From: Agrococcus jejuensis
GTDB taxonomy: Bacteria > Actinomycetota > Actinomycetes > Actinomycetales > Microbacteriaceae
Assembly: GCF_007679035.1 (NCBI RefSeq)
Contig: NZ_VEFR01000003.1
Coordinates: 310,001 to 374,000 of the forward strand
DNA: 64,000 nt
Direction of reading: 5' to 3'
How positions within the stretch are numbered: the first letter of the stretch is position 1; the number at the start of each line of letters is the position of its first letter. Shown in pieces: positions 1 to 64,000 of this stretch. The translations under genes and the position numbers were made by a program. The notes below the pieces were generated by a model. It made no database searches. It was not told where the DNA came from and saw nothing but the letters and a program-made list of their open reading frames with translations.

Positions 1-1767
1 GTCGTTGCCGTCGGCCTCGACCGGACCGCGCGACGACGATGCCGCGACGATGGGCGCGGGCGTCTCGAACGGCGACGAGTTGCCCGCCGTGAACGAGACC
101 GTCTGCTGCGGGTCGGCCTGCGCCACCGCGAGGACCTGCGCGTAGTAGGCCGCGTCGATGTGCACCGTCGGCACCGCGTGGTCGTCGAGGTCGATCGAGT
201 TCGGCGTCGGGTTGCCGAGGATCATGCCTGCGCCACCGGCGGCCTCGACCACGACCGACTTCTCGGCGCGCGCGTTGCTGCCGCGGTCGCAGAAGACGAT
301 CGTGCCCTCTGCGACGGGAGCGAGCGAGTTCGGCAGGCAGAGCGCCGCGTCGGCCGCGGATGCGCCCTCCGCGGGGATGTCGCCGGCGTACACGAGCGGA
401 CCGCTGAAGGGCTCGGCGCCCTCGGACATGTCGACGGTGATCGACGCACCGGGGATGAGCGAGCCGTCGGGCAGCTCGATGGTCGCCTCGTAGTTGGGGA
501 TCGTCGTGTTGGCGACGGTCGTGTACCAGGGCGATGCGTGGTCGAGCGTCGTGGGGTTGGGGCCCGAGTTGCCCGCCGAGGCGGAGACGAAGATGCCTGC
601 TGCCGCGGCGCCGAGGAAGGCGACGTCGTACGGAGCGAGCACGGAGTCGGCTGCGCCGCCGCCGATCGAGAAGTTGATCACGTCGACGCGGTCGGTGACC
701 GCGGCCTCGATGCCTGCGAGCAGGTCGGTGCCGTAGCAGGCGTCGTCATCGGTCGAGGCCGGGTCCTCGCCCGACCAGCAGACCTTGTACGCCGCGATGC
801 GCGCCTCGGGAGCGACGCCCGACATCGTGCCGATGTCCTGGCCGCCCTCGGTCGTCACGGGCACGTCGTGGTTGCCCGCGGCCGTCGAGGCCGTGTGCGA
901 GCCGTGGCCGTCGCCGTCGCGCGGCGAGAGGTACTCGCCGGGGACCTGCTCCTCCGTGCCGAACTCGAAGCCGTCGGCCATCGCGCCGGCCGCGAAGAAC
1001 TGCGCGCCGACGATCTTCGTCGAGCACATGTCGGTCGTGAACTGCGGTCCGGTCTCGCACGTGCCGGTGAACGTCTCTCCGTCGCCCTTGACGAAGAGGA
1101 TCCGCGACGCGGCGTCGCTCGGCGTGCCGGACCAGTAGGGCTCGGCGCCGGCGGTCGTGCCGAGCGCCTCGCCCGCGAAGAGCGGGTTCTCAGGAGCGAT
1201 GCCCGTGTCGAGCACGCCGACCACCACGCCAGCGCCTGCACCCTCGACGCCGCCGACCTGGTTCCACATGCCCTCGACGTCGAGGTACTCGTTGGCCGGG
1301 GAGCCGTCGATCTGCAGCACCTCGTCGGGGGTGACGGCCGCGACGCGCGGGTCGAGCGACAGGTCGATCGCCTGGTCGACGGTCAGGTCGGCGACGAAGC
1401 CGTTGATGGAGAGCGTCAGGCTCGTCTCGACGTCGGCGCCGACGGAGTCCGCGACCTCCTGCTGCTCCGTCTCGAGGTAGTCGCTGTACGCGACGACCGC
1501 GGGGTCGGTGGCGTCGAGGGAGTCGGAGCCCGACGGCGAGGTGCGCTGGAGGTTGGGCAGCCCGCCCGTGTAGAGGGCGGCGCTGTCGTCGACGAGCTGG
1601 ACGACGTAGCGTCCGTCGACGAAGCCGCTGAGGTCGACGGCGGGGCTGCTTGGTGCGGCGTTGGCGACCGTCGTGCTCACGACGACGCCGCCGAGACCGA
1701 TGGTCACGGCGGCGAGCGAGGCGAGGCAACGACGGAGCGCGGCACGACGTGGCGTGGTGGTGCTCAC
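1..1767 (-). CDS. Secreted subtilisin-like serine protease (S8) with PA domain, 3' end cut by window edge
   Basis: Extracellular peptidase of the S8 family; 589 codons are visible and the C-terminus, including the catalytic Ser, lies beyond position 1. The GTG start at 1767 follows an AAGGA box 9 bases upstream and opens a signal peptide (Arg-rich n-region, hydrophobic stretch at about residues 15-30, then VANA). An inhibitor-I9-like propeptide precedes the catalytic domain. Catalytic Asp is in VLDTG (about residue 187), catalytic His in GHGSHTAS (about 288), and the oxyanion Asn in SASAGNSG (about 400). A protease-associated (PA) insert follows at about 430-530, as in plant-type and lactocepin-like subtilases. 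The gene stands alone and diverges from pta. The completed protein is probably over 800 residues, but its C-terminal domains cannot be seen. Confidence 0.93.
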   Translation of the reverse strand, partial: MSTTTPRRAALRRCLASLAAVTIGLGGVVVSTTVANAAPSSPAVDLSGFVDGRYVVQLVDDSAALYTGGLPNLQRTSPSGSDSLDATDPAVVAYSDYLETEQQEVADSVGADVETSLTLSINGFVADLTVDQAIDLSLDPRVAAVTPDEVLQIDGSPANEYLDVEGMWNQVGGVEGAGAGVVVGVLDTGIAPENPLFAGEALGTTAGAEPYWSGTPSDAASRILFVKGDGETFTGTCETGPQFTTDMCSTKIVGAQFFAAGAMADGFEFGTEEQVPGEYLSPRDGDGHGSHTASTAAGNHDVPVTTEGGQDIGTMSGVAPEARIAAYKVCWSGEDPASTDDDACYGTDLLAGIEAAVTDRVDVINFSIGGGAADSVLAPYDVAFLGAAAAGIFVSASAGNSGPNPTTLDHASPWYTTVANTTIPNYEATIELPDGSLIPGASITVDMSEGAEPFSGPLVYAGDIPAEGASAADAALCLPNSLAPVAEGTIVFCDRGSNARAEKSVVVEAAGGAGMILGNPTPNSIDLDDHAVPTVHIDAAYYAQVLAVAQADPQQTVSFTAGNSSPFETPAPIVAASSSRGPVEADGND

Positions 1768-1899
1768 AGGAGGATGTCCTTCGTCACAGGTTCCCCACTC
1801 GATCGGGCGGGGCATTGAGCGCCAACCTAGGCCGCTCCTGACGCACGCATCGGCAAGCGTTACCGAAGCGTGACCAGACGCGGACGCGATACGGCGTGT

Positions 1900-1916
1900 C
1901 GTGAGTCTTGCTCACG
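1900..1916. promoter_or_regulatory. Inverted repeat CGTGAG-N5-CTCACG in divergent gap
   Basis: A perfect 6-bp dyad with a 5-base spacer lies in the roughly 210-bp gap between the protease gene and pta, which diverge here. Size and placement suit a dimeric repressor or activator. No regulator is encoded next to it, so the assignment is inference. Confidence 0.35.
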
Positions 1917-1967
1917 AAAATGGGCGGTCGCACGCCGCAACGGGTCGCTCGCCGCCGACCGCGTCCC

Positions 1968-1973
1968 TAGGCT
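1968..1973 (+). promoter_or_regulatory. -10-like hexamer TAGGCT, leaderless pta start
   Basis: TAGGCT ends 6 bases before the GTG start of pta. This spacing puts the transcription start at or next to the start codon. The upstream GGAG is too close to the GTG for a normal Shine-Dalgarno site, so a leaderless mRNA is likely. Confidence 0.45.
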
Positions 1974-1979
1974 GGAGCG

Positions 1980-4079
1980 GTGACCTCACGGATGATGATC
2001 GCCTCTCCCGAGGGGCACGCGGGCAAGTCGATCGTGGCCCTCGGACTCGTCGACGCCCTCTCCCGCCGCGTCGGACGGGTCGGGGTCTTCCGACCCGTCT
2101 CCCGCTCGACCACCGAGCGCGACGCCGTGCTCGAGCTGCTGCTCGACCACGACGCCGTGCACCTCTCGTACGAGGACGCGATCGGCACGACCTACGAGGC
2201 CGTGCATGACGACCCGGAGGCGGCGCTCTCGACGATCGTCACGCGCTTCCACCTGCTCGAGGACCGCTTCGACGCCATCGTCGTCGTCGGCTCCGACTAC
2301 ACCGACGTCGGCAGCCCCACCGAGCTCGGCTTCAACGCGCGCGTCGCCGCGAACCTCGGCGCCCCCGTGGTGCTGGTGCTGGGCGGCCGCGATCCCGAGA
2401 CGGGCGAGGCCCGCACGGTCGAGGCGCTCGGTCAGCTCGGCGAGCTCACGCTGCCCGAGCTCCGCGCCGGCCACGCGCGGCTCGCCGCCCTCGTCGTCAA
2501 CCGCAGCGACGTCGCGGCGGAGGAGGTCGAGGCCGTCGTGCGCACCGCGGGCCTCGAGGTGCCCGTGTGGGCCATCCCCGAGGACCCCATCCTCGGCGCC
2601 CCGACCGTGCAGCAGCTCTTCGACGCCACCGACGCCGCGATCGTCGGCGGGGATGCCGCGCTCACGCAGCGCGAGTCGCTCGGCACCGTCGTCGCCGGCA
2701 TGTCGATGGAGCACGTGCTCGACCGGCTCATCGACGGCGGCATCGTCGTCGTGCCCGGCGACCGCTCCGACGTCGTCGTCGCGACGCTGCTCGCGCAGCG
2801 CTCCGAGTCGTTCCCGACCGTCGCGGGCATCATCCTCAACGGCGGCTTCGACCTCGCGCCCTCGGTGCAGCGCCTCATCGACGGCCTCGACCTGTCGATG
2901 CCCATCGCCCGCTCGCCGCACGGCACCTACGAGACCGCGCGCCGCATCGCCGGCACGCGCGGCGCGATCTCGACCGGAACGCAGCGCAAGCGCGACACGG
3001 CGCTCGCCCTCTTCGAGCAGCACGTCGAGGTCGACGCGCTGCTCGACCTGCTCGAGCTGCAGGACTCGACGGTCGTGACGCCGCTCATGTTCGAGCAGGG
3101 CCTCATCGAGCGCGCCCGCGCCGACGTGCGCCACATCGTGCTGCCGGAGGGCGACGACGACCGCATCCTGCAGGCGGCCTCGACGATCCTGCAGCGCGGC
3201 GTCGCCAGGCTCACGATCCTCGGCGACGAGGGCGCGGTGCGCGCCCGCGCCGCCGAGCTCGGCCTCTCGCTCGGCGATGCGCGCATCGTCGCCACGACCG
3301 ACCATGCGCTGCGCACGCGCTACGCCGAGGCCTACGCGGCTGCGCGCTCGCACAAGGGCGTGACGTTCGAGGATGCGTGGGAGCGCGTGACCGACGTGTC
3401 GTACTTCGGCACGATGATGGTGCACCTCGGCGACGCCGACGGCATGGTCTCGGGTGCAGCGCACACCACGGCGCACACCATCCGCCCGTCGTTCGAGGTC
3501 GTGAAGACGAAGCCGGGCGTCTCGGTCGTGTCGTCGGTGTTCCTCATGGCGCTCGCGGACCGCGTGCTCGTCTACGGCGACTGCGCCGTCGTGCCCGAGC
3601 CGACCGACGCCGAGCTCGCCGACATCGCCATCTCGTCGTCGCAGACGGCGCGCGACTTCGGCATCGAGCCGCGCGTCGCGATGCTGTCGTACTCGACGGG
3701 GGAGTCGGGGTCAGGCGCCGAGGTCGACAAGGTGCGCGCCGCGACGGCGCTCGTGCGCGAGCGCGCGCCCGAGCTGCTCGTCGAGGGACCCATCCAGTAC
3801 GACGCCGCCGCCGACCCCGTCGTCGCGGCGAAGAAGATGCCCGGCAGCGAGGTCGCCGGGCGCGCGACCGTCTTCGTCTTCCCCGACCTCAACACGGGCA
3901 ACAACACCTACAAGGCCGTGCAGCGGTCGGCGGGCGCGCTCGCGATCGGCCCCGTGCTGCAGGGCCTCAACAAGCCGGTCAACGACCTCTCCAGGGGAGC
4001 CCTCGTGCAGGACATCGTCAACACGGTCGCCATCACGGCGATCCAGGCGCAGGGCCAGCTCGCCGGCGGTGCCGCATGA
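1980..4079 (+). CDS. pta: Phosphate acetyltransferase, long two-domain form
   Basis: Converts acetyl-CoA and phosphate to acetyl phosphate and CoA, in the cytoplasm, as the first step of the Pta-AckA acetate pathway. The 699-residue product is the long form: an N-terminal P-loop-like BioD/DRTGG region (about residues 1-360, with SPEGHAGKS near the start) and a C-terminal PTA_PTB catalytic domain (about 370-690, with VLPEGDDDRIL, DGMVSGAAHTTAHTIRP and LNTGNNTYKAVQR). GTG at 1980 is chosen because a -10 hexamer sits 6 bases upstream; an in-frame ATG at 1992 is the alternative. The stop overlaps the ackA start by 4 bases (ATGA), so the two genes are translationally coupled. Confidence 0.96.
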   Translation: MTSRMMIASPEGHAGKSIVALGLVDALSRRVGRVGVFRPVSRSTTERDAVLELLLDHDAVHLSYEDAIGTTYEAVHDDPEAALSTIVTRFHLLEDRFDAIVVVGSDYTDVGSPTELGFNARVAANLGAPVVLVLGGRDPETGEARTVEALGQLGELTLPELRAGHARLAALVVNRSDVAAEEVEAVVRTAGLEVPVWAIPEDPILGAPTVQQLFDATDAAIVGGDAALTQRESLGTVVAGMSMEHVLDRLIDGGIVVVPGDRSDVVVATLLAQRSESFPTVAGIILNGGFDLAPSVQRLIDGLDLSMPIARSPHGTYETARRIAGTRGAISTGTQRKRDTALALFEQHVEVDALLDLLELQDSTVVTPLMFEQGLIERARADVRHIVLPEGDDDRILQAASTILQRGVARLTILGDEGAVRARAAELGLSLGDARIVATTDHALRTRYAEAYAAARSHKGVTFEDAWERVTDVSYFGTMMVHLGDADGMVSGAAHTTAHTIRPSFEVVKTKPGVSVVSSVFLMALADRVLVYGDCAVVPEPTDAELADIAISSSQTARDFGIEPRVAMLSYSTGESGSGAEVDKVRAATALVRERAPELLVEGPIQYDAAADPVVAAKKMPGSEVAGRATVFVFPDLNTGNNTYKAVQRSAGALAIGPVLQGLNKPVNDLSRGALVQDIVNTVAITAIQAQGQLAGGAA

Positions 4080-5263
4080 GCAGCGTCTTCGTCGTCAACG
4101 CGGGCTCCTCGAGCCTCAAGTACCAGCTCGTCGACCTCGCGTCGGGCTCGGCGATCGCCTCGGGCCTCGTCGAGCGGATCGGCGAGGCCCGCTCGAGCGC
4201 TCGCCACGTCGTGGGGGATGCGCGGCACGATGCCGAGCTGCACGTCGGCGATCACGAGCAGGCGTTCCGCTGGGTGCTGTCGGCGTTCGCCGAGCACGGC
4301 CCCGTGCTCGACGACGCGGGCATCGTCGCGGTGGGGCATCGCGTGGTGCAGGGCGGCGCGCGCTTCGACGGCGCCGTCGTGATCGACGACGACGTCGTCG
4401 CGCAGATCGACGACCTCTCGCCGCTCGCGCCGCTGCACAACCCCGCGAACCTCCTCGGCATCCGCGCCGCGCGCGTCGCCTTCCCGACGCTGCCGCACGT
4501 CGCGGTCTTCGACACGGCCTTCCACCGCACCCTGCCTCGCGCGGCGTGGCGCTACGCGATCGACCGCGCCGTCGCCGACGAGCACCGCGTGCGCAAGTAC
4601 GGCTTCCACGGCACCAGCCACCAGTTCGTCTCGCGCCGCACGGCCGAGCTGCTCGGCCGCCCGCTCGAGGACACCCGCACGATCGTGCTGCATCTCGGCA
4701 ACGGCGCCTCGGCATGCGCGGTCGACGGCGGGCGCTCCGTCGAGACCTCGATGGGCATGACGCCGCTCGCGGGCCTCGTCATGGGCACGCGCTCGGGCGA
4801 CCTCGACGCGGGCGTGCTCGTGCACCTGCATCGCGTCGCGGGCCTCGGCGTCGACGAGCTCGACGCGCTGCTCAACAAGCGCTCGGGCCTGCTGGGGCTC
4901 ACGGGGTCCGGCGACATGCGCGACGTGCAGCGCGCCGCCGAGGCGGGGGTCGACCACGCCGTCGAGGCGCTCGAGGTGCTCGCGCACCGCCTGCGCTCGA
5001 CCGTCGGCGCGTACCTGGCCGTGCTCGGCGGGGCGCACGCGATCGCGTTCACGGCAGGCGTCGGCGAGAACGTCGCCCAGGTGCGCGCCGCTGCGCTCGC
5101 AGGGCTCGAGGAGCTCGGCATCCGCATCGACCCCGAGCGCAACGCATCCGGCGCGCGCGAGCGGATGATCTCGACCGACGACTCGCGCGTGCAGGTGTGG
5201 ATCGTGCCGACCGACGAGGAGCTCGAGATCGCGACGCAGTCGGCCGCCGTCGTCGGCGTCTAG
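4076..5263 (+). CDS. ackA: Acetate kinase
   Basis: Transfers phosphate between acetyl phosphate and ADP to give acetate and ATP; paired with Pta. The 395-residue length is normal for the ASKHA-fold family. Visible signatures are NAGSSSLKYQ at the N-terminus, GHRVVQGG, FDTAFHRTLP, HLGNGASACAV, GTRSGDLDAG and TAGVGENVAQVR near the C-terminus. ATG at 4076 overlaps the pta stop. Because acs is also present (21950-23896), the cell can both excrete acetate for ATP and recover it at low concentration. Confidence 0.97.
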   Translation: MSSVFVVNAGSSSLKYQLVDLASGSAIASGLVERIGEARSSARHVVGDARHDAELHVGDHEQAFRWVLSAFAEHGPVLDDAGIVAVGHRVVQGGARFDGAVVIDDDVVAQIDDLSPLAPLHNPANLLGIRAARVAFPTLPHVAVFDTAFHRTLPRAAWRYAIDRAVADEHRVRKYGFHGTSHQFVSRRTAELLGRPLEDTRTIVLHLGNGASACAVDGGRSVETSMGMTPLAGLVMGTRSGDLDAGVLVHLHRVAGLGVDELDALLNKRSGLLGLTGSGDMRDVQRAAEAGVDHAVEALEVLAHRLRSTVGAYLAVLGGAHAIAFTAGVGENVAQVRAAALAGLEELGIRIDPERNASGARERMISTDDSRVQVWIVPTDEELEIATQSAAVVGV

Positions 5264-5266
5264 CCT
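5261..5266 (+). promoter_or_regulatory. -10-like hexamer TAGCCT, overlapping the ackA stop codon
   Basis: TAGCCT includes the TAG stop of ackA and ends 6 bases before the ATG of the 57-residue membrane protein. It could drive a separate leaderless transcript of that small gene. Confidence 0.35.
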
Positions 5267-5272
5267 GGATCC

Positions 5273-5446
5273 ATGCGCACCGTCTGGACCGTCCTCGGCG
5301 TCGTCGTCGGCGTCGTCATCGCCTGGGTCCTCGTCGACGTGGCGCTGCGCGTGCTCGCATTCGGCTTCCGACTCGCGCTCGTCGCCGGCGTCGCGGTGAT
5401 CGTGTTCCTCGTGCTGAGGATGCTGCTGCGCAAGCCCGCCGAGTAG
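5273..5446 (+). CDS. Small hypothetical membrane protein (57 aa)
   Basis: An ATG frame of 57 codons directly downstream of ackA, ending in TAG at 5444-5446. The protein has a long hydrophobic region (about residues 6-52) broken by DVALRV, which suggests one or two transmembrane segments, and a short basic tail ending RKPAE. No Shine-Dalgarno site is visible, but a TAGCCT hexamer ends 6 bases upstream. GC-rich third positions support coding. I recognise no family. It may be cotranscribed with pta-ackA. Confidence 0.6.
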   Translation: MRTVWTVLGVVVGVVIAWVLVDVALRVLAFGFRLALVAGVAVIVFLVLRMLLRKPAE

Positions 5447-5459
5447 CGTCGCGCCCGGC

Positions 5460-6194
5460 TCAGACGGCGTCGGCGAGCACGACCCACTCCCGTCCGGGCC
5501 TGTCCGGGGCGTCGCGCACCTCGCGGACCGCGAAGCCGGCCTCCTCGAGGGCGCGCGCGATCGCCGAGAGCGGTCGGAACCGCAGCGTCGTCGTCGACTC
5601 GTAGCGTGCGCCGTCGGCGCGGAAGACCGTGGGCGACTCGAACGTCACGAGCTCGCCGTCGACGCTCGTCACGTCGACCCAGTCCTCGACCTCGCCGACG
5701 CCGGGCACGTCGACGACCTGGTGCGTCGCATCCTTCGTCCATCCCTCCCAGGCACGCGCGTGCGGCCGTCGCGCCTCGAGCACGAGCGCGCCGCCGTCGC
5801 GCAGCCGGGCGCGGATCGCGCGCAGCGTCGCGAGCCACGCGTCGTCGTCGACGAAGACCTGCGCGACGTTCGCGGTCATGGTGGCGACGTCGACCTGCAT
5901 CGCCGGAGCGTCGGGGGCCGTGCCCACGATCCACGTCACGGCCTCGGCGCCGGGCTTGCCGCGAGCGACGTCGACGGAGGCCGCCGCCGGGTCGACCCCG
6001 GTCGCGCGCACGCCACGACGCGCCAGGCGGATGGCGAGCTCGCCGGTGCCGCATCCCACGTCGAGCGCGCTCGTCGCCCCCAGCTCGTCGACCACGATGC
6101 GCTCGTAGACGTCGAGGTCGCTGCGGTCGGGATCGAGGGGGTCGGAGACGGCGGCGAGGCGCGGCTCGGCGTAGATCGGGTCGGCGTCGGTCAT
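5460..6194 (-). CDS. Class I SAM-dependent methyltransferase
   Basis: A 244-residue cytoplasmic methyltransferase of the Methyltransf_25/11 type. Motif I is SALDVGCGTGELAIRLARRG (about residues 41-60), followed by the acidic post-I residue in GVDPAA and the motif IV-like region VATMTANVAQVFVDD. RLRDGGALVLEARRP matches the post-IV strand and helix. The C-terminal half (about 150-235) forms the substrate-binding lid, with repeated W and F residues. The substrate cannot be told from sequence. It runs convergent to the pta-ackA group. Confidence 0.88.
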   Translation of the reverse strand: MTDADPIYAEPRLAAVSDPLDPDRSDLDVYERIVVDELGATSALDVGCGTGELAIRLARRGVRATGVDPAAASVDVARGKPGAEAVTWIVGTAPDAPAMQVDVATMTANVAQVFVDDDAWLATLRAIRARLRDGGALVLEARRPHARAWEGWTKDATHQVVDVPGVGEVEDWVDVTSVDGELVTFESPTVFRADGARYESTTTLRFRPLSAIARALEEAGFAVREVRDAPDRPGREWVVLADAV

Positions 6195-6283
6195 GCCGAC
6201 CAGCGTCCCGCACGGGACCGCGCTGCGCGAGCCGGCGCCGCGTCCGAGCAGCGTCGCCGATCGGGTCCGACAGACGACGAAGA

Positions 6284-6367
6284 CTCCCCGCGCACCCGCC
6301 AGAGCCCGGTTACCCTTGCTGCGTCTCCGCCCTGGGGGAGTTGGCCTGGATGGCGCCACGCGGGGAG
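6284..6367 (-). ncRNA. ffs: Signal recognition particle RNA (small bacterial type)
   Basis: Reading the minus strand, a 9-bp terminal helix CTCCCCGCG/CGCGGGGAG (6367-6359 with 6292-6284) encloses the conserved helix 8 core. The core contains CAGGGC, then GGAGAC, then GCAGCAAGGG. This matches the SRP symmetric and asymmetric loops (CAGG..AGCA), and the downstream TAACCGGG is typical of actinobacterial SRP RNAs. The apical loop reads G[GAGA]C instead of the usual C[GGAA]G; it is still a GNRA loop with a swapped closing pair. The RNA binds Ffh to target membrane proteins. The exact 5' and 3' ends are estimates from the helix. Confidence 0.88.
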
Positions 6368-6403
6368 CCGTCGTCCATGGTACCGGCTCTCGGCCGGCCT
6401 CGG

Positions 6404-7312
6404 CTACGCCGAGAGGCGCGCGAGCTCGTCGGCCGTGAGCTCGACGTCGGCGGACGCGAGCAGGTCCGCGAGCTGCTCGGGCGTGCGCGCGCTCGCGAGC
6501 GGCGCGGCGACGAACGGCTGCTGGCGCAGCCACGCGAGCGACACGGCTGCGACGGTCGTGCCGTGCGCGGCGGCGACGTCGTCGAGCACGTCGAGCAGCG
6601 CGACGTTCGCGGGCTCCTCGAGGTACCGGCCGGCCATGCCCGCGCGCTGCGAGTCGACCTCGACGCCCGGGCGGTACTTGCCGGTCAGGAAGCCGGATGC
6701 GAGGGACACGTAGGGGGCCTCGACGATCCCGAGCTCGCCGAGCGCGGGCAGCAGCTCGCCCTCGATCTCGCGGAAGACGAGGTTGTAGCGGTCCTGGCTC
6801 GTCGTCGGGCGAGCGAGGCCTCCCGCCTCCGCGGCCGTGACGAGCGATCGGAGCCGCGCGGCCTCGAAGTTCGACACCCCCATCTCGTGCACCTTGCCTG
6901 CGCGCACGAGCTCGTCGAAGACGCCCGCGACCTCGTCCTGCGGCACCTCGGGATCGTCGCGGTGCGCGTAGTAGAGGTCGATGCGATCCGTCTGCAGGCG
7001 GCGCAGCGAGTCGTCGATCGCGGCACGCACGTTCGCGGGCGAGAGGCCAGGGCGCTCGGGGTGCGAGAAGACCTTCGTCGCGATCACGACGCGATCGCGC
7101 ACGCCGCGCGACGCGATCCACTCGCCGAGGATCGTCTCGGACTCGCCACCGGCGTTGCCCTCGACCCATGCCGAGTAGACGTCGGCGGTGTCGATGGAGC
7201 GTCCGCCTGCGGCGAGGAAGGCGTCGAGCACCGCGAAGGACTCGTCGCGATCGCTCGTCCAGCCGAACGCGTTGCCGCCGAGGATGAGGGGTCCGTGGTC
7301 GAGAGAGGTCAT
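6404..7312 (-). CDS. Aldo/keto reductase
   Basis: NADPH-dependent oxidoreductase of the AKR superfamily, 302 residues, a complete single-domain TIM barrel. The catalytic tetrad is visible: Asp in SIDTADVYS, Tyr in the same motif, Lys in VVIATKVFSH and His in DLYYAHRDDPEVP. The N-terminal GGNAFGWT and the late SLASGFLTGKYRPG resemble the YajO/AKR11-13 group of general stress or carbonyl-detoxifying reductases. ATG at 7312 is the only good start. The real substrate is unknown. Confidence 0.92.
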   Translation of the reverse strand: MTSLDHGPLILGGNAFGWTSDRDESFAVLDAFLAAGGRSIDTADVYSAWVEGNAGGESETILGEWIASRGVRDRVVIATKVFSHPERPGLSPANVRAAIDDSLRRLQTDRIDLYYAHRDDPEVPQDEVAGVFDELVRAGKVHEMGVSNFEAARLRSLVTAAEAGGLARPTTSQDRYNLVFREIEGELLPALGELGIVEAPYVSLASGFLTGKYRPGVEVDSQRAGMAGRYLEEPANVALLDVLDDVAAAHGTTVAAVSLAWLRQQPFVAAPLASARTPEQLADLLASADVELTADELARLSA

Positions 7313-7419
7313 GCCCTGGCCAACGCGGCGGGGCGCCTGCGATTCCCCCGCGCGGACGCCGAGCGCGGCTCGGGCGCGTCGCCCGCACGCATCCGGTCAC
7401 GCGCGTGGGTGGCCGCCGG

Positions 7420-7425
7420 TAGCCT
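7420..7425 (+). promoter_or_regulatory. -10-like hexamer TAGCCT, leaderless dnaX start
   Basis: TAGCCT ends 7 bases before the dnaX ATG and no Shine-Dalgarno site lies between them. This fits leaderless initiation. Confidence 0.45.
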
Positions 7426-7432
7426 GGCCTGC

Positions 7433-9766
7433 ATGGTCGCTGCGCTGTACCGCCGGTATCGGCCGGAGACGTTCGCCGAGCTCATCGGGCAGGCGCACGT
7501 CACCGATCCCCTCAGCGCCGCGATCCGCGGCGATCGCGTCGGACACGCGTACCTGTTCTCGGGTCCGCGAGGCTGCGGCAAGACGACGAGCGCGCGCATC
7601 CTCGCCCGCTGCCTCAACTGCGCCGAGGGCCCCACCCCCACGCCGTGCGGCACGTGCGACTCGTGCGTCGAGCTGAGCCGCGACGGCGGCGGATCGCTCG
7701 ACGTCGTCGAGATCGACGCCGCGAGCCACAACGGCGTCGACGACGCGCGCGACCTGCGCGAGCGCGCCGCCTTCGCGCCGGCACGCGACCGCTTCAAGAT
7801 CTTCATCCTCGACGAGGCGCACATGGTGACCTCGCAGGGCTTCAACGCCTTGCTGAAGATCGTCGAGGAGCCGCCCGAGCACGTGAAGTTCATCTTCGCG
7901 ACGACCGAGCCCGACAAGGTCATCGGCACGATCCGCTCGCGCACGCACCACTACCCGTTCCGCCTCATCCCGCCCGCGCCGATGCTCGAGTACGTCTCGC
8001 AGCTCACCGAGCGCGAGGGCGTGCAGACCGAGGCGGGCGTGCTGCCGCTCGTGATCCGCGCAGGCGGCGGCTCGGCGCGCGACACCCTCTCGATCCTCGA
8101 CCAGCTCATCGCCGGCTCCGAGACCCCCACCGTCGCGTACGAGCAGGCCGTCGCGCTGCTCGGGTTCACGCACGCGGAGCTGCTCGACGACGCCGTGGAC
8201 GCGCTGGGTGCGCGCGACGCGTCGGCGATGTTCTCGAGCGTCGACCGCGTCATCCAGTCGGGCCAGGATCCGCGCCGCTTCGTCGAGGACCTGCTGGAGC
8301 GCCTGCGCGACCTCATCGTCGTGCGCGCGGCGCACGACCCCGCTGCGCTGCTGCACGGCGTGCCGCAGGAGGACCTCGACGCCATGCTCCGCCAGGTGCG
8401 CGCGTTCGGCCCCGTCGAGCTCTCGCGCGCCGCCGACGTCGTCGCGAAGGCGCTCACCGACATGACGGGTGCCACGAGCCCCAAGGTGCACCTCGAGCTC
8501 ATGGCCGCGCGCCTGCTCGTGCCGGCCGCCGGAGACCAGGAGCTCGGCACCCTCGCGCGCGTCGAGCGGCTCGAGCGCCGCATCGGCGTCGCCGGGGCGA
8601 CGGCGGACGCGGCCCCCGCCGCTTCGGCGCCGGTCGCTGCTCCCGCCGCCGCGGCCCCTGCCGCTGCCGTGCCCCCTGCCGCTGCGGCTGCGCCGACCCC
8701 GGCTCCTGCCGCCGCGCCCGCGACCCCTGCGCCCGAGGCTGCCGCCGCGGCCGCCGAGCCCACGGCACCCGCGGCGGCAGCAGCCGTCGCCGTCGGCGCG
8801 GTGTCCGTCGAGCAGCTGCGCGACGCGTGGGACGAGGTGCTCGCGCACCTCGGCGATGCGAGCAGGCCCGCGTGGCTCGTCGTCTCGCAGGCCGAGGTGA
8901 CGGGCCTGACCGACGACGTGCTGCGTCTGCGGTTCCGCAACCAGGGCGACTTCGAGGCCTTCCCCGCCAAGCCCGGCGGCGCGACGAGCCCCGCCGAGCA
9001 CCTGCGCGCGTCGATCGAGCACGTGCTCGGGCTCACGGTGAAGTACGTGCGCGAGCCGCTCGACGTGCCAGAGGGCGGCCGTGCGCGCGCTCGCGCGGCG
9101 CAGCCGACGCCGAGCGACGACGCCGACGCGGAGCCCGCGTCTCGGCCCGAGCCAGCCACCGCGCCGCCTGTACCGACGCCGACGGCCTCCGCCCCTGCTC
9201 CGGCGGCTCCTGCGCAGGCGGTGCCTGCGCAGTCGGCAGCGCCGACGGTCGCCCCGGCACGCCCTGCGTCGGCGTCCGCCCCGGCGCAGTCCGCACCCGC
9301 GCAGACCGCACCCGCGCAGCGTCCGCAGCCCGCCCGCCAGCCGGCCGCCGCGCAGCCCGCCACCGGCGGCTGGGCCGTGGCCGCGATCCCGAGCGCCGAG
9401 CCGCAGGCCGAGGAGCGGCCCGACGCCGTCGTCACGCCCATCCGCCAGTCGCCCACCTCGGCGCCGCCCGTCGCGCCGTCGAGCTTCACGGCGCCCGTGC
9501 GACCGGCCTCGGCACCCGCATCCGACGACGTGCCCGACGGCGAGGCCCCAGACGACCCGTGGGGTCCCGACGAGCAGGTCGTCGACCATGCGGCGGCTGC
9601 GGCTGCCGTCGAGGCGACCGCCGCCGCGATCCAGGCCGAGGCCCCGGTCGACGCGCGCCGCGCGGCGATGGACGACGCCCGCTACGGCGAGGCGGTCGTG
9701 CGCGAGGAGCTCGGCGCCGAGTTCCTCGAGGAGATCGCCCTCGACGGGCGCGAGGAGGTGCGCTGA
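7433..9766 (+). CDS. dnaX: DNA polymerase III subunit gamma/tau
   Basis: Clamp-loader ATPase that loads the beta clamp and tethers polymerase III at the replication fork. The 777-residue product has [13 protein letters not shown] at the N-terminus, Walker [15 protein letters not shown], a Cys4 zinc site (CLNCAEG... CGTCDSC), Walker B ILDEAHM and sensor 1 FATTEPDKV. The polymerase-binding middle domain ends near residue 390. From about 390 to 720 the protein is mostly Ala/Pro-rich linker with one folded island around residues 460-550 ([16 protein letters not shown]). No tau/gamma frameshift heptamer was noticed. Its TGA overlaps the recR start by one base, giving the common dnaX-recR unit. Confidence 0.96.
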
Positions 9767-10365
9767 TGTACGACGGCATCGTGCAGGAGCTCATCGACGA
9801 GCTGGGCAGGCTGCCCGGCGTCGGCCCGAAGTCGGCCCAGCGCATCGCGTTCCACATCATCCAGACCGAGTCGTTCGACGTCTCGCGCCTGTCCCGCGTG
9901 CTCGCCGAGGTGCGCGACAGGGTGCGCTTCTGCGAGATCTGCGGCAACGTGGGCGAGCAGGAGCGGTGCATCATCTGCCGCGATCCCCGCCGCGTCCCCA
10001 CGACGATCTGCGTCGTCGAGGAGCCCAAGGACGTCGTCGCGATCGAGCGCACGCGCGAGTTCCGCGGGCTCTACCACGTGCTCGGCGGCGCCCTGAATCC
10101 CATGCAGGGCATCGGGCCCGATCAGCTGCGCATCTCGCAGCTGCTGCGTCGGCTGCAGGACGGCACGGTGCAGGAGATCATCATCGCCACCGACCCGAAC
10201 GTCGAGGGCGAGGCGACGGCGACGTACCTCATCCGCACGCTCGCGCCCCTCGGCATCACGGTCTCGCGCCTCGCGAGCGGGCTGCCCGTGGGCGGCGACC
10301 TCGAGTTCGCCGACGAGATGACCCTCGGCCGTGCGTTCGAGGGGCGCCGTCAGGTCACGTCCTGA
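9766..10365 (+). CDS. recR: Recombination mediator RecR
   Basis: Acts with RecF and RecO to load RecA at single-strand gaps. At 199 residues it has normal length. The N-terminal helix-hairpin-helix is [18 protein letters not shown], the zinc finger is [16 protein letters not shown], and the Toprim domain holds [14 protein letters not shown] and [18 protein letters not shown] at 9766 overlaps the dnaX stop. Genes converge immediately downstream with only 12 bases before the permease stop codon. Confidence 0.97.
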
Positions 10366-10377
10366 CGACGACGCGAC

Positions 10378-14380
<4,003 letters not shown>

Positions 14381-14390
14381 GCACCTCGCA

Positions 14391-14425
14391 CGACGGGGCG
14401 GGACCGCGCAGGTCCCGCCCCGTCG
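14391..14425 (+). terminator. Hairpin terminator after lysC-asd
   Basis: A perfect 15-bp stem (14391-14405 with 14411-14425) and the 5-base loop GCGCA. There is no T-tract, as is common for actinobacterial terminators. Confidence 0.75.
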
Positions 14426-14502
14426 TCGTGCTCGGCCGCGATGCGACGGAAGAATCGAGGATCCTCGCGCCGCCGCATGACGCCTGGTCGATCGCGCGCC
14501 GG

Positions 14503-14508
14503 TAGCAT
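14503..14508 (+). promoter_or_regulatory. -10-like hexamer TAGCAT before mqo
   Basis: TAGCAT ends 8 bases before the mqo ATG. GGAGG lies between the two, so either a leaderless mRNA or a transcript starting inside that box is possible. Confidence 0.4.
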
Positions 14509-14516
14509 GGAGGGCG

Positions 14517-16049
14517 ATGAAGACGATCGACGTGGCCCTGATCGGCGGTGGGATCATGAGCGCCACGCTCGGCGCTCTCCTCCAGAGGCTCGAGCCCGAG
14601 TGGAGCATCGAGGTCTTCGAGCGACTCTCGCGCGTCGCGGAGGAGTCCTCGAACCCGTGGAACAACGCGGGCACCGGGCATGCGGCCCTCTGCGAGCTCA
14701 ACTACACGCCGGAGGGTCCCGACGGCTCGATCTCGCCTGCGAAGGCGATCGAGATCAACGAGCAGTTCCAGGTCTCGCGCCAGCTGTGGGCGTCGTTCGT
14801 CGAGGACGGCGTGCTGCCCGACCCGACGGCCTTCATCTCGCCGACGCCGCACATGAGCCTCGTGTGGGGCGAGGCGAACGTCGACTACCTCCGCCGTCGC
14901 TACGAGGCGCTCAAGGACGAGCCGCTCTTCGAGGGCATGGAGTTCTCGACGGACGCCGCGACCATCCGCGCGTGGGCCCCGCTGACGATCCCCGGCCGCC
15001 GCAAGGACCAGCCGATCGCCGCGACGCGCATCACCTCGGGCACGGACGTCGACTTCGGCGCCCTCTCGCGTGCGCTCTTCGAGGGCATCCAGCGCGGTGG
15101 CGCCCGCATCCGCACCGGCAAGAAGGTCGAGGGCCTGAAGCGCGGCAAGGACGGCATCTGGACGATCCGGCTCCGTGACGAGGTCGGTCGCACGCCCTCG
15201 CGCATCCGCGCGCGCTTCGTCTTCGTCGGTGCCGGTGGCGGCGCGCTGCGGCTGCTCCAGAAGTCGGGCATCCCGGAGGCGCACGGGTACGGCGGCTTCC
15301 CGATCACGGGCGAGTGGCTGCGCTGCGACGATCCCGCGATCGTCGGGCGGCACGACGCCAAGGTCTACGGCAAGGCGAGCGTCGGCGCTCCCCCCATGTC
15401 GGTGCCGCACCTCGACACCCGCGTCGTCGACGGCTCGACGAGCCTGCTCTTCGGGCCCTACGCCGGCTTCAGCCCGAAGTACCTGAAGACGGGCTCGAAC
15501 CTCGACCTCTTCTCCACCATCCGCCCGCACAACCTGTACCCGATGGTGCGCGCGGGGCTCGCGAACCTCGGTCTCGTCAAGTACCTCTTCGGCGAGGTGC
15601 TCTCGACCAAGGCGAAGCAGATGGAGACGCTGCGCGAGTTCATGCCGAACGCGCGCTCCGACGACTGGCATCTCGTGAAGGCCGGCCAGCGCGTGCAGGT
15701 GATGAAGAAGGATGCGCAGAAGGGCGGCGTGCTGCAGTTCGGCACCGAGATCGTCACCGGCGCCGACGGCACCATCGCCGGTCTCCTGGGCGCCTCGCCG
15801 GGCGCCTCGACGGCTGCGCCCATCATGCTCACGATCCTCGAGCGCTGCTTCCCCGACCGCTTCCACGGCTGGCGCGGCGAGATCGAGCGGCTCGTGCCGT
15901 CGTTCGGCTCGCGACTGAACGACGACCGTGACGCGGCCCGCGCGAGCCTCGCACGCACGGCGCGCGTGCTGGGGCTCGACGGGGACTCGACGACGGCCGA
16001 CGAGGCGGCCGTCGACGCATCCTCGACGCCGGCTGTCACCCCTGCCTGA
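14517..16049 (+). CDS. mqo: Malate:quinone oxidoreductase
   Basis: Membrane-associated FAD enzyme that oxidises malate to oxaloacetate and passes electrons to the quinone pool, the TCA-cycle malate step in many actinobacteria. The 510-residue product starts with the FAD motif VALIGGGIMSATLGALLQRL, followed by ERLSRVAEESSNPWNNAGTG, ATRITSGTDVDFGALSR, FVGAGGGALRLLQKSGIP and GPYAGFSPKYLK, all typical of Mqo. The last 40 residues are a variable acidic and Ala-rich tail. It is a single gene with its own promoter. Confidence 0.97.
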   Translation: MKTIDVALIGGGIMSATLGALLQRLEPEWSIEVFERLSRVAEESSNPWNNAGTGHAALCELNYTPEGPDGSISPAKAIEINEQFQVSRQLWASFVEDGVLPDPTAFISPTPHMSLVWGEANVDYLRRRYEALKDEPLFEGMEFSTDAATIRAWAPLTIPGRRKDQPIAATRITSGTDVDFGALSRALFEGIQRGGARIRTGKKVEGLKRGKDGIWTIRLRDEVGRTPSRIRARFVFVGAGGGALRLLQKSGIPEAHGYGGFPITGEWLRCDDPAIVGRHDAKVYGKASVGAPPMSVPHLDTRVVDGSTSLLFGPYAGFSPKYLKTGSNLDLFSTIRPHNLYPMVRAGLANLGLVKYLFGEVLSTKAKQMETLREFMPNARSDDWHLVKAGQRVQVMKKDAQKGGVLQFGTEIVTGADGTIAGLLGASPGASTAAPIMLTILERCFPDRFHGWRGEIERLVPSFGSRLNDDRDAARASLARTARVLGLDGDSTTADEAAVDASSTPAVTPA

Positions 16050-16169
16050 CGCACGAGACGCGTGAGGCATCGCATGCGGCGCGCGTTCGTTGCGCCCGAG
16101 GCGCGTCGATGCGTCGGTCTGCGCGTCCTGCGCACGATCGTGGACAACTTCTGACGCTTGCTCAGTTAC

Positions 16170-16187
16170 GTGGGGTACGATCCCCAC
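16170..16187 (+). promoter_or_regulatory. Palindrome GTGGGG-TACGAT-CCCCAC over the -10 box
   Basis: A perfect 6-bp inverted repeat whose 6-base centre is the -10-like hexamer TACGAT (16176-16181). The right arm abuts the ATG at 16188. A protein bound here would cover the promoter, which suggests autoregulation by the adjacent LuxR-type regulator. As RNA the right arm would form only part of the 5' end, so a DNA role is more likely. Confidence 0.45.
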
Positions 16188-16820
16188 ATGGGCTCGGACG
16201 CAGTGCGAACCCGGGGCCAGATCACCCTGGGGATCATCGACGACTTCGCGATCCTGCTCGAGTCGCTCCGCGTCTGGCTCGAGCGGAACGCGCCGGATCT
16301 CGACGTCGTCGTCTGCGCATCGACCTTCCGCGAGTTCGCGATGGACACGTCGTTCCCGCCCGACGTCACCCTGATCGGCGAGCTGCGGCACGAGTCCACG
16401 ACGATCGCGTCGCGCATCAAGGCGTGCGTCGCGGCGGGGTCGCAGGTGGTGATCGTCGCCGACGATCGCTCGGTCGACCACCACCAGGCGCTGCAGGCTG
16501 GCGCCGCCGAGGCGCTGCCGCGCAAGACCCCCATGCTCGAGATCGTGCAGGCCATCCGCCGCGCGAGCCAGCGTCAGGTCCCCGTCGTGCGGCGCACGGC
16601 GCCCCTCGAGCGCCCGAGGCTCAGCCCGGGCGAGCGGCAGGCGCTCACGTACTACGTGCAGGGCTACTCGACGCAGCAGGTCGCCACGGCCATGAACGTG
16701 AAGTACGAGACCGCGAAGACGTTCCTGCGCCGCGTGCGTCAGAAGTACGCGGCCGTCGATCGTGCCGCAGGCAAGCGCGCCGACCTCATCGTGCGCGCGA
16801 CGGAGGACGGCATCCTCTAG
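16188..16820 (+). CDS. LuxR-type DNA-binding regulator with degenerate receiver domain
   Basis: A 210-residue protein with a receiver-like N-terminal domain (about residues 10-125) and a C-terminal LuxR/GerE helix-turn-helix (about 140-205: LSPGERQALTYYVQGYSTQQVATA, then NVKYETAKTFLRRVRQKY). The domain keeps the acidic pair (GIIDDFAILLESL), but where the phospho-acceptor Asp is expected the sequence reads PDVTLIGEL, with Gly at the aligned site. Phosphorylation is therefore doubtful and no kinase gene is adjacent. ATG at 16188 is chosen because TACGAT ends 6 bases upstream; a TTG at 16158 is possible but has no support. Targets are unknown. Confidence 0.85.
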   Translation: MGSDAVRTRGQITLGIIDDFAILLESLRVWLERNAPDLDVVVCASTFREFAMDTSFPPDVTLIGELRHESTTIASRIKACVAAGSQVVIVADDRSVDHHQALQAGAAEALPRKTPMLEIVQAIRRASQRQVPVVRRTAPLERPRLSPGERQALTYYVQGYSTQQVATAMNVKYETAKTFLRRVRQKYAAVDRAAGKRADLIVRATEDGIL

Positions 16821-16823
16821 CCT
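16818..16823 (+). promoter_or_regulatory. -10-like hexamer TAGCCT for tdk
   Basis: TAGCCT overlaps the TAG stop of the LuxR-type gene and ends 8 bases before the tdk GTG. No Shine-Dalgarno site is present. Confidence 0.4.
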
Positions 16824-16831
16824 GGTTCCTC

Positions 16832-17431
16832 GTGGCCAAGCTCTACTTCCGCTACGGGGCGATGAACTCGGGCAAGTCGACGGCGCTGCTGCAGGCGGCC
16901 TTCAACTACGAGGAGCGCGGCCAGCGGGTGCTGCTGGCGAAGCCCGCGACCGACACCAAGGGCGACGGCGCGATCGTCTCGCGGCTCGGCGTGACCCGGG
17001 ATGCGGACTTCTGCGTCGCGCCGGGGGAGTCGATGCTCGGGGCCTTCGTGCACGCGACGGGCGGCGACCCGGGCGGACACCTCGTCGCATGCCTCCTCGT
17101 CGACGAGGCGCAGTTCCTGGGCCCCGAGCAGGTCGACGACCTGCTGCGCATCGCCGTGCTGCACGAGGTGCCCGTGCTCGCCTACGGCATCCGCACCGAC
17201 TTCCGCACCCACGCGTTCCCCGGGTCCGCGCGCCTCATGGAGATCGCGCACTCGCTCGAGGAGCTGAAGACGATCTGCCGGTGCGGGCGCAAGGCGCTGT
17301 TCAACGGCCGCCGCGTGGGCGAGCGCTTCGTGTTCGAGGGCGACCAGGTGGCGATCGACGGCGCCGCCGTGGCCTACGAGTCGCTGTGCGCGACGTGCTA
17401 CCTGCGCGAGTCCGGCGGCGTGCTCGCCTGA
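16832..17431 (+). CDS. tdk: Thymidine kinase
   Basis: Phosphorylates thymidine for dTMP salvage. The type II enzyme has 199 residues with P-loop YGAMNSGKSTALLQAAFNYEE (about residues 9-29 within that stretch), Walker B LLVDEAQFLGPEQV, the catalytic Glu in that motif, and the zinc-binding cysteines CRCGRK and CATC. The lasso loop and the FVFEGDQVAIDG strand are also present. GTG at 16832 has no Shine-Dalgarno site but has a TAGCCT hexamer 8 bases upstream. A bidirectional hairpin follows the stop. Confidence 0.95.
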   Translation: MAKLYFRYGAMNSGKSTALLQAAFNYEERGQRVLLAKPATDTKGDGAIVSRLGVTRDADFCVAPGESMLGAFVHATGGDPGGHLVACLLVDEAQFLGPEQVDDLLRIAVLHEVPVLAYGIRTDFRTHAFPGSARLMEIAHSLEELKTICRCGRKALFNGRRVGERFVFEGDQVAIDGAAVAYESLCATCYLRESGGVLA

Positions 17432-17448
17432 GCGCAGTCCGACACAGC

Positions 17449-17478
17449 GAAAGCCCCCTCGCTCGGAGGGGGGCTTTC
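17449..17478. terminator. Bidirectional hairpin terminator between tdk and tRNA-Pro
   Basis: A 12-bp stem, GAAAGCCCCCTC paired with a matching arm ending GGGCTTTC, and a GCTCG loop. The arms carry AAAG and CTTTC, so weak U-runs appear on both strands. It can end tdk transcripts (+) and tRNA-Pro transcripts (-). Confidence 0.75.
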
Positions 17479-17484
17479 CCAGTG

Positions 17485-17514
17485 TGGTCGGGGTGACAGG
17501 ATTTGAACCCGCGG
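17485..17514 (-). pseudogene. Partial duplicate of the tRNA-Pro 3' end
   Basis: Thirty bases match the 3' part of the intact tRNA-Pro (17572-17601) with a single change (C for T at 17510/17597). They include the T-arm, acceptor 3' strand, discriminator and encoded CCA. The 5' half of a tRNA is absent: upstream on the minus strand lies an unrelated 11-bp hairpin (17510-17534), and no strand pairs with the acceptor. It is a remnant, not a functional tRNA. Confidence 0.8.
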
Positions 17515-17574
17515 AGGTCCTGGGGACCTCCGCGTTCGCTGAGCCTCGTGACCGTTCCTCGATGAGGACCTTGG

Positions 17575-17648
17575 TCGGGGTGACAGGATTTGAACCTGCG
17601 GCCTCGTCGTCCCGAACGACGCGCGCTACCAAGCTGCGCCACACCCCG
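17575..17648 (-). tRNA. tRNA-Pro (anticodon CGG)
   Basis: A full cloverleaf on the minus strand: acceptor CGGGGTG/CACCCCG, a D-arm with AGCTTGGTAGCG, and anticodon stem CGTCG/CGACG around the loop TTCGGGA, giving anticodon CGG. The T-arm is GCAGGTTCAAATCCTGT. The discriminator is A and CCA is encoded (17574-17572). It reads the CCG codon, which is among the commonest Pro codons at this GC content. Confidence 0.96.
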
Positions 17649-17679
17649 GTGCTGCCGCTTGCGCAGCAACCTGTCCATG

Positions 17680-18576
17680 CTAGCCGATCCGGCGGGCCTC
17701 CAGCGACACCAGCACGGCCTCGGGCGGCGTGCCGAGCCGGAACGGCGCGTAGATCGACGTGCCGATGCCCTGCGACACCTGCAGCGCGGCCGAGTCGGCG
17801 CCGTGGCGCCACGTCGACAGGCCCGACGCCTGGTCGAGCGGCACGTCGCAGTTGGCGACGAGCGCGTGACCGCCGGGGATGCGCACCTGACCGCCGTGCG
17901 TGTGGCCGGCGAAGACGACGTCGGCGCCCTCGTCGACGAGCATGTCGAGGATGCGCCGGTAGGGGGCGTGGGTGACGCCGATCGCGACGGGGCCGCGCGT
18001 GCCCGGGCTCCAGTCCGCCTCCGCGCGCAGCGTCGCGAGCTCGTCGCGCATGACGTCGGTGCGATCCCAGCCGTGGTGGGCGTCGTGCGTGCCGAAGAGC
18101 TCGAGGCGCGTGCCCGCGATCTCGAGCGCCCGCGCTCGGTCGTCGAGGTCGAGCCAGCCGAGATCGGCATAGGCGGCCTCGAGCGCAGCGGTGTCGAGGT
18201 CGGGCTCACGGTGCACGGCCCCCTTCGACGACGGGCCTCGGAAGTACCGCAGCGGGTTCTTCAGCACGGGACCGTACAGGTCGTTGGAGCCATGCACGAA
18301 GACGCCGGGGATGCCCCGCAGCGGCTCGAGCGAGTCGGCGAGCGCAGGGATCGCGTCGCGGTGCCCCAGGGCGTCGCCCGTGGAGACGACGAGGTCGGGT
18401 TCGAGCGCGGCGAGCGATCGCAGCCACTCGACCTTGCCTCGCTGCCACGGCGCGAGGTGCTGGTCGGCGAGATGCAGCACGCGCAGCGGCGCGCTGCCGG
18501 GCGGCAGCGCGTGCACGGTCTCGTGCCGCACGCGGAAGGCCGTGCGCTCGACGAGCGTCGCGTAGGCGGCCGTCAC
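17680..18576 (-). CDS. Calcineurin-like metallophosphoesterase (membrane-linked type)
   Basis: A 298-residue phosphoesterase with the ordered metal motifs LHLADQHLAP (D-x-H), STGDALG, HGSND (GNHD variant), GVTHAPY and FAGHTHGGQVR. The family often sits downstream of a penicillin-binding protein in actinobacteria and carries one N-terminal TM segment. The only standard start is GTG at 18576, which keeps just a short hydrophobic stub. The same frame upstream encodes a convincing TM segment (APGRALGIAAGALVGVGVV) reaching a CTG at 18642, 11 bases into the PBP gene, with no ATG, GTG or TTG available. A CTG start or sequence error is possible. The substrate is unknown. Confidence 0.85.
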   Translation of the reverse strand: MTAAYATLVERTAFRVRHETVHALPPGSAPLRVLHLADQHLAPWQRGKVEWLRSLAALEPDLVVSTGDALGHRDAIPALADSLEPLRGIPGVFVHGSNDLYGPVLKNPLRYFRGPSSKGAVHREPDLDTAALEAAYADLGWLDLDDRARALEIAGTRLELFGTHDAHHGWDRTDVMRDELATLRAEADWSPGTRGPVAIGVTHAPYRRILDMLVDEGADVVFAGHTHGGQVRIPGGHALVANCDVPLDQASGLSTWRHGADSAALQVSQGIGTSIYAPFRLGTPPEAVLVSLEARRIG

Positions 18577-18631
18577 GACGCCGACGCCGACGAGCGCGCC
18601 CGCGGCGATGCCGAGGGCGCGCCCGGGAGCG

Positions 18632-21220
18632 TCAGCAGCCAGGATCCTGCCCGTCGCGGGTCGAGCCGACGACGATCGACACGGGCGATGACGCGGGCCC
18701 GTTCGTGCCGGGATCGGGGTTCTGGTCGAGCACCTGGCAGCGTTGACCGTTGCCGGCCTGCGCCCATGTGATCTGCAGGTTCGCGGGATCGAAGCCTGCG
18801 GAGCTCATCGACGATCTGGCATCCGAGAGCGATTGGCCCTCGAGGTCGGGGATCGCGGCGTCGGGTGGCGTGAACTGCGAGCCGTCGCTGATGAGCAGCG
18901 TCACCGAGGTCTCGGGCAGCACGAGCGAGTCGGCGCCTGGCGAGGTGTACTCGACGCGGCCCGCCTCCTGCGCGCCCGCCACGGTCGCGCCGACGACGAC
19001 CGAGAAGCCTGCGCCCTCGAGGGTCGCGCGCGCCTCCTCGGGCGTCATCGAGGCGACGTTGGGCAGCGCGATGGCGTTGCCCTGCAGCGTCTCGGCGTCG
19101 GGCTGCAGGAACTGCCCGCCGGGGTAGCGCTCGAGGGCCGAGGCCATGACGCCGGTGAAGACCGACGATCTGACGTTCCACATCGCTCTGCCGCCGAGGC
19201 CGAAGATGCCGACCTGGCCGCGGATGTTGCCGACCCACACGCTCGTCGCGACGCTCGAGGAGGCACCGTTGACCCACGTCTGCACGACGTTGTCGTTCGT
19301 GCCCGTCTTCGAGATGACGGGGGCGTTGCCGGGCGGGTTGTTGAGCGGGTTGCGGTTCGTGACCTCCTGCAGCACGAACTGCATGACCGAGGCGACCTCG
19401 GGCGTGATGGCCTGCTCGCAGTCCTGCTGCGGCGGCTGCAGCTCGGTGCCGTCGCGGGCGACGATGCGGTCGATCGCGATGGGCTCGCAGTGCACGCCGC
19501 CGTTCGCGATGGTCTGGAACGCCTCCGCCATGCCCATGGGCGTCACGTTGGTCGAGCCACCGATGAGGGCGGATGCGCCGATGTCGCCACGGTCGATGTA
19601 GCGCTGGTCGAGGAACGAGCCGCCCTCGGCGGGCGTCGTGCCCATCGACTCGGCCGTGCGGAGCACGTCGCAGACGTCGAGGCGCGTGCCCATCTCGATC
19701 GTGCCCGTGTTGAGCGAGTTCACGAAGATGTCGGTGACGGTCGAGCGGCTCGAGTTGAGGCCCTCGTTGTTCTGCGGATCGAAGCGCGACGGGCCGATGC
19801 AGGTCGGCACGGTGCGCTCGCGCCGCGAGGTGTCGAGCGACGTGTTCACCGAGTAGCCGGCCTGGATCCACGCCGCGAGGGTGAAGATCTTGAACCCGGA
19901 TCCCGGCTGGAAGCCGTTGCCGCCGCCGTACTCGGGACCGACGTTGAAGTTGATGCCCGTCTCGGTGAGGGGATCGTGCGCCTCGGTGTCGTCGTAGTCC
20001 TTGTTCTGGGCCATCGCGAGCACCCTGCCGGTGGACACCTCGAGCATCGTCACGGCGCCGCCGTACTCGAGGCGCGTCTCGTCGTTCGGCACGAACTCGT
20101 CGAGCGTGCCCTGCACCTCCTCGTTGAGGCCGACGTCGATCGACGTGTAGATCGACATGCCGCCGAGGGCGAGCGTGCGGGTGGATGCGTCGCGGTCGCC
20201 GCCGAGGATGTACGAGCCGTCGGCCTGCGGGTTCTGCAGCAGCTCGGTGACGTAGTCGCAGAAGAACGCCGTCGACCCGTAGTACGAGGCGATGCAGCCG
20301 TTCTGCGCAGGCTGGACGTTCATGAAGGCGTCGTCGACGGGCGTCGCGACGGCCTCGTCGTGCTGCTCCTGCGTGATGTATCCCACGTCGAGCATCGCGT
20401 CGACGATGTAGTTGCGTCGCACCTCGTTGCGCTCGTAGTTGTCGGGCGAGAAGAGGTTGAGCGTCGACGGGTTCTGCACGATCGTCATGATCGACGCGGC
20501 CTGCGCGATCGTGAGCTCGTACGCGTTCACGCCGAAGTAGCGCTGCGCGGCGGCCTGGATGCCGTAGGTGGCGTTGCCGAAGTTCGCGATGTTCAGGTAC
20601 GCGGCGAGGATCTCGTTCTTCGTGTAGCGCTGCTCGAGGCCGATGGCGAAGCGCATCTCCTGCAGCTTGCGACCGTACGAGTCGGTCGTCTGGTCGGCGC
20701 ACAGCTCCGGGTCCATGCGCTCGTCGGTGTCGGGGTCGACGATCTGGCACGCCACCTCGACGATCTGCTGGCGCACGAGCTGCATCGTGAGGCTCGACGC
20801 GCCACCCGATCCACCCGTGACCTGGCCGAGCGCCGCACGGGCGATCGACGGGGCGTCGACGCCGCCGTGGTCGTAGAAGCGGCGGTCCTCGCCGGCGATG
20901 GCGGCGAGCGGTGCCCACTGGCCGGCCTGCGCCAGGGTGATGATCTCGCGGTTCTGGCTGTAGAACTCTGCGATCGGCACGGCGTTGCCGTCGAGCGTGC
21001 CGTAGATCGTCGAGACCTCCGACTGCTCGTCGATCTGCGCGAACTCCGGCAGGTTCTCGAAGATGTCGAGACCGCTGTTGGCCGTGCTGGATGCGACGGC
21101 GACGGCAGGGGTCACGGTGGCGCTCACGAGGAGGCCGGCGACGACGGAGAAGCCGATCAGGCCGAGGAGGCTCCCGAGCAGGGAACCCGGCGCGTGCTTG
21201 GCGGTCGAGCGGGCTGGCAT
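18632..21220 (-). CDS. Class A penicillin-binding protein with PASTA domains
   Basis: Bifunctional peptidoglycan glycosyltransferase and transpeptidase, 862 residues, anchored by one N-terminal TM segment (about residues 12-42). The GT51 domain (about 75-260) has AIAGEDRRFYDHGGVD with catalytic Glu and the SLTMQLVRQ motif. The transpeptidase domain (about 350-690) has the nucleophile in QPGSGFKIF (S-x-x-K), the SLN triad motif in VNSLNTGTIEMG and KTG in VISKTGTNDN. Two PASTA repeats follow (about 725-855) and probably bind muropeptide or cell wall. ATG at 21220 is supported by TACCCT 7 bases upstream; an earlier frame extension lacks any signal. Confidence 0.95.
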   Translation of the reverse strand: MPARSTAKHAPGSLLGSLLGLIGFSVVAGLLVSATVTPAVAVASSTANSGLDIFENLPEFAQIDEQSEVSTIYGTLDGNAVPIAEFYSQNREIITLAQAGQWAPLAAIAGEDRRFYDHGGVDAPSIARAALGQVTGGSGGASSLTMQLVRQQIVEVACQIVDPDTDERMDPELCADQTTDSYGRKLQEMRFAIGLEQRYTKNEILAAYLNIANFGNATYGIQAAAQRYFGVNAYELTIAQAASIMTIVQNPSTLNLFSPDNYERNEVRRNYIVDAMLDVGYITQEQHDEAVATPVDDAFMNVQPAQNGCIASYYGSTAFFCDYVTELLQNPQADGSYILGGDRDASTRTLALGGMSIYTSIDVGLNEEVQGTLDEFVPNDETRLEYGGAVTMLEVSTGRVLAMAQNKDYDDTEAHDPLTETGINFNVGPEYGGGNGFQPGSGFKIFTLAAWIQAGYSVNTSLDTSRRERTVPTCIGPSRFDPQNNEGLNSSRSTVTDIFVNSLNTGTIEMGTRLDVCDVLRTAESMGTTPAEGGSFLDQRYIDRGDIGASALIGGSTNVTPMGMAEAFQTIANGGVHCEPIAIDRIVARDGTELQPPQQDCEQAITPEVASVMQFVLQEVTNRNPLNNPPGNAPVISKTGTNDNVVQTWVNGASSSVATSVWVGNIRGQVGIFGLGGRAMWNVRSSVFTGVMASALERYPGGQFLQPDAETLQGNAIALPNVASMTPEEARATLEGAGFSVVVGATVAGAQEAGRVEYTSPGADSLVLPETSVTLLISDGSQFTPPDAAIPDLEGQSLSDARSSMSSAGFDPANLQITWAQAGNGQRCQVLDQNPDPGTNGPASSPVSIVVGSTRDGQDPGC

Positions 21221-21227
21221 GCTAGCG

Positions 21228-21233
21228 AGGGTA
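21228..21233 (-). promoter_or_regulatory. -10-like hexamer TACCCT for the class A PBP
   Basis: On the minus strand TACCCT ends 7 bases before the ATG at 21220 with no Shine-Dalgarno site between, consistent with a leaderless mRNA. Confidence 0.4.
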
Positions 21234-21273
21234 CGGCACCCATCTATGAACGCCCGCGAGGCGAGGAGGCCCC

Positions 21274-21426
21274 ATGACGACCTGGGAGTACGCGACGACA
21301 CCGCTCCTGATCCACAAGGAGACCGCGATCCTCAACAACTGGGGCGCCGACGGGTGGGAGCTCGTGCACATCGCGACCGGCGCCGAGGGCGGCCTCATCG
21401 CCTTCCTGAAGCGGCCGAAGGCGTGA
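21274..21426 (+). CDS. DUF4177-type small protein (50 aa)
   Basis: A short protein beginning MTTWEYATTPLLIHKETAIL and including NNWGADGWELVHIATG. The WEY start and GADGWELV motif match the DUF4177 pattern of actinobacteria, where it often precedes a RidA gene. The ATG has a GAGG box 7 bases upstream. Its stop overlaps the next start (GTGA), so it is coupled to the RidA-like gene. The function is unknown. Confidence 0.8.
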   Translation: MTTWEYATTPLLIHKETAILNNWGADGWELVHIATGAEGGLIAFLKRPKA

Positions 21427-21881
21427 GCGTCGCGGCCCGCCTGGCCGAGCTCGGGCTCTCGCTGCCCGCCGTCGCAGCCCCCGTCGCGGCCTACGTGCCC
21501 GCCGTCGTCTCTGGCAACCTCGTCTTCACGTCCGGCCAGCTGCCCTTCGTCGACGGCGCGCTCCCGGCAGCCGGCAAGGTCGGCGCCGAGGTGTCGGCCG
21601 ACGACGCCAAGGGCTACGCGGCCACGTGCATCCTCAACGCCCTGGCAGCCGTCGAGTCGCAGATCGGCTCGCTCGACCGTGTGACGCGCATCGTGAAGGT
21701 GACGGGCTTCGTGGCGAGCGCGCCCGGGTTCTCGGGCCAGCCGGGCGTCGTGAACGGCGCCTCCGAGCTGCTCGGCGAGCTGCTGGGCGACGCAGGCGTG
21801 CACGCCCGCTCGGCCGTGGGCGTCGCGGAGCTGCCGCTCGACGCTCCGGTCGAGATCGAGCTCATCGCCGAGTTCGCCTAG
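21423..21881 (+). CDS. RidA/YjgF-family protein (enamine/imine deaminase-like)
   Basis: A 152-residue protein of the RidA superfamily, whose members hydrolyse reactive enamines such as 2-aminoacrylate released by PLP enzymes. Visible features are LVFTSGQLPFVDGALP, NALAAVESQIGSLDRV and the C-terminal ARSAVGVAELPLDAPVEIE, where the Arg is the usual substrate-binding residue. This longer form (about 150 rather than 125-130 residues) is the YjgF-like group common in actinobacteria. The GTG start overlaps the DUF4177 stop. It runs convergent to acs. Confidence 0.88.
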   Translation: MSVAARLAELGLSLPAVAAPVAAYVPAVVSGNLVFTSGQLPFVDGALPAAGKVGAEVSADDAKGYAATCILNALAAVESQIGSLDRVTRIVKVTGFVASAPGFSGQPGVVNGASELLGELLGDAGVHARSAVGVAELPLDAPVEIELIAEFA

Positions 21882-21894
21882 CCGCAAGACCGTT

Positions 21895-21940
21895 GGAGGT
21901 CTTCGGCCGCTTGCGACATCGCAAGCGGCCGAAGACCTCC
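21895..21940. terminator. Long perfect dyad between convergent genes (bidirectional terminator)
   Basis: A 22-bp perfect inverted repeat with only 2 central bases (21895-21916 with 21919-21940). It sits between the ends of the RidA gene (+) and acs (-). In RNA the centre opens to a small loop. No long T-run follows, but AGACCTCC ends suit strong hairpin termination in both directions. Confidence 0.75.
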
Positions 21941-21949
21941 ATGCTCTGG

Positions 21950-23896
<1,947 letters not shown>

Positions 23897-24003
23897 GTCG
23901 GGTGCTCCCTTGCATGCGGACGTGACCCTCCGACCCTATGCGACGCCCGAGGCGACGCGGTTGCGAACGGTTGCGGCCTGTGGGCAGGGCGGACGCGGCG
24001 GAG

Positions 24004-24112
24004 TATGCTCCGGAACTGTCGATCCCGTGTCGACACGGCAGGCCTGCGTCGGATTCCCCCGATCCGTGCGCCTGCGGCGGCGCCCGTTCCCCCCAATGGG
24101 CGCCGCCTTCCA
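24004..24112 (+). ncRNA. 6C small RNA (with its -10 box at 24004-24009)
   Basis: Two adjacent stem-loops with C-rich loops fit the actinobacterial 6C RNA. The first pairs CGGAT with ATCCG (24050-24066) around a loop containing CCCCC. The second is a 13-bp helix (24076-24088 with 24095-24107, one G-U pair) whose loop is exactly CCCCCC. A TATGCT hexamer at 24004-24009 puts the transcript start near 24016. From memory, the M. tuberculosis 6C RNA lies close to the same tad-like genes, which supports the call. It is reported to affect growth and envelope genes through its C-rich loops. Ends are estimates; it fills most of the gap between acs and tadA. Confidence 0.85.
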
Positions 24113-24219
24113 TGTGCCGCGGCGCTCACGGCGCCGGACGGGCTCCACAGGCGGCGCTCGTCCACAGGCCGTGGATGCGGGCGCCCGCGAGACGAGGGAT
24201 GCGCGGCAGCATCCTGCGC

Positions 24220-25206
24220 ATGGCCGGCATCCCCTTCGTCGCAGGGCAGGCACGCAGGGGCGCCGCACGCCTCGGCACGGGCGGTGCGCCCATGCACGAG
24301 TTCGGCGAGCTCGCGGCGCTCGTCGGCGAGGAGGCGGTGACTGACGTGTTCGTCGCCGCTGGGCGCGCCTGGGTGGACCGCGGTGCCGGCGCGACGCCGA
24401 CGTCGCTCGTGCTCGACGAGGCGCGCGTGCGGGCGCTCGCGGTCGAGCTCGTCGCAGCCGGTGGCAGGCACGTCGACGAGGCGTCGCCGTGCGTCGACGT
24501 GCGCCTGCACGACGGCATCCGCGTGCACGTGGCGCTGCCACCGATCGCCGTCGAGGGCACGCAGCTGTCCATCCGGCTGCCGCGGGCCGAGCGGCTCGAC
24601 CTCGACGCGCTCGAGGCGACCGGGGCGTTCGCGCTCGTGCGGCGCGAGCGCATCGATGAGCTCGTCGGACGCCGGGCGAACCTGCTCGTCACGGGCGCAG
24701 GAGGCTCTGGCAAGACCACGCTGCTCGCGGCGATGCTCTCGGCCGCGCCCGCGGGCGAGCGCATCGTGACGATCGAGGACGTCGCCGAGCTGCGCATCCG
24801 GCACGACCACGTCGTCGCGCTGCAGACGCGGCAGGCGAACCTCGAGGGCGCCGGCGAGGTCGACCTCGCGAGGCTCGTGCGCGAGGCGCTGCGGATGCGA
24901 CCCGATCGGCTCGTGCTCGGCGAGTGCCGCGGCGCCGAGATCCGCGAGCTGCTCGCGGCGCTCAACACCGGGCACGACGGGGGAGCGGGCACGCTGCACG
25001 CCAACGCGCTCGCCGACGTGCCGGCGCGGCTCGAGGCGCTCGGCGCGCTCGCCGGGCTCTCGCCCGCCGCGCTCGCCAGGCAGGCGGTGAGCGCGTTCGA
25101 CGCCGTGCTGCACGTCGAGCGCACGCCCGGCGGACGTCGCGTCGCTGCGCTCGGCGCGCTCGCGATGCGCGGCGACCGGCTGGAGGTCGTGGATGCGCAG
25201 CGCTGA
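24220..25206 (+). CDS. TadA/CpaF-type secretion ATPase
   Basis: Motor ATPase of a Tad-type pilus or secretion system, in the type II/IV secretion ATPase family. With this start it has 328 residues: an N-terminal region beginning with helix MHEFGELAALVGEEAVTDVF, Walker A VTGAGGSGKTTLLAAML (about residues 157-173), the Asp box IEDVAELRI, Walker B PDRLVLGECRGAEI and the His box LNTGHDGGAGTLHANAL. Candidate starts are ATGs at 24199, 24220 and 24292; none has a good Shine-Dalgarno site, so the first 25 residues are uncertain. It is shorter than CpaF of complete tad loci. The stop overlaps the next start. Confidence 0.9.
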   Translation: MAGIPFVAGQARRGAARLGTGGAPMHEFGELAALVGEEAVTDVFVAAGRAWVDRGAGATPTSLVLDEARVRALAVELVAAGGRHVDEASPCVDVRLHDGIRVHVALPPIAVEGTQLSIRLPRAERLDLDALEATGAFALVRRERIDELVGRRANLLVTGAGGSGKTTLLAAMLSAAPAGERIVTIEDVAELRIRHDHVVALQTRQANLEGAGEVDLARLVREALRMRPDRLVLGECRGAEIRELLAALNTGHDGGAGTLHANALADVPARLEALGALAGLSPAALARQAVSAFDAVLHVERTPGGRRVAALGALAMRGDRLEVVDAQR

Positions 25207-26029
25207 CCTCGAGGCGGTCGCGACGCACGTGCAGCGCGTCGCGGCCGTCACGGCGGGCGGCGTGCCGCTGCACGCGGCATGGGGCTACGTGGGCGTGGAT
25301 CGGGCGACGCGGGAGCCCGCGCACGCCGAGGCGTGGCGGCTGTGCGACGCGGTGCTCGACGTCGCCGCCGAGTCCGGTGCGCCGGTCGCCGGCGTGCTCG
25401 CGCGGCTCGCGGGCACGCTGCGCGACCGGGCGGCGAGCCTGCGCGCCGTCGACGTCGCGCTCGCCGCGCCCCGCTCGACGGCGAAGGTCGTCGCGGCGCT
25501 GCCCCTCGTCGGCATCGGCTTCGGGATGCTGCTCGGGATGGACCCCGTCGGCGCACTGCTCGGCTCGCCGATCGGGCTCGCGGCGCTCGCGGCCGGCCTC
25601 GGCCTCGGCGGCGCCGCCTGGGCGTGGACGCGGCGCATCGTGCGCGCGGCATCCGCGGGCTCGCCGACGGCGGGGCTCGAGCTCGAGCTCGTCGCGGTCG
25701 CGCTCGCGGGCGGCGTCGGCGTCGATCGGGCGCGCGCGATCGTCGCCTCGGCGCTCGCGACGCACGACGTCGTCGGCGTCGACGGCGAGGCGATCGACGA
25801 GACGCTGCGCATCGCGCAGGCTGCCGGCGTGCCGGCGGTCGGCCTGCTGCAGGCCGAGGCCGACGCGGCGCGCGTGCGCGAGCGCCTCGACGGACAGGAG
25901 CGAGCCGAGCGCGCATCCGTGCGCCTGGTGGTGCCGCTCGGCGTCTGCGTGCTGCCCGCCTTCGGGCTGCTCGCGATCGTGCCGCTCGTGCTCACGATGC
26001 TCGCGCAGACGATCGTGCCGATCGTCTGA
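25193..26029 (+). CDS. Tad membrane platform protein, apparent TadB-TadC-like fusion
   Basis: Inner-membrane platform protein of the T2SSF (GspF/TadB/TadC) type, 278 residues. The second half is a clear T2SSF unit (about 155-275: ELVAVALAGGVGVDRARAIV through LVVPLGVCVLPAFGLLAIV and a final TM). The first half repeats a similar pattern (TAGGVPLHAAW, then SGAPVAGVLARLAGTLRDRA) and ends with two TM segments (about 98-145). This suggests the two platform genes of related actinobacteria are fused or that the first copy has decayed. ATG at 25193 overlaps the ATPase gene by 14 bases, indicating coupling. Confidence 0.82.
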   Translation: MRSADLEAVATHVQRVAAVTAGGVPLHAAWGYVGVDRATREPAHAEAWRLCDAVLDVAAESGAPVAGVLARLAGTLRDRAASLRAVDVALAAPRSTAKVVAALPLVGIGFGMLLGMDPVGALLGSPIGLAALAAGLGLGGAAWAWTRRIVRAASAGSPTAGLELELVAVALAGGVGVDRARAIVASALATHDVVGVDGEAIDETLRIAQAAGVPAVGLLQAEADAARVRERLDGQERAERASVRLVVPLGVCVLPAFGLLAIVPLVLTMLAQTIVPIV

Positions 26030-26041
26030 GACCGGCCGAGG

Positions 26042-26689
26042 TCAGCGCTGCGCGTCGGCGTTCGGCCCGGCGTCGGGCGACGGCTGCTGCTGCCAAGGCT
26101 GCGCGGCCTGCCACCGCTGCGCGGGATGAGCGCTCCACGCCGCCTCGCGCTGCCACGCGGCGGGTGCGACGTCGGGGGAGAGCGCGGGGGTCGCGCTGCG
26201 CTCGTAGCGTGCGCCGCGCTCGGACGACGCGAGGAAGCCGGGCACGAACGCCGCGAGCCCCGTGACGAGCAGCACGCCGGAGAGCACGGCACCGCCGAGC
26301 GTGAACGCCAGGATCAGGCCACCGGGGAGCCCCGCATCCTGCAGCCGTCGCCAGCCGAGCGCGAGCGTCGGCACCGCGAGGGCGAGCAGCAGCAGGCCGC
26401 CGAGCGCCATGATGGCGAGCCCCGGCAGCGCGCGCTGGACCACGATGCCCGGCGCGGCCGCGACGAGGCCGGGATCGGCGTCGATCGCCGCCAGCGCGTC
26501 GCGAGCCAGCAGCACCACGACGACGGCGCCCGGCATCAGCAGCACGACGCTCGCGAGCGCGAGCGTCAGCTGCGCCCACCAGAACTCGCTGCGGCTCGCG
26601 CGACCGCGGAACGTCGCGTACTTCCGCAGGAAGCGCACCATGCCGGCGGGGCCGATGCCGTAGTGCGGCTGGTCGAGGGGCACGCTCAT
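26042..26689 (-). CDS. DUF805 membrane protein
   Basis: A 215-residue membrane protein in the opposite orientation, lodged inside the Tad cluster. The N-terminus (YGIGPAGMVRFLRKYATFRG, then RASRSEFWWAQLTLAL) is the DUF805 signature, followed by about four TM segments and the motif TLALGWRRLQDAGLPGG. The last 50 residues are hydrophilic, rich in Gln, Ala, Trp and Pro. ATG at 26689 is the start closest to the domain. DUF805 proteins are of unknown function. Its stop is only 12 bases from the platform gene stop. Confidence 0.88.
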   Translation of the reverse strand: MSVPLDQPHYGIGPAGMVRFLRKYATFRGRASRSEFWWAQLTLALASVVLLMPGAVVVVLLARDALAAIDADPGLVAAAPGIVVQRALPGLAIMALGGLLLLALAVPTLALGWRRLQDAGLPGGLILAFTLGGAVLSGVLLVTGLAAFVPGFLASSERGARYERSATPALSPDVAPAAWQREAAWSAHPAQRWQAAQPWQQQPSPDAGPNADAQR

Positions 26690-26855
26690 CCGTCCAGTGA
26701 AGCAGCGCGCTCCTGCGCGAGCGCCGCGCGGGCTCGGCTCCACAGGTGCGGCGCATCCACATCGCGCCGGTCTGCGCCGACGGCCCGGGCTCTCCGCGGC
26801 GACCCTGGACCCCCGCGCGTCGACGAGGCGCGCAGGAGAGGAAGGAGGAGCGGAC

Positions 26856-27032
26856 ATGGACAGGCTCAGGAGGCTCGTCGACGACGAGACGGGCGCCGCG
26901 ACCGCGGAGTACGTGATCGCGACGATGGCCGCCGTCGGATTCGCCGGGCTGCTGGTGGTGATCCTGCGCAGCGACGAGGTGCGGCAGGTGCTCACCGACA
27001 TGGTGCAGCGCGCGCTGACCGTGCAGCAGTGA
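26856..27032 (+). CDS. DUF4244 pilin-like small protein
   Basis: A 58-residue single-TM protein: short basic and acidic N-terminus, then DETGAATAEYVIATMAAVGF and a hydrophobic helix to about residue 37. The G-A-A-T-A-E-Y pattern is the processing-site-like motif of Flp/TadE pilins, with the Glu at +5 relative to the likely cut after Gly. It matches the DUF4244 family found at this place in actinobacterial tad-like loci. A strong GGAAGGAGGAG box precedes the ATG at good spacing, the best ribosome site in the window, so high expression is likely. The stop overlaps the next ATG by one base. Confidence 0.88.
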   Translation: MDRLRRLVDDETGAATAEYVIATMAAVGFAGLLVVILRSDEVRQVLTDMVQRALTVQQ

Positions 27033-27352
27033 TGCGACGCGCGGGCGGCGTGCGCGACGAGCGCGGCGCGGTGACGGCCGAGCTCGCTGCGGCGCTGCCC
27101 GCCGTCGTCGTGATCGCGGCGCTCGCGATCGGTGGCGTCGGCGCGGCTGCTCGGCAGGTGGCGCTGCAGGACGCGGCGGGCGACGCCTCCCGCGCCGCGG
27201 CGCGCGGCGACGCGCCCGAGCCCCATGCGGGTGACGCGGCGATCGAGGTGGCCGTGACGGGCGAGCTCGTGTGCGTCACGCTGCAGACGACGGCGCTCGG
27301 CGGCGTCGTGCCGCTCGCAGCGTCGAGCTGCGCGGACGCGGGCGGCCGGTGA
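27032..27352 (+). CDS. TadE-like pilus assembly protein
   Basis: A 106-residue protein with DERGAVTAELAAALPAVVVI, a TadE-type motif (G-A-V-T-A-E then a TM helix), and a short extracytoplasmic domain of about 60 residues with two Cys residues. It is probably a minor pseudopilin. ATG at 27032 overlaps the upstream stop; a GTG at 27029 is in frame but less well placed. The stop overlaps the next gene (GTGA), so the three small TM genes form one coupled unit. Confidence 0.85.
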   Translation: MRRAGGVRDERGAVTAELAAALPAVVVIAALAIGGVGAAARQVALQDAAGDASRAAARGDAPEPHAGDAAIEVAVTGELVCVTLQTTALGGVVPLAASSCADAGGR

Positions 27353-27711
27353 GCGCGGCGGGGCTCGCCGACGATCGCGGCGCGGGCGCGGTGCTGGCGC
27401 TCGCGATCGTGGCGGCGGCGGTGGTCGCGGGCAGCGTGACGCTCGGCGCCTGCGGTCTCGTGGTGGCGTCGGCGCGCGTCGACGCCGCAGCGGATGCCGC
27501 GGCGCTCTCGGCGGCCGACGCAGCAGCCGGCTGGTCGTCCGACGATCCGTGCACCCGCGCCGGGACGGTCGCGGCGGCGAACGGAGCGTCGGTCGTCGCC
27601 TGCTCGCTCGAGGGGCTCACGGCGACGATCGTCGTGGCCGACGCGGGCGGTCTGCCCGTGCGGGGCACCGCCGTCGCCGGTCCTCCCGATGCGCGGGCCG
27701 ACGACGCGTGA
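27349..27711 (+). CDS. TadE/TadG-like protein (Rv3654c type)
   Basis: A 120-residue protein with DDRGAGAVLALAIVAAAVVA, again a D-[ED]-R-G-A motif before a TM helix. It continues with ASARVDAAADAAALSAADAA, a pattern seen in the small secretion-neighbourhood TadE-like proteins of actinobacteria and in TadG. Two Cys residues lie in the external part. The last gene of the cluster, it overlaps its neighbour by 4 bases. No prepilin peptidase (TadV) or TadZ-like gene is next to it. Confidence 0.82.
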   Translation: MSAAGLADDRGAGAVLALAIVAAAVVAGSVTLGACGLVVASARVDAAADAAALSAADAAAGWSSDDPCTRAGTVAAANGASVVACSLEGLTATIVVADAGGLPVRGTAVAGPPDARADDA

Positions 27712-27819
27712 CGCGCGCACCCCATCCGCACGCCAGCGGCGAACGCCGCCCGCCGTGTGCGCGGTGGCGTCGTACGGCGCATGTATGGTGAGGGCGCGTC
27801 AGCGGGAAGGACAAGAGCG

Positions 27820-30495
27820 TTGGCAGACGGCACGAAGCTCGTCATCGTCGAGAGCCCTGCGAAGGGCAAGACGATCGAGCGCTACCTCGGCGAGGGCTAC
27901 AAGGTCCTGGCATCGGTCGGGCACATCCGCGACCTCGTGAGCCCCCGCGACCTCCCTGCGGACATGAAGAAGGGTCCGTTCGGCAAGTTCGCCGTCGACG
28001 TCGACTCCGCCTTCGAGCCGTACTACGTCGTCAACGACGACAAGCGCAAGACGGTCACCGAGCTCAAGAAGGCGCTCAAGGACGCCGACGAGCTCATCCT
28101 CGCGACGGATGAGGACCGCGAGGGAGAGGCCATCGCGTGGCACCTGCTCGAGGTGCTGAAGCCCAAGGTCCCCGTGCAGCGCATGGTCTTCCACGAGATC
28201 ACGAAGGAGGCCATCGAGCACGCACGCGACAACACGCGCCAGCTCGACATGGACCTCGTCGACGCGCAGGAGACCCGACGCATCCTCGACCGTCTCTACG
28301 GCTACGAGGTGAGCCCCGTGCTGTGGCGCAAGGTGCGGCAGGGCCTGTCGGCCGGTCGCGTGCAGTCGCCCACGGCGCGCCTCATCGTCGACCGCGAGCG
28401 CGAGCGCATGGCCTTCGTGCCGGCCGCCTACTGGAGCCTCGCCGCGACGTTCGACGCGGAGGGCAAGGAGTTCCTCGCCCGCCTCGTGCGCCTCGACGGC
28501 GCGCGCGTCGCGACCGGCTCCGACTTCGACGACCGCGGCCAGGTCAAGGGCGTGCGCACGATCCTCGACGCCGAGGCCGCCGCCTCGCTCGCCGAGGAGC
28601 TCGAGGCATCGGCCTTCGAGGTCGCGAGCGTCGAGTCGAAGCCCTACCGTCGCCGCCCCTCGGCGCCCTTCACGACGTCGACGCTGCAGCAGGAGGCCGG
28701 CCGCAAGCTGCGCTTCTCGGCGAAGCAGACGATGTCGGTCGCGCAGTCGCTCTACGAGAACGGCTACATCACCTACATGCGCACCGACTCGCCGTCGCTG
28801 TCGGCGCAGGCGATCTCGGCCGCGCGCACGCAGGCCGTCGCCCTCTACGGCGACGGTGCCGTGCCGCAGGCGCCGCGCCTCTACTCGGGCAAGTCGAAGT
28901 CGGCGCAGGAGGCGCACGAGGCCATCCGCCCGGCCGGCGACGCCTTCTCGACGCCGAAGTCGCTCGCGGGGAAGCTGACCGACAACGAGCAGCGCCTCTA
29001 CGACCTCATCTGGAAGCGCACGGTCGCGAGCCAGATGATCGACGCGACCGGCCAGACGGCCACGATCACGATCGCGTCGGCGAAGACGAGCCGCGGCGTC
29101 GCCGAGCTCACCGCATCCGGCACCGTCATCACCGAGCCCGGCTTCCTGCAGGCGTACGAGGAGGGCAAGGACGTCGATCGCTACGCCGACGACGCCGAGC
29201 AGGATGCGACGCTGCCCGACGTCAAGGCGAAGGACGCCCTCGGGCTGAAGAGCCTCGACCGCAAGGATCACGTCACGACGCCCCCGCCGCGCTACACCGA
29301 GGCGAGCCTCGTCAAGGCGCTCGAGGAGCTCGAGATCGGTCGACCCTCGACCTACGCGTCGATCATCGACACGATCGTGCGCCGCGGCTTCGTCACCGTG
29401 CGCGGCGGCGCGCTCGTGCCCGAGTGGATCGCGTTCGCGACGATGAACCTGCTCGAGGAGCACCTCGGCCAGTACGTCGACTACGACTTCACCGCCGAGA
29501 TGCTCGCCGACCTCGACCGCATCGCCGACGGCGACGCCGATCGCGTCGAGTGGCTCACGCGCTTCTATCGCGGCCACGACGGCAAGCCGGGACTGCGCGA
29601 CGTCGTGGGCAACCTCGGCGAGATCGACGCGCGTGCCGTGAACTCCATCGACCTCGGCGAGGGCGTCACGCTGCGCGTCGGCCAGTACGGCCCCTACCTC
29701 GAGCGCACCGACGAGCAGGGCACGATCCAGCGCGCGAACGTGCCGGAGGAGCTCACGCCCGACGAGCTCACGCTCGTGCGCGCCCAGGAGCTGCTGGATG
29801 CGCCGCCCGTCGAGGAGCGCGTGCTGGGCGAGCACCCCGAGACCGGCAAGTCGATCATCGTGAAGGACGGCCGCTTCGGCCCGTACGTGCAGGAGGTCGA
29901 GCCCGAGCCCGAGACCCCGGCCGAGCCGCAGCTCACGAAGACGGGCAAGCCCAAGCGCGTGCCGAAGCCGCCGAAGCCCCGCACGGCCTCGCTCTTCAAG
30001 ACCATGACGCCCGAGTCGATCGACCTCGACGCTGCCGTCGCGCTGCTGTCGCTGCCGCGCACGATCGGCGTCGACCCGGCCGACGAGTCCGCGACGCCCA
30101 TCACGGTGCGCAACGGCCGCTACGGCCCGTTCATCACGAAGGGCGACGAGACGCGCTCGCTCGACAGCGAGGACGAGATCTTCACGATCACGCTCGAGCA
30201 GGCGATCGAGAAGCTCGCGCAGCCGAAGTACGGCGCTCGCCGCCAGTCGTCGGCCCTCGCCGAGTTCGACGCGGATCCCGTGAGCGGCAAGCCGATCAAG
30301 GTCAAGGACGGCCGCTTCGGCCCGTACGTGACCGATGGCGAGACGAACGCGACGATCCCGCGCGGCGAGGAGGTCTCGGCCGTCACGTTCGAGCGCGCCG
30401 TCGAGCTGCTGCAGATCAAGCGCGACAAGGGCCCTGCGAAGAAGCCCGCGGCGCGCAAGGCACCCGCCAAGCGACGCACGCCCGCCAAGAAGTAG
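27820..30495 (+). CDS. topA: DNA topoisomerase I
   Basis: Type IA enzyme that relaxes negative supercoils. With the TTG start at 27820 (GGAAGGA 9 bases upstream) it has 891 residues; the frame stays open 63 bases further upstream without a ribosome site. The Toprim domain holds VIVESPAKGKTIERYL and ATDEDREGEAIAWH. The active-site Tyr is in NGYITYMRTDSPSLS (about residue 319). Several C-terminal repeats share KDGRFGPYV or NGRYGPFI, the actinobacterial zinc-free C-terminal domain. It ends in a Lys/Ala/Pro-rich tail (about 865-891) that probably adds DNA binding and processivity. tmk follows after 5 bases. Confidence 0.97.
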   Translation: MADGTKLVIVESPAKGKTIERYLGEGYKVLASVGHIRDLVSPRDLPADMKKGPFGKFAVDVDSAFEPYYVVNDDKRKTVTELKKALKDADELILATDEDREGEAIAWHLLEVLKPKVPVQRMVFHEITKEAIEHARDNTRQLDMDLVDAQETRRILDRLYGYEVSPVLWRKVRQGLSAGRVQSPTARLIVDRERERMAFVPAAYWSLAATFDAEGKEFLARLVRLDGARVATGSDFDDRGQVKGVRTILDAEAAASLAEELEASAFEVASVESKPYRRRPSAPFTTSTLQQEAGRKLRFSAKQTMSVAQSLYENGYITYMRTDSPSLSAQAISAARTQAVALYGDGAVPQAPRLYSGKSKSAQEAHEAIRPAGDAFSTPKSLAGKLTDNEQRLYDLIWKRTVASQMIDATGQTATITIASAKTSRGVAELTASGTVITEPGFLQAYEEGKDVDRYADDAEQDATLPDVKAKDALGLKSLDRKDHVTTPPPRYTEASLVKALEELEIGRPSTYASIIDTIVRRGFVTVRGGALVPEWIAFATMNLLEEHLGQYVDYDFTAEMLADLDRIADGDADRVEWLTRFYRGHDGKPGLRDVVGNLGEIDARAVNSIDLGEGVTLRVGQYGPYLERTDEQGTIQRANVPEELTPDELTLVRAQELLDAPPVEERVLGEHPETGKSIIVKDGRFGPYVQEVEPEPETPAEPQLTKTGKPKRVPKPPKPRTASLFKTMTPESIDLDAAVALLSLPRTIGVDPADESATPITVRNGRYGPFITKGDETRSLDSEDEIFTITLEQAIEKLAQPKYGARRQSSALAEFDADPVSGKPIKVKDGRFGPYVTDGETNATIPRGEEVSAVTFERAVELLQIKRDKGPAKKPAARKAPAKRRTPAKK

Positions 30496-30500
30496 GCGCC

Positions 30501-31127
30501 GTGGCAGGGCTCTTCGTCACGCTCGAGGGCGGCGACGGCGCAGGCAAGTCGACGCAGTCGGCGATGCTCGCCGAGTGGCTGCGCGGCGAGGGGCGCACGG
30601 TCGTGACGACGCGCGAGCCCGGGGGCACCGACCTCGGCGTCGAGATCCGTCACCTCGTGCAGCACCGCCGCGGCCACGTCGCACCGCGCGCCGAGGCGCT
30701 GCTGTACGCCGCGGATCGCGCGCACCACGTCGCGACGCTCGTGCGCCCCGCGCTCGAGCGCGGCGACGTCGTGCTGCAGGACCGCTACCTCGACTCCTCG
30801 GTGGCGTACCAGGGCGCGGGCCGCGTGCTCGGCACCGACGAGGTGCGCGACCTGTCGCTGTGGGCCGTCGACGGGCTGCTGCCCGACCTCACGATCCTGC
30901 TCGACCTCGATCCCGCGGAAGGGCGGCGCCGCATGGCCGAGCGGGTCGACGCGCCGTACGACCGGCTCGAGGAGGCGCCCGACGACCTCCACGCGCGCGT
31001 GCGCGCCCAGTACCTCGCCCTCGCCGCCGCCGAGCCCGAGCGCTTCCTCGTCGTCGACGCCGCCGGCAGCCCCGACGAGATCCACGCCGCCGTGCGCGCA
31101 CGCGTCGCCGCGGTGCTGGAGGGCTGA
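30501..31127 (+). CDS. tmk: Thymidylate kinase
   Basis: Phosphorylates dTMP to dTDP. The 208-residue P-loop kinase has LEGGDGAGKSTQSAMLAEWL, the TREPGGTDLG motif, DRYLDSSVAYQGAGR and a lid-like region. GTG at 30501 lies 5 bases after the topA stop. It lies between topA and holB in a run of replication genes. Together with Tdk (16832-17431) it completes thymidine salvage to dTDP. Confidence 0.96.
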   Translation: MAGLFVTLEGGDGAGKSTQSAMLAEWLRGEGRTVVTTREPGGTDLGVEIRHLVQHRRGHVAPRAEALLYAADRAHHVATLVRPALERGDVVLQDRYLDSSVAYQGAGRVLGTDEVRDLSLWAVDGLLPDLTILLDLDPAEGRRRMAERVDAPYDRLEEAPDDLHARVRAQYLALAAAEPERFLVVDAAGSPDEIHAAVRARVAAVLEG

Positions 31128-31128
31128 G

Positions 31129-32280
31129 ATGACGACGGATCCCTGGGGCGAGATCATCGGCCAGGACGACGCCGTCGCCACCTTGCGCCGCGCGGCCGCA
31201 TCGCCCGGCACGTCGGCGATGACGCACGCGTGGCTCATCACGGGGCCGCCGGGGTCGGGGCGCTCGAACCTCGCGTTCGCGTTCGCGACGGCGCTGCTGT
31301 CGCCCGCGGGCACGATCGACGAGCGCGTCGCCATCCAGGTCGCGGCGCGCACGCATCCCGACCTCGTCGTGCTCGCGACCGAGGGCGTGACGATCAAGAT
31401 CGACGCCGCGCGCGACGCCGTGCAGCGGGCGTCGATGTCGCCCGCGTCGTCGCGGCACCGCGTCGTCGTGGTCGAGGATGCGGACCGCATGGTCGAGCGC
31501 ACGTCGAACACGCTGCTGAAGGCGCTCGAGGAGCCGCCGGAGGACACGGTGTGGATCCTGTGCGCCCCCGGCGAGTCCGACCTGCTGCCGACGATCCGCT
31601 CGCGCGTGCGCACCGTCTCGCTCGGCGTGCCCGACCCTGAGGCCGTGGCGCGGCTGCTCGTGGAGCGCGACGGCGTCGACCCCGCGCTCGCAGCGCAGGT
31701 CGCACGCGAGGCGCAGAGCCACATCGGCATGGCGCGCAGGCTCGCGACGAACGACGAGGCGCGGGCGCGGAGGGCGGAGACGCTCGACCTGGCGCTGCGC
31801 GTGCAGACCGCGGGGCACGCGGTGCTCGCCGCCGCGCGGTTCGTCGAGATCGCCGGCGCCGACGCCGAGGCGCTCGGCGCCGACCAGGACGCGGCCGAGC
31901 GCGACCAGGCGCTGCGCCAGATGGGCATCGCGCCCGGCGGCACGGTGCCGCCGCAGCTGCGCAAGCAGCTGCGCGAGCTGGAGTCGCTGCAGAAGGAGCG
32001 CGCCAAGCGCGGCCTGCGCGACGGCGTCGACCGCATCCTCGTCGACCTGCTCTCGCTCTTCCGCGACATCCTCCTGACGCAGCTCGGCGTCGCGCACGAG
32101 CTCGTGAACGCGGCGCAGCAGCCGCGCATCGAGGAGGCGGCCCGGGGTCGTCGCCCCGAGGACTCGCTCGCGGTGCTCGACGCCATCCAGGTGGCGCGCG
32201 AGCGGATCGAGGCGAACGTGCCGGCGCTGCTGGCGCTCGAGGCGCTGCTCGTCGTCGTCGCCGCGCCCGACGAGCGCTGA
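31129..32280 (+). CDS. holB: DNA polymerase III subunit delta'
   Basis: Clamp-loader subunit, 383 residues, starting one base after the tmk stop. IIGQDDAVATLRRAA and the AAA+ core match DnaX-like loaders. The P-loop reads ITGPPGSGRSNLAF with Arg for the usual Lys, as expected for a subunit that does not hydrolyse ATP. VVEDADRMVERTSNTLLKAL and EEPPEDTVWILCA are the Walker B and sensor regions. The C-terminal collar domain (about 240-383) is helical. Confidence 0.94.
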   Translation: MTTDPWGEIIGQDDAVATLRRAAASPGTSAMTHAWLITGPPGSGRSNLAFAFATALLSPAGTIDERVAIQVAARTHPDLVVLATEGVTIKIDAARDAVQRASMSPASSRHRVVVVEDADRMVERTSNTLLKALEEPPEDTVWILCAPGESDLLPTIRSRVRTVSLGVPDPEAVARLLVERDGVDPALAAQVAREAQSHIGMARRLATNDEARARRAETLDLALRVQTAGHAVLAAARFVEIAGADAEALGADQDAAERDQALRQMGIAPGGTVPPQLRKQLRELESLQKERAKRGLRDGVDRILVDLLSLFRDILLTQLGVAHELVNAAQQPRIEEAARGRRPEDSLAVLDAIQVARERIEANVPALLALEALLVVVAAPDER

Positions 32281-32336
32281 CCAGCCCGCGTCCGGCCGTG
32301 CGCCCGTAGCATGAGCGCGGACGAAGGGACCCCTCC

Positions 32337-33932
32337 ATGGCATCGAGGCTCCGCCGCAGCGGCATCGCCGTCGCGCTCGCAGCATCCATCGCGGTCGCGC
32401 TCTCGGGCTGCATCGTGCTGCCGCCGAGCCTCGTCCCGGGCCCGGGCGGCACGACGCCGACGACGCCCGCGAGCGGCCAGCCCCTCGACTTCACGCCGAC
32501 GGGCGAGGACGTCGATGCCGGCCTCGAGCCGTACTACGCGCAGGACGTCGACTGGACCCTCTGCGCCGGCGGCTACACGTGCGGCACGATCGACGCGCCC
32601 ATGGACTGGTTCACCCCCGAGGACGGCCGATCGATCGAGGTGAGCATGATCGTGCGCCCCGCCGACGGCGAGGTGTGGGGCTCGATGCTCTACAACCCCG
32701 GCGGTCCCGGCGGCTCTGGCCTCGACTACGTGCAGCAGTACGCCGACTACCTCGTCGCGCCCGAGGTGCTCGAGCACTACAACCTCGTCGGCTTCGACCC
32801 CCGCGGCGTCGGCCAGTCGACGCCCATCACCTGCTACGACGACCCGTCGACCCTCTACGACTACCTCTGGGAGATCCCGGAGGGCCCGGCGCCCGAGCCG
32901 CTGTCGGACGAGGCGCTGCAGCAGCAGCTCGACGACGCCGCCGAGTTCGGCGACGCATGCCTGCAGTACACGGGCGAGGCGCTGGAGTTCATGGGCACCG
33001 AGCAGGCCGCGAGCGACATGGACCTCATCCGCGCGCTGCTCGGCGAGGACCACCTGCAGTACCTGGGCGTCTCGTACGGCACGCTGCTGGGCGCGACGTA
33101 CGCCGACCTCTTCCCCGACCACGTGGGCCGCTTCGTGCTCGACGCCGCGGTCGCGCCCGACGCGACCGACGCCGAGGGCACGCTCTTCCAGGCGGGCGGC
33201 TTCGAGCTCGCGCTGCGCAACTGGATGGCCGACTGCCTGAGCGTGGGCACGTGCCCGTTCACGGCGGGCGACGTCGACGGCGGCATGCAGCAGGTCGGCA
33301 CGCTGCTCAGCGACCTCGAGGCATCGCCGCTCGAGGCGACCGACGGCCGCCGGCTGGGATCCAGCTCGATGTTCACGGCGGTCGCGGCGAACCTGTACTC
33401 GCCGCAGCAGTGGAGCACGCTGCGCTCGGTGTTCGCCGACGTGCTGAACGGCTCCGCCGACTCGGCGTTCGTCGAGGCCGACCGCTACTACGGCGTGAAC
33501 CCCGACGGCACGTTCGCCGACAACTCGTTCGAGGCCCTCATCGGGGTCAACTGCCTCGACGCACCCGCCGTGACCGACTTCGCCGAGGTGCGCGCGAACG
33601 CCGAGGCGATCCGTGCGGTGGCGCCGACGCTGTGGCAGCAGTTCTCGGGCATGTCGACGTGCGCGGCCTGGCCGTTCGCGGCGACGCGCGAGCCGCACGT
33701 CATCACGGCGCCGGGCGCCGAGCCGATCATCGTCATCGGCGGGCTCAACGACCCGGCGACGCCGTACGAGCAGTCGGTGTCGCTCGCGGAGCAGCTCTCC
33801 AGCGGCGTGCTCATCTCGGTGGATGCCGAGGGCCACTCGCAGTACAACCAGGGCAACGCGTGCGTCGACGACCCGGTGAACGAGTACTTCCTCACCGGCA
33901 CGGCGCCGTCGGGGGACATCGACGGCTGCTGA
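32337..33932 (+). CDS. Secreted alpha/beta hydrolase lipoprotein, TAP-like C-terminus
   Basis: An exported hydrolase, 531 residues, probably a peptidase or esterase of the SCO7095/tripeptidyl aminopeptidase group. Residues 1-25 form a lipoprotein signal ending in the lipobox LSGC. The alpha/beta domain has LYNPGGPGGSGLDYVQQ (oxyanion region), FDPRGVGQST and the nucleophile Ser in LGVSYGTLLGATYADLFPDH. The C-terminal TAP-like domain carries the acid in GGLNDPATPYE and the His in DAEGHSQYNQG. Several Cys pairs suggest disulfides outside the membrane. ATG at 32337 has GAAGGGA 7 bases upstream. Confidence 0.93.
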   Translation: MASRLRRSGIAVALAASIAVALSGCIVLPPSLVPGPGGTTPTTPASGQPLDFTPTGEDVDAGLEPYYAQDVDWTLCAGGYTCGTIDAPMDWFTPEDGRSIEVSMIVRPADGEVWGSMLYNPGGPGGSGLDYVQQYADYLVAPEVLEHYNLVGFDPRGVGQSTPITCYDDPSTLYDYLWEIPEGPAPEPLSDEALQQQLDDAAEFGDACLQYTGEALEFMGTEQAASDMDLIRALLGEDHLQYLGVSYGTLLGATYADLFPDHVGRFVLDAAVAPDATDAEGTLFQAGGFELALRNWMADCLSVGTCPFTAGDVDGGMQQVGTLLSDLEASPLEATDGRRLGSSSMFTAVAANLYSPQQWSTLRSVFADVLNGSADSAFVEADRYYGVNPDGTFADNSFEALIGVNCLDAPAVTDFAEVRANAEAIRAVAPTLWQQFSGMSTCAAWPFAATREPHVITAPGAEPIIVIGGLNDPATPYEQSVSLAEQLSSGVLISVDAEGHSQYNQGNACVDDPVNEYFLTGTAPSGDIDGC

Positions 33933-33955
33933 ACGTCGCGTCGATTCGGTGCAAG

Positions 33956-33972
33956 GTTGCAGTGACTGCAAC
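33956..33972. promoter_or_regulatory. TetR-type operator GTTGCAGT-G-ACTGCAAC
   Basis: A perfect 8-bp inverted repeat around one central base, ending 9 bases before the TetR-family ATG. Length and symmetry are typical of TetR-family operators, and binding here would block transcription of the regulator itself. Confidence 0.7.
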
Positions 33973-33981
33973 AATGGTGCC

Positions 33982-34578
33982 ATGACGGACGAAGGACTGC
34001 GCGCGCGCAAGCGCCGCCGCACCAGCGCTGCCATCCAGCGTGCCGCCCTCGAGCTCGCCCTCGAGCGCGGCGACCTGCATCCGCCGGTCGACGCGATCGC
34101 GTCGCGTGCCGACGTGAGCCCGCGCACGTTCTTCAACTACTTCGCGACGCGCGACGAGGCGCTCGTGGGGGAGCCGATGCAGTTCCCCGACGACGCCGAC
34201 CCCACCGTCGGCGACGATCTGCTCGACATGCTCGAGACCATCGCGCTGCTCGTGCTCGGCGACCGCGAGCTCGACCGCGACCTCATCCTGCTGCGCCGCG
34301 ACGTCATGCGGCAGCACCCCGAGCTCTTCGCCCGCCGCGTCGTGCAGAGCCACGAGATCGAGCAGCAGCTCATCCGCCTCGCCGAGCGCCGGGCGACGCT
34401 CGACGGCTCCGATCGTCCGCACGAGCGCGGCCGCATCGCCGCGCTCGTCGCCATGGGTGCGCTGCGCGCGGGATGGATGCGCTGGGTCGACCGCGCGGGA
34501 GGCGAGACGCTCGAGGCGGCCGTGCGCGCGACGTTCGACGAAGTGCGCAGCATGGTGCGCACCGCTGCCATCGTCTGA
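33982..34578 (+). CDS. TetR/AcrR-family transcriptional regulator
   Basis: A 198-residue repressor. The N-terminal HTH (about residues 8-55) includes RRRTSAAIQRAALELALERG and ASRADVSPRTFFNYFATRDE, a classic TetR recognition helix. The C-terminal ligand domain (about 70-195) is helical and less conserved; it resembles the TetR_C region of MftR-like and AcrR-like proteins. ATG at 33982 is chosen over the frame's earlier start at 33949 because that one lies inside the operator. It is probably autoregulated. No efflux gene is adjacent, so its other targets are not visible. Confidence 0.92.
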   Translation: MTDEGLRARKRRRTSAAIQRAALELALERGDLHPPVDAIASRADVSPRTFFNYFATRDEALVGEPMQFPDDADPTVGDDLLDMLETIALLVLGDRELDRDLILLRRDVMRQHPELFARRVVQSHEIEQQLIRLAERRATLDGSDRPHERGRIAALVAMGALRAGWMRWVDRAGGETLEAAVRATFDEVRSMVRTAAIV

Positions 34579-34590
34579 CGCCGAGGGCGC

Positions 34591-34621
34591 CGGATCGGGC
34601 GTCGTGCTGCACCCCGATCCG
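34591..34621 (+). terminator. Hairpin after the TetR gene
   Basis: A 9-bp stem CGGATCGGG/CCCGATCCG with a 13-base loop, 12 bases after the stop and before the next promoter region. There is no T-run. It probably ends the TetR transcript. The rest of the gap to 34801 holds a TAGCGT -10-like hexamer near 34718 for the transporter operon. Confidence 0.5.
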
Positions 34622-34801
34622 CTCGACCGCGCATCCTGAGACGCCTGCCGCGCCGCTGCTGGTCACGGTCCGGTCACGACCTCGCCGTCTCGGCGGTCTG
34701 GACCACGGCGCGCCGGTAGCGTACGGGGAACGCGTGCGACGCCGCCGACCCGGTCGGCGTCGGCCGTACGCCCGTCACAGCACCAGACCCAGGAGGTCAC
34801 C

Positions 34802-36466
34802 GTGTCCCGACCCGCATCCCGGCGCCGCGCACTCGCGGCGCTCGCCGGTGGCACCGCAGCAGTCGTCGCGCTCGTCGGCTGCGTGCAGAGCGACCGCGAC
34901 GAGCCCGGCGAGGCCAGCGACGTCGACTCGACGTTCGTCTTCGCCGCCTCGAGCGACCCCGCGAGCCTCGACCCCGCGTTCGCGAGCGACGGCGAGTCGT
35001 TCCGCGTCTCGCGCCAGATCTTCGAGGGCCTCGTCGGCGTCGAGGCCGGCACGGCCGACCCCGCGCCGCTGCTCGCCGAGAGCTGGGAGCAGTCGGACGA
35101 CGGCCTCTCGTACACGTTCCAGCTGCAGGACGGCGTGACCTTCCACGACGGCACCGACTTCGACGCCACCGCGGTGTGCGCGAACTTCGACCGCTGGTAC
35201 AACTTCACGGGCGTCGCGCAGGCCGAGAGCATGGCCTACTACTACACGAGCCTCTTCAAGGGCTACGCCGACAGCCCCGCCGACGCCGTCTACGCGTCGT
35301 GCACCGCCGACGAGGACCTCGTCGCCACCGTCACGCTCGCGAAGCCGTTCGCCGGCTTCATCGCCGCCCTCTCGCTGCCCGCGTTCGCGATGCAGAGCCC
35401 CGCGGCGCTCGAGGAGTTCGGCGCCGACGACGTCGGCGGCACCGAGGAGGCCCCGACGCTCTCCGAGTACGCCACCGGCCACCCCGTGGGCACCGGTCCC
35501 TTCTCCTTCGACTCGTGGGAGGTCGGCTCGCAGCTGCAGCTGAGCGCCTACGACGACTACTGGGGCGAGCAGGGCGACGTGCAGGAGATCATCTTCCGCG
35601 TCATCGACGACCCGACCGCACGCCGCCAGGCGCTCGAGGCCGGCGACATCGACGGCTACGACCTCGTGAGCCCCGCCGACGCGGCAGCGCTCGAGGACGA
35701 CGGCTACCTCATCGAGTCGCGCGACCCGTTCACGATCCTCTACCTCGGCATGAACCAGGCGGTGCCCGAGCTGCAGGACGTGCGCGTGCGCCAGGCCATC
35801 ACGATGGCGATCGACCGCGACCAGCTCGTGTCGCAGACGCTGCCCGAGGGCACCGAGGTCGCCAACCAGTTCATCCCGCCGTCGGTCGCGGGCTACAACG
35901 ACGAGGTCACCGAGTACGAGTACGACCCGGAGGCGGCGCGCCAGCTGCTCGCCGAGGCCGGCTACCCCGACGGCTTCACGCTGCAGTTCAACTACCCGAC
36001 GAACGTCTCGCGTCCGTACATGCCGAACCCGGAGGAGATCTTCACGAACCTCTCCGCGCAGCTCGAGGAGGTCGGCATCACGGTCGACCCGCAGCCGAAC
36101 GCCTGGTCGCCCGACTACCTCGACCGGATCCAGGGCGGTGCCGACCACGGCATCCACCTGCTCGGCTGGACGGGTGACTACAACGACACCGACAACTTCC
36201 TCGGCGTCTTCTTCGGCAGCCAGTCCAACGAGTGGGGCTTCGACAACGAGCAGCTGTTCAGCGACCTCGAGGCCGCGCGTGCAGAGCCGGACCTCGACGC
36301 GCAGATCCCGCTCTACGAGGCGATCAACGAGGAGGTCGCGACCTTCATCCCCGGCGTGCCGCTCGCGCACCCCGCGCCGTCGCTGGCGTTCTCGGAGCGC
36401 GTCGAGTCGTACCCGACGAGCCCGGTGAACGACGAGGTGTTCAACCAGATCGTGCTCACGTCGTAG
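34802..36466 (+). CDS. Oligopeptide-type ABC transporter substrate-binding lipoprotein
   Basis: Extracellular solute-binding protein of family 5 (DppA/OppA type), 554 residues. The signal peptide (RRRALAALAGGTAAVVALVG) ends at a Cys (residue 27) for lipid anchoring. Family features are FAASSDPASLDPAFASDGES, RQIFEGLVGVEAGT, LQDGVTFHDGTDFDATAV, VGTGPFSFDSWEVG and the late VRQAITMAIDRDQLV. The likely ligands are peptides, but this family also carries nickel, sugars and other solutes. GTG at 34802 has AGGAGG 6-7 bases upstream. It is the first gene of an operon with the two permeases, separated from them by an internal hairpin. Confidence 0.94.
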   Translation: MSRPASRRRALAALAGGTAAVVALVGCVQSDRDEPGEASDVDSTFVFAASSDPASLDPAFASDGESFRVSRQIFEGLVGVEAGTADPAPLLAESWEQSDDGLSYTFQLQDGVTFHDGTDFDATAVCANFDRWYNFTGVAQAESMAYYYTSLFKGYADSPADAVYASCTADEDLVATVTLAKPFAGFIAALSLPAFAMQSPAALEEFGADDVGGTEEAPTLSEYATGHPVGTGPFSFDSWEVGSQLQLSAYDDYWGEQGDVQEIIFRVIDDPTARRQALEAGDIDGYDLVSPADAAALEDDGYLIESRDPFTILYLGMNQAVPELQDVRVRQAITMAIDRDQLVSQTLPEGTEVANQFIPPSVAGYNDEVTEYEYDPEAARQLLAEAGYPDGFTLQFNYPTNVSRPYMPNPEEIFTNLSAQLEEVGITVDPQPNAWSPDYLDRIQGGADHGIHLLGWTGDYNDTDNFLGVFFGSQSNEWGFDNEQLFSDLEAARAEPDLDAQIPLYEAINEEVATFIPGVPLAHPAPSLAFSERVESYPTSPVNDEVFNQIVLTS

Positions 36467-36490
36467 CCTCGACGAGCGCATGACCATGGG

Positions 36491-36518
36491 CGGGAGGGGC
36501 CTGCAGAGGCCCCTCCCG
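36491..36518 (+). terminator. Intra-operon hairpin between SBP and permease genes
   Basis: An 11-bp perfect stem CGGGAGGGGCC/GGCCCCTCCCG with loop TGCAGA. It lies between the highly used binding-protein gene and the permeases. Such hairpins usually stabilise the SBP mRNA or partly end transcription so that more SBP than permease is made. Confidence 0.65.
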
Positions 36519-36541
36519 TCCGCACCTGACGAAAGGCCTCC

Positions 36542-37546
36542 GTGCTCCGAGTCATCGGCAAGCGGCTCCTGCTCCTCGTCCCGACCCTCGTCGGACTGAG
36601 CCTGCTGCTGTTCCTCTGGGTCCGCGCCCTCCCGGGCGGACCCGCCACCGCGCTCCTCGGCGAGCGTGCGACCCCTGAGGCCATCGAGCGCATCAACGCG
36701 CTCTACGGCTTCGACCGCCCACTGTGGGAGCAGTACGTCACCTACATGGGACGACTGGTCACGGGCGACTTCGGCGTCTCGATCGAGACGGGCCGGCCCG
36801 TGCTCGAGGAGTTCGCGCGCAGGTTCCCCGCGACGCTCGAGCTGGCGACGTTCGCGATCCTCTTCGCCGTCCTCATCGGCGTCCCGCTCGGCTACCTCGC
36901 GGCGAAGCACTACGGGCGCGCCATCGACCACGGCTCGGTCGTGCTGAGCCTGCTCGGCATCGTCGTGCCCGTGTTCTTCCTCGCCTTCATCCTCAAGTAC
37001 GTCTTCGCGGTGCAGCTCGGCTGGTTCCCGCCGGACGGCAGGCAGGATCCGCGCATCGATGCGACGCACGCCACCGGCTTCTGGGTGCTCGACGGGTTCC
37101 TCACCGGCGAGCTCGACGCCGCCGGCGACGCCTTCCTGCATCTCGTGCTGCCCGGCATCGCCCTCGGCACGATCCCGCTCGCGATCATCGTGCGCATCAC
37201 CCGCGCGAGCGTGCTCGACGTGCTCGGTGCCGACTACGTGCGGACCGCCCGCTCGAAGGGCATCCTCGAGTCGACCATCCGCGACCGGTTCGTGCTGCGC
37301 AACGCGATGCTGCCGGTGGTGACGACCATCGGCCTGCAGGTCGGGCTGCTCATCTCCGGAGCGGTGCTGACCGAGACGGTGTTCGCGTTCGCCGGGGTCG
37401 GGCAGTTCCTCGCCTCGGCGATCTTCGCCCGAGACTTCCCGGTGCTGCAGGGCTTCATCCTCTTCATCGCGGTCGGCTACGCGCTCATCAACCTCGTCGT
37501 CGACGTCAGCTACTCGTTCATCGATCCCAGGGTGCGTGTCCAGTGA
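36542..37546 (+). CDS. Oligopeptide ABC transporter permease (DppB type)
   Basis: Integral membrane permease, 334 residues. The N-terminal TM (VIGKRLLLLVPTLVGLSLLL) and FLWVRALPGGPATALLGERA are the DppB/OppB signature, followed by LYGFDRPLWEQYVTYMGRL. The BPD_transp_1 domain (about 95-330) has six TM helices and the EAA loop around DYVRTARSKGILESTI, which contacts the ATPase. GTG at 36542 follows a GAAAGG box. Its stop overlaps the next gene by 4 bases. Confidence 0.95.
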   Translation: MLRVIGKRLLLLVPTLVGLSLLLFLWVRALPGGPATALLGERATPEAIERINALYGFDRPLWEQYVTYMGRLVTGDFGVSIETGRPVLEEFARRFPATLELATFAILFAVLIGVPLGYLAAKHYGRAIDHGSVVLSLLGIVVPVFFLAFILKYVFAVQLGWFPPDGRQDPRIDATHATGFWVLDGFLTGELDAAGDAFLHLVLPGIALGTIPLAIIVRITRASVLDVLGADYVRTARSKGILESTIRDRFVLRNAMLPVVTTIGLQVGLLISGAVLTETVFAFAGVGQFLASAIFARDFPVLQGFILFIAVGYALINLVVDVSYSFIDPRVRVQ

Positions 37547-38496
37547 GCGCCGTCCTCCCTCCCGCGAGCGATGCGAGCATCGCCCCCGAGCCCCAGGAGC
37601 CGAAGGGGCCCGCGCCCCGCGAGGCCGGCACGAGCGTCTGGGGTGCCGCGTTCGCGCGGATGCGCCGCAACCCGCAGGCGATCGCCGGCGCGGCCATCGT
37701 GCTGCTGTTCGTGCTCGTCGCGATCCTCGCGCCGATCCTCGCGCCGTTCGCAGGCACGGCGCTGCCCGGTCGTGCCGAGATCACGCCCACGAGCATCCCC
37801 GTGCCCGGCGAGCTCGCCCAATACCCGCTCGGCCTCGACCGCTTCGGCGGCGACGTGCTGTCGAAGCTCATCTGGGGCGCGCAGGCGTCGCTGCTCATCG
37901 GACTGGTCTCGACCGCGCTCGGCCTCGCCGGCGGCATGCTGCTCGGCCTCATCGCTGCCGGCTTCGGCGGCTGGGTCGACAACGTCGTGATGCGCGTCGT
38001 CGACATCCTGCTGTCGGTGCCGAACCTGCTGCTCGCGGTGTCGATCGCTGCGGTGCTCGGGCAGACGCCCGCCGCCGTGATGATCGCCATCGGTGCGAGC
38101 CAGGTGCCGATCTTCGCGCGCCTGCTGCGCTCGTCGATGCTGCAGCAGCGCTCGGCCGACTACGTGCTCGCCGCGCAGACGCTCGGTCTGTCGCGTCGCA
38201 CGATCACGATGAGCCACGTGCTGCCGAACTCGCTCGGTCCCGTCGTCGTGCAGGCGACGCTCGCGCTGGCGACCGCGGTCATCGACGCGGCGGCGCTGTC
38301 GTTCCTCGGTCTCGGCGGCGGACGCCCCGAGACGGCCGAGTGGGGCCGCATGCTCACCTACGCGCAGAACGAGCTGGCGATCGCGCCGCACCTGGCGTTC
38401 CTGCCCGGCATCTGCATCGCCATCACTGCGCTCGGCTTCACGCTGTTCGGCGAGTCGCTGCGCGAGGCGCTCGACCCGCGCCAGCGGAAGGCGTAG
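37543..38496 (+). CDS. Oligopeptide ABC transporter permease (DppC type)
   Basis: Second membrane permease, 317 residues. An N-terminal hydrophilic stretch (about 1-40) is followed by the OppC_N motif FARMRRNPQAIAGAAIVLL. YPLGLDRFGGDVLSKLIWGA lies before the permease domain, and the EAA loop is DYVLAAQTLGLSRRTITMSH. The end LFGESLREALDPRQRK is the standard DppC tail. GTG at 37543 overlaps the DppB stop (GTGA). The partner ATPase gene lies just downstream on the other strand (38595-40301). Confidence 0.95.
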   Translation: MSAVLPPASDASIAPEPQEPKGPAPREAGTSVWGAAFARMRRNPQAIAGAAIVLLFVLVAILAPILAPFAGTALPGRAEITPTSIPVPGELAQYPLGLDRFGGDVLSKLIWGAQASLLIGLVSTALGLAGGMLLGLIAAGFGGWVDNVVMRVVDILLSVPNLLLAVSIAAVLGQTPAAVMIAIGASQVPIFARLLRSSMLQQRSADYVLAAQTLGLSRRTITMSHVLPNSLGPVVVQATLALATAVIDAAALSFLGLGGGRPETAEWGRMLTYAQNELAIAPHLAFLPGICIAITALGFTLFGESLREALDPRQRKA

Positions 38497-38505
38497 CGCC
38501 GCTGG

Positions 38506-38584
38506 GAGTGGTCACTCGATGCTGCGGATCCGGCGCCGGAGCAGCATCGAGTGACCACTCAGCCGCATCGAGCGACCACTCGCG
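38506..38584. repeat. Palindromic intergenic repeat with a third half-copy
   Basis: A 20-bp arm GAGTGGTCACTCGATGCTGC (38506-38525) is repeated in perfect inversion at 38541-38560, with the 15-base centre itself containing TCCGGCGCCGGA. A third, imperfect copy (one T-to-C and one A-to-C change) follows at 38562-38580 in the orientation of the second. The block lies between convergent transporter genes and can serve as a bidirectional terminator, but the extra copy suggests a dispersed repeat family. Confidence 0.7.
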
Positions 38585-38594
38585 CGCGGCAGCG

Positions 38595-40301
38595 TCAGGC
38601 GGCGCCGAGCTCCGCACCGGGGATGGATGCGAGCAGCTGCCGCGTGTACGGGTGGCGCGGATTCTGGAAGAGCTCCTCGCTCGGCGCCTGCTCGACGATC
38701 TCGCCGCGCTGCATGACGGCGACGTGGTCGCTGATGAGGCGCACGACCGCGAGGTCGTGGGAGATGAAGAGGTACGACAGGCCCAGCTCGCGCTGCAGCT
38801 CGCCCAGCAGGTGCAGGATCTGCGACTGCACGAGCACGTCGAGCGCCGACACGGGCTCGTCGCAGATGATGAGATCGGGCTTGAGGGCGAGCGCGCGGGC
38901 GATGGCGACGCGCTGGCGCTGCCCGCCCGAGAGCTCGCCGGGGTAGCGGCGCAGCATCGACTGCGGCAGCGACACCTGGTCCATGAGCTCGTGCACGCGC
39001 GCACGGCGCTCGGCGCGCGAGCCGCGCTTGTACGCCTCGAGGGGCTCGCCGACGATGCGGCCGATCGTGAACGAGGGGTTGAGCGACGAGTACGGGTCCT
39101 GGAAGACCGGCTGCACGCGCTGGCGGAACGAGCGCAGCTCGGCGCCCTTCAGGTCGGCGATCTCCTGCCCGTCGAACAGCATCGAGCCCGACGTCGGCTC
39201 GACCGCCTTCAGCAGCATCCGCGCCGTCGTCGTCTTGCCCGAGCCGGACTCGCCGACGATCGCGACCGTCTGGCCGCGGGGGATGACGAACGACACGTCC
39301 TTCGCCGCGGTGAAGTCGTCGCCGCCGCGCACGGGGTAGACCTTCGTGAGCCCCTGCACCTCGACGATGTTGTCGGCGGTCGCCGCTGCATCGTCCTGCC
39401 CGTGCTCGATGACCTCGGCGCGGGCCGCAGCGACCGAGGGCGCGGCGGCGACCAGCGCCCTCGTGTACTCGTGCTGCGGGTTCGAGAGGATCTCGGCGGC
39501 CGGGCCGGCCTCGACGACGCGACCCCGGTGCATGACGACGACCTTCGACGCGCGCTCGGCGGCGAGGCCGAGGTCGTGCGTGATGAGCAGCACCGACGTG
39601 CCGAGCTCGCGCGTGAGCGTGTCGATCTGATCGAGGATCGTGCGCTGCACCGTCACGTCGAGGGCGCTCGTGGGCTCGTCGGCGATGAGCAGGCGCGGCG
39701 CGCACGCGAGGCCGATGGCGATGAGCGCGCGCTGGCGCATGCCGCCCGAGAACTCGTGCGGGTACTGCTTCGCGCGCGCCTCGCCGTCGGGGAGGCCCGC
39801 GGCCGACAGGGCCTCGACGACCTTGGCGCCGACGTCGCGTCGCGTGGCCTTCTTGTGCACGAGCAGCGTCTCGGCGACCTGCGTGCCGATCTTCGAGACC
39901 GGGTTGAGGTTCGACATCGGGTCCTGCGGCACCATGCCGATCTCGTTGCCGCGCAGGTCGCGCATCTTCGACTCCGCGAGGCCCACGAGCTCGCGACCCT
40001 CGAGCTGGATGCTGCCGTTCGCGATCGTCGCGTTCGATGCGAGGAGGCGGATGATCGCCATCGCCGTCGTCGACTTGCCGGAGCCCGACTCGCCCACGAT
40101 CGCCACGGTCTCGCCGTGCTCGACGTCGAACGACACGTGCTGCACGGCGTCGACGGTGCCGGCCATGGTGCGGAACGTCACCTGCAGATCCCGCACGCGC
40201 AGCAGCGGGGTGCGCTCGCCCGTCGTCTCGGAGGCGGATGCGGGAGCGGCGGACGCGTCGGCGGGGGTGGTGTCGACGGGCTCGGCAGCGGGCTCGGTCA
40301 T
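38595..40301 (-). CDS. Double ABC ATPase of an oligopeptide transporter (DppD-DppF fusion)
   Basis: Cytoplasmic ATPase with two complete ABC domains in one 568-residue chain, replacing the usual separate DppD and DppF. Domain 1 (about 35-290) has Walker A VGESGSGKSTTAM, signature FSGGMRQRALIA and Walker B LLIADEPTSALDV. Domain 2 (about 315-560) has VGESGSGKTTTAR, LSGGQRQRVAIA and LIICDEPVSALDV. Both have the oligopeptide C-terminal motif (PQHEYTRALVAAAP and PRHPYTRQLLASIPG). ATG at 40301 is favoured by AGGA 7 bases upstream; ATG at 40334 also works. It is convergent to the permeases, so it has its own promoter (TACGGT near 40360). Confidence 0.94.
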   Translation of the reverse strand: MTEPAAEPVDTTPADASAAPASASETTGERTPLLRVRDLQVTFRTMAGTVDAVQHVSFDVEHGETVAIVGESGSGKSTTAMAIIRLLASNATIANGSIQLEGRELVGLAESKMRDLRGNEIGMVPQDPMSNLNPVSKIGTQVAETLLVHKKATRRDVGAKVVEALSAAGLPDGEARAKQYPHEFSGGMRQRALIAIGLACAPRLLIADEPTSALDVTVQRTILDQIDTLTRELGTSVLLITHDLGLAAERASKVVVMHRGRVVEAGPAAEILSNPQHEYTRALVAAAPSVAAARAEVIEHGQDDAAATADNIVEVQGLTKVYPVRGGDDFTAAKDVSFVIPRGQTVAIVGESGSGKTTTARMLLKAVEPTSGSMLFDGQEIADLKGAELRSFRQRVQPVFQDPYSSLNPSFTIGRIVGEPLEAYKRGSRAERRARVHELMDQVSLPQSMLRRYPGELSGGQRQRVAIARALALKPDLIICDEPVSALDVLVQSQILHLLGELQRELGLSYLFISHDLAVVRLISDHVAVMQRGEIVEQAPSEELFQNPRHPYTRQLLASIPGAELGAA

Positions 40302-40461
40302 CCCGCCATCCTGCCCGAATCCGAGCGCCGACATCCGTGCTTCCGGCCGATCGTCACACGACCGTAGCCTTGGCCGCACGGGCCCCTCAGGGCGGACACG
40401 CCTGATTCGCGAGCCCCCGACGCATGCGCTAGCATTGCTTCTCGTGCCCCATGCGGCACGC

Positions 40462-40534
40462 GCCGCCCTAGCTCAGTTGGCAGAGCGATTCACTCGTAAT
40501 GAATAGGTCGAGGGTTCGATTCCCTCGGGTGGCT
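40462..40534 (+). tRNA. tRNA-Thr (anticodon CGT)
   Basis: A full cloverleaf with acceptor GCCGCCC/GGGTGGC (one G-U pair), D-arm AGCTCAGTTGGCAGAGCG, anticodon stem ATTCA/TGAAT around loop CTCGTAA, and T-arm GAGGGTTCGATTCCCTC. The discriminator is T and CCA is not encoded. It reads ACG codons. Confidence 0.95.
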
Positions 40535-40541
40535 CCGACAC

Positions 40542-40571
40542 CGAAGGCCCTCGCAGCAGCGGGGGCCTTCG
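40542..40571 (+). terminator. Terminator after tRNA-Thr
   Basis: A 13-bp stem (40542-40554 with 40559-40571, one G-U pair) and loop AGCA, 7 bases after the tRNA. The right arm GGGGGCCTTCG and its complement could also end transcription of the small membrane gene from the other strand. Confidence 0.75.
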
Positions 40572-40583
40572 TCGTGCATGCGG

Positions 40584-40889
40584 TCAGCTCGCGGCGGGCG
40601 GCGCAGGCGGTCCCGGCGGCGGGCCGCCCTGCATCGGACCCGAGAGGCCCTGCTGGCCGGCGGGGCCGGGCGGCGGCGGCTGCACGGGGTGCTGCTGCTG
40701 CGCTTCCGGCTTCGTGCCGAACGGCAGGAACGCGAGCACACCGAGCGCGAGCGCGACGACGCCGCACACGATGGCCGTGATCGCGAGGCCGCCCGAGCTC
40801 GGCGCCAGGACGAGCACGAGCACGCAGAGCGCGAACAGCACGATGATCGACAGCAGCTTGCGGCGGATGGCGCCTTGGACGTGGTGCAT
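40584..40889 (-). CDS. Small two-TM membrane protein with Pro-rich tail (101 aa)
   Basis: I recognise no family. Residues 1-12 are basic (MHHVQGAIRRKL). Two hydrophobic segments follow (about 12-32 and 34-58), then a Gln/Pro/Gly-rich tail to the end (HPVQPPPPGPAGQQGLSGP within it). ATG at 40889 is the only start with the full first TM. The gene faces away from the MarR-family gene, so their promoters share the 70-bp gap. Confidence 0.7.
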   Translation of the reverse strand: MHHVQGAIRRKLLSIIVLFALCVLVLVLAPSSGGLAITAIVCGVVALALGVLAFLPFGTKPEAQQQHPVQPPPPGPAGQQGLSGPMQGGPPPGPPAPPAAS

Positions 40890-40947
40890 GCGTCTCCTGA
40901 CGACGGTGGGTGCTGGCGGTTCGGATGCTAGGGCCGGGAGCCGGGGA

Positions 40948-40953
40948 TACGGT
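40948..40953 (+). promoter_or_regulatory. -10-like hexamer TACGGT for the MarR-family gene
   Basis: TACGGT ends 7 bases before the GTG start, with no ribosome site, consistent with a leaderless mRNA. Confidence 0.4.
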
Positions 40954-40960
40954 GAGTGTC

Positions 40961-41392
40961 GTGCCCGACGCCGCTCCCGACATGCGCGACTGGCCTACAG
41001 GCCGCCTGCTGGCGATGGCTGCGCGCCTCGTGGAGCACGAGTGGCACGACGTGCTGCAGGGCGCGGGGCTGACGCACGCGGGTCTCGTCGTGCTCGACCT
41101 GCTGGGCGACGGGCCGCTCGCGCAGGCGGAGCTCGCGCGGCGGGCGCGCGTCGAGGTGCAGACGATCTCGCGCACCGTCGACCGACTCGAGCGCGAGGGG
41201 CACGTCGAGCGCACGCTCGACCCCGCGGATCGGCGCGCGCGGCTCGTCGCGCGCACGGCGGCGGGGGAGGCGTCGTGGGTGCAGGCGCGCTCGCTCGAGG
41301 CGCGCGCGATCCCGGCGGTCGACGACCCGGATGCGCTGCGCGGGCAGCTGCTGCAGATCGTGCAGGCGCTCAGCGCGCGCCGCTGGTCGTAG
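40961..41392 (+). CDS. MarR-family transcriptional regulator
   Basis: A 143-residue winged-helix regulator. The DNA-binding part (about 38-105) reads THAGLVVLDLLGDGPLAQAE, then LARRARVEVQTISRTVDRLE as recognition helix, and the wing RTLDPADRRARLVART with the DxRxxR motif of MarR proteins. Outer helices for dimerisation lie at both ends. GTG at 40961 fits the leaderless -10 box; the frame stays open about 50 bases further upstream but without signal. It lies 53 bases before the nicotinamidase-MmpL pair in the same direction and may control them. Confidence 0.9.
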   Translation: MPDAAPDMRDWPTGRLLAMAARLVEHEWHDVLQGAGLTHAGLVVLDLLGDGPLAQAELARRARVEVQTISRTVDRLEREGHVERTLDPADRRARLVARTAAGEASWVQARSLEARAIPAVDDPDALRGQLLQIVQALSARRWS

Positions 41393-41432
41393 GGATGCGC
41401 GGGTCGCTCTCGCATCTGAAGGTCAGCCAGCG

Positions 41433-41438
41433 TAGTAT
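41433..41438 (+). promoter_or_regulatory. -10-like hexamer TAGTAT for pncA-mmpL
   Basis: TAGTAT ends 7 bases before the pncA ATG. It gives this pair its own promoter, separate from the MarR-family gene. Confidence 0.45.
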
Positions 41439-41445
41439 CTGACGC

Positions 41446-42009
41446 ATGGCCCGAGCGCTCCTCATCGTCGACGTCCAGAACGACTTCACCGAAGGCGGTG
41501 CCCTCGGGTGCGAGGGCGGAGCGGCCGTCGCCGCCGCCATCAGCGACCACGTGCGCGCGAGCGACTACGACCTCGTGGTCGCGAGCCGCGACTGGCACCG
41601 CGGCGACGACGACAACGGCGGTCACTTCGCCAGCGGCGAGCCCGACTTCGTCGACACGTGGCCCGTCCACTGCGTCGCAGGCACGCCCGGCGCCGAGTAC
41701 CACCCGGCACTCGACCGGTCGCTCGTCGACGTGCACGTCTACAAGGGTCAGGGCGAGCCCGCCTACTCGGCGTTCGAGGGCGAGACCGAGGACGGCGCGA
41801 CGCTCGCGAGCATCCTCGACGAGCGCGGCATCGACGAGCTCGTCGTCGTCGGCATCGCCACCGACTACTGCGTCAAGGCGTCCGCCCTCGACGGCCTGCC
41901 GGTCGTGCCGACCGTGACGGTCGTCGACGCCCTCACGGCCGCCGTCGCACCCGGCACGCGAGCCGCCGCCCTCACCGAGCTCGCCGACGCGGGCGTCGCG
42001 GTCCGATGA
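41446..42009 (+). CDS. pncA: Nicotinamidase (isochorismatase superfamily)
   Basis: Hydrolyses nicotinamide to nicotinate for NAD salvage. At 187 residues it has the catalytic triad: Asp in LLIVDVQNDFTEGG (about residue 9), Lys in HVYKGQGEPAYSAF (about 98) and Cys in GIATDYCVKASALDG (about 140). Metal ligands fit the SRDWH and GGHFAS region. TEGGALGCEGG and the cis-peptide GIATDYCV are closer to PncA than to other amidohydrolases. The stop overlaps the MmpL-type gene by 4 bases (ATGA), an unusual pairing. Confidence 0.92.
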   Translation: MARALLIVDVQNDFTEGGALGCEGGAAVAAAISDHVRASDYDLVVASRDWHRGDDDNGGHFASGEPDFVDTWPVHCVAGTPGAEYHPALDRSLVDVHVYKGQGEPAYSAFEGETEDGATLASILDERGIDELVVVGIATDYCVKASALDGLPVVPTVTVVDALTAAVAPGTRAAALTELADAGVAVR

Positions 42010-44195
42010 GCGCGCCCACCGAGGCCGGGCAGCAGCGCTCGGCCACGCCCCGCGTGCCCAGATGGCTGCGCGCCGTCATCCCCGCCGTGCTCATCGTGGG
42101 CTGGATCGCCGCCCTCGGCGTCGGCGGGCCCACCTTCGGACGCCTCGACGAGGTCGTCGAGAACGACCAGGCGGCCTTCCTGCCGCAGTCGGCGGATGCG
42201 ACGGCCGTGCAGGAGGCGCTGCCGGGGTTCCTCGGCGACGACCGCATCCCCGCCATCGTCGTGCTCGAGGGCGACGGGGCGCTCACCGACGAGCAGCTCG
42301 CCGACGCGCAGACCCTCGCCGAGCAGGTCGCCCAGGTCGACGGCGTCGTCGAGGCATCCCCGGCGATCCCGAGCGACGACGGCGAGGCCGTGCAGATCGT
42401 CGCGATCGTCGACTCGAGCGAGTCCGAGGCGGTCGACGTGGCCGTCGAGGGCATCCGAGACCTGCTCGCCGAGGCGCCCGACGGCCTCACGGGCGCCGTG
42501 ACCGGACCCGCGGGCTTCGCCGCCGACATCGCCGAGGCGTTCAGCGGCATCGACGGCATCCTGCTGCTCGTCGCGCTCGCGGCCGTGCTCGTGATCCTCG
42601 TCATCGTCTACCGCTCGCCGCTGCTGCCGCTCCTCGTGCTCCTCACGTCGGTCGCGGCGCTGTGCCTCGCGATCCTCGTCGTCTTCTCGCTCGCGAAGGC
42701 GGGCATCCTGCAGCTCTCGGGGCAGACGCAGGGCATCCTCTTCATCCTCGTCGTCGGCGCCGCCACCGACTACGCGCTGCTCTACACGGCCCGCTACCGC
42801 GAGGCGCTCGGACAGCATGCGAGGCGGTGGGATGCGACGGTCGCGGCGTGGAAGGGCTCGTTCGAGCCGATCCTCGCGTCGGGCGGCACGGTCATCGCGG
42901 GCCTGCTCTGCCTGCTGCTGTCGGACCTGCAGTCGAACCGCCAGCTCGGCCCCGTCGCCGCGATCGGCATCGCGATGGCGCTGCTCGCCGGCCTGACGAT
43001 GCTGCCCGCCCTGCTCTACGCCGTCGGCCGCGTCGCCTTCTGGCCCGTCGCCCCGCGGCACCACGGTGCCCATGAGCACGCGCCGACCCACGCCAAGGCC
43101 GAGAGGGCAGGGTTGTGGGGCCGCGTGGCCGGCCTCGTCGGTCGCCGACCGCGTCCCGTGTGGATCGTGACGGCGATCGTGCTGGCCGCCGGCGCCGTGG
43201 GCATGACGCAGCTGCAGCCCGACGGCGTGCCGTCGAGCGAGTTCGTCGTGGGCGAGTCGCAGGCGCGCGACGGCCAGGCGGTGCTCTCCGACCACTTCCC
43301 GGGCGGCTCCGGCGCCCCCACGTACGTGCTCGCCGACGAGGGCGACGCCCAGGCCGTCGCCGACGTCGCCGGGGGCGTCGACGGCGTGGATGCGGTCGTG
43401 GCGACGAGCGAGGACGCGCCGGGCGGCACCGTGCCGATCGGCGACGACGCCGCCCCCATCCCGGGCATGCCGACGGGGGAGCCGCAGGTCGTCGACGGCC
43501 AGGTGCTGCTGCAGCTCACGCTCGACGTCGCACCCGACTCCGACGCTGCGCAGCAGACGGTGCGCGACCTGCGCGTCGCGCTCGCCGACGCCGACCTCGC
43601 CGACGCGCTCGTGGGCGGCACGACGGCGACGGCCGTCGACACGAACGACACCGCCATCCACGATCGCGCGCTCATCATCCCGATCGTGCTCGCCGTGATC
43701 CTCGTGATCCTCGCGCTGCTGCTGCGGGCGATCGTCGCGCCGATCCTGCTCATCCTCACGACCGTGCTGTCGTTCGGCACGGCGCTGGGCGTCGCCGCCC
43801 TCATCCTGCACGCGATCGGGCGGGAGGCGATGGATCCGTCGGTGCCGCTGTTCGCGTTCGTGTTCCTCGTCGCGCTCGGGGTCGACTACAACATCTTCCT
43901 CATGACGCGCGTGCGCGAGGAGGCGCTGCGGCGCGGGCATCGCGAGGGCGTGCTCACGGGGCTGCGCGTGACGGGCAGCGTCATCACGTCGGCCGGCGTC
44001 GTGCTGGCCGCGACGTTCGCGGCGCTCGCGGTGATCCCCGTGCTGTTCCTGCTGCAGATCGCGATCATCGTGGCGCTCGGCGTGCTCATCGACACCGTGC
44101 TCGTGCGCTCGTTGCTCGTGCCGGCGCTCTCGCTCGAGATCGGGCGCGCGACGTGGTGGCCGTCGCGGCTGTCGAAGGCGGCGCCGGGGGACTGA
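42006..44195 (+). CDS. MmpL/RND-type membrane exporter
   Basis: A 729-residue transporter with two repeats, each one TM segment, a large extracytoplasmic domain and five TM segments (about 12 in all). The first repeat has GFAADIAEAFSGIDGILLLV, VYRSPLLPLLVLLTSVAALC and GAATDYALLYTARYREALG, the MMPL proton-relay signature; the second has VALGVDYNIFLMTRVREEAL. An about 25-residue His-rich linker lies between the repeats (HHGAHEHAPTHAK). Members export lipids, siderophores or drugs, and the substrate here is unknown. It is translated together with pncA. Confidence 0.92.
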   Translation: MSAPTEAGQQRSATPRVPRWLRAVIPAVLIVGWIAALGVGGPTFGRLDEVVENDQAAFLPQSADATAVQEALPGFLGDDRIPAIVVLEGDGALTDEQLADAQTLAEQVAQVDGVVEASPAIPSDDGEAVQIVAIVDSSESEAVDVAVEGIRDLLAEAPDGLTGAVTGPAGFAADIAEAFSGIDGILLLVALAAVLVILVIVYRSPLLPLLVLLTSVAALCLAILVVFSLAKAGILQLSGQTQGILFILVVGAATDYALLYTARYREALGQHARRWDATVAAWKGSFEPILASGGTVIAGLLCLLLSDLQSNRQLGPVAAIGIAMALLAGLTMLPALLYAVGRVAFWPVAPRHHGAHEHAPTHAKAERAGLWGRVAGLVGRRPRPVWIVTAIVLAAGAVGMTQLQPDGVPSSEFVVGESQARDGQAVLSDHFPGGSGAPTYVLADEGDAQAVADVAGGVDGVDAVVATSEDAPGGTVPIGDDAAPIPGMPTGEPQVVDGQVLLQLTLDVAPDSDAAQQTVRDLRVALADADLADALVGGTTATAVDTNDTAIHDRALIIPIVLAVILVILALLLRAIVAPILLILTTVLSFGTALGVAALILHAIGREAMDPSVPLFAFVFLVALGVDYNIFLMTRVREEALRRGHREGVLTGLRVTGSVITSAGVVLAATFAALAVIPVLFLLQIAIIVALGVLIDTVLVRSLLVPALSLEIGRATWWPSRLSKAAPGD

Positions 44196-44196
44196 C

Positions 44197-45660
44197 CTAC
44201 GGCGTCGCCGTCGCCTGCAGCCACGCCCACAGCGTCGCGCGGTCGGCGAACGCCTGCAGGTCGAGGCCCAGGGTGCGGCCGAGGGCGAGGATGCGGTCGC
44301 GCAGCGAGTGCCGGTGCATGCCGACGGCGCGGGCCGCGGCGTCCCACGCGCAGTCGTGCGCGAACCACTCGGCGGCGAGTGCGAGGGATGCGCGGCCCTC
44401 GTCGGTCGCGAGCAGGCCGCCGAGGTGCGCCTCGGCGGCGGCGCGCACGGCGTCGTCGCCCAGCAGGCCGAGCAGGCCGTCGTCGCCGGGGGAGAAGGTG
44501 GCGGATGCCGCTCCAGCGCGGCGCGCGCGGTCGAGCGCCGTCGTCGCCTGGGCCACGGCCGTCGCGGCGTGCTCCCACGTGGTCGGCAGGCTCCAGCCGG
44601 CGGTGACGGCGCCGAGGGCGGCGACGACCGCCGCGCGATGGGCGTCGGAGGCGACGACGAGCGTGCGCCCGTCGCGCGCGGCGGCGAGGACGGGCATCGG
44701 CGCATCCGCCTCGATCGCCGTGGTCCCGTCGAGGGCGGCGACGACGACGGGCTCGGCGGGCAGCGTCTCGCCGACGCGCGCGAGCATCGCGGCCGACTGC
44801 GCGGCGCCGCCGGCCAGCGCGTGCTCGACGATCGCGGCCTCGAACGCCGCGACGCGGTCGCGCAGTCCCTGCGACGACGCGAGCGCGAGGTCGAGCAGCG
44901 CCGCCGCCGTCGTCACGACCGATCGTGCCGGGGCGTCGAGCGCCTCGGTGCCTGCGAGCGCGAGCGCGCCGTGCACGCGACCGGCGCCACCGAGCGACTG
45001 CACGAGCATCCACCCGCCGTCGTCGCGCTCGACGGTGCGCGCCGTGCGACGCCCGGTGCGCAGCGCCGCGCGCACCTGGTCGACGAGCGCGTCGTCGACG
45101 CTCGTCGTCGACGCAGCGCGCGTCCGTGCCCGGTCGTCGAGCAGCGCGACGTCGGCGTCGAGCTCGCGCGCGAGCGTGCGCACGACCGCAGCCGCGCCGT
45201 CGGGCCGGCTCGCGGCCGCGCCGATCGCCCGCTGCGCATCCGCCGCCCAGCGCTCGCGCGCCGCGCCCCGCTCGGCGTTCCAGCGGATGATCGCGAGGAA
45301 CGACGTGTCGTACGGCACCTCGAACAGCGGCAGGTCGGCGGCGAGTGCCGCGTCGACGAGCGCGGGAGGCACCTCCGTCGCGTGCAGGCCCGTGCCGAAG
45401 CCGATGCCGAGCACGCCTGCGTCGGCGAGCGCGCGCACCCAGCGCGCCGCCGTGGTGTCGCCGCCGACGAGCTGCCTGCCGGTCGTGAGCAGCACGTGGT
45501 CGGGGGCGAGGAACGGCGTCGGGTCGGCGAGGTCGGAGCTCGCGATCCACGAGATCGGCCGTGCGCGCCGGTCGTCGCCGGCGACGACCTCGCGCAGCGC
45601 GAGCGAGGGCTCGGCGACGAGCGCCTCGACGGTCGCGAGCGTGGGCATGCGGGTGGCCAT
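44197..45660 (-). CDS. PucR-family transcriptional regulator
   Basis: A 487-residue regulator. The N-terminal PucR domain (about 5-125) starts TLATVEALVAEPSLALREVV and contains LADPTPFLAPDHVLLTTGRQ. A middle GGDEF-like/GAF-like part follows, and the C-terminal PucR-type HTH (about 425-485) reads AAEWFAHDCAWDAAARAVGM, then HRHSLRDRILALGRTLGLDL. Such regulators respond to purine, proline or GABA catabolites. It is divergent from gabT, and PucR proteins usually control the divergent catabolic gene, so it probably activates gabTD. ATG at 45660 is chosen; ATG at 45648 is possible. Confidence 0.88.
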   Translation of the reverse strand: MATRMPTLATVEALVAEPSLALREVVAGDDRRARPISWIASSDLADPTPFLAPDHVLLTTGRQLVGGDTTAARWVRALADAGVLGIGFGTGLHATEVPPALVDAALAADLPLFEVPYDTSFLAIIRWNAERGAARERWAADAQRAIGAAASRPDGAAAVVRTLARELDADVALLDDRARTRAASTTSVDDALVDQVRAALRTGRRTARTVERDDGGWMLVQSLGGAGRVHGALALAGTEALDAPARSVVTTAAALLDLALASSQGLRDRVAAFEAAIVEHALAGGAAQSAAMLARVGETLPAEPVVVAALDGTTAIEADAPMPVLAAARDGRTLVVASDAHRAAVVAALGAVTAGWSLPTTWEHAATAVAQATTALDRARRAGAASATFSPGDDGLLGLLGDDAVRAAAEAHLGGLLATDEGRASLALAAEWFAHDCAWDAAARAVGMHRHSLRDRILALGRTLGLDLQAFADRATLWAWLQATATP

Positions 45661-45670
45661 GCCGTCATCG

Positions 45671-45715
45671 TGCCATGAAGGCAGCCACGCGGCATGCATC
45701 TGCCGAGAAGGCAGA
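45671..45715. promoter_or_regulatory. Tandem operator pair TGCC-N5-GGCA between pucR-like gene and gabT
   Basis: Two copies of TGCC-N5-GGCA: TGCCATGAAGGCA at 45671-45683 and TGCCGAGAAGGCA at 45701-45713. They differ at two spacer bases and share GAAGGCAG. Their centres are 30 bp apart, about three helical turns, so bound dimers would face the same side of the DNA. The second can extend to TCTGCC-N5-GGCAGA. They lie in the 114-bp divergent gap, as expected for a regulator of both genes. Confidence 0.55.
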
Positions 45716-45774
45716 CGTACGAGAGGGGTGCGCTGCATACCGTGAGCAGCACCAGACCTCGACAGGAGCCCGCG

Positions 45775-47133
45775 ATGACGCTGCAGCACGCCCCCGCCCC
45801 CACCACCCCGCACGGCGGCCCGTCGCTGCCGCAGGAGCGTCGCCTCGTCACCGCGATCCCCGGTCCCGCATCCCAGGCGCTCATGGCGCGCAAGTCGGAC
45901 GCCGTCGCACGCGGCGTCGGCATGACGATGCCCGTCTTCGTCGCTGCCGCCGGCGGCGGCGTGCTCGTGGACGTCGACGGCAACTCGCTCATCGACCTCG
46001 GCTCGGGCATCGCGGTCACCTCGGTCGGCAACGCCGACCCCGGCGTGGTGGCGGCCGCATCCGCGCAGCTCGAGCAGTTCACGCACACGTGCTTCACCGT
46101 CACGGGCTACGAGGGCTACGTCGAGGTCGCCGAGGCGCTCAACCGCCTGACGCCCGGCGACTTCGCCAAGCGCACCGCACTGTTCAACTCGGGCGCGGAG
46201 GCCGTCGAGAACGCCGTGAAGATCGCCCGCTCGGCCACGCGCCGCTCGACGATCGTCGCCTTCGACCACGCGTACCACGGCCGCACGAGCCTCACGATGG
46301 CCCTCACGGCCAAGTCGATGCCGTACAAGCGCGGCTTCGGCCCGTTCGGCGCCGAGGTGCACCGCGCGCCCATGTCGTACCCGTTCCGCGACGGGCTCTC
46401 GGGCGCCGAGGCCGCCCGCATCGCGATCGAGCGGATCGAGCGCCAGGTCGAGACCGACGAGATCGCCGCCGTCATCATCGAGCCCATCCAGGGCGAGGGC
46501 GGCTTCGTCGTGCCCGCCGAGGGCTTCCTGCCGGCGCTCGCCGACTGGGCGCGTGCGCACGGGATCGTCGTGATCGCCGACGAGGTGCAGACGGGCTTCG
46601 CCCGCACCGGTGCGATGTTCGCCTCCGAGCACTTCGGCTTCGAGCCCGACCTCGTCGTCACCGCCAAGGGCCTCGCGGGCGGGCTGCCGCTCTCTGCCGT
46701 GACCGGGCGTGCCGAGATCATGGATGCCGCGCACGCCGGCGGGCTCGGCGGCACGTACGGCGGCAATCCCGTCGCCTGCGCCGCGGCGCTCGCGGCCATC
46801 GCCGCCTTCGAGGACGGCCTCGTCGACCGCGCCCGCGAGATCGAGGCCATCGCCCTCGAGCGCCTGCACGCGGCGCAGGCCGGCGACCCTCGCATCGGCG
46901 ACGTGCGCGGACGCGGCGCCATGCTCGCCATCGAGCTCGTCGACGCCGCCACCGGCCGCCCCGACGCCGACCTCACGAGGCGCGTCGCCGCCGCCGTGCA
47001 CGCGCAGGGCGTCGTGCTGCTGACGTGCGGCACCGACGGCAACGTCGTGCGCCTCCTGCCGCCGCTCGCCATCGGCGACGATCTGCTGCGCGAGGCGCTC
47101 GACATCCTGTGCGCGGCCATCGCGAACGCCTGA
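45775..47133 (+). CDS. gabT: 4-aminobutyrate aminotransferase
   Basis: PLP enzyme that moves the amino group of GABA to 2-oxoglutarate, giving succinate semialdehyde. The 452-residue class III aminotransferase has LFNSGAEAVENAVKIAR, HAYHGRTSLTMALTAKSMPY, IIEPIQGEGGFVVPAEGFLP and the PLP Lys in VTAKGLAGGLPLSAVTGRAE. ATG at 45775 has ACAGGAG 5 bases upstream and is preferred to an in-frame ATG at 45694 that lies inside the operator region. The product feeds GabD, 51 bases downstream in the same direction. Confidence 0.94.
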   Translation: MTLQHAPAPTTPHGGPSLPQERRLVTAIPGPASQALMARKSDAVARGVGMTMPVFVAAAGGGVLVDVDGNSLIDLGSGIAVTSVGNADPGVVAAASAQLEQFTHTCFTVTGYEGYVEVAEALNRLTPGDFAKRTALFNSGAEAVENAVKIARSATRRSTIVAFDHAYHGRTSLTMALTAKSMPYKRGFGPFGAEVHRAPMSYPFRDGLSGAEAARIAIERIERQVETDEIAAVIIEPIQGEGGFVVPAEGFLPALADWARAHGIVVIADEVQTGFARTGAMFASEHFGFEPDLVVTAKGLAGGLPLSAVTGRAEIMDAAHAGGLGGTYGGNPVACAAALAAIAAFEDGLVDRAREIEAIALERLHAAQAGDPRIGDVRGRGAMLAIELVDAATGRPDADLTRRVAAAVHAQGVVLLTCGTDGNVVRLLPPLAIGDDLLREALDILCAAIANA

Positions 47134-47184
47134 GCCGCACCCATCCATCCGCATAGGCTGAAGACAGATCTGCGAAGGAGCATC

Positions 47185-48654
47185 ATGACGCACCACGACG
47201 AGACCGCGCTGCTCGAGGGCGTGCACGGCGCGCTGTACATCGACGGCGAGTGGGTCGCCGGCGAGGACGGCACGATCGACGTGACCGACCCGTCGACGGG
47301 CGAGACCATCAAGACGATCGCGAACGGCTCGGTCGCCGACGGCGTGCGCGCGCTCGACGCCGCCGTCGCCGCGCAGGACGACTGGGCCCGCACGCCCGCC
47401 CGCGTGCGCGGCGAGATCCTGCGGAAGGCGTGGGAGCTGCTGCAGGAGCGCAAGGAGGACTTCGCGCTGCTCATGACGCTCGAGATGGGCAAGCCGCTCG
47501 CCGAGGCGCGCGGCGAGGTCGCCTACGGCGGCGAGTTCCTGCGCTGGTTCTCGGAGGAGGCGGTGCGCATCGGCGGTCGCTACGCGCAGAACCCCGAGGG
47601 CACCGGGCAGATGATCGTCACGCACCGCCCCGTGGGCCCGTGCTACCTCATCACCCCGTGGAACTTCCCGCTCGCGATGGCGACGCGCAAGATCGCCCCC
47701 GCGATCGCCGCGGGCTGCACGGCCGTCGTGAAGCCCGCCACGCTCACGCCGCTCACGACGCTCGCGTTCGCGCAGCTGCTCGAGGACGCCGGCCTGCCCA
47801 AGGGCGTCATCAACGTCGTCACGACGAGGAGCACCGGCGCGCTCACCGACCGCATCATGGCCGACGACCGCCTGCGCAAGGTCTCGTTCACGGGGTCGAC
47901 CCCGGTGGGCGTCGGCCTGCTGAAGCAGGCTGCCGACAACGTGCTCAAGGCATCCATGGAGCTCGGCGGCAACGCCCCGTTCGTCGTGTTCGAGGATGCC
48001 GACCTCGACAAGGCCGTCGAGGGCGCGATGCTCGCGAAGTTCCGCAACATCGGCCAGGCGTGCACCGCCGCGAACCGCTTCATCGTGCACGAGTCGATCG
48101 CCGATGAGTTCTCGGCCCGCATCACCGCGAAGGTCCAGGCCATGAAGGTCGGCCGCGGCACCGAGGACGGCGTGCAGATCGGCCCGCTCGTCGAGCCGAA
48201 GGCCGTCGCGAACGCCGTGCGCCTCGTCGACGAGGCCGTCGCGGCCGGCGCCGTCGTCACGACGGGCGGCAAGGCCATCGAGGGCGCCGGCTCGTTCTTC
48301 GAGCCGACGGTCATCGACCGCGTCTCGGCGGACATGTCGGTGTCGGTCGAGGAGATCTTCGGGCCCGTCGTCGGCATCCAGCGCTTCTCGACCGAGGCCG
48401 AGGCGGTGTCGCTCGCGAACGCGACCGAGTACGGGCTCGTCGGCTACGTGTTCACGCAGGACGCGGCGCGCGGTCAGCGCATGATCGACCTGATCGACAC
48501 GGGCATGATGGGCCTCAACGTGGGCGTCGTGTCGAACGCGGCCGGTCCGTTCGGCGGCGTGAAGCAGTCGGGCCTCGGGCGCGAGGGCGGGGCCGAGGGC
48601 ATCTACGAGTACCTCGAGACGAAGTACACGCTCATGCCCAACCCCTACGCCTGA
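47185..48654 (+). CDS. gabD: Succinate-semialdehyde dehydrogenase
   Basis: Oxidises succinate semialdehyde to succinate with NAD(P), completing GABA degradation into the TCA cycle. The 489-residue ALDH has the substrate-entry motif TPWNFPLAMATRKIAPAIAAG, the cofactor motif FTGSTPVGVGLL, the catalytic Glu in SMELGGNAPFVVFEDADLD and the catalytic Cys in FRNIGQACTAANRFIVH. GVKQSGLGREGG closes the family pattern. ATG at 47185 has GAAGGAG 5 bases upstream. A TAGGCT hexamer near 47153 may give it extra transcription beyond read-through from gabT. Confidence 0.95.
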   Translation: MTHHDETALLEGVHGALYIDGEWVAGEDGTIDVTDPSTGETIKTIANGSVADGVRALDAAVAAQDDWARTPARVRGEILRKAWELLQERKEDFALLMTLEMGKPLAEARGEVAYGGEFLRWFSEEAVRIGGRYAQNPEGTGQMIVTHRPVGPCYLITPWNFPLAMATRKIAPAIAAGCTAVVKPATLTPLTTLAFAQLLEDAGLPKGVINVVTTRSTGALTDRIMADDRLRKVSFTGSTPVGVGLLKQAADNVLKASMELGGNAPFVVFEDADLDKAVEGAMLAKFRNIGQACTAANRFIVHESIADEFSARITAKVQAMKVGRGTEDGVQIGPLVEPKAVANAVRLVDEAVAAGAVVTTGGKAIEGAGSFFEPTVIDRVSADMSVSVEEIFGPVVGIQRFSTEAEAVSLANATEYGLVGYVFTQDAARGQRMIDLIDTGMMGLNVGVVSNAAGPFGGVKQSGLGREGGAEGIYEYLETKYTLMPNPYA

Positions 48655-48658
48655 TCCG

Positions 48659-49486
48659 ATGCGCGTCGACGACCTGCATCCGGAGGTCGTCGACGCCGTC
48701 GCCGCCTACCTGCGGGCTGCCGACCGGCTGCTGCCGGGTCGCGTCGTCGCGTGCGCGATCGCGGGATCCGTGGCGCTCGGCGCCTACCGCCCCGGTCGCA
48801 GCGACGTCGACCTGCTCGTCGTGCTCGGCGGCGGGTCGGTGCGCCGGGCCGACATGCGCGCGCTCCGCAGGCTGCACCGCTCGCAGCTGCCGCGCCTGGC
48901 CGCCCGCGTCGTGCGCAGGCAGGGCCTGGCGTCGACGTGCGACGCGTCGTTCGTGCACGTGAGCGAGCTCACGCGTCCCGTCACCGCGATCCGTCCGATC
49001 GCCTCGCACACGGGCGAGCGGTTCGCGGTCGGGGAGGCGTTCGACGTGAACCCGGTCATGTGGCGGGAGCTCGTCGGCGGCGGCGTCGTCGTGCGCGGCG
49101 CACCGATCGCCACGTGGGGCCTCGACCCCGAGCCCGACCGGCTCGTCGCATGGAATCGCGCCAACCTCGACGGCTACTGGCGCTCGGTGCGCGACCGGGC
49201 GGCGCGCCGTGCCGCGCCCATGACGGCGTCCGCCGTCGCATGGTGCGCGCTGGGGCCCGCTCGGCTTGACGCGACGATCGTCACGAGCCGCATCCTCTCG
49301 AAGGACCAGGCGGGCGTCGTGGCCCTCGCGCGCTTCGCGGAGGCCGCAGGCATCGTCGACGTCGCGCTGGCGCACCTGCGCGGCGATCCCATCCCCGAGC
49401 AGCCGCCGCGCGCCGAGTGGCGCCGCCGCACCGTCGCGCTCATGTCGGCGATCCTCGACGCCTCCGCGGAGCCCTCCGACACGTGA
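48659..49486 (+). CDS. AadA-like nucleotidyltransferase
   Basis: A 275-residue protein with the nucleotidyltransferase motif GSVALGAYRPGRSDVDLLVV (GS, then D-x-D at about residues 36-55) and a C-terminal helical domain like that of DUF4111 in AadA-type aminoglycoside adenylyltransferases (TSRILSKDQAGVVALARF). A third catalytic acid may be in SFVHVSELT. Aminoglycoside modification is possible but unproven; many such chromosomal genes have other or no known substrates. It begins 5 bases after the gabD stop without its own ribosome site, so it may be co-transcribed. Confidence 0.82.
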   Translation: MRVDDLHPEVVDAVAAYLRAADRLLPGRVVACAIAGSVALGAYRPGRSDVDLLVVLGGGSVRRADMRALRRLHRSQLPRLAARVVRRQGLASTCDASFVHVSELTRPVTAIRPIASHTGERFAVGEAFDVNPVMWRELVGGGVVVRGAPIATWGLDPEPDRLVAWNRANLDGYWRSVRDRAARRAAPMTASAVAWCALGPARLDATIVTSRILSKDQAGVVALARFAEAAGIVDVALAHLRGDPIPEQPPRAEWRRRTVALMSAILDASAEPSDT

Positions 49487-49511
49487 CCGTGCGGGCGCCG
49501 GGCGGCGTCGC

Positions 49512-51350
49512 TCAGGCTGCGTCGGCAGGTACGAGCAGCTGGTGCTGCGCCAGCTCGCGGTAGAGCGGGCTGGAGGCGAGCAGCTCGGCGTGCGTGCCCG
49601 TGGCGGCGACGCGGCCCTGGTCGAGCACGACGATCTGGTCGGCCCCGACGACCGTCGACAGGCGATGCGCGATCACGAGCAGCGTGCGGCCGGTCGCGAC
49701 CTCGTCGATCGCACCCTGCAGCTGCGCCTCGTTGCGGCCGTCGAGGCTCGACGTCGACTCGTCGAGCAGCAGCAGCGCGGGTGCCGACAGCAGCGCGCGG
49801 GCGATCGCGAGCCGCTGGCGCTCGCCGCCCGACAGGCGCACGCCGCGCTCGCCGACGACCGCATCCAGCCCCTCGGGCGAGCGGTCGACGACCTCGCGCA
49901 GGTTCACGCGCCCCAGCACGTCGAGCAGGCGCTCGTCGGTCGCGTCGGGCGAGGCGAGCAGCAGGTTGTCGCGGATGGTGCCGGCCAGCACGGGCGCATC
50001 CTGCTCGACGTAGCCGATGCCGGCGCGCAGCGCGCGGCGCTCGACCGAGCGGGCATCGCGACCGGCGATCACGATGCGCCCGGCCGTGGGGTCGTAGAAG
50101 CGCTCCACGAGCGCGAAGAGCGTCGACTTGCCTGCACCCGACGGGCCCACGATCGCCGTGCGCGTGCCGGGCGCGACCGTGAACGACACGTCCTGCAGCA
50201 CGATCGGCGACTCGAGGGGCGCATCCTCGTCGGCATCCGTCCCCTCGACCTCGCGGCGCGACCGCACGACCGACTCGGGATAGCGGAACGACACGCCCTC
50301 GAAGGCGACGGCGTCGCCCGTGGGCGTCTCGTCGACGGCGATGTCGCCGGCGTCCTCGGGCGCGAGGCGCACGATCTCCTGGATGCGGCCGAGGGCGCCG
50401 AGCGCCGTCGACACGGCCGTGACGGCGCCGATCATCTGGCCCAGCGGGAAGATCATGTATGACAGGAACATCAGGAAGCCCACGAGCGATGCGATCGGCA
50501 GCTCGCCCGTCGCCACGCGCAGGCCGCCGACGCCGATGACGACGAGGAACGCGACCTGCACGGCGACGCCGGCGATCGGCACGACGAGCGCCGAGATGCG
50601 CGCGACGCGCACGCCGGCGCCGAACGCGGCCTCGCTGCGCTCGCCGACGACGGCGATCTCGCGGTCGGTCGCGTTCGAGGCGCGCACCGTGCGGACGGCG
50701 GAGATCGCGCGCTCGAGCGCGCTCGTGAGGTGGCCGACCTGCTCCTGGGCCTGCCGCGTCGCGCGCGTGAGCATCGGCATGACGACGAGCACCGCCGCGA
50801 ACGCCACGACGACGACGAGCAGCGTGAGGCCGAAGAGCGCCGGGTCGATCACGAGCATCGCCACGATGGCGCCGACGAACGTCAGCAGTCCGCCGACCGA
50901 CTCCACGAGGCCCTGCGTCAGCACGGCTCGCAGCAGCGTGGTGTCGGACCCGACGCGCGAGACGAGGTCGCCCGTGCGGCGCTGGTCGAACTCCGCGATG
51001 GGCAGGTGCAGCAGGCGCGCGACGAGCTGCGTGCGCGTGCGCAGCACGACGTGCTCGCCGAGGATCTGCAGCAGGAAGTGCTGGAAGCCGCCGAGCGCGG
51101 CGTCGACGAGCACGAGCGTCACGAGCACCCACGGCAGCCAGGTCAGCGGCTCGGAGTCCTGCACGGCCGTGATGATCTGCTGCACGAGCAGCGGCTGCAC
51201 GAGGCTCGTGACGGCGCCGAGCACCGACAGCACGAGCGCCCCGGCCAGCAGTCCCCGCTTGGGGAAGAGGTAGGGGAGGAGCTCGCGGACGGAGGCCTTC
51301 GGGCCGTCGTCGTCCTTGGCTCGGCGCAGGAATCCTCGTCGCTCGCTCAT
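49512..51350 (-). CDS. ABC exporter, fused permease and ATPase (MsbA-like)
   Basis: A half-transporter of 612 residues that probably works as a homodimer. The ABC_membrane domain (about 20-310) has six TM helices, with FDQRRTGDLVSRVGSDTTLL as coupling loop. The ATPase domain (about 350-600) has Walker A VGPSGAGKSTLFALVERFYD, Q-loop GYVEQDAPVLAGTI, signature RLSGGERQRLAIARALL and Walker B LLLDESTSSLDGRNEA with His switch VIAHRLSTVV. ATG at 51350 lies 10 bases after GGGAGGA; ATG at 51356 is closer (4 bases). A long acidic insert before the ATPase domain (about 365-385) is unusual. The substrate is unknown. Confidence 0.94.
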   Translation of the reverse strand: MSERRGFLRRAKDDDGPKASVRELLPYLFPKRGLLAGALVLSVLGAVTSLVQPLLVQQIITAVQDSEPLTWLPWVLVTLVLVDAALGGFQHFLLQILGEHVVLRTRTQLVARLLHLPIAEFDQRRTGDLVSRVGSDTTLLRAVLTQGLVESVGGLLTFVGAIVAMLVIDPALFGLTLLVVVVAFAAVLVVMPMLTRATRQAQEQVGHLTSALERAISAVRTVRASNATDREIAVVGERSEAAFGAGVRVARISALVVPIAGVAVQVAFLVVIGVGGLRVATGELPIASLVGFLMFLSYMIFPLGQMIGAVTAVSTALGALGRIQEIVRLAPEDAGDIAVDETPTGDAVAFEGVSFRYPESVVRSRREVEGTDADEDAPLESPIVLQDVSFTVAPGTRTAIVGPSGAGKSTLFALVERFYDPTAGRIVIAGRDARSVERRALRAGIGYVEQDAPVLAGTIRDNLLLASPDATDERLLDVLGRVNLREVVDRSPEGLDAVVGERGVRLSGGERQRLAIARALLSAPALLLLDESTSSLDGRNEAQLQGAIDEVATGRTLLVIAHRLSTVVGADQIVVLDQGRVAATGTHAELLASSPLYRELAQHQLLVPADAA

Positions 51351-51414
51351 CGGCATCCATCCTCCCACCGCGGGCACGGCCTCCGACGCAGCGTGCGCTG
51401 TCGGAGGCCGGGGC

Positions 51415-51420
51415 TACAGT
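51415..51420 (+). promoter_or_regulatory. -10-like hexamer TACAGT for the ABC-2 operon
   Basis: TACAGT ends 8 bases before the GTG at 51429, consistent with a leaderless start of the three-gene transporter operon. Confidence 0.4.
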
Positions 51421-51428
51421 GAGTGCTC

Positions 51429-52352
51429 GTGCCCGCCGTCATCTCCGCCAGAGGACTCGTCAAGCGCTACGGCGACTTCACCGCCGTCGATCGTCTCGAC
51501 TTCGACATCGAGCAGGGGGAGTCGTTCGGCTTCCTCGGCCCCAACGGCGCAGGCAAGTCCACGACGATGCGCATGATCTCGGCGGTCTCGACGCGCACCG
51601 ACGGCACGCTCGACGTGCTCGGGCTCGACACGAACGACCACGGGCCCGAGATCCGCGCCCAGCTGGGCGTCGTGCCGCAGGCCGACACCCTCGACACCGA
51701 GCTGCGGGCGCGCGAGAACCTCGTCGTCTACGGCCGCTACTTCGGCCTGCCCCGAGCGGTGGTGCAGCAGCGCGCTGACGAGCTGCTCGCGTTCGCGCAG
51801 CTCGAGGAGAAGGCGAAGGCGCGCGTCGACGACCTCTCCGGCGGCATGAAGCGACGCCTCACGATCGCGCGCGGCCTCATGAACGAGCCGCGCATCCTGC
51901 TGCTCGACGAGCCCACGACGGGCCTCGACCCGCAGGCGCGCCACATCCTGTGGGACCGCCTCTTCCGCCTCAAGGAGCGCGGCACGACGCTCGTGCTCAC
52001 GACGCACTTCATGGACGAGGCCGAGCAGCTGTGCGATCGCCTCGTCGTCGTCGACCACGGCCGCATCGTCGCCGAGGGCAGCCCCGCGTCGCTCATCCGC
52101 GAGCACTCGTCGCGCGAGGTGCTCGAGGTGCGCTTCGGCTCGAGCCGCAACGAGGAGGCAGCCGCCGCGATCCAGGGCATCGGCGACCGCCTCGAGGTGC
52201 TGCCCGACCGCATCCTCGTGTACGCGCACGACGGCGACGCCGCGCTGCAGGCCATCCACGCGAAGGAGCTGCGGCCCATCACGAGCCTCGTGCGACGCTC
52301 GAGCCTCGAGGACGTGTTCCTCAGGCTCACCGGCCGGACGCTCATCGAATGA
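51429..52352 (+). CDS. ABC-2 exporter ATPase (DrrA-like)
   Basis: A 307-residue ATPase of the drug/lipid export type. Walker A is GFLGPNGAGKSTTMRMI, the Q-loop is in LGVVPQADTLDTELRARENL, the signature is DDLSGGMKRRLTIARGL, and Walker B is ILLLDEPTTGLDPQARH with the His switch LTTHFMDEAEQ. A C-terminal DUF4162-like part (about 230-300) follows. GTG at 51429 fits the -10 box; an in-frame GTG at 51423 is too close to it. Its stop overlaps the next gene (ATGA). Confidence 0.95.
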   Translation: MPAVISARGLVKRYGDFTAVDRLDFDIEQGESFGFLGPNGAGKSTTMRMISAVSTRTDGTLDVLGLDTNDHGPEIRAQLGVVPQADTLDTELRARENLVVYGRYFGLPRAVVQQRADELLAFAQLEEKAKARVDDLSGGMKRRLTIARGLMNEPRILLLDEPTTGLDPQARHILWDRLFRLKERGTTLVLTTHFMDEAEQLCDRLVVVDHGRIVAEGSPASLIREHSSREVLEVRFGSSRNEEAAAAIQGIGDRLEVLPDRILVYAHDGDAALQAIHAKELRPITSLVRRSSLEDVFLRLTGRTLIE

Positions 52353-53197
52353 GCGCCTCGACCGTGCGCCAGCCCGACCAGGTCGCGGTCGGCGTCGCCG
52401 CCGCGCGCCGCACCCGCCGACTCGGCTGGTGGTACGTGGCGGAGCAGCGCATCCGCGCGATGCGCGCGTACGTGGGCACGTGGATCGGGCTCGGCCTCGC
52501 CTCCCCGTTCCTCTACGTCGCGGGACTCGGGTTCGGCCTCGCGATCGTCGTGAACGACGCGCAGGGCGGCCGGGACGTCGGCGGCGCCGACTTCCTGCTG
52601 TTCCTCGCGCCGGCGCTCGTGCTCGGGTCGGCGATGCAGACGGCGGCGCAGGAGTCGACGTACGGCATCTTCGGCGGCTTCAAGTGGGTGCCGATCTTCC
52701 TCGCGATGCGCTCGAGCCCCGTGAGCCCGGCGCAGATGGTCATCGGCTACACGGTCGGCACCCTCGTGCGCGTCATCCCGCTGTCGATCGTCTACGTCGT
52801 CGCGATCTGGCTGCTCGGCGTCACCGACTCCCCGCGAGCGCTGTGGCTCGTGCCCATCGCATGGATGCTCGTGCTCGCCGTCGCCCTGCCCGTCTCCGCG
52901 TGGGCGGCGCACCAGGAGCAGGACCGCGGCCAGCTGAACTTCATCGACCGCTTCGTGACGCTGCCGCTCATGCTCTTCTCGGGCACCTACTTCCCGCTCG
53001 AGACGCTGCCGATCCTCCTGCAGTGGATCGGGTGGATCTCGCCGCTGTGGCACGCGGTCGACCTCGGCCGATGGGCGCTGTACGGCGCGCCGGTCGCGGG
53101 CTGGCTGCTCGCCGTGCACGTCGCGGTGCTCGTGGGCTTCGCCGTGGTCGGCTTCCTGCTCGCGGTGCGGGTGTTCCGAAGGAGGCTCGACCTGTGA
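52349..53197 (+). CDS. ABC-2 type permease, first subunit
   Basis: A 282-residue membrane protein with about six TM segments and an ABC-2 (NodJ/DrrB-like) fold. A basic N-terminus (VGVAAARRTRRLGWWYVAEQ) precedes FLYVAGLGFGLAIVV, and FKWVPIFLAMRSSPVSPAQM plus MLFSGTYFPLETLP carry the family pattern. It overlaps both neighbours by 4 bases, so the ATPase and two permeases form a single complex, with the two permeases likely a heterodimer. Confidence 0.92.
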   Translation: MSASTVRQPDQVAVGVAAARRTRRLGWWYVAEQRIRAMRAYVGTWIGLGLASPFLYVAGLGFGLAIVVNDAQGGRDVGGADFLLFLAPALVLGSAMQTAAQESTYGIFGGFKWVPIFLAMRSSPVSPAQMVIGYTVGTLVRVIPLSIVYVVAIWLLGVTDSPRALWLVPIAWMLVLAVALPVSAWAAHQEQDRGQLNFIDRFVTLPLMLFSGTYFPLETLPILLQWIGWISPLWHAVDLGRWALYGAPVAGWLLAVHVAVLVGFAVVGFLLAVRVFRRRLDL

Positions 53198-54021
53198 CCG
53201 TCCACGCCTCCGAGCCGCTGCACACGCAGCGCCCCCGCGGTCCGCTGTCGGGCATCTACGCCGGCAACGCGCGCGCCGTCATCGGCCGCGGCATGCACGT
53301 GATGCGCCGCAACAACCTCACGGTCGTCGTCTCGGGCTTCTTCGAGCCGATCTTCTACCTGCTGTCGATGGGCATCGGCCTGGGCACGCTCATCGGCGTG
53401 CTCGAGTACCGCGGCGTCGAGGTGCCCTACGCCGCGTACATCGCGCCGGCGCTCATGGCGGTGTCGGCCATGAACGGCGCCGTCTTCGACTCGACCATGA
53501 ACGTCTTCTTCAAGATGCACTACGGCAAGCTCTACGACGGCATGCTCTCGACGTCGCTCGGGCCGCTCGACGTCGCGCTCGGCGAGATCTTCATGGCGCT
53601 GTTCCGAGGGTTCCTCTACGCGTGCGGCTTCATGGCCGTGACGACGATCATGGGCCTCAACCTGTCGCCCACCGCGCTGCTCGCGATCCCCGCCGCCGTG
53701 CTGATCGCCTTCGCGTTCGCGAGCCTCGGCATGGCGATCACGAGCTACATGAAGACGTTCCAGCATCTCGACTACGTGTACTTCGTGATGATGCCGATGT
53801 TCCTGCTGTCGGCGACGTTCTTCCCCATCGAGGTCTACCCGCAGGGCATCCAGTGGGTCATCATGGCGATGCCGCTGTGGCACGGCGTCGACATGATGCG
53901 GCAGCTCACGCTCGGCGTCGTCGACTGGTCGCTGGCGATCCACGTCGGCTACCTCGCGGTGATGTCGGTGCTCGGCATCGTCTTCACGACGTCGCGGCTC
54001 AAGGCGCTCTTCCTGCGCTGA
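53194..54021 (+). CDS. ABC-2 type permease, second subunit
   Basis: A 275-residue membrane protein with about six TM segments and MRRNNLTVVVSGFFEPIFYL near the N-terminus. It continues with SMGIGLGTLIGVLEYRGVEV, MKTFQHLDYVYFVMMPMFLL and FFPIEVYPQGIQWVIMAMPL, all close to the NodJ-type permeases. The GTG start (53194) overlaps the previous stop. It is paralogous to the preceding gene, which suggests duplication of an ancestral permease. Confidence 0.92.
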   Translation: MTVHASEPLHTQRPRGPLSGIYAGNARAVIGRGMHVMRRNNLTVVVSGFFEPIFYLLSMGIGLGTLIGVLEYRGVEVPYAAYIAPALMAVSAMNGAVFDSTMNVFFKMHYGKLYDGMLSTSLGPLDVALGEIFMALFRGFLYACGFMAVTTIMGLNLSPTALLAIPAAVLIAFAFASLGMAITSYMKTFQHLDYVYFVMMPMFLLSATFFPIEVYPQGIQWVIMAMPLWHGVDMMRQLTLGVVDWSLAIHVGYLAVMSVLGIVFTTSRLKALFLR

Positions 54022-54054
54022 CGCAACCCTCCGCATGCGCGATGGGGGTTCGCC

Positions 54055-54060
54055 TAGCGT
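54055..54060 (+). promoter_or_regulatory. -10-like hexamer TAGCGT for the PfkB kinase gene
   Basis: TAGCGT ends 7 bases before the ATG at 54068 with no Shine-Dalgarno site, another leaderless arrangement. Confidence 0.4.
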
Positions 54061-54067
54061 GGCGAGC

Positions 54068-54991
54068 ATGCCGAGCATCGTCGTCTTCGCCCCTGCCCCG
54101 CTGCTGTCGATCGCGATCGAGGAGCACGGCGACCAGCCCGACGTGCACATCCACGTCGGCGGCCAGGGCGTGTGGCAGGCGCGGATGCTGCGCGCGCTCG
54201 GCGCCGACGTCGCGCTCGTCGCCTCGTTCGCGGGCGAGCCGGGGCGCGTGGCCGAGCGGCTGCTCGGCGACGAGGGCATCGCGGTCGCCGACCTCGACCG
54301 CGAGGGCGTGAACCCGGTGCGCATCACCGACCGGCGGTCGGGGGAGCGCACCTCGATCGTCGAGACCGACGGCACGCCGCTCGATCGGCACGATCTCGAC
54401 GCCCTGTACTCGATGGTGCTGCGCGAGGCGGCGCACGCCGACCTCGTCATCCTGTCCGGTCCGGTCGACGACGAGACGCTCGACGCCGACGTCTACCGCC
54501 GGCTCGCGAGCGACCTCGCGGCGCTCGATCGCCGCGTGCTCGTCGACCTGGCGGGCGATCGGCTCACGGCGGCCATCGACGGCGGCGCGACGGTCGTGAA
54601 GGTGAGCCACGAGGAGCTCGTCGCCGACGGTCTCGTCGCCGACGGCGACGACGAGGCGCAGCTCGTCGTCGCGATGGAGGGCCTGCGCGAGCGCGGCGTC
54701 GACGTGGTCGCGGTGTCGCGCGCCGACGTCGGCTCGCTCGTGCTGCACGAGGGCGGGCTGCTGCGCGTCACGGCGCCGCGGCTGCAGGTCGTCGACCACA
54801 CGGGCGCCGGCGACTCGTACACGGCGGGGCTCGCGCTCGCGCTCGCCGACGGACGCAGCGTCGAGGAGGCCATCCGACTCGGCGCCGCGGCCGGCGCGAT
54901 CAACGTGACGCGGCACGGGCTCGGCACGGGCGACGCCGAGGCGATCCGCGCCGTCGCGGAGCACGTCGAGGTGGAGGTCGTCGAGCGCTGA
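54068..54991 (+). CDS. PfkB-family carbohydrate kinase (1-phosphofructokinase-like)
   Basis: A 307-residue sugar kinase of the ribokinase/PfkB family. The N-terminus (FAPAPLLSIAIEEHG) and GGQGVWQARMLRALGADVAL are close to the 1-phosphofructokinase and tagatose-kinase group. The C-terminal catalytic motif is LQVVDHTGAGDSYTAGLALA, with the DTGAGD base present as HTGAGD and the catalytic Asp retained. ATG at 54068 is supported by the -10 hexamer. No PTS gene is adjacent, so the substrate cannot be fixed. Confidence 0.85.
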   Translation: MPSIVVFAPAPLLSIAIEEHGDQPDVHIHVGGQGVWQARMLRALGADVALVASFAGEPGRVAERLLGDEGIAVADLDREGVNPVRITDRRSGERTSIVETDGTPLDRHDLDALYSMVLREAAHADLVILSGPVDDETLDADVYRRLASDLAALDRRVLVDLAGDRLTAAIDGGATVVKVSHEELVADGLVADGDDEAQLVVAMEGLRERGVDVVAVSRADVGSLVLHEGGLLRVTAPRLQVVDHTGAGDSYTAGLALALADGRSVEEAIRLGAAAGAINVTRHGLGTGDAEAIRAVAEHVEVEVVER

Positions 54992-54992
54992 G

Positions 54993-55451
54993 CTACGGCG
55001 CGACGGGGAAGACGCCGCTCTCGCGCCACTCGCTCGCGAGCTCGTCGAGCTGCGTCGCCGTGCCGTCGTCGCCGCAGGTGTCCGTCTCGAGCACGAACGG
55101 CGCCCCCGCCACGGGCGTGATCTCCAGCACCGTCGTGCGTCCGCCGGCGCACGCCTCGCCCGTCGCGATCGGGTGCGTCGGGTTCAGGATCGCCTCGAGC
55201 CGATCGACCTCGTCGGCATCCTCGACGAGGTAGCGCGTGCCATCGAAGTCGGGCACGGCCTGCTGCTGCGAGACGACGACCGACGCGATCTCGAGCACGT
55301 ACGCCTGCGAGCACTGCGCCAGCGGATGCACCGCGATCGCGCTGCACGGCGCGGGCGGCTCGACGACGTCGGGCGTCACGACGCAGCCGCCGAGCGCGAG
55401 CGCTGCAGCGGCGAGGGGAGCGACGACGAGGAGGCGGGTGCTGCGGGTCAT
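54993..55451 (-). CDS. Small lipoprotein (152 aa)
   Basis: An exported lipoprotein of unknown function: signal peptide TRSTRLLVVAPLAAAALALG followed by the lipobox Cys in LGGCVV. The mature part has five further Cys residues and no recognised domain. It looks like the second small lipoprotein (57052-57450): both end with a C-G-x-x-G pattern and a short helix containing LVAEW or LASEW. ATG at 55451 starts the signal; the frame extends upstream without merit. The genes may be diverged paralogs. Confidence 0.75.
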   Translation of the reverse strand: MTRSTRLLVVAPLAAAALALGGCVVTPDVVEPPAPCSAIAVHPLAQCSQAYVLEIASVVVSQQQAVPDFDGTRYLVEDADEVDRLEAILNPTHPIATGEACAGGRTTVLEITPVAGAPFVLETDTCGDDGTATQLDELASEWRESGVFPVAP

Positions 55452-55506
55452 GGCGGCGACGCTACGCCCCGCATCCGCATGCCACCCGCGTCTTCCGCGA
55501 ACGACA

Positions 55507-55533
55507 GGAGGGGATGCGATCCGCATCCCCTCC
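55507..55533 (-). terminator. Hairpin terminator after the MFS transporter gene
   Basis: A perfect 12-bp stem GGAGGGGATGCG/CGCATCCCCTCC with a 3-base centre, 42 bases past the stop of the MFS gene on the minus strand. Confidence 0.7.
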
Positions 55534-55574
55534 GAGTCGTCGCTCCCGCCCCAACCCGGGGCGAGGCTCGTGCG

Positions 55575-56975
55575 TCAGGCCGACGTCGAGTTCACGTAGT
55601 CCTTGTCGCGCGTGTCCTTCGACAGCAGCAGCACGACGAGCGTGACCGCCGCGGCCGCCGACAGGTACAGGCCGACGAGCAGCGGCGAGCCGCCCGCGAG
55701 GCCCCAGAGGGCGACGGCGACGAACGACGCGGGCGCGGCGCCGATGACGCTCGACAGGTTGTACGCGAGCGCCGAGCCCGTGTAGCGCACGTTCGCGGGG
55801 AACAGCTCGGGCAGGAACGCCGCCATGGGGCCGAACGTGAGGCCCATGAGCGTGAAGCCGAGGATGAGCGCCAGCATGATGCCGACGAAGCCGCTGCCGA
55901 ACAGCGGCACCCACAGCAGGCCGAACACGACGATCGCGGCCGACACGGCGGCGAGCATCCACTTGCGGCCGAAGCGCTCCGCGAGCGGGCCGGCGACGAG
56001 CGTGAAGACGCCGAAGAACACGACGCCGATGATGAGCAGCCACAGGAAGTCGATGCGCTGGAAGCCGAGACCCGGCACGAACGTGTCGGGGTTGAACGGC
56101 TGTCCGGCCGCCTCGGCGGCGGCGGCGCCCTGCTCGACGGTCGCGGCACGGGTGCCGTACGTGAGCGTGAACGTCGTCATGAGGTAGAAGAGCACGTAGG
56201 TGGCGAACATGATGAGCGTGCCCTGCAGCACCTGCACCCAGTTGTGCTTGAACACCGAGCCGAGCGGCACCTTCACGACCTCGTTGCGCTCGACGACCTT
56301 CGTGAACGCGGGCGTCTCGATGAGCTTGAGGCGCACGTACAGGCCGACGGCGACGAGGATCGCCGAGAGCAGGAACGGGATGCGCCAGCCGAACTCCGCG
56401 AACTGCTCGGGCGTGAGCGTGTAGGTGATGAGGATGAAGATCGTGTTGGCGAGGATGAAGCCGATGGGCGCGCCGAGCTGCGGGAACGTGCCGTAGATGG
56501 CGCGCTTGCCCGCGGGTGCGTTCTCGGTCGCCAGCAGCGCGGCGCCCGACCACTCGCCGCCGAGGCCGAGGCCCTGGCAGAAGCGCATGAGCGCGAGCAG
56601 CGCGGGGGCGGCGATCTCCCAGCCGGGCGTGAGCGCGGTCGGCAGGCAGCCGATGAGCACGGTCGCGATGCCCATCGTCAGCAGCGACGCGACGAGCGTG
56701 GTCTTGCGACCGATGCGGTCGCCGAAGTGCCCGAAGAGGATCGAGCCGATGGGGCGTGCGACGAACGCGACGCCGAACGTCGCGAGCGACGAGAGCAGCT
56801 GCGCCGTCTCGTTCTCGGCCGGGAAGAAGAGGGCCGGGAACACGAGCACGGCGGCGGTCGCGTAGATGTAGAAGTCGTAGAACTCGATCGACGTGCCGAT
56901 GAGGCTCGCGAAGATGACCCGTCCGCGGGTGTTCGCGGGCTTGTCGGTCGTCGTGGTGCTGGATGCGTCAGCCAT
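55575..56975 (-). CDS. MFS transporter, metabolite:H+ symporter (MHS) type
   Basis: A 466-residue, 12-TM carrier of the MHS family, whose members import solutes such as proline, betaine, 2-oxoglutarate or shikimate. The N-terminus (SLIGTSIEFYDFYIYATAAV) and FGHFGDRIGRKTTLVASLL are the family signature, with FCQGLGLGGEWSGAALLATE in TM5 and PLAERFGRKWML in the second half. ATG at 56975 has GAAGGAG 6 bases upstream. The solute is not predictable. Confidence 0.93.
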   Translation of the reverse strand: MADASSTTTTDKPANTRGRVIFASLIGTSIEFYDFYIYATAAVLVFPALFFPAENETAQLLSSLATFGVAFVARPIGSILFGHFGDRIGRKTTLVASLLTMGIATVLIGCLPTALTPGWEIAAPALLALMRFCQGLGLGGEWSGAALLATENAPAGKRAIYGTFPQLGAPIGFILANTIFILITYTLTPEQFAEFGWRIPFLLSAILVAVGLYVRLKLIETPAFTKVVERNEVVKVPLGSVFKHNWVQVLQGTLIMFATYVLFYLMTTFTLTYGTRAATVEQGAAAAEAAGQPFNPDTFVPGLGFQRIDFLWLLIIGVVFFGVFTLVAGPLAERFGRKWMLAAVSAAIVVFGLLWVPLFGSGFVGIMLALILGFTLMGLTFGPMAAFLPELFPANVRYTGSALAYNLSSVIGAAPASFVAVALWGLAGGSPLLVGLYLSAAAAVTLVVLLLSKDTRDKDYVNSTSA

Positions 56976-57051
56976 GAGGCTCCTTCAGAAGTGCTGGGAA
57001 GAGCCTAGTCACGCGGATGTGCGGTGCTGCGCACGCGCGGGGCGACCGCCG

Positions 57052-57450
57052 TCAGCCCTCCTCGAGCACCCACTCGGCGACGAGCAGCCCGAGCGCCTCG
57101 TCGCGGCCGGTCGCGCCGCACGAGTCGGCCTGCAGCCTCGTCGTCGACGCGTCGTCGAACGTCACCTCGACGGTCGTGCGCGTCGACCAGACGCACTCGA
57201 CGTCCTCGGGGTCGGTCCGCGTCATGGCGAGCACGTCGGCGAGGGCCGCGATCGAGGTGGCGTCGGTGCGCTCGATGCCCTCCGAACCGTCGCCGAGCGG
57301 CCCAGGCGACTGCGTCGCGAGCACGGCGACGATCGCCGTCGCGTCGGCCGTGGGCGCCGGCGGGGACGCTGGGGGCCCCGCGACGCATGCCGCGAGCGGC
57401 GCGACGAGCGCGGCGATCGCGAGGGCGAGGGTGGCTCGGATGCGAGGCAT
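57052..57450 (-). CDS. Small lipoprotein (132 aa)
   Basis: A secreted lipoprotein with signal RIRATLALAIAALVAPLA and lipobox LAAC. A Pro/Ala spacer follows, then a compact domain with TTVEVTFDDASTTRLQADSC, GRDEALGLLVAEWVLEEG and three Cys in all. No family is recognised. See the lipoprotein at 54993-55451 for a possible relative. It lies downstream of the riboflavin operon's closing hairpin. Confidence 0.75.
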   Translation of the reverse strand: MPRIRATLALAIAALVAPLAACVAGPPASPPAPTADATAIVAVLATQSPGPLGDGSEGIERTDATSIAALADVLAMTRTDPEDVECVWSTRTTVEVTFDDASTTRLQADSCGATGRDEALGLLVAEWVLEEG

Positions 57451-57575
57451 GCGACGACGCTACGAGGCTGGTCGGGGAGCGCCCGAGGAGTCATCGGGGC
57501 ACCGCATGCGCATCTCGTGCGAGTCCCGTGCGGATCGCGCGCAGCACCCCAACGGCGCACGCCGCGCAGGCGTCA

Positions 57576-57652
57576 CGCGTCGAGTCCGCACGTGCGCGAC
57601 GCCCGGGGTGCCTCCTGCACCCCCGGGCTCGCGCACGTGCGGACTCGACGCG
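57576..57652. terminator. Long inverted repeat (77 bp) closing the riboflavin operon
   Basis: Two arms of about 36 bases match with one bulge (left 57576-57611, right 57617-57652), leaving a 5-base centre. It sits 13 bases after the ribH stop on the minus strand. This is unusually long for a terminator; the arms contain CGAGTCCGCACGTGCGCGA and its complement. It could also be a palindromic repeat element. Confidence 0.65.
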
Positions 57653-57664
57653 AGCGACGGGGCC

Positions 57665-58129
57665 TCAGAGCGCGTGGATCGCCAGCGCGGCGCCGACGGC
57701 GGCCTCGGCCGCCTTCGCGCCCGTGTCCTCCTTCGAGTCGGGCAGGCCCGCGCGGTCGAGGCCCTGCTGCTCGTCGTCGATCGTGAGCACGCCGAAGCCG
57801 ACGGGCTTGCCCGTGCGCAGCGCCACCTGGGTGAGCCCCTCCGTCGCCGCGTGCGCGATGTAGTCGAAGTGGGGCGTGCCGCCGCGCAGGATGACGCCGA
57901 GCGCCACGACGGCGTCGCTGTCGCGCTCGAGCACCGCCTGGGAGACGACCGGCAGCTCGAAGGCGCCGGCGACGGGGATCTCACGCACCGTCGCGCCCAT
58001 CTCGGCGAGCGCTCGGCGCGCGCCGGCGAGCAGCCCGCCGGCGATCACGTCGTGCCACTGCCCGTAGACGATCGTGACCGTCAGGCCGCTCGCGTCGAGG
58101 CGGAGGTGCGGTGCTCCGGTGCCGGCCAT
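57665..58129 (-). CDS. ribH: 6,7-dimethyl-8-ribityllumazine synthase
   Basis: Joins 3,4-dihydroxy-2-butanone 4-phosphate (from RibBA) and the pyrimidine to form lumazine, the precursor of riboflavin. The 154-residue product has VTIVYGQWHDVIAGGLLAGA at the N-terminal substrate site, VPVAGAFELP-like IPVAGAFELPVVSQAVL, ALGVILRGGTPHFDYIAHAA and GVLTIDDEQQ, all normal for the family. The ATG lies one base from the ribBA stop. Confidence 0.97.
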   Translation of the reverse strand: MAGTGAPHLRLDASGLTVTIVYGQWHDVIAGGLLAGARRALAEMGATVREIPVAGAFELPVVSQAVLERDSDAVVALGVILRGGTPHFDYIAHAATEGLTQVALRTGKPVGFGVLTIDDEQQGLDRAGLPDSKEDTGAKAAEAAVGAALAIHAL

Positions 58130-58130
58130 G

Positions 58131-59396
58131 TCAGTCTCCCGTCGTGATGGGCGCGGCGACGATCTGCTCGGGCAGCACGTGCCCCATGCGGTCGCGCTTG
58201 GTCTCGAGGTAGCCCTCGTTGAAGTCGCCGACGCCGACGACCAGCGGCTCGCGCGCGGCGATGGCGATGCCGTGCCGCTCGAGCTGCGCTGCCTTCTCGG
58301 GGTTGTTCGACAGCAGACGGATGCTCGTGAGGCCGAGCTCGCGCAGGATGGCGGCGGCGGCGCCGTACTCGCGGGCGTCGGCGGGCAGGCCGAGCGCGAG
58401 GTTGGCGTCGAGGGTGTCGAGGCCGTCCTCCTGCAGGCGGTACGCCTTCAGCTTGTTGATGAGGCCGATGCCGCGACCCTCCTGGCCGCGCAGGTACACG
58501 ACGACGCCCTCGCCGGCCTCGTGGATGCGCTGCAGTGCTGCGTCGAGCTGCGGACCGCACTCGCACTTCAGCGAGCCGAACGCCTCGCCGGTGAGGCACT
58601 CCGAGTGGATGCGCACGAGCGCGCCGTCGGCGACGGGATGGCCGGCGACGATCGCGACGTGGTCGGCGCCCGTCACGAGGTCGCGGTACGCGAACATGCG
58701 GAAGTCGCCGTGCACGGTCGGCACCGTCGTGCACACCTCGTAGCGCACGCGCGGCGCGAGTGCGGGGTCGACGGGTGCGATCGTGGCCACGGCGCCGGCG
58801 TCGAGGTGCGCGACGAGGTCCGCGATCGTCACGACGACGAGGTCGTGCTCGGCGCCGAACGCGATGAGCGAGGGCAGGCGTCGCATCTCGCCGGTGTCCT
58901 CGACGAGCTCGCCGATGACGCCGACGGGCTGCAGGCCCGCGAGCGCGAGGAGGTCGACGGTCGCCTCCGTGTGGCCGGGGCGCACGCGCACCCCGCCGTC
59001 GACGGCGCGCAGCGGCACGACGTGGCCGGGGCGGCGCAGGTCGCCGGGGCCGGAGGTCGGGTCGGCGAGCACGCGCAGCGTGTGCGCGCGGTCGTCGGCC
59101 GAGATGCCCGTCGTGGTGCGATCGGCGGCGTCGACCGTGACCGTGTACGCCGTCTGGCGCAGGTCCTCGTTCGCCTCGACCATGAGCGGCAGCTGCAGGC
59201 GATCGGCGACGGCACCCGTGATCGGAGCGCACAGGAAGCCCGAGGAGTGGCGCACGAGGAAGGCGATCTGGTCGGGGGTCGCGAGCTCGGCGGCGAGCAC
59301 GAGGTCGCCCTCGTTCTCGCGGCCCTCGTCATCGACGACGATCACGGGGCGGCCGTCGCGCAGCGCGCGCACCGCCTGCTCGATGGTGCCGATCAT
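58131..59396 (-). CDS. ribBA: Bifunctional DHBP synthase / GTP cyclohydrolase II
   Basis: One 421-residue chain that supplies both riboflavin precursors. The RibB part (about 1-205) has DDEGRENEGDLVLAAE, GITGISAD-like TTGISADDRA and LRRPGHVVPLRAVDGGVRVRPGHTEA. The RibA part (about 210-415) has SECLTGEAFGSLKCECGPQL (zinc-binding Cys residues), VVYLRGQEGRGIGLINKL and LLSNNPEKAAQLERHG. ATG at 59396 overlaps the ribE stop by 4 bases. Confidence 0.97.
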   Translation of the reverse strand: MIGTIEQAVRALRDGRPVIVVDDEGRENEGDLVLAAELATPDQIAFLVRHSSGFLCAPITGAVADRLQLPLMVEANEDLRQTAYTVTVDAADRTTTGISADDRAHTLRVLADPTSGPGDLRRPGHVVPLRAVDGGVRVRPGHTEATVDLLALAGLQPVGVIGELVEDTGEMRRLPSLIAFGAEHDLVVVTIADLVAHLDAGAVATIAPVDPALAPRVRYEVCTTVPTVHGDFRMFAYRDLVTGADHVAIVAGHPVADGALVRIHSECLTGEAFGSLKCECGPQLDAALQRIHEAGEGVVVYLRGQEGRGIGLINKLKAYRLQEDGLDTLDANLALGLPADAREYGAAAAILRELGLTSIRLLSNNPEKAAQLERHGIAIAAREPLVVGVGDFNEGYLETKRDRMGHVLPEQIVAAPITTGD

Positions 59397-60034
59397 GCCT
59401 GCGCTCCTGCCGTCGTGATGCGCCCCGCCTGCTCGAGGCGCAGCATCCGTGCCACGTGGCGCGCGACGACGTCGGTCTCGACGTTGACGCGATCGCCGGG
59501 CACGAGCGCCCCGAGGGTCGTGGCCTCGAGCGTCTCGGGGATGAGCGAGACCTCGAGCCACTGCGCGGTCTCGGCCTCGTCGCTCAGGCCCGAGACCGTC
59601 AGGCTCACGCCCTGCAGCGTGATGGATCCCTTGCGCGCCACGTAGGGCGCGAGGTCGTCGTCGAGCGCGAGGCGCACGCGGCGCCACGCGTCGCCGTCCT
59701 CGGTCTCGAGCACCGTCGCGGTGCCGTCGACGTGGCCCTGCACGATGTGGCCACCGAGGCGGTCGCCCACCTGCGCGGCCCGCTCGAGGTTGACGCGGCT
59801 GCCGACGGCGAGGTCGCCGAGCTGCGACATCCGCAGGCTCACCTCCATGACGTCGGCGGTGAAGGCGTCGGCGGTCTGCTCCACGACGGTGAGGCAGAGG
59901 CCGTTGACGGCGATGGAGGCGCCGTGGGTGGCGTCGGAGACCGCGAGCGGTCCGCGCACGGTGAGCCTGGCGGAGTCGCCGTCGCGGTCGAGCGCGACGA
60001 CCTCGCCGATCTCCTCGATGAGCCCGGTGAACAT
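59393..60034 (-). CDS. ribE: Riboflavin synthase alpha chain
   Basis: Makes riboflavin from two lumazine molecules. It has 213 residues with two similar lumazine-binding domains: MFTGLIEEIGEVVALDRDGD with SIAVNGLCLTVV, and HIVQGHVDGTATVL with ITLQGVSLTVSGLS. The stop overlaps ribBA. ATG at 60034 lies 4 bases from the ribD stop, with an AAGGAGGG box upstream inside the ribD end. Confidence 0.96.
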   Translation of the reverse strand: MFTGLIEEIGEVVALDRDGDSARLTVRGPLAVSDATHGASIAVNGLCLTVVEQTADAFTADVMEVSLRMSQLGDLAVGSRVNLERAAQVGDRLGGHIVQGHVDGTATVLETEDGDAWRRVRLALDDDLAPYVARKGSITLQGVSLTVSGLSDEAETAQWLEVSLIPETLEATTLGALVPGDRVNVETDVVARHVARMLRLEQAGRITTAGAQA

Positions 60035-60038
60035 GGGG

Positions 60039-61127
60039 TCAGCCCTCCTTCGCCGCGGTGGCGGCCGGTCGGATGGTGGCAGGTCGTACGGTGGCGCTGA
60101 CGAGCAGGTCGCGGCCGAGCGGCTCGACCTGCACGTCGTCGAGCAGCAGCTGCTCGTCGATCGTGGCGACGCCGACGTCGGCCATCGCGGTGCGCGGCCC
60201 GCCCAGCAGCGTGGGCGCGACGTAGCAGTGGATGCGGTCGGCGAGCCCGGCGGCGACGACGGCCGAGGCGAGGGTGGGCCCGCCCTCGACGTAGACCGTC
60301 TGGATGCCGTGCTTCCGCCACAGCTCCTGCAGCCACTCGTTCGGCAGGCCGTGCACGTGCGCGTGCGGTCGCGGATGGTCGCGGAGGCGCGCGAAGGACG
60401 GCACGCTGCGATGGCCGACGACGACGGGCAGCGGCTGCGGCGTCGCGGGGTCGTCGGTGCCGTCGGGGAGGGGCACGCGCGCGGTGAGCTGCGGGTCGTC
60501 GGCGATGAGGGTGCCGGTGCCGACCGCGATGGCGTCGTGCAGCGACCGCTGCCGGTGCACGTGGGCGCGGGCCTCGTGGCCGGTGATCCACCGACTGGTG
60601 CCGTCGGCGGCTGCGGCGCGGCCGTCGAGCGACTGCGCCCACTTCACCGTGACGCGCGGCCGGCCGGTGGCCATCGCGAACCGCCAGTCGTCGATGAGCA
60701 GCTCGGCGTCGTCGTGGGGCGCGTGCACGACGTCGACGCCGGCGTCGCGCAGGCGCTGCGCTCCGCCCGACGATGCCTTGCCGGGGTCGACGACGGCGTA
60801 GACGACGCGGGCGACGCCGGCGGCGATGAGCGCCTCGGCGCACGGTCCTGTGCGGCCGGTGTGGTTGCACGGCTCGAGCGTCACGACCGCCGTCGCACCG
60901 CGGGCGGCGCCGGAGGAGAGCTGCGACAGCGCATCCACCTCGGCGTGCGGCGTCCCCGCCCCGCGGTGCCAGCCCTCGGCGAGCACGGCGCCGTCGGCGT
61001 CGAGGATGACGCAGCCGACCTGCGGGTTGCGGCCGCGCGGACCCTGCGGCGCGATCGCGACGGCCAGGTCGAGCGCAGCGCGCTCGGCACCGGTCGGGGC
61101 GGCTGCCGCCACCTGTCCTGTCGCCAC
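60039..61127 (-). CDS. ribD: Bifunctional deaminase/reductase RibD
   Basis: Performs two early steps of riboflavin synthesis. The N-terminal deaminase domain (about 1-145) has the zinc motifs HAEVDALSQ and EPCNHTGRTGPCAEALIAAG. The reductase domain (about 150-355) has VKWAQSLDGRAAAADGTSRWITG and VYVEGGPTLASAVVAAG. GTG at 61127 is chosen because GGAGGA lies 3-4 bases before it and the protein then has 362 residues, normal for RibD. ATG at 61166 is an alternative that adds 13 residues. It is the first gene of the rib operon and is controlled by the FMN riboswitch. Confidence 0.93.
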   Translation of the reverse strand: MATGQVAAAAPTGAERAALDLAVAIAPQGPRGRNPQVGCVILDADGAVLAEGWHRGAGTPHAEVDALSQLSSGAARGATAVVTLEPCNHTGRTGPCAEALIAAGVARVVYAVVDPGKASSGGAQRLRDAGVDVVHAPHDDAELLIDDWRFAMATGRPRVTVKWAQSLDGRAAAADGTSRWITGHEARAHVHRQRSLHDAIAVGTGTLIADDPQLTARVPLPDGTDDPATPQPLPVVVGHRSVPSFARLRDHPRPHAHVHGLPNEWLQELWRKHGIQTVYVEGGPTLASAVVAAGLADRIHCYVAPTLLGGPRTAMADVGVATIDEQLLLDDVQVEPLGRDLLVSATVRPATIRPAATAAKEG

Positions 61128-61177
61128 GATTCCTCCGGCGTCGAGGCTGTGGGCGCGCGAAAGCATCCCACCTCGGA

Positions 61178-61296
61178 GTGTCACTTCCATCCGGACTCTC
61201 ACCGTCGGTGCAGGAATTCCACCTGCTCGGCCTCCCGGGATGGGAGGTTCGCGGACTCTGACCGCCGGTTCAGACTTGCACTGACCCCGTGAGCAC
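61178..61296 (-). promoter_or_regulatory. FMN riboswitch (RFN element)
   Basis: The minus strand carries the conserved RFN core: CACGGGGTCAGTGCAAGTC, AACCGGCGGTCAGAGTCCGC, GGTGGAATTCCTGCACCGAC and GGTGAGAGTCCGGATGGAAG in this order, with variable hairpins between. It lies about 50 bases before the ribD start, so it probably blocks the ribD ribosome site when FMN is bound. A TAGGCT hexamer near 61312-61317 may be the operon -10. Confidence 0.93.
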
Positions 61297-61369
61297 TCGA
61301 CGTGTATCGAGAGCCTACAACTCGCGCTCGTCGGGGTGCATTCCCGTGCGTCTCGCGGCGTCTCCTCCA

Positions 61370-61524
61370 GCTGGTCGAGGAGCGCGCGAGCCCGAAGGGC
61401 GAGCACGCGTCACGAGACCTCGCGACCACCGCTCCCGCCCAGCCGTGCGCATGATCGCGTCGAGCGGGCACGTCGCGTGGTCTCGTGACGGCTGCAGCCT
61501 TCGGCTGCGGCCTCCTCGACCAGC
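61370..61524. repeat. Inverted copies of a dispersed palindromic repeat
   Basis: A 50-base unit at 61370-61419 (begins GCTGGTCGAGGAGC, ends GTCACGAGACC) is followed by an inverted, diverged copy at 61479-61524 (begins GGTCTCGTGAC, ends CTCCTCGACCAGC). The outer 11-14 bases match perfectly and the cores differ (CCCGAAGGGCG against GCAGCCTTCGGCTGC). Units of the form GGTCGAG...GAGACC are known in many Microbacteriaceae genomes. They fill the 343-bp gap between the rib operon start and trpS. I see no gene in this gap. Confidence 0.7.
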
Positions 61525-61639
61525 TGGCGCGGGCTCGTCGTCGTTCGCGTGCCGGCGGCGAAGCCAGCCGCCGCAGTCGCGCCGGGTGGCATGCGAGGCC
61601 TCGCACGCCGCAGTGGCGCGATCTCGCAGCGCGACCGCG

Positions 61640-62638
61640 TCAGCGCAGCCCGATCGCCCGGTACGCGCGGTCGAGCGTCGCCTCGGCGACCTCCGACGCG
61701 CGAGCCGCGTTGCCGGCGAGGATGCGGTCGAGCTCGGCAGGGTCGGCGAGCAGCGCGAGCGCGCGCTCGCGGATGGGCGCGACCTCGGCGACGACCGCAT
61801 CCGCGACCTCCGCCTTGAACGCGCCGTACTGCTGGCCATCGAAGCGCACCTCGAGGTCGGCGACCGGCGTGCCCGTGATCGACGAGAGGATCGTGAGCAG
61901 GTTCGTGACGCCGGGCTTCTGCTCCCGGTCGGCGCGCACGACGCCCTCCATGTCGGTCACCGCCGAGCGGATCTTCTTCGCGACCTTCGTCGGCTCGTCG
62001 AGCAGCGACAGCAGGCCCTTGTCGGTCGCAGCCGACTTCGACATCTTCGCCGTGGGCTCCTGCAGGTCGTAGATGCGCGCCGACTCCGACTGGATAACGG
62101 GCTCGGGCACGACGAACGTCTCGCCGAAGCGCGCGTTGAAGCGGGTCGCGAGGTCGCGGGTCAGCTCGACGTGCTGCTTCTGGTCGTCGCCGACCGGCAC
62201 GACGTCGGCGTCGAACAGCAGGATGTCGGCGGCCATGAGGATCGGGTAGGTGAAGAGGCCGACCGACGCGGCGTCGGCACCCTGGCGAGCCGACTTGTCC
62301 TTGAACTGCGTCATGCGGCTCGCCTCGCCGAAGCCCGTGATCGTCGAGAGCACCCACGCGAGCTGCGCGTGCGCCGGCACCGCCGACTGCACGTAGAGGC
62401 ACGAGCGCGACGGGTCGATGCCGGCGGCGATGTACTGCGCGGCCACGGTGCGCACCTGCTCGCGCAGCACCTTCGGGTCCTGCGGCACGGTGATGGCGTG
62501 CAGGTCGACGACCGAGAAGTACGCGTCGTACTCCTGCTGCATCCGCCTCCACTGGAAGATGGCGCCGATGAGGTTGCCGATGTGCAGCGAGCCCGACGAG
62601 GGCTGCATGCCGGAGTAGAGGCGGGGCTTGGTGGTCAT
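61640..62638 (-). CDS. trpS: Tryptophanyl-tRNA synthetase
   Basis: Charges tRNA-Trp. The class I enzyme has 332 residues, with the HIGH region as [16 protein letters not shown], the [19 protein letters not shown] substrate motif and the KMSKS loop in [19 protein letters not shown] at 62638 has AAGGA 6 bases upstream. A C-terminal helical anticodon domain closes the protein. It follows xthA after 37 bases on the same strand. Confidence 0.97.
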
Positions 62639-62675
62639 GCTGGTTCCTTGGATGCTGGGCGCGAGCCGGAGCGGC

Positions 62676-63509
62676 TCAGAGCGCGTAGTCGACGACGACG
62701 GGGGCGTGGTCGGACCATCGCGTGTCCCATGCGCTCGCCTTCGCCACCTCGTAGTGGGTGACGGTGGCGGCGAGCGCCGGGGTCGCGAGCTGGTAGTCGA
62801 TGCGCCACCCGGTGTCGGTGTCGAACGCGCGGCCGCGCTGCGACCACCACGTGTAGGGGCCGTCGACGTCGCCGGACTGCGCACGGCCGACGTCGACCCA
62901 GCCCTGGCCCTTGCCGCGCACGCCGTCGACGCCGGTCACGATCTTTCCCTCGGGGCCGAGGATGCGGTCGAGATGCGAGCGCTCCTCCGGCAGGAAGCCG
63001 GCGTTCCTGCGGTTGCCCTTCCAGTTGCGGATGTCGCGCTCGGTGTGGCCGACGTTGAGGTCGCCCATCACGACGGCGAGGTCGGTCGTCGCGCGCACCT
63101 GCGGGAGGCGCTTGAGCATGGAGCCCAGGAAGCGCATCTTGTCCTCCTGCTTCGGCGTGCCCGCCTCGCCGGAGTGCACGTACGCGGAGATCACGGTGAG
63201 GATGCGCTCGTCGGCCAGCTGGAAGTCGGCCTCGAGCCACCGGCCCTTCGTGTCGAACGTCTTCAGGCCGATGTCGGTGCGGTGGCCGATCGACGGCATG
63301 CGCGACGCGACGGCGACGCCTGCGCGGCCCTTGGCGGTCGCGGCGTCGTGGAGCACGTGCCAGCCCTCGAGGATGCGCAGCACGTCCTCGTCCTGCGCGC
63401 GCACCTCCTGCAGGCAGAGGATGTCGGGCTTCGCCTCGTCGAGCCACTCGAGCATGCCCTTGCCCGACGCTGCCCGGATGCCGTTGACGTTGACGGACAC
63501 GATGCGCAT
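62676..63509 (-). CDS. xthA: Exodeoxyribonuclease III
   Basis: DNA repair nuclease with AP-endonuclease and 3'-5' exonuclease activity, 277 residues. The endonuclease/exonuclease/phosphatase fold shows [30 protein letters not shown] with the metal Glu, [17 protein letters not shown], the [17 protein letters not shown] metal site, [10 protein letters not shown] and the catalytic His in [16 protein letters not shown] at 63509 is 42 bases from the stop of the YihY-type gene upstream. Confidence 0.96.
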
Positions 63510-63551
63510 GGGCTCGAGCCTACCGGTGCACCACCGACGCGAGGCCCCGCG

Positions 63552-64000
63552 TCAGCGCTTGCGCGCCTGCTTCGCGAGGCGCTTGTGCGTCTGCCGCATG
63601 AGCAGGCCCTGCTTGGGGTCGGGCTTCTCGCGCTCGGCGATCTCGGCCTTGAGCGCTGCACGCTCGGCCTTCGCCTTCGCGATGGCCTCGTCGCGGGCGA
63701 TCTCGACGTCCTCGAGGCGCGCGTACGCCTTGCCCACCGGTCCCACCGCGATCCACGCGAGCGCGAGCAGCAGGATTTGGTTGACGAGGCCGAGCCAGAC
63801 GAGGATGCCGATGATGGCGGCGAACGATGCGATGACGGGGTTCGCGCCGCCCGACAGCAGCAGCGAGGCGAACTGCTTCAGCACGAAGAACGCGACGGCG
63901 CATGCGACCGAGGCACCGAGCAGCTGCTTCGCGGGGAGGCGGAGCCGGCCTGCGAAGCGGTACAGCAGCGCGACGATCGAGGCGTCGAGCGCGAACTGCG
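63552..64000 (-). CDS. YihY/BrkB-family membrane protein, 5' end beyond window
   Basis: The last 148 codons of an integral membrane protein are visible, starting outside position 64000. The frame runs through the TM segments LGASVACAVAFFVLKQFASL and IIGILVWLGLVNQILLLALA, then ends in a charged, Lys/Arg-rich tail of about 60 residues (KAKAERAALKAEIAEREKPD). This pattern fits the C-terminal half of the YihY/BrkB family (five to seven TM). The short internal GTG at 63884 is not the real start. It is transcribed towards xthA, 42 bases away. Confidence 0.8.
   Translation of the reverse strand, partial: QFALDASIVALLYRFAGRLRLPAKQLLGASVACAVAFFVLKQFASLLLSGGANPVIASFAAIIGILVWLGLVNQILLLALAWIAVGPVGKAYARLEDVEIARDEAIAKAKAERAALKAEIAEREKPDPKQGLLMRQTHKRLAKQARKR

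Follow-up and report, generated by a model that had tools for sequence, protein, structure and literature searches.

The duplicated end of a tRNA-Pro(CGG) gene

The stretch of DNA analysed here (the window; 64,000 nucleotides) is part of a genome of Agrococcus jejuensis, which we designate G000 and which was studied as one of 24 compared genomes of the genus. It carries an intact tRNA-Pro(CGG) gene between a metallophosphoesterase gene and the convergent thymidine kinase gene tdk, and the 3′ end of this tRNA gene is present twice. The features of the locus, together with the SRP RNA gene of the same window, are as follows:

6276..6372, minus strand: SRP RNA gene without a unit, an empty site in comparison with G008, G015, G018 and G023 (Rfam, comparison)
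16832..17431, plus strand: thymidine kinase gene tdk, convergent neighbour (NF003300 above its cut-off; PF00265)
17442..17485, strand not given: terminator-like inverted repeat beyond X′, 17-nt arms, 88% complementary
17485..17509, minus strand: X′, 25 nt identical to the 3′ end of tRNA-Pro, with CCA (repeat search)
17510..17534, minus strand: hairpin H, arms CGCGGAGGTCC/GGACCTCCGCG, loop CCA (3 nt), abutting X′
17535..17571, minus strand: spacer S, 37 bp, separating the tRNA end from the hairpin
17572-17596, minus strand: source sequence X, the last 25 nt of tRNA-Pro(CGG) (sequence comparison)
17572..17648, minus strand: intact tRNA-Pro(CGG) gene (ARAGORN 17572-17648, Rfam 17575-17648; anticodon CGG)
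17680..18576, minus strand: metallophosphoesterase gene upstream of the tRNA gene (PF00149), whose protein was used for the tree described below

Read in the direction of the tRNA gene, the order is tRNA end X, S (17571-17535), H (17534-17510), X′, the terminator-like repeat and tdk.

A direct-repeat search aligned positions 17485-17514 with 17572-17601 (29 of 30 identical) at a spacing of 87 bp, which bears out the original prediction of a tRNA-Pro 3′ end duplicated in the same orientation with its CCA. The exact repeat comprises 25 nt (17485-17509 = 17572-17596; GGTTCAAATCCTGTCACCCCGACCA on the minus strand) and not the 30 bases that had been proposed, because the remaining bases belong to the 3′ arm of H. 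Likewise, the 11-bp hairpin is real and perfect, with a 3-nt loop, but its end falls at the first base of X′; it is flush with the copy and therefore does not merely lie among 57 unrelated bases, as had been supposed. Sixty-two bp separate the two 25-nt copies, without an integrase or an element between them; measured against the empty sites, the locus comprises a duplicated block of 25 bp plus 62 bp of new sequence. S and the hairpin together showed no similarity either to the 5′ part of the tRNA gene (p 0.68) or to the flank beyond X′ (p 0.83).

Both strands of ~464 kb of G000 (10 kb counted twice) were scanned for local direct repeats of at least 18 bp that lie 40-200 bp apart, each pair being counted per strand. 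Among the 32 pairs recovered, the one at tRNA-Pro(CGG) was the sole pair with a hairpin (arm of at least 7, loop of 3-5) ending no more than 2 nt from the second copy; flush hairpins of this kind were present at 7 of 640 random G000 positions. The second tRNA-Pro end is not a chance repeat.

A search among close relatives for strains with a single copy had been recommended along with the original prediction, and such strains are the rule. Among the other genomes of the genus, 23 in all, 22 have a single exact CGG-type tRNA end and none has two; the end was absent from G011 (78% complete). With up to one mismatch, a further CGG-type copy occurs in G000 only among the 24 genomes, and at this threshold none of the 23 relatives has a second end that would bound the predicted element; a sequence with three mismatches in G012 adjoins the TGG tRNA of that genome. 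The single tRNA-Pro(CGG) end of G007 and G013 is directly followed by a terminator and the end of tdk, an empty site with the same neighbours, and a terminator resembling theirs is still present beyond the distal copy in G000. A tree of the metallophosphoesterase, a single protein obtained from 21 of 23 loci (none matched in G005 and G022), groups G000, G007 and G013 at 100/100, separate from the others. Because the relatives are single-copy and the nearest two have the terminator directly after the tRNA gene, the 87 bp are best regarded, judged by these sequence comparisons, as a derived acquisition of the G000 line; that both relatives lost them is less likely. Several relatives carry other DNA beyond the terminator at tRNA-Pro(CGG). 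In the wider family, a strict tRNA-Pro pair was present in 3 of 398 genomes (G000, G003 and G253).

Rfam matches at gathering score in the window were limited to an FMN riboswitch (RF00050; 61176-61298, minus strand), two tRNAs and the SRP RNA, with no match to an rtT-type RNA. Long perfect palindromes of related sequence (GAGGTYTTCGGCC...; arms of 22-24 bp, 4-nt loop) occur at least three times in G000, at 21894-21941 of the window and at 17974 and 19040 of locus L202 (contig C33), and they possibly represent a repeated terminator or a MITE-like element. The same contig contains at ~255.6 kb (L200, ~15582) an 83-bp plain tandem repeat with a hairpin (ATTGGTCCA.../...TGGACCAAT) beside a run of AAGTGGCCAAT-type repeats, which was left uncounted.

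Gene-end units across the genus

The architecture of gene end (X), spacer (S), hairpin (H) and copied end (X′) is found again elsewhere in the genus, at tRNA-Pro, tRNA-Ser and tRNA-Gly genes, at the SRP RNA gene, at ftsY and at an iron-sulphur assembly gene, with up to six tandem copies. Downstream of tRNA-Pro(TGG), G003 has five units of ~80 bp, G018 and G004 have one each with perfect hairpins, and G012 has one copied end without a perfect hairpin. tRNA-Ser(GGA) is followed by three 82-bp units in G004, by one unit in G020 and by one in G005, where an unrelated AT-rich hairpin lies 2 nt from the copy; structure, and not one particular sequence, may therefore matter. Six 102-bp units follow tRNA-Gly(TCC) in G003, and tRNA-Gly(CCC) has units in G003, G009 and G018. 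The SRP RNA gene bears 75-bp units in G008, G015, G018 and G023 (SRP identity by Rfam in G018), and the site is empty in G004, as it is in the window. At ftsY (family checked in G018; TIGR00064), units of ~67-69 bp are present in seven genomes (G006, G009, G010, G015, G018, G020 and G023), which were found via the hairpin pattern with up to three mismatches, a procedure that misses units with other hairpins. The iron-sulphur assembly gene belongs to the ErpA family (TIGR00049 above cut-off, the ErpA model just below its own) and carries 80-bp units in G009 and G010; contigs break within the array. In G009, a site at a contig start (C12) was counted as part of one array with C3. Less regular cases are the end of an rRNA/tRNA uracil-methyltransferase-like gene in G023, which is repeated and has its hairpin at a distance of 14 nt from the copy; two ~78-bp units without a perfect hairpin after tRNA-Pro(CGG) of G253, a genome from outside the genus; and a variant hairpin without a copied end at a tRNA-Gly gene of G008.

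As judged by eye, the duplicated block is ~33 bp long at the SRP RNA gene of G023, 56 bp at tRNA-Gly of G009 and ~34 bp at the ErpA-family gene. The spacers mostly differ between loci by the same kind of inspection, a finding that we count against our main reading, as we do the irregular hairpins and copied ends just described.

When all 24 genomes were scanned for the hairpin arms of G000 (up to three mismatches), exact arms were seen at ftsY and tRNA-Gly of other species, while G000 had one site and G007 and G013 had none; the reversed pattern, used as a control, yielded one site per strand, in G003 only. Two hairpin families were distinguished. The first (arms CGCGRAGGYCC/GGRCCTYCGCG) is accompanied by X′ at all 11 loci examined, the diverged G009 ftsY case being assigned by eye. 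The second (arms CGCGACGC/GCGTCGCG) has 11 exact sites, which we grouped into eight loci, seven of them with X′; at the exact hairpin in G013, a weak 14-mer (2 mismatches, 42 bp) was counted as no copy. Intact hairpins of both families thus accompany a copied gene end at 18 of the 19 loci examined, counts that leave out the G018 sites 584983 and 2001068 (3 mismatches). Another 11 sites that match the second family with one mismatch have no clear copied end, the one in G017 showing a weak 14-mer with 2 mismatches at a distance of 204 bp. By eye, TGGTCRCCTCGG-like bases to the left of the second-family hairpin are common to the SRP and ErpA-family units.

When 19 hairpins (14 distinct), chosen by pattern or by eye and hence by a selection that favours conserved arms, were aligned, both sides had changed in 4 of the 11 pairs, and 95.5% of the cells were paired as against at most 45.5% when the arms were slid; the count of further pair types was not above that of shuffles (109/500). 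Each of 14 flush hairpins, some of which come from one array and one of which is the repeat L037, has a 3-nt loop, although loops of 3-5 nt were allowed. Among background hairpins with arms of at least 8, a loop of 3 makes up 56/191, 50/168 and 54/137 of loops 3-5 (0.29-0.39) and 0.18-0.23 of loops 3-8. The loop is 5 nt in one weak pair from G004. L037 itself, an intergenic tandem repeat of G004, was left out of the family since it is not at a nameable gene end.

Like the G000 scan, the controls in G018 and G004 used DNA that had not been chosen for units, each pair being counted per strand. A flush hairpin was found at 1 of 76 repeat pairs in G018, this being the SRP unit, whose locus had been included on other grounds (8/1520 at random positions), and at 2 of 132 pairs in G004, both weak and 137-138 bp apart (14/2640 at random positions). 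A looser version of the test gave 50/3040 at random positions, and single matches with one or two mismatches in unselected DNA were left uncounted. None of the 60 repeat pairs in 62 tRNA-region loci (166,325 bases) has a flush hairpin; 57 of these loci, some of them overlapping, come from other genera and five are single-copy loci of the genus. The family may therefore be limited to the genus, with the reservation that these comparison loci were chosen around tRNA ends. A class-wide pattern search matched 30 of 296 genomes, all of which by eye contain genuine tandem tRNA pairs except G000 and a pseudo-tRNA array in G524, and the papers listed by our literature searches do not describe units of this kind from the group. 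Taken together, we consider it very probable that the G000 copy is the distal border X′ of an S-H-X′ unit and belongs to a genus-wide family.

Other arrangements at tRNA genes were noted as well. Locus L229 (G524) consists of five 73-bp pseudo-tRNA-Thr units and a diverged sixth, and L238 (G023) of three 69-bp pseudo-tRNA-Lys units, the 3′ part being preserved in both. A degenerate inverted T-arm fragment is present ~60-80 nt past the tRNA-Pro(CGG) end at L013 (G010) and L017 (G015), and similar pieces lie inside tRNA-Gly units. At L039 (G015), L045 (G021), L046 (G002) and L158 (G014), candidate islands measuring 8-16 kb lie at tRNA-Pro(GGG) or tRNA-Pro(TGG) and have a copy of the tRNA 3′ end on their far side, and a displaced 5′ part of tRNA-Pro(GGG) lies upstream of the intact gene in G015 and G012.

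Possible origins of the units

The original prediction took the second tRNA end for an attL/attR-like scar of a tyrosine-integrase element that had been lost almost wholly. What stands is a derived 87-bp gain at a tRNA 3′ end; the collapsed element does not fit the start of the identity, the hairpin border and the recurrence of the units. As in an att pair, a tRNA 3′ end with its CCA is directly repeated beside an intact tRNA gene, relatives possess the empty site, and candidate islands are present at other tRNA-Pro genes of the genus (G002, G012, G014, G015 and G021), where another tRNA end lies at a distance of 8-38 kb. The identity in G000 begins at GGTTC and extends over 25 nt, whereas that of the candidate islands at tRNA-Pro(GGG/TGG) reaches past the T-arm, upstream of GCAGGTTC. 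Phage-borne copies argue in the same direction. An exact 23-mer of the tRNA-Pro 3′ end occurs in 38 stretches of viral contigs, which by ARAGORN contain 25 whole tRNA genes and 13 partial ones. In nine of the partial copies (L063, L065, L070, L072, L076, L077, L089, L091 and L093), whose upstream side is uncut, identity continues upstream of GCAGGTTC towards the anticodon loop, with GCA and stem bases kept upstream of GGTTC; GCA or GTA is still kept in three that are cut at contig ends (L061, L073 and L083) and in L057, a diverged tRNA-like sequence. Searched with the 87 bp as a query, no phage or plasmid record spans 80% of it: the best 20 of 353 phage records and the best 20 of 25 plasmid records fall within the tRNA end, except for one plasmid (query bases 3-39, 89%), the sole match beyond the tRNA end among the matches listed. 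Independent decay of islands, moreover, would not be expected to leave 67-126-bp units with flush perfect hairpins, often in tandem, at many genes. With the copy stopping at GGTTC against a hairpin, in contrast to phage-borne ends, candidate islands and relatives, we reject the att reading and regard a scar as improbable; the second tRNA end is probably not what a lost virus or island left behind but a hairpin-bearing unit that repeats the last few dozen bases of the gene. Exact first-family arms were present in none of the viral contigs, and one tRNA-Gly unit that was searched in plasmids had no match.

A tandemly duplicated tRNA gene with its 5′ two thirds decayed would account for unit lengths close to that of a tRNA, and pseudo-tRNA arrays do exist elsewhere (the 73-bp tRNA-Thr units of G524, z 5.9; by eye, the 69-bp tRNA-Lys units of G023). 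Since the spacer is unlike the tRNA 5′ part in G000 and in eight other Pro/Ser units (p 0.29-0.94) and like units follow ftsY and SRP RNA, such a remnant is a very remote prospect, rejected for the G000 unit at the sensitivity of that alignment. Hardly likelier is a selected RNA feature, with H-X′ in the trailer serving termination or processing, or functioning as a small RNA. The pair-preserving changes in H, an apparently better conservation of H and X′ than of the spacer at ftsY across seven species (by eye) and a G000 locus fold more stable than shuffles (z -3.5, to which tRNA and terminator contribute; the 87-nt unit alone has z -1.9) would suit it. Yet presence is patchy at every locus, the hairpins differ, and the predicted fold pairs the 5′ acceptor strand of the tRNA with the distal copy and would misfold the tRNA. 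A more serious rival, if still an unlikely one, is local tandem duplication aided by the hairpin (slippage or template switching), with H as a local terminator and nothing that moves. Homology between the spacer and the sequence beyond the last copy was detected at 2 of 10 loci tested (tRNA-Pro(TGG) of G003, z 6.0; tRNA-Ser of G020, z 5.0) and, by eye, at tRNA-Gly(CCC) of G009 and G018 and at the SRP RNA gene of G023; inverted T-arm pieces within tRNA-Gly units (by eye) look as if they came from template switching; and the unrelated hairpin in G005 and the uniform 3-nt loops of all 14 flush hairpins against the background fraction of 0.29-0.39 also point this way. In G000, the dissimilarity of spacer and flank leaves plain tandem duplication unsupported, and the relatives' type of terminator still follows the distal copy; at other loci it remains a rival, although identical arms at unrelated genes and in distant species would be unexpected from purely local events.

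On balance, we favour an explanation that joins the genus-wide family of units to the insertion of a hairpin-ended segment with a re-copied gene end. Most likely, a short piece of DNA with a 3-nt-loop hairpin at its end would enter at the 3′ end of a gene, and ~15-56 bp of the gene end would be copied again on the far side of the segment, so that the gene stays intact; the direct repeats might then permit tandem amplification or precise loss. The comparisons show the layout of the units, their presence at genes that are not related to each other, relatives with one copy, hairpins of shared sequence and pair-preserving changes; what we infer beyond this is a mobile hairpin segment and a duplication that arises through DNA synthesis or repair at the hairpin. 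Long duplications of variable length with a hairpin at the junction suggest either an inserted hairpin-ended segment with re-copying or template switching at the hairpin; hairpin sequences common to several loci favour a moving segment, whereas the G005 hairpin, the flank-repeating spacers and the inverted T-arm pieces favour hairpin-driven copying. For insertion with target re-copying as the mechanism, our belief and our doubt nearly balance, doubt being slightly the stronger. More tentatively still, the units might represent a new type of tiny non-autonomous element of ~40-70 bp with a 3-nt-loop hairpin end. Such an element would target essential genes at their 3′ ends (tRNA, SRP RNA, ftsY, iron-sulphur assembly), preserve each gene through a fresh copy of its last 15-56 bp and multiply as tandem repeats; its spread could possibly proceed via hairpin-primed DNA synthesis or via the copying of an RNA that ends at a terminator hairpin.

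Comparison with known repeat systems

Partial tRNA ends are widely read as traces of genomic islands, and island-finding tools use them in this way; short recurrent hairpin units that copy gene ends would pass for att scars. Should the hairpin segment prove mobile, it would rank with the smallest mobile units known to us and would represent a new route of insertion at essential genes that leaves them unbroken. Should the duplication be driven by the hairpin, the origin of rtT-like repeats would become testable in a defined genus.

tRNA-targeted islands and their att fragments resemble the units in that a tRNA 3′ end is directly repeated and the gene itself remains whole. The units differ in the lack of an integrase between the copies, a much shorter identity, a hairpin border, tandem arrays and the other types of genes at which they lie. 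In those portions of a published account that treat partial tRNA genes, att fragments of tRNA-targeted islands are expected to be pervasive, and the cases described there are attributed to integration and CRISPR uptake, with tmRNA as a further tRNA-like source; units of the present kind are not named there (PMC9897764).

A resemblance to REP/REPIN sequences lies in short dispersed intergenic palindromes that are common to loci and species, a dispersal that holds across genomes; within G000, one copy is found (up to three mismatches). Unlike REP/REPIN sequences, the hairpins of the genus are few per genome in the searches made, and intact arms nearly always stand beside a re-copied gene end. 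REP/REPIN palindromes are moved by RAYT (Y1) transposases; a Y1 transposase (PF01797) was detected in none of the 24 genomes of the genus, with control matches in 5 of 14 named genomes, and a REP/RAYT system was rejected on this ground; the absence also speaks against our main reading.

The nearest parallel, drawn by analogy, would be the tyrT/tyrV repeats of Escherichia coli (small RNA rttR, tpr). To our knowledge, these repeats have not spread to SRP RNA or protein genes, and the E. coli rtT has been proposed to act in termination, in processing or as a small RNA. At tyrV of strain MG1655, repeats with a spacing of 178 bp end in the last 19 nt of the tRNA, and rttR is annotated within the repeats after tyrV. 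The spacing exceeds the 67-126 bp of the units in the genus, and the E. coli repeats also differ in that they belong to a tRNA-Tyr of a gammaproteobacterium, have a hairpin that is not flush with the copy and are of different sequence. Like the units of the genus, the tyrT/tyrV repeats stand in tandem downstream of a tRNA gene, and each closes with a copied tRNA end, as does the unit downstream of tRNA-Pro(CGG). In MG1655, all three copies after tyrV are preceded, at a distance of 4 nt, by a short 3-nt-loop hairpin (by eye), and the tRNA-Ser copy of G005 begins at the same T-loop position (AATCC) as the copies at tyrV.
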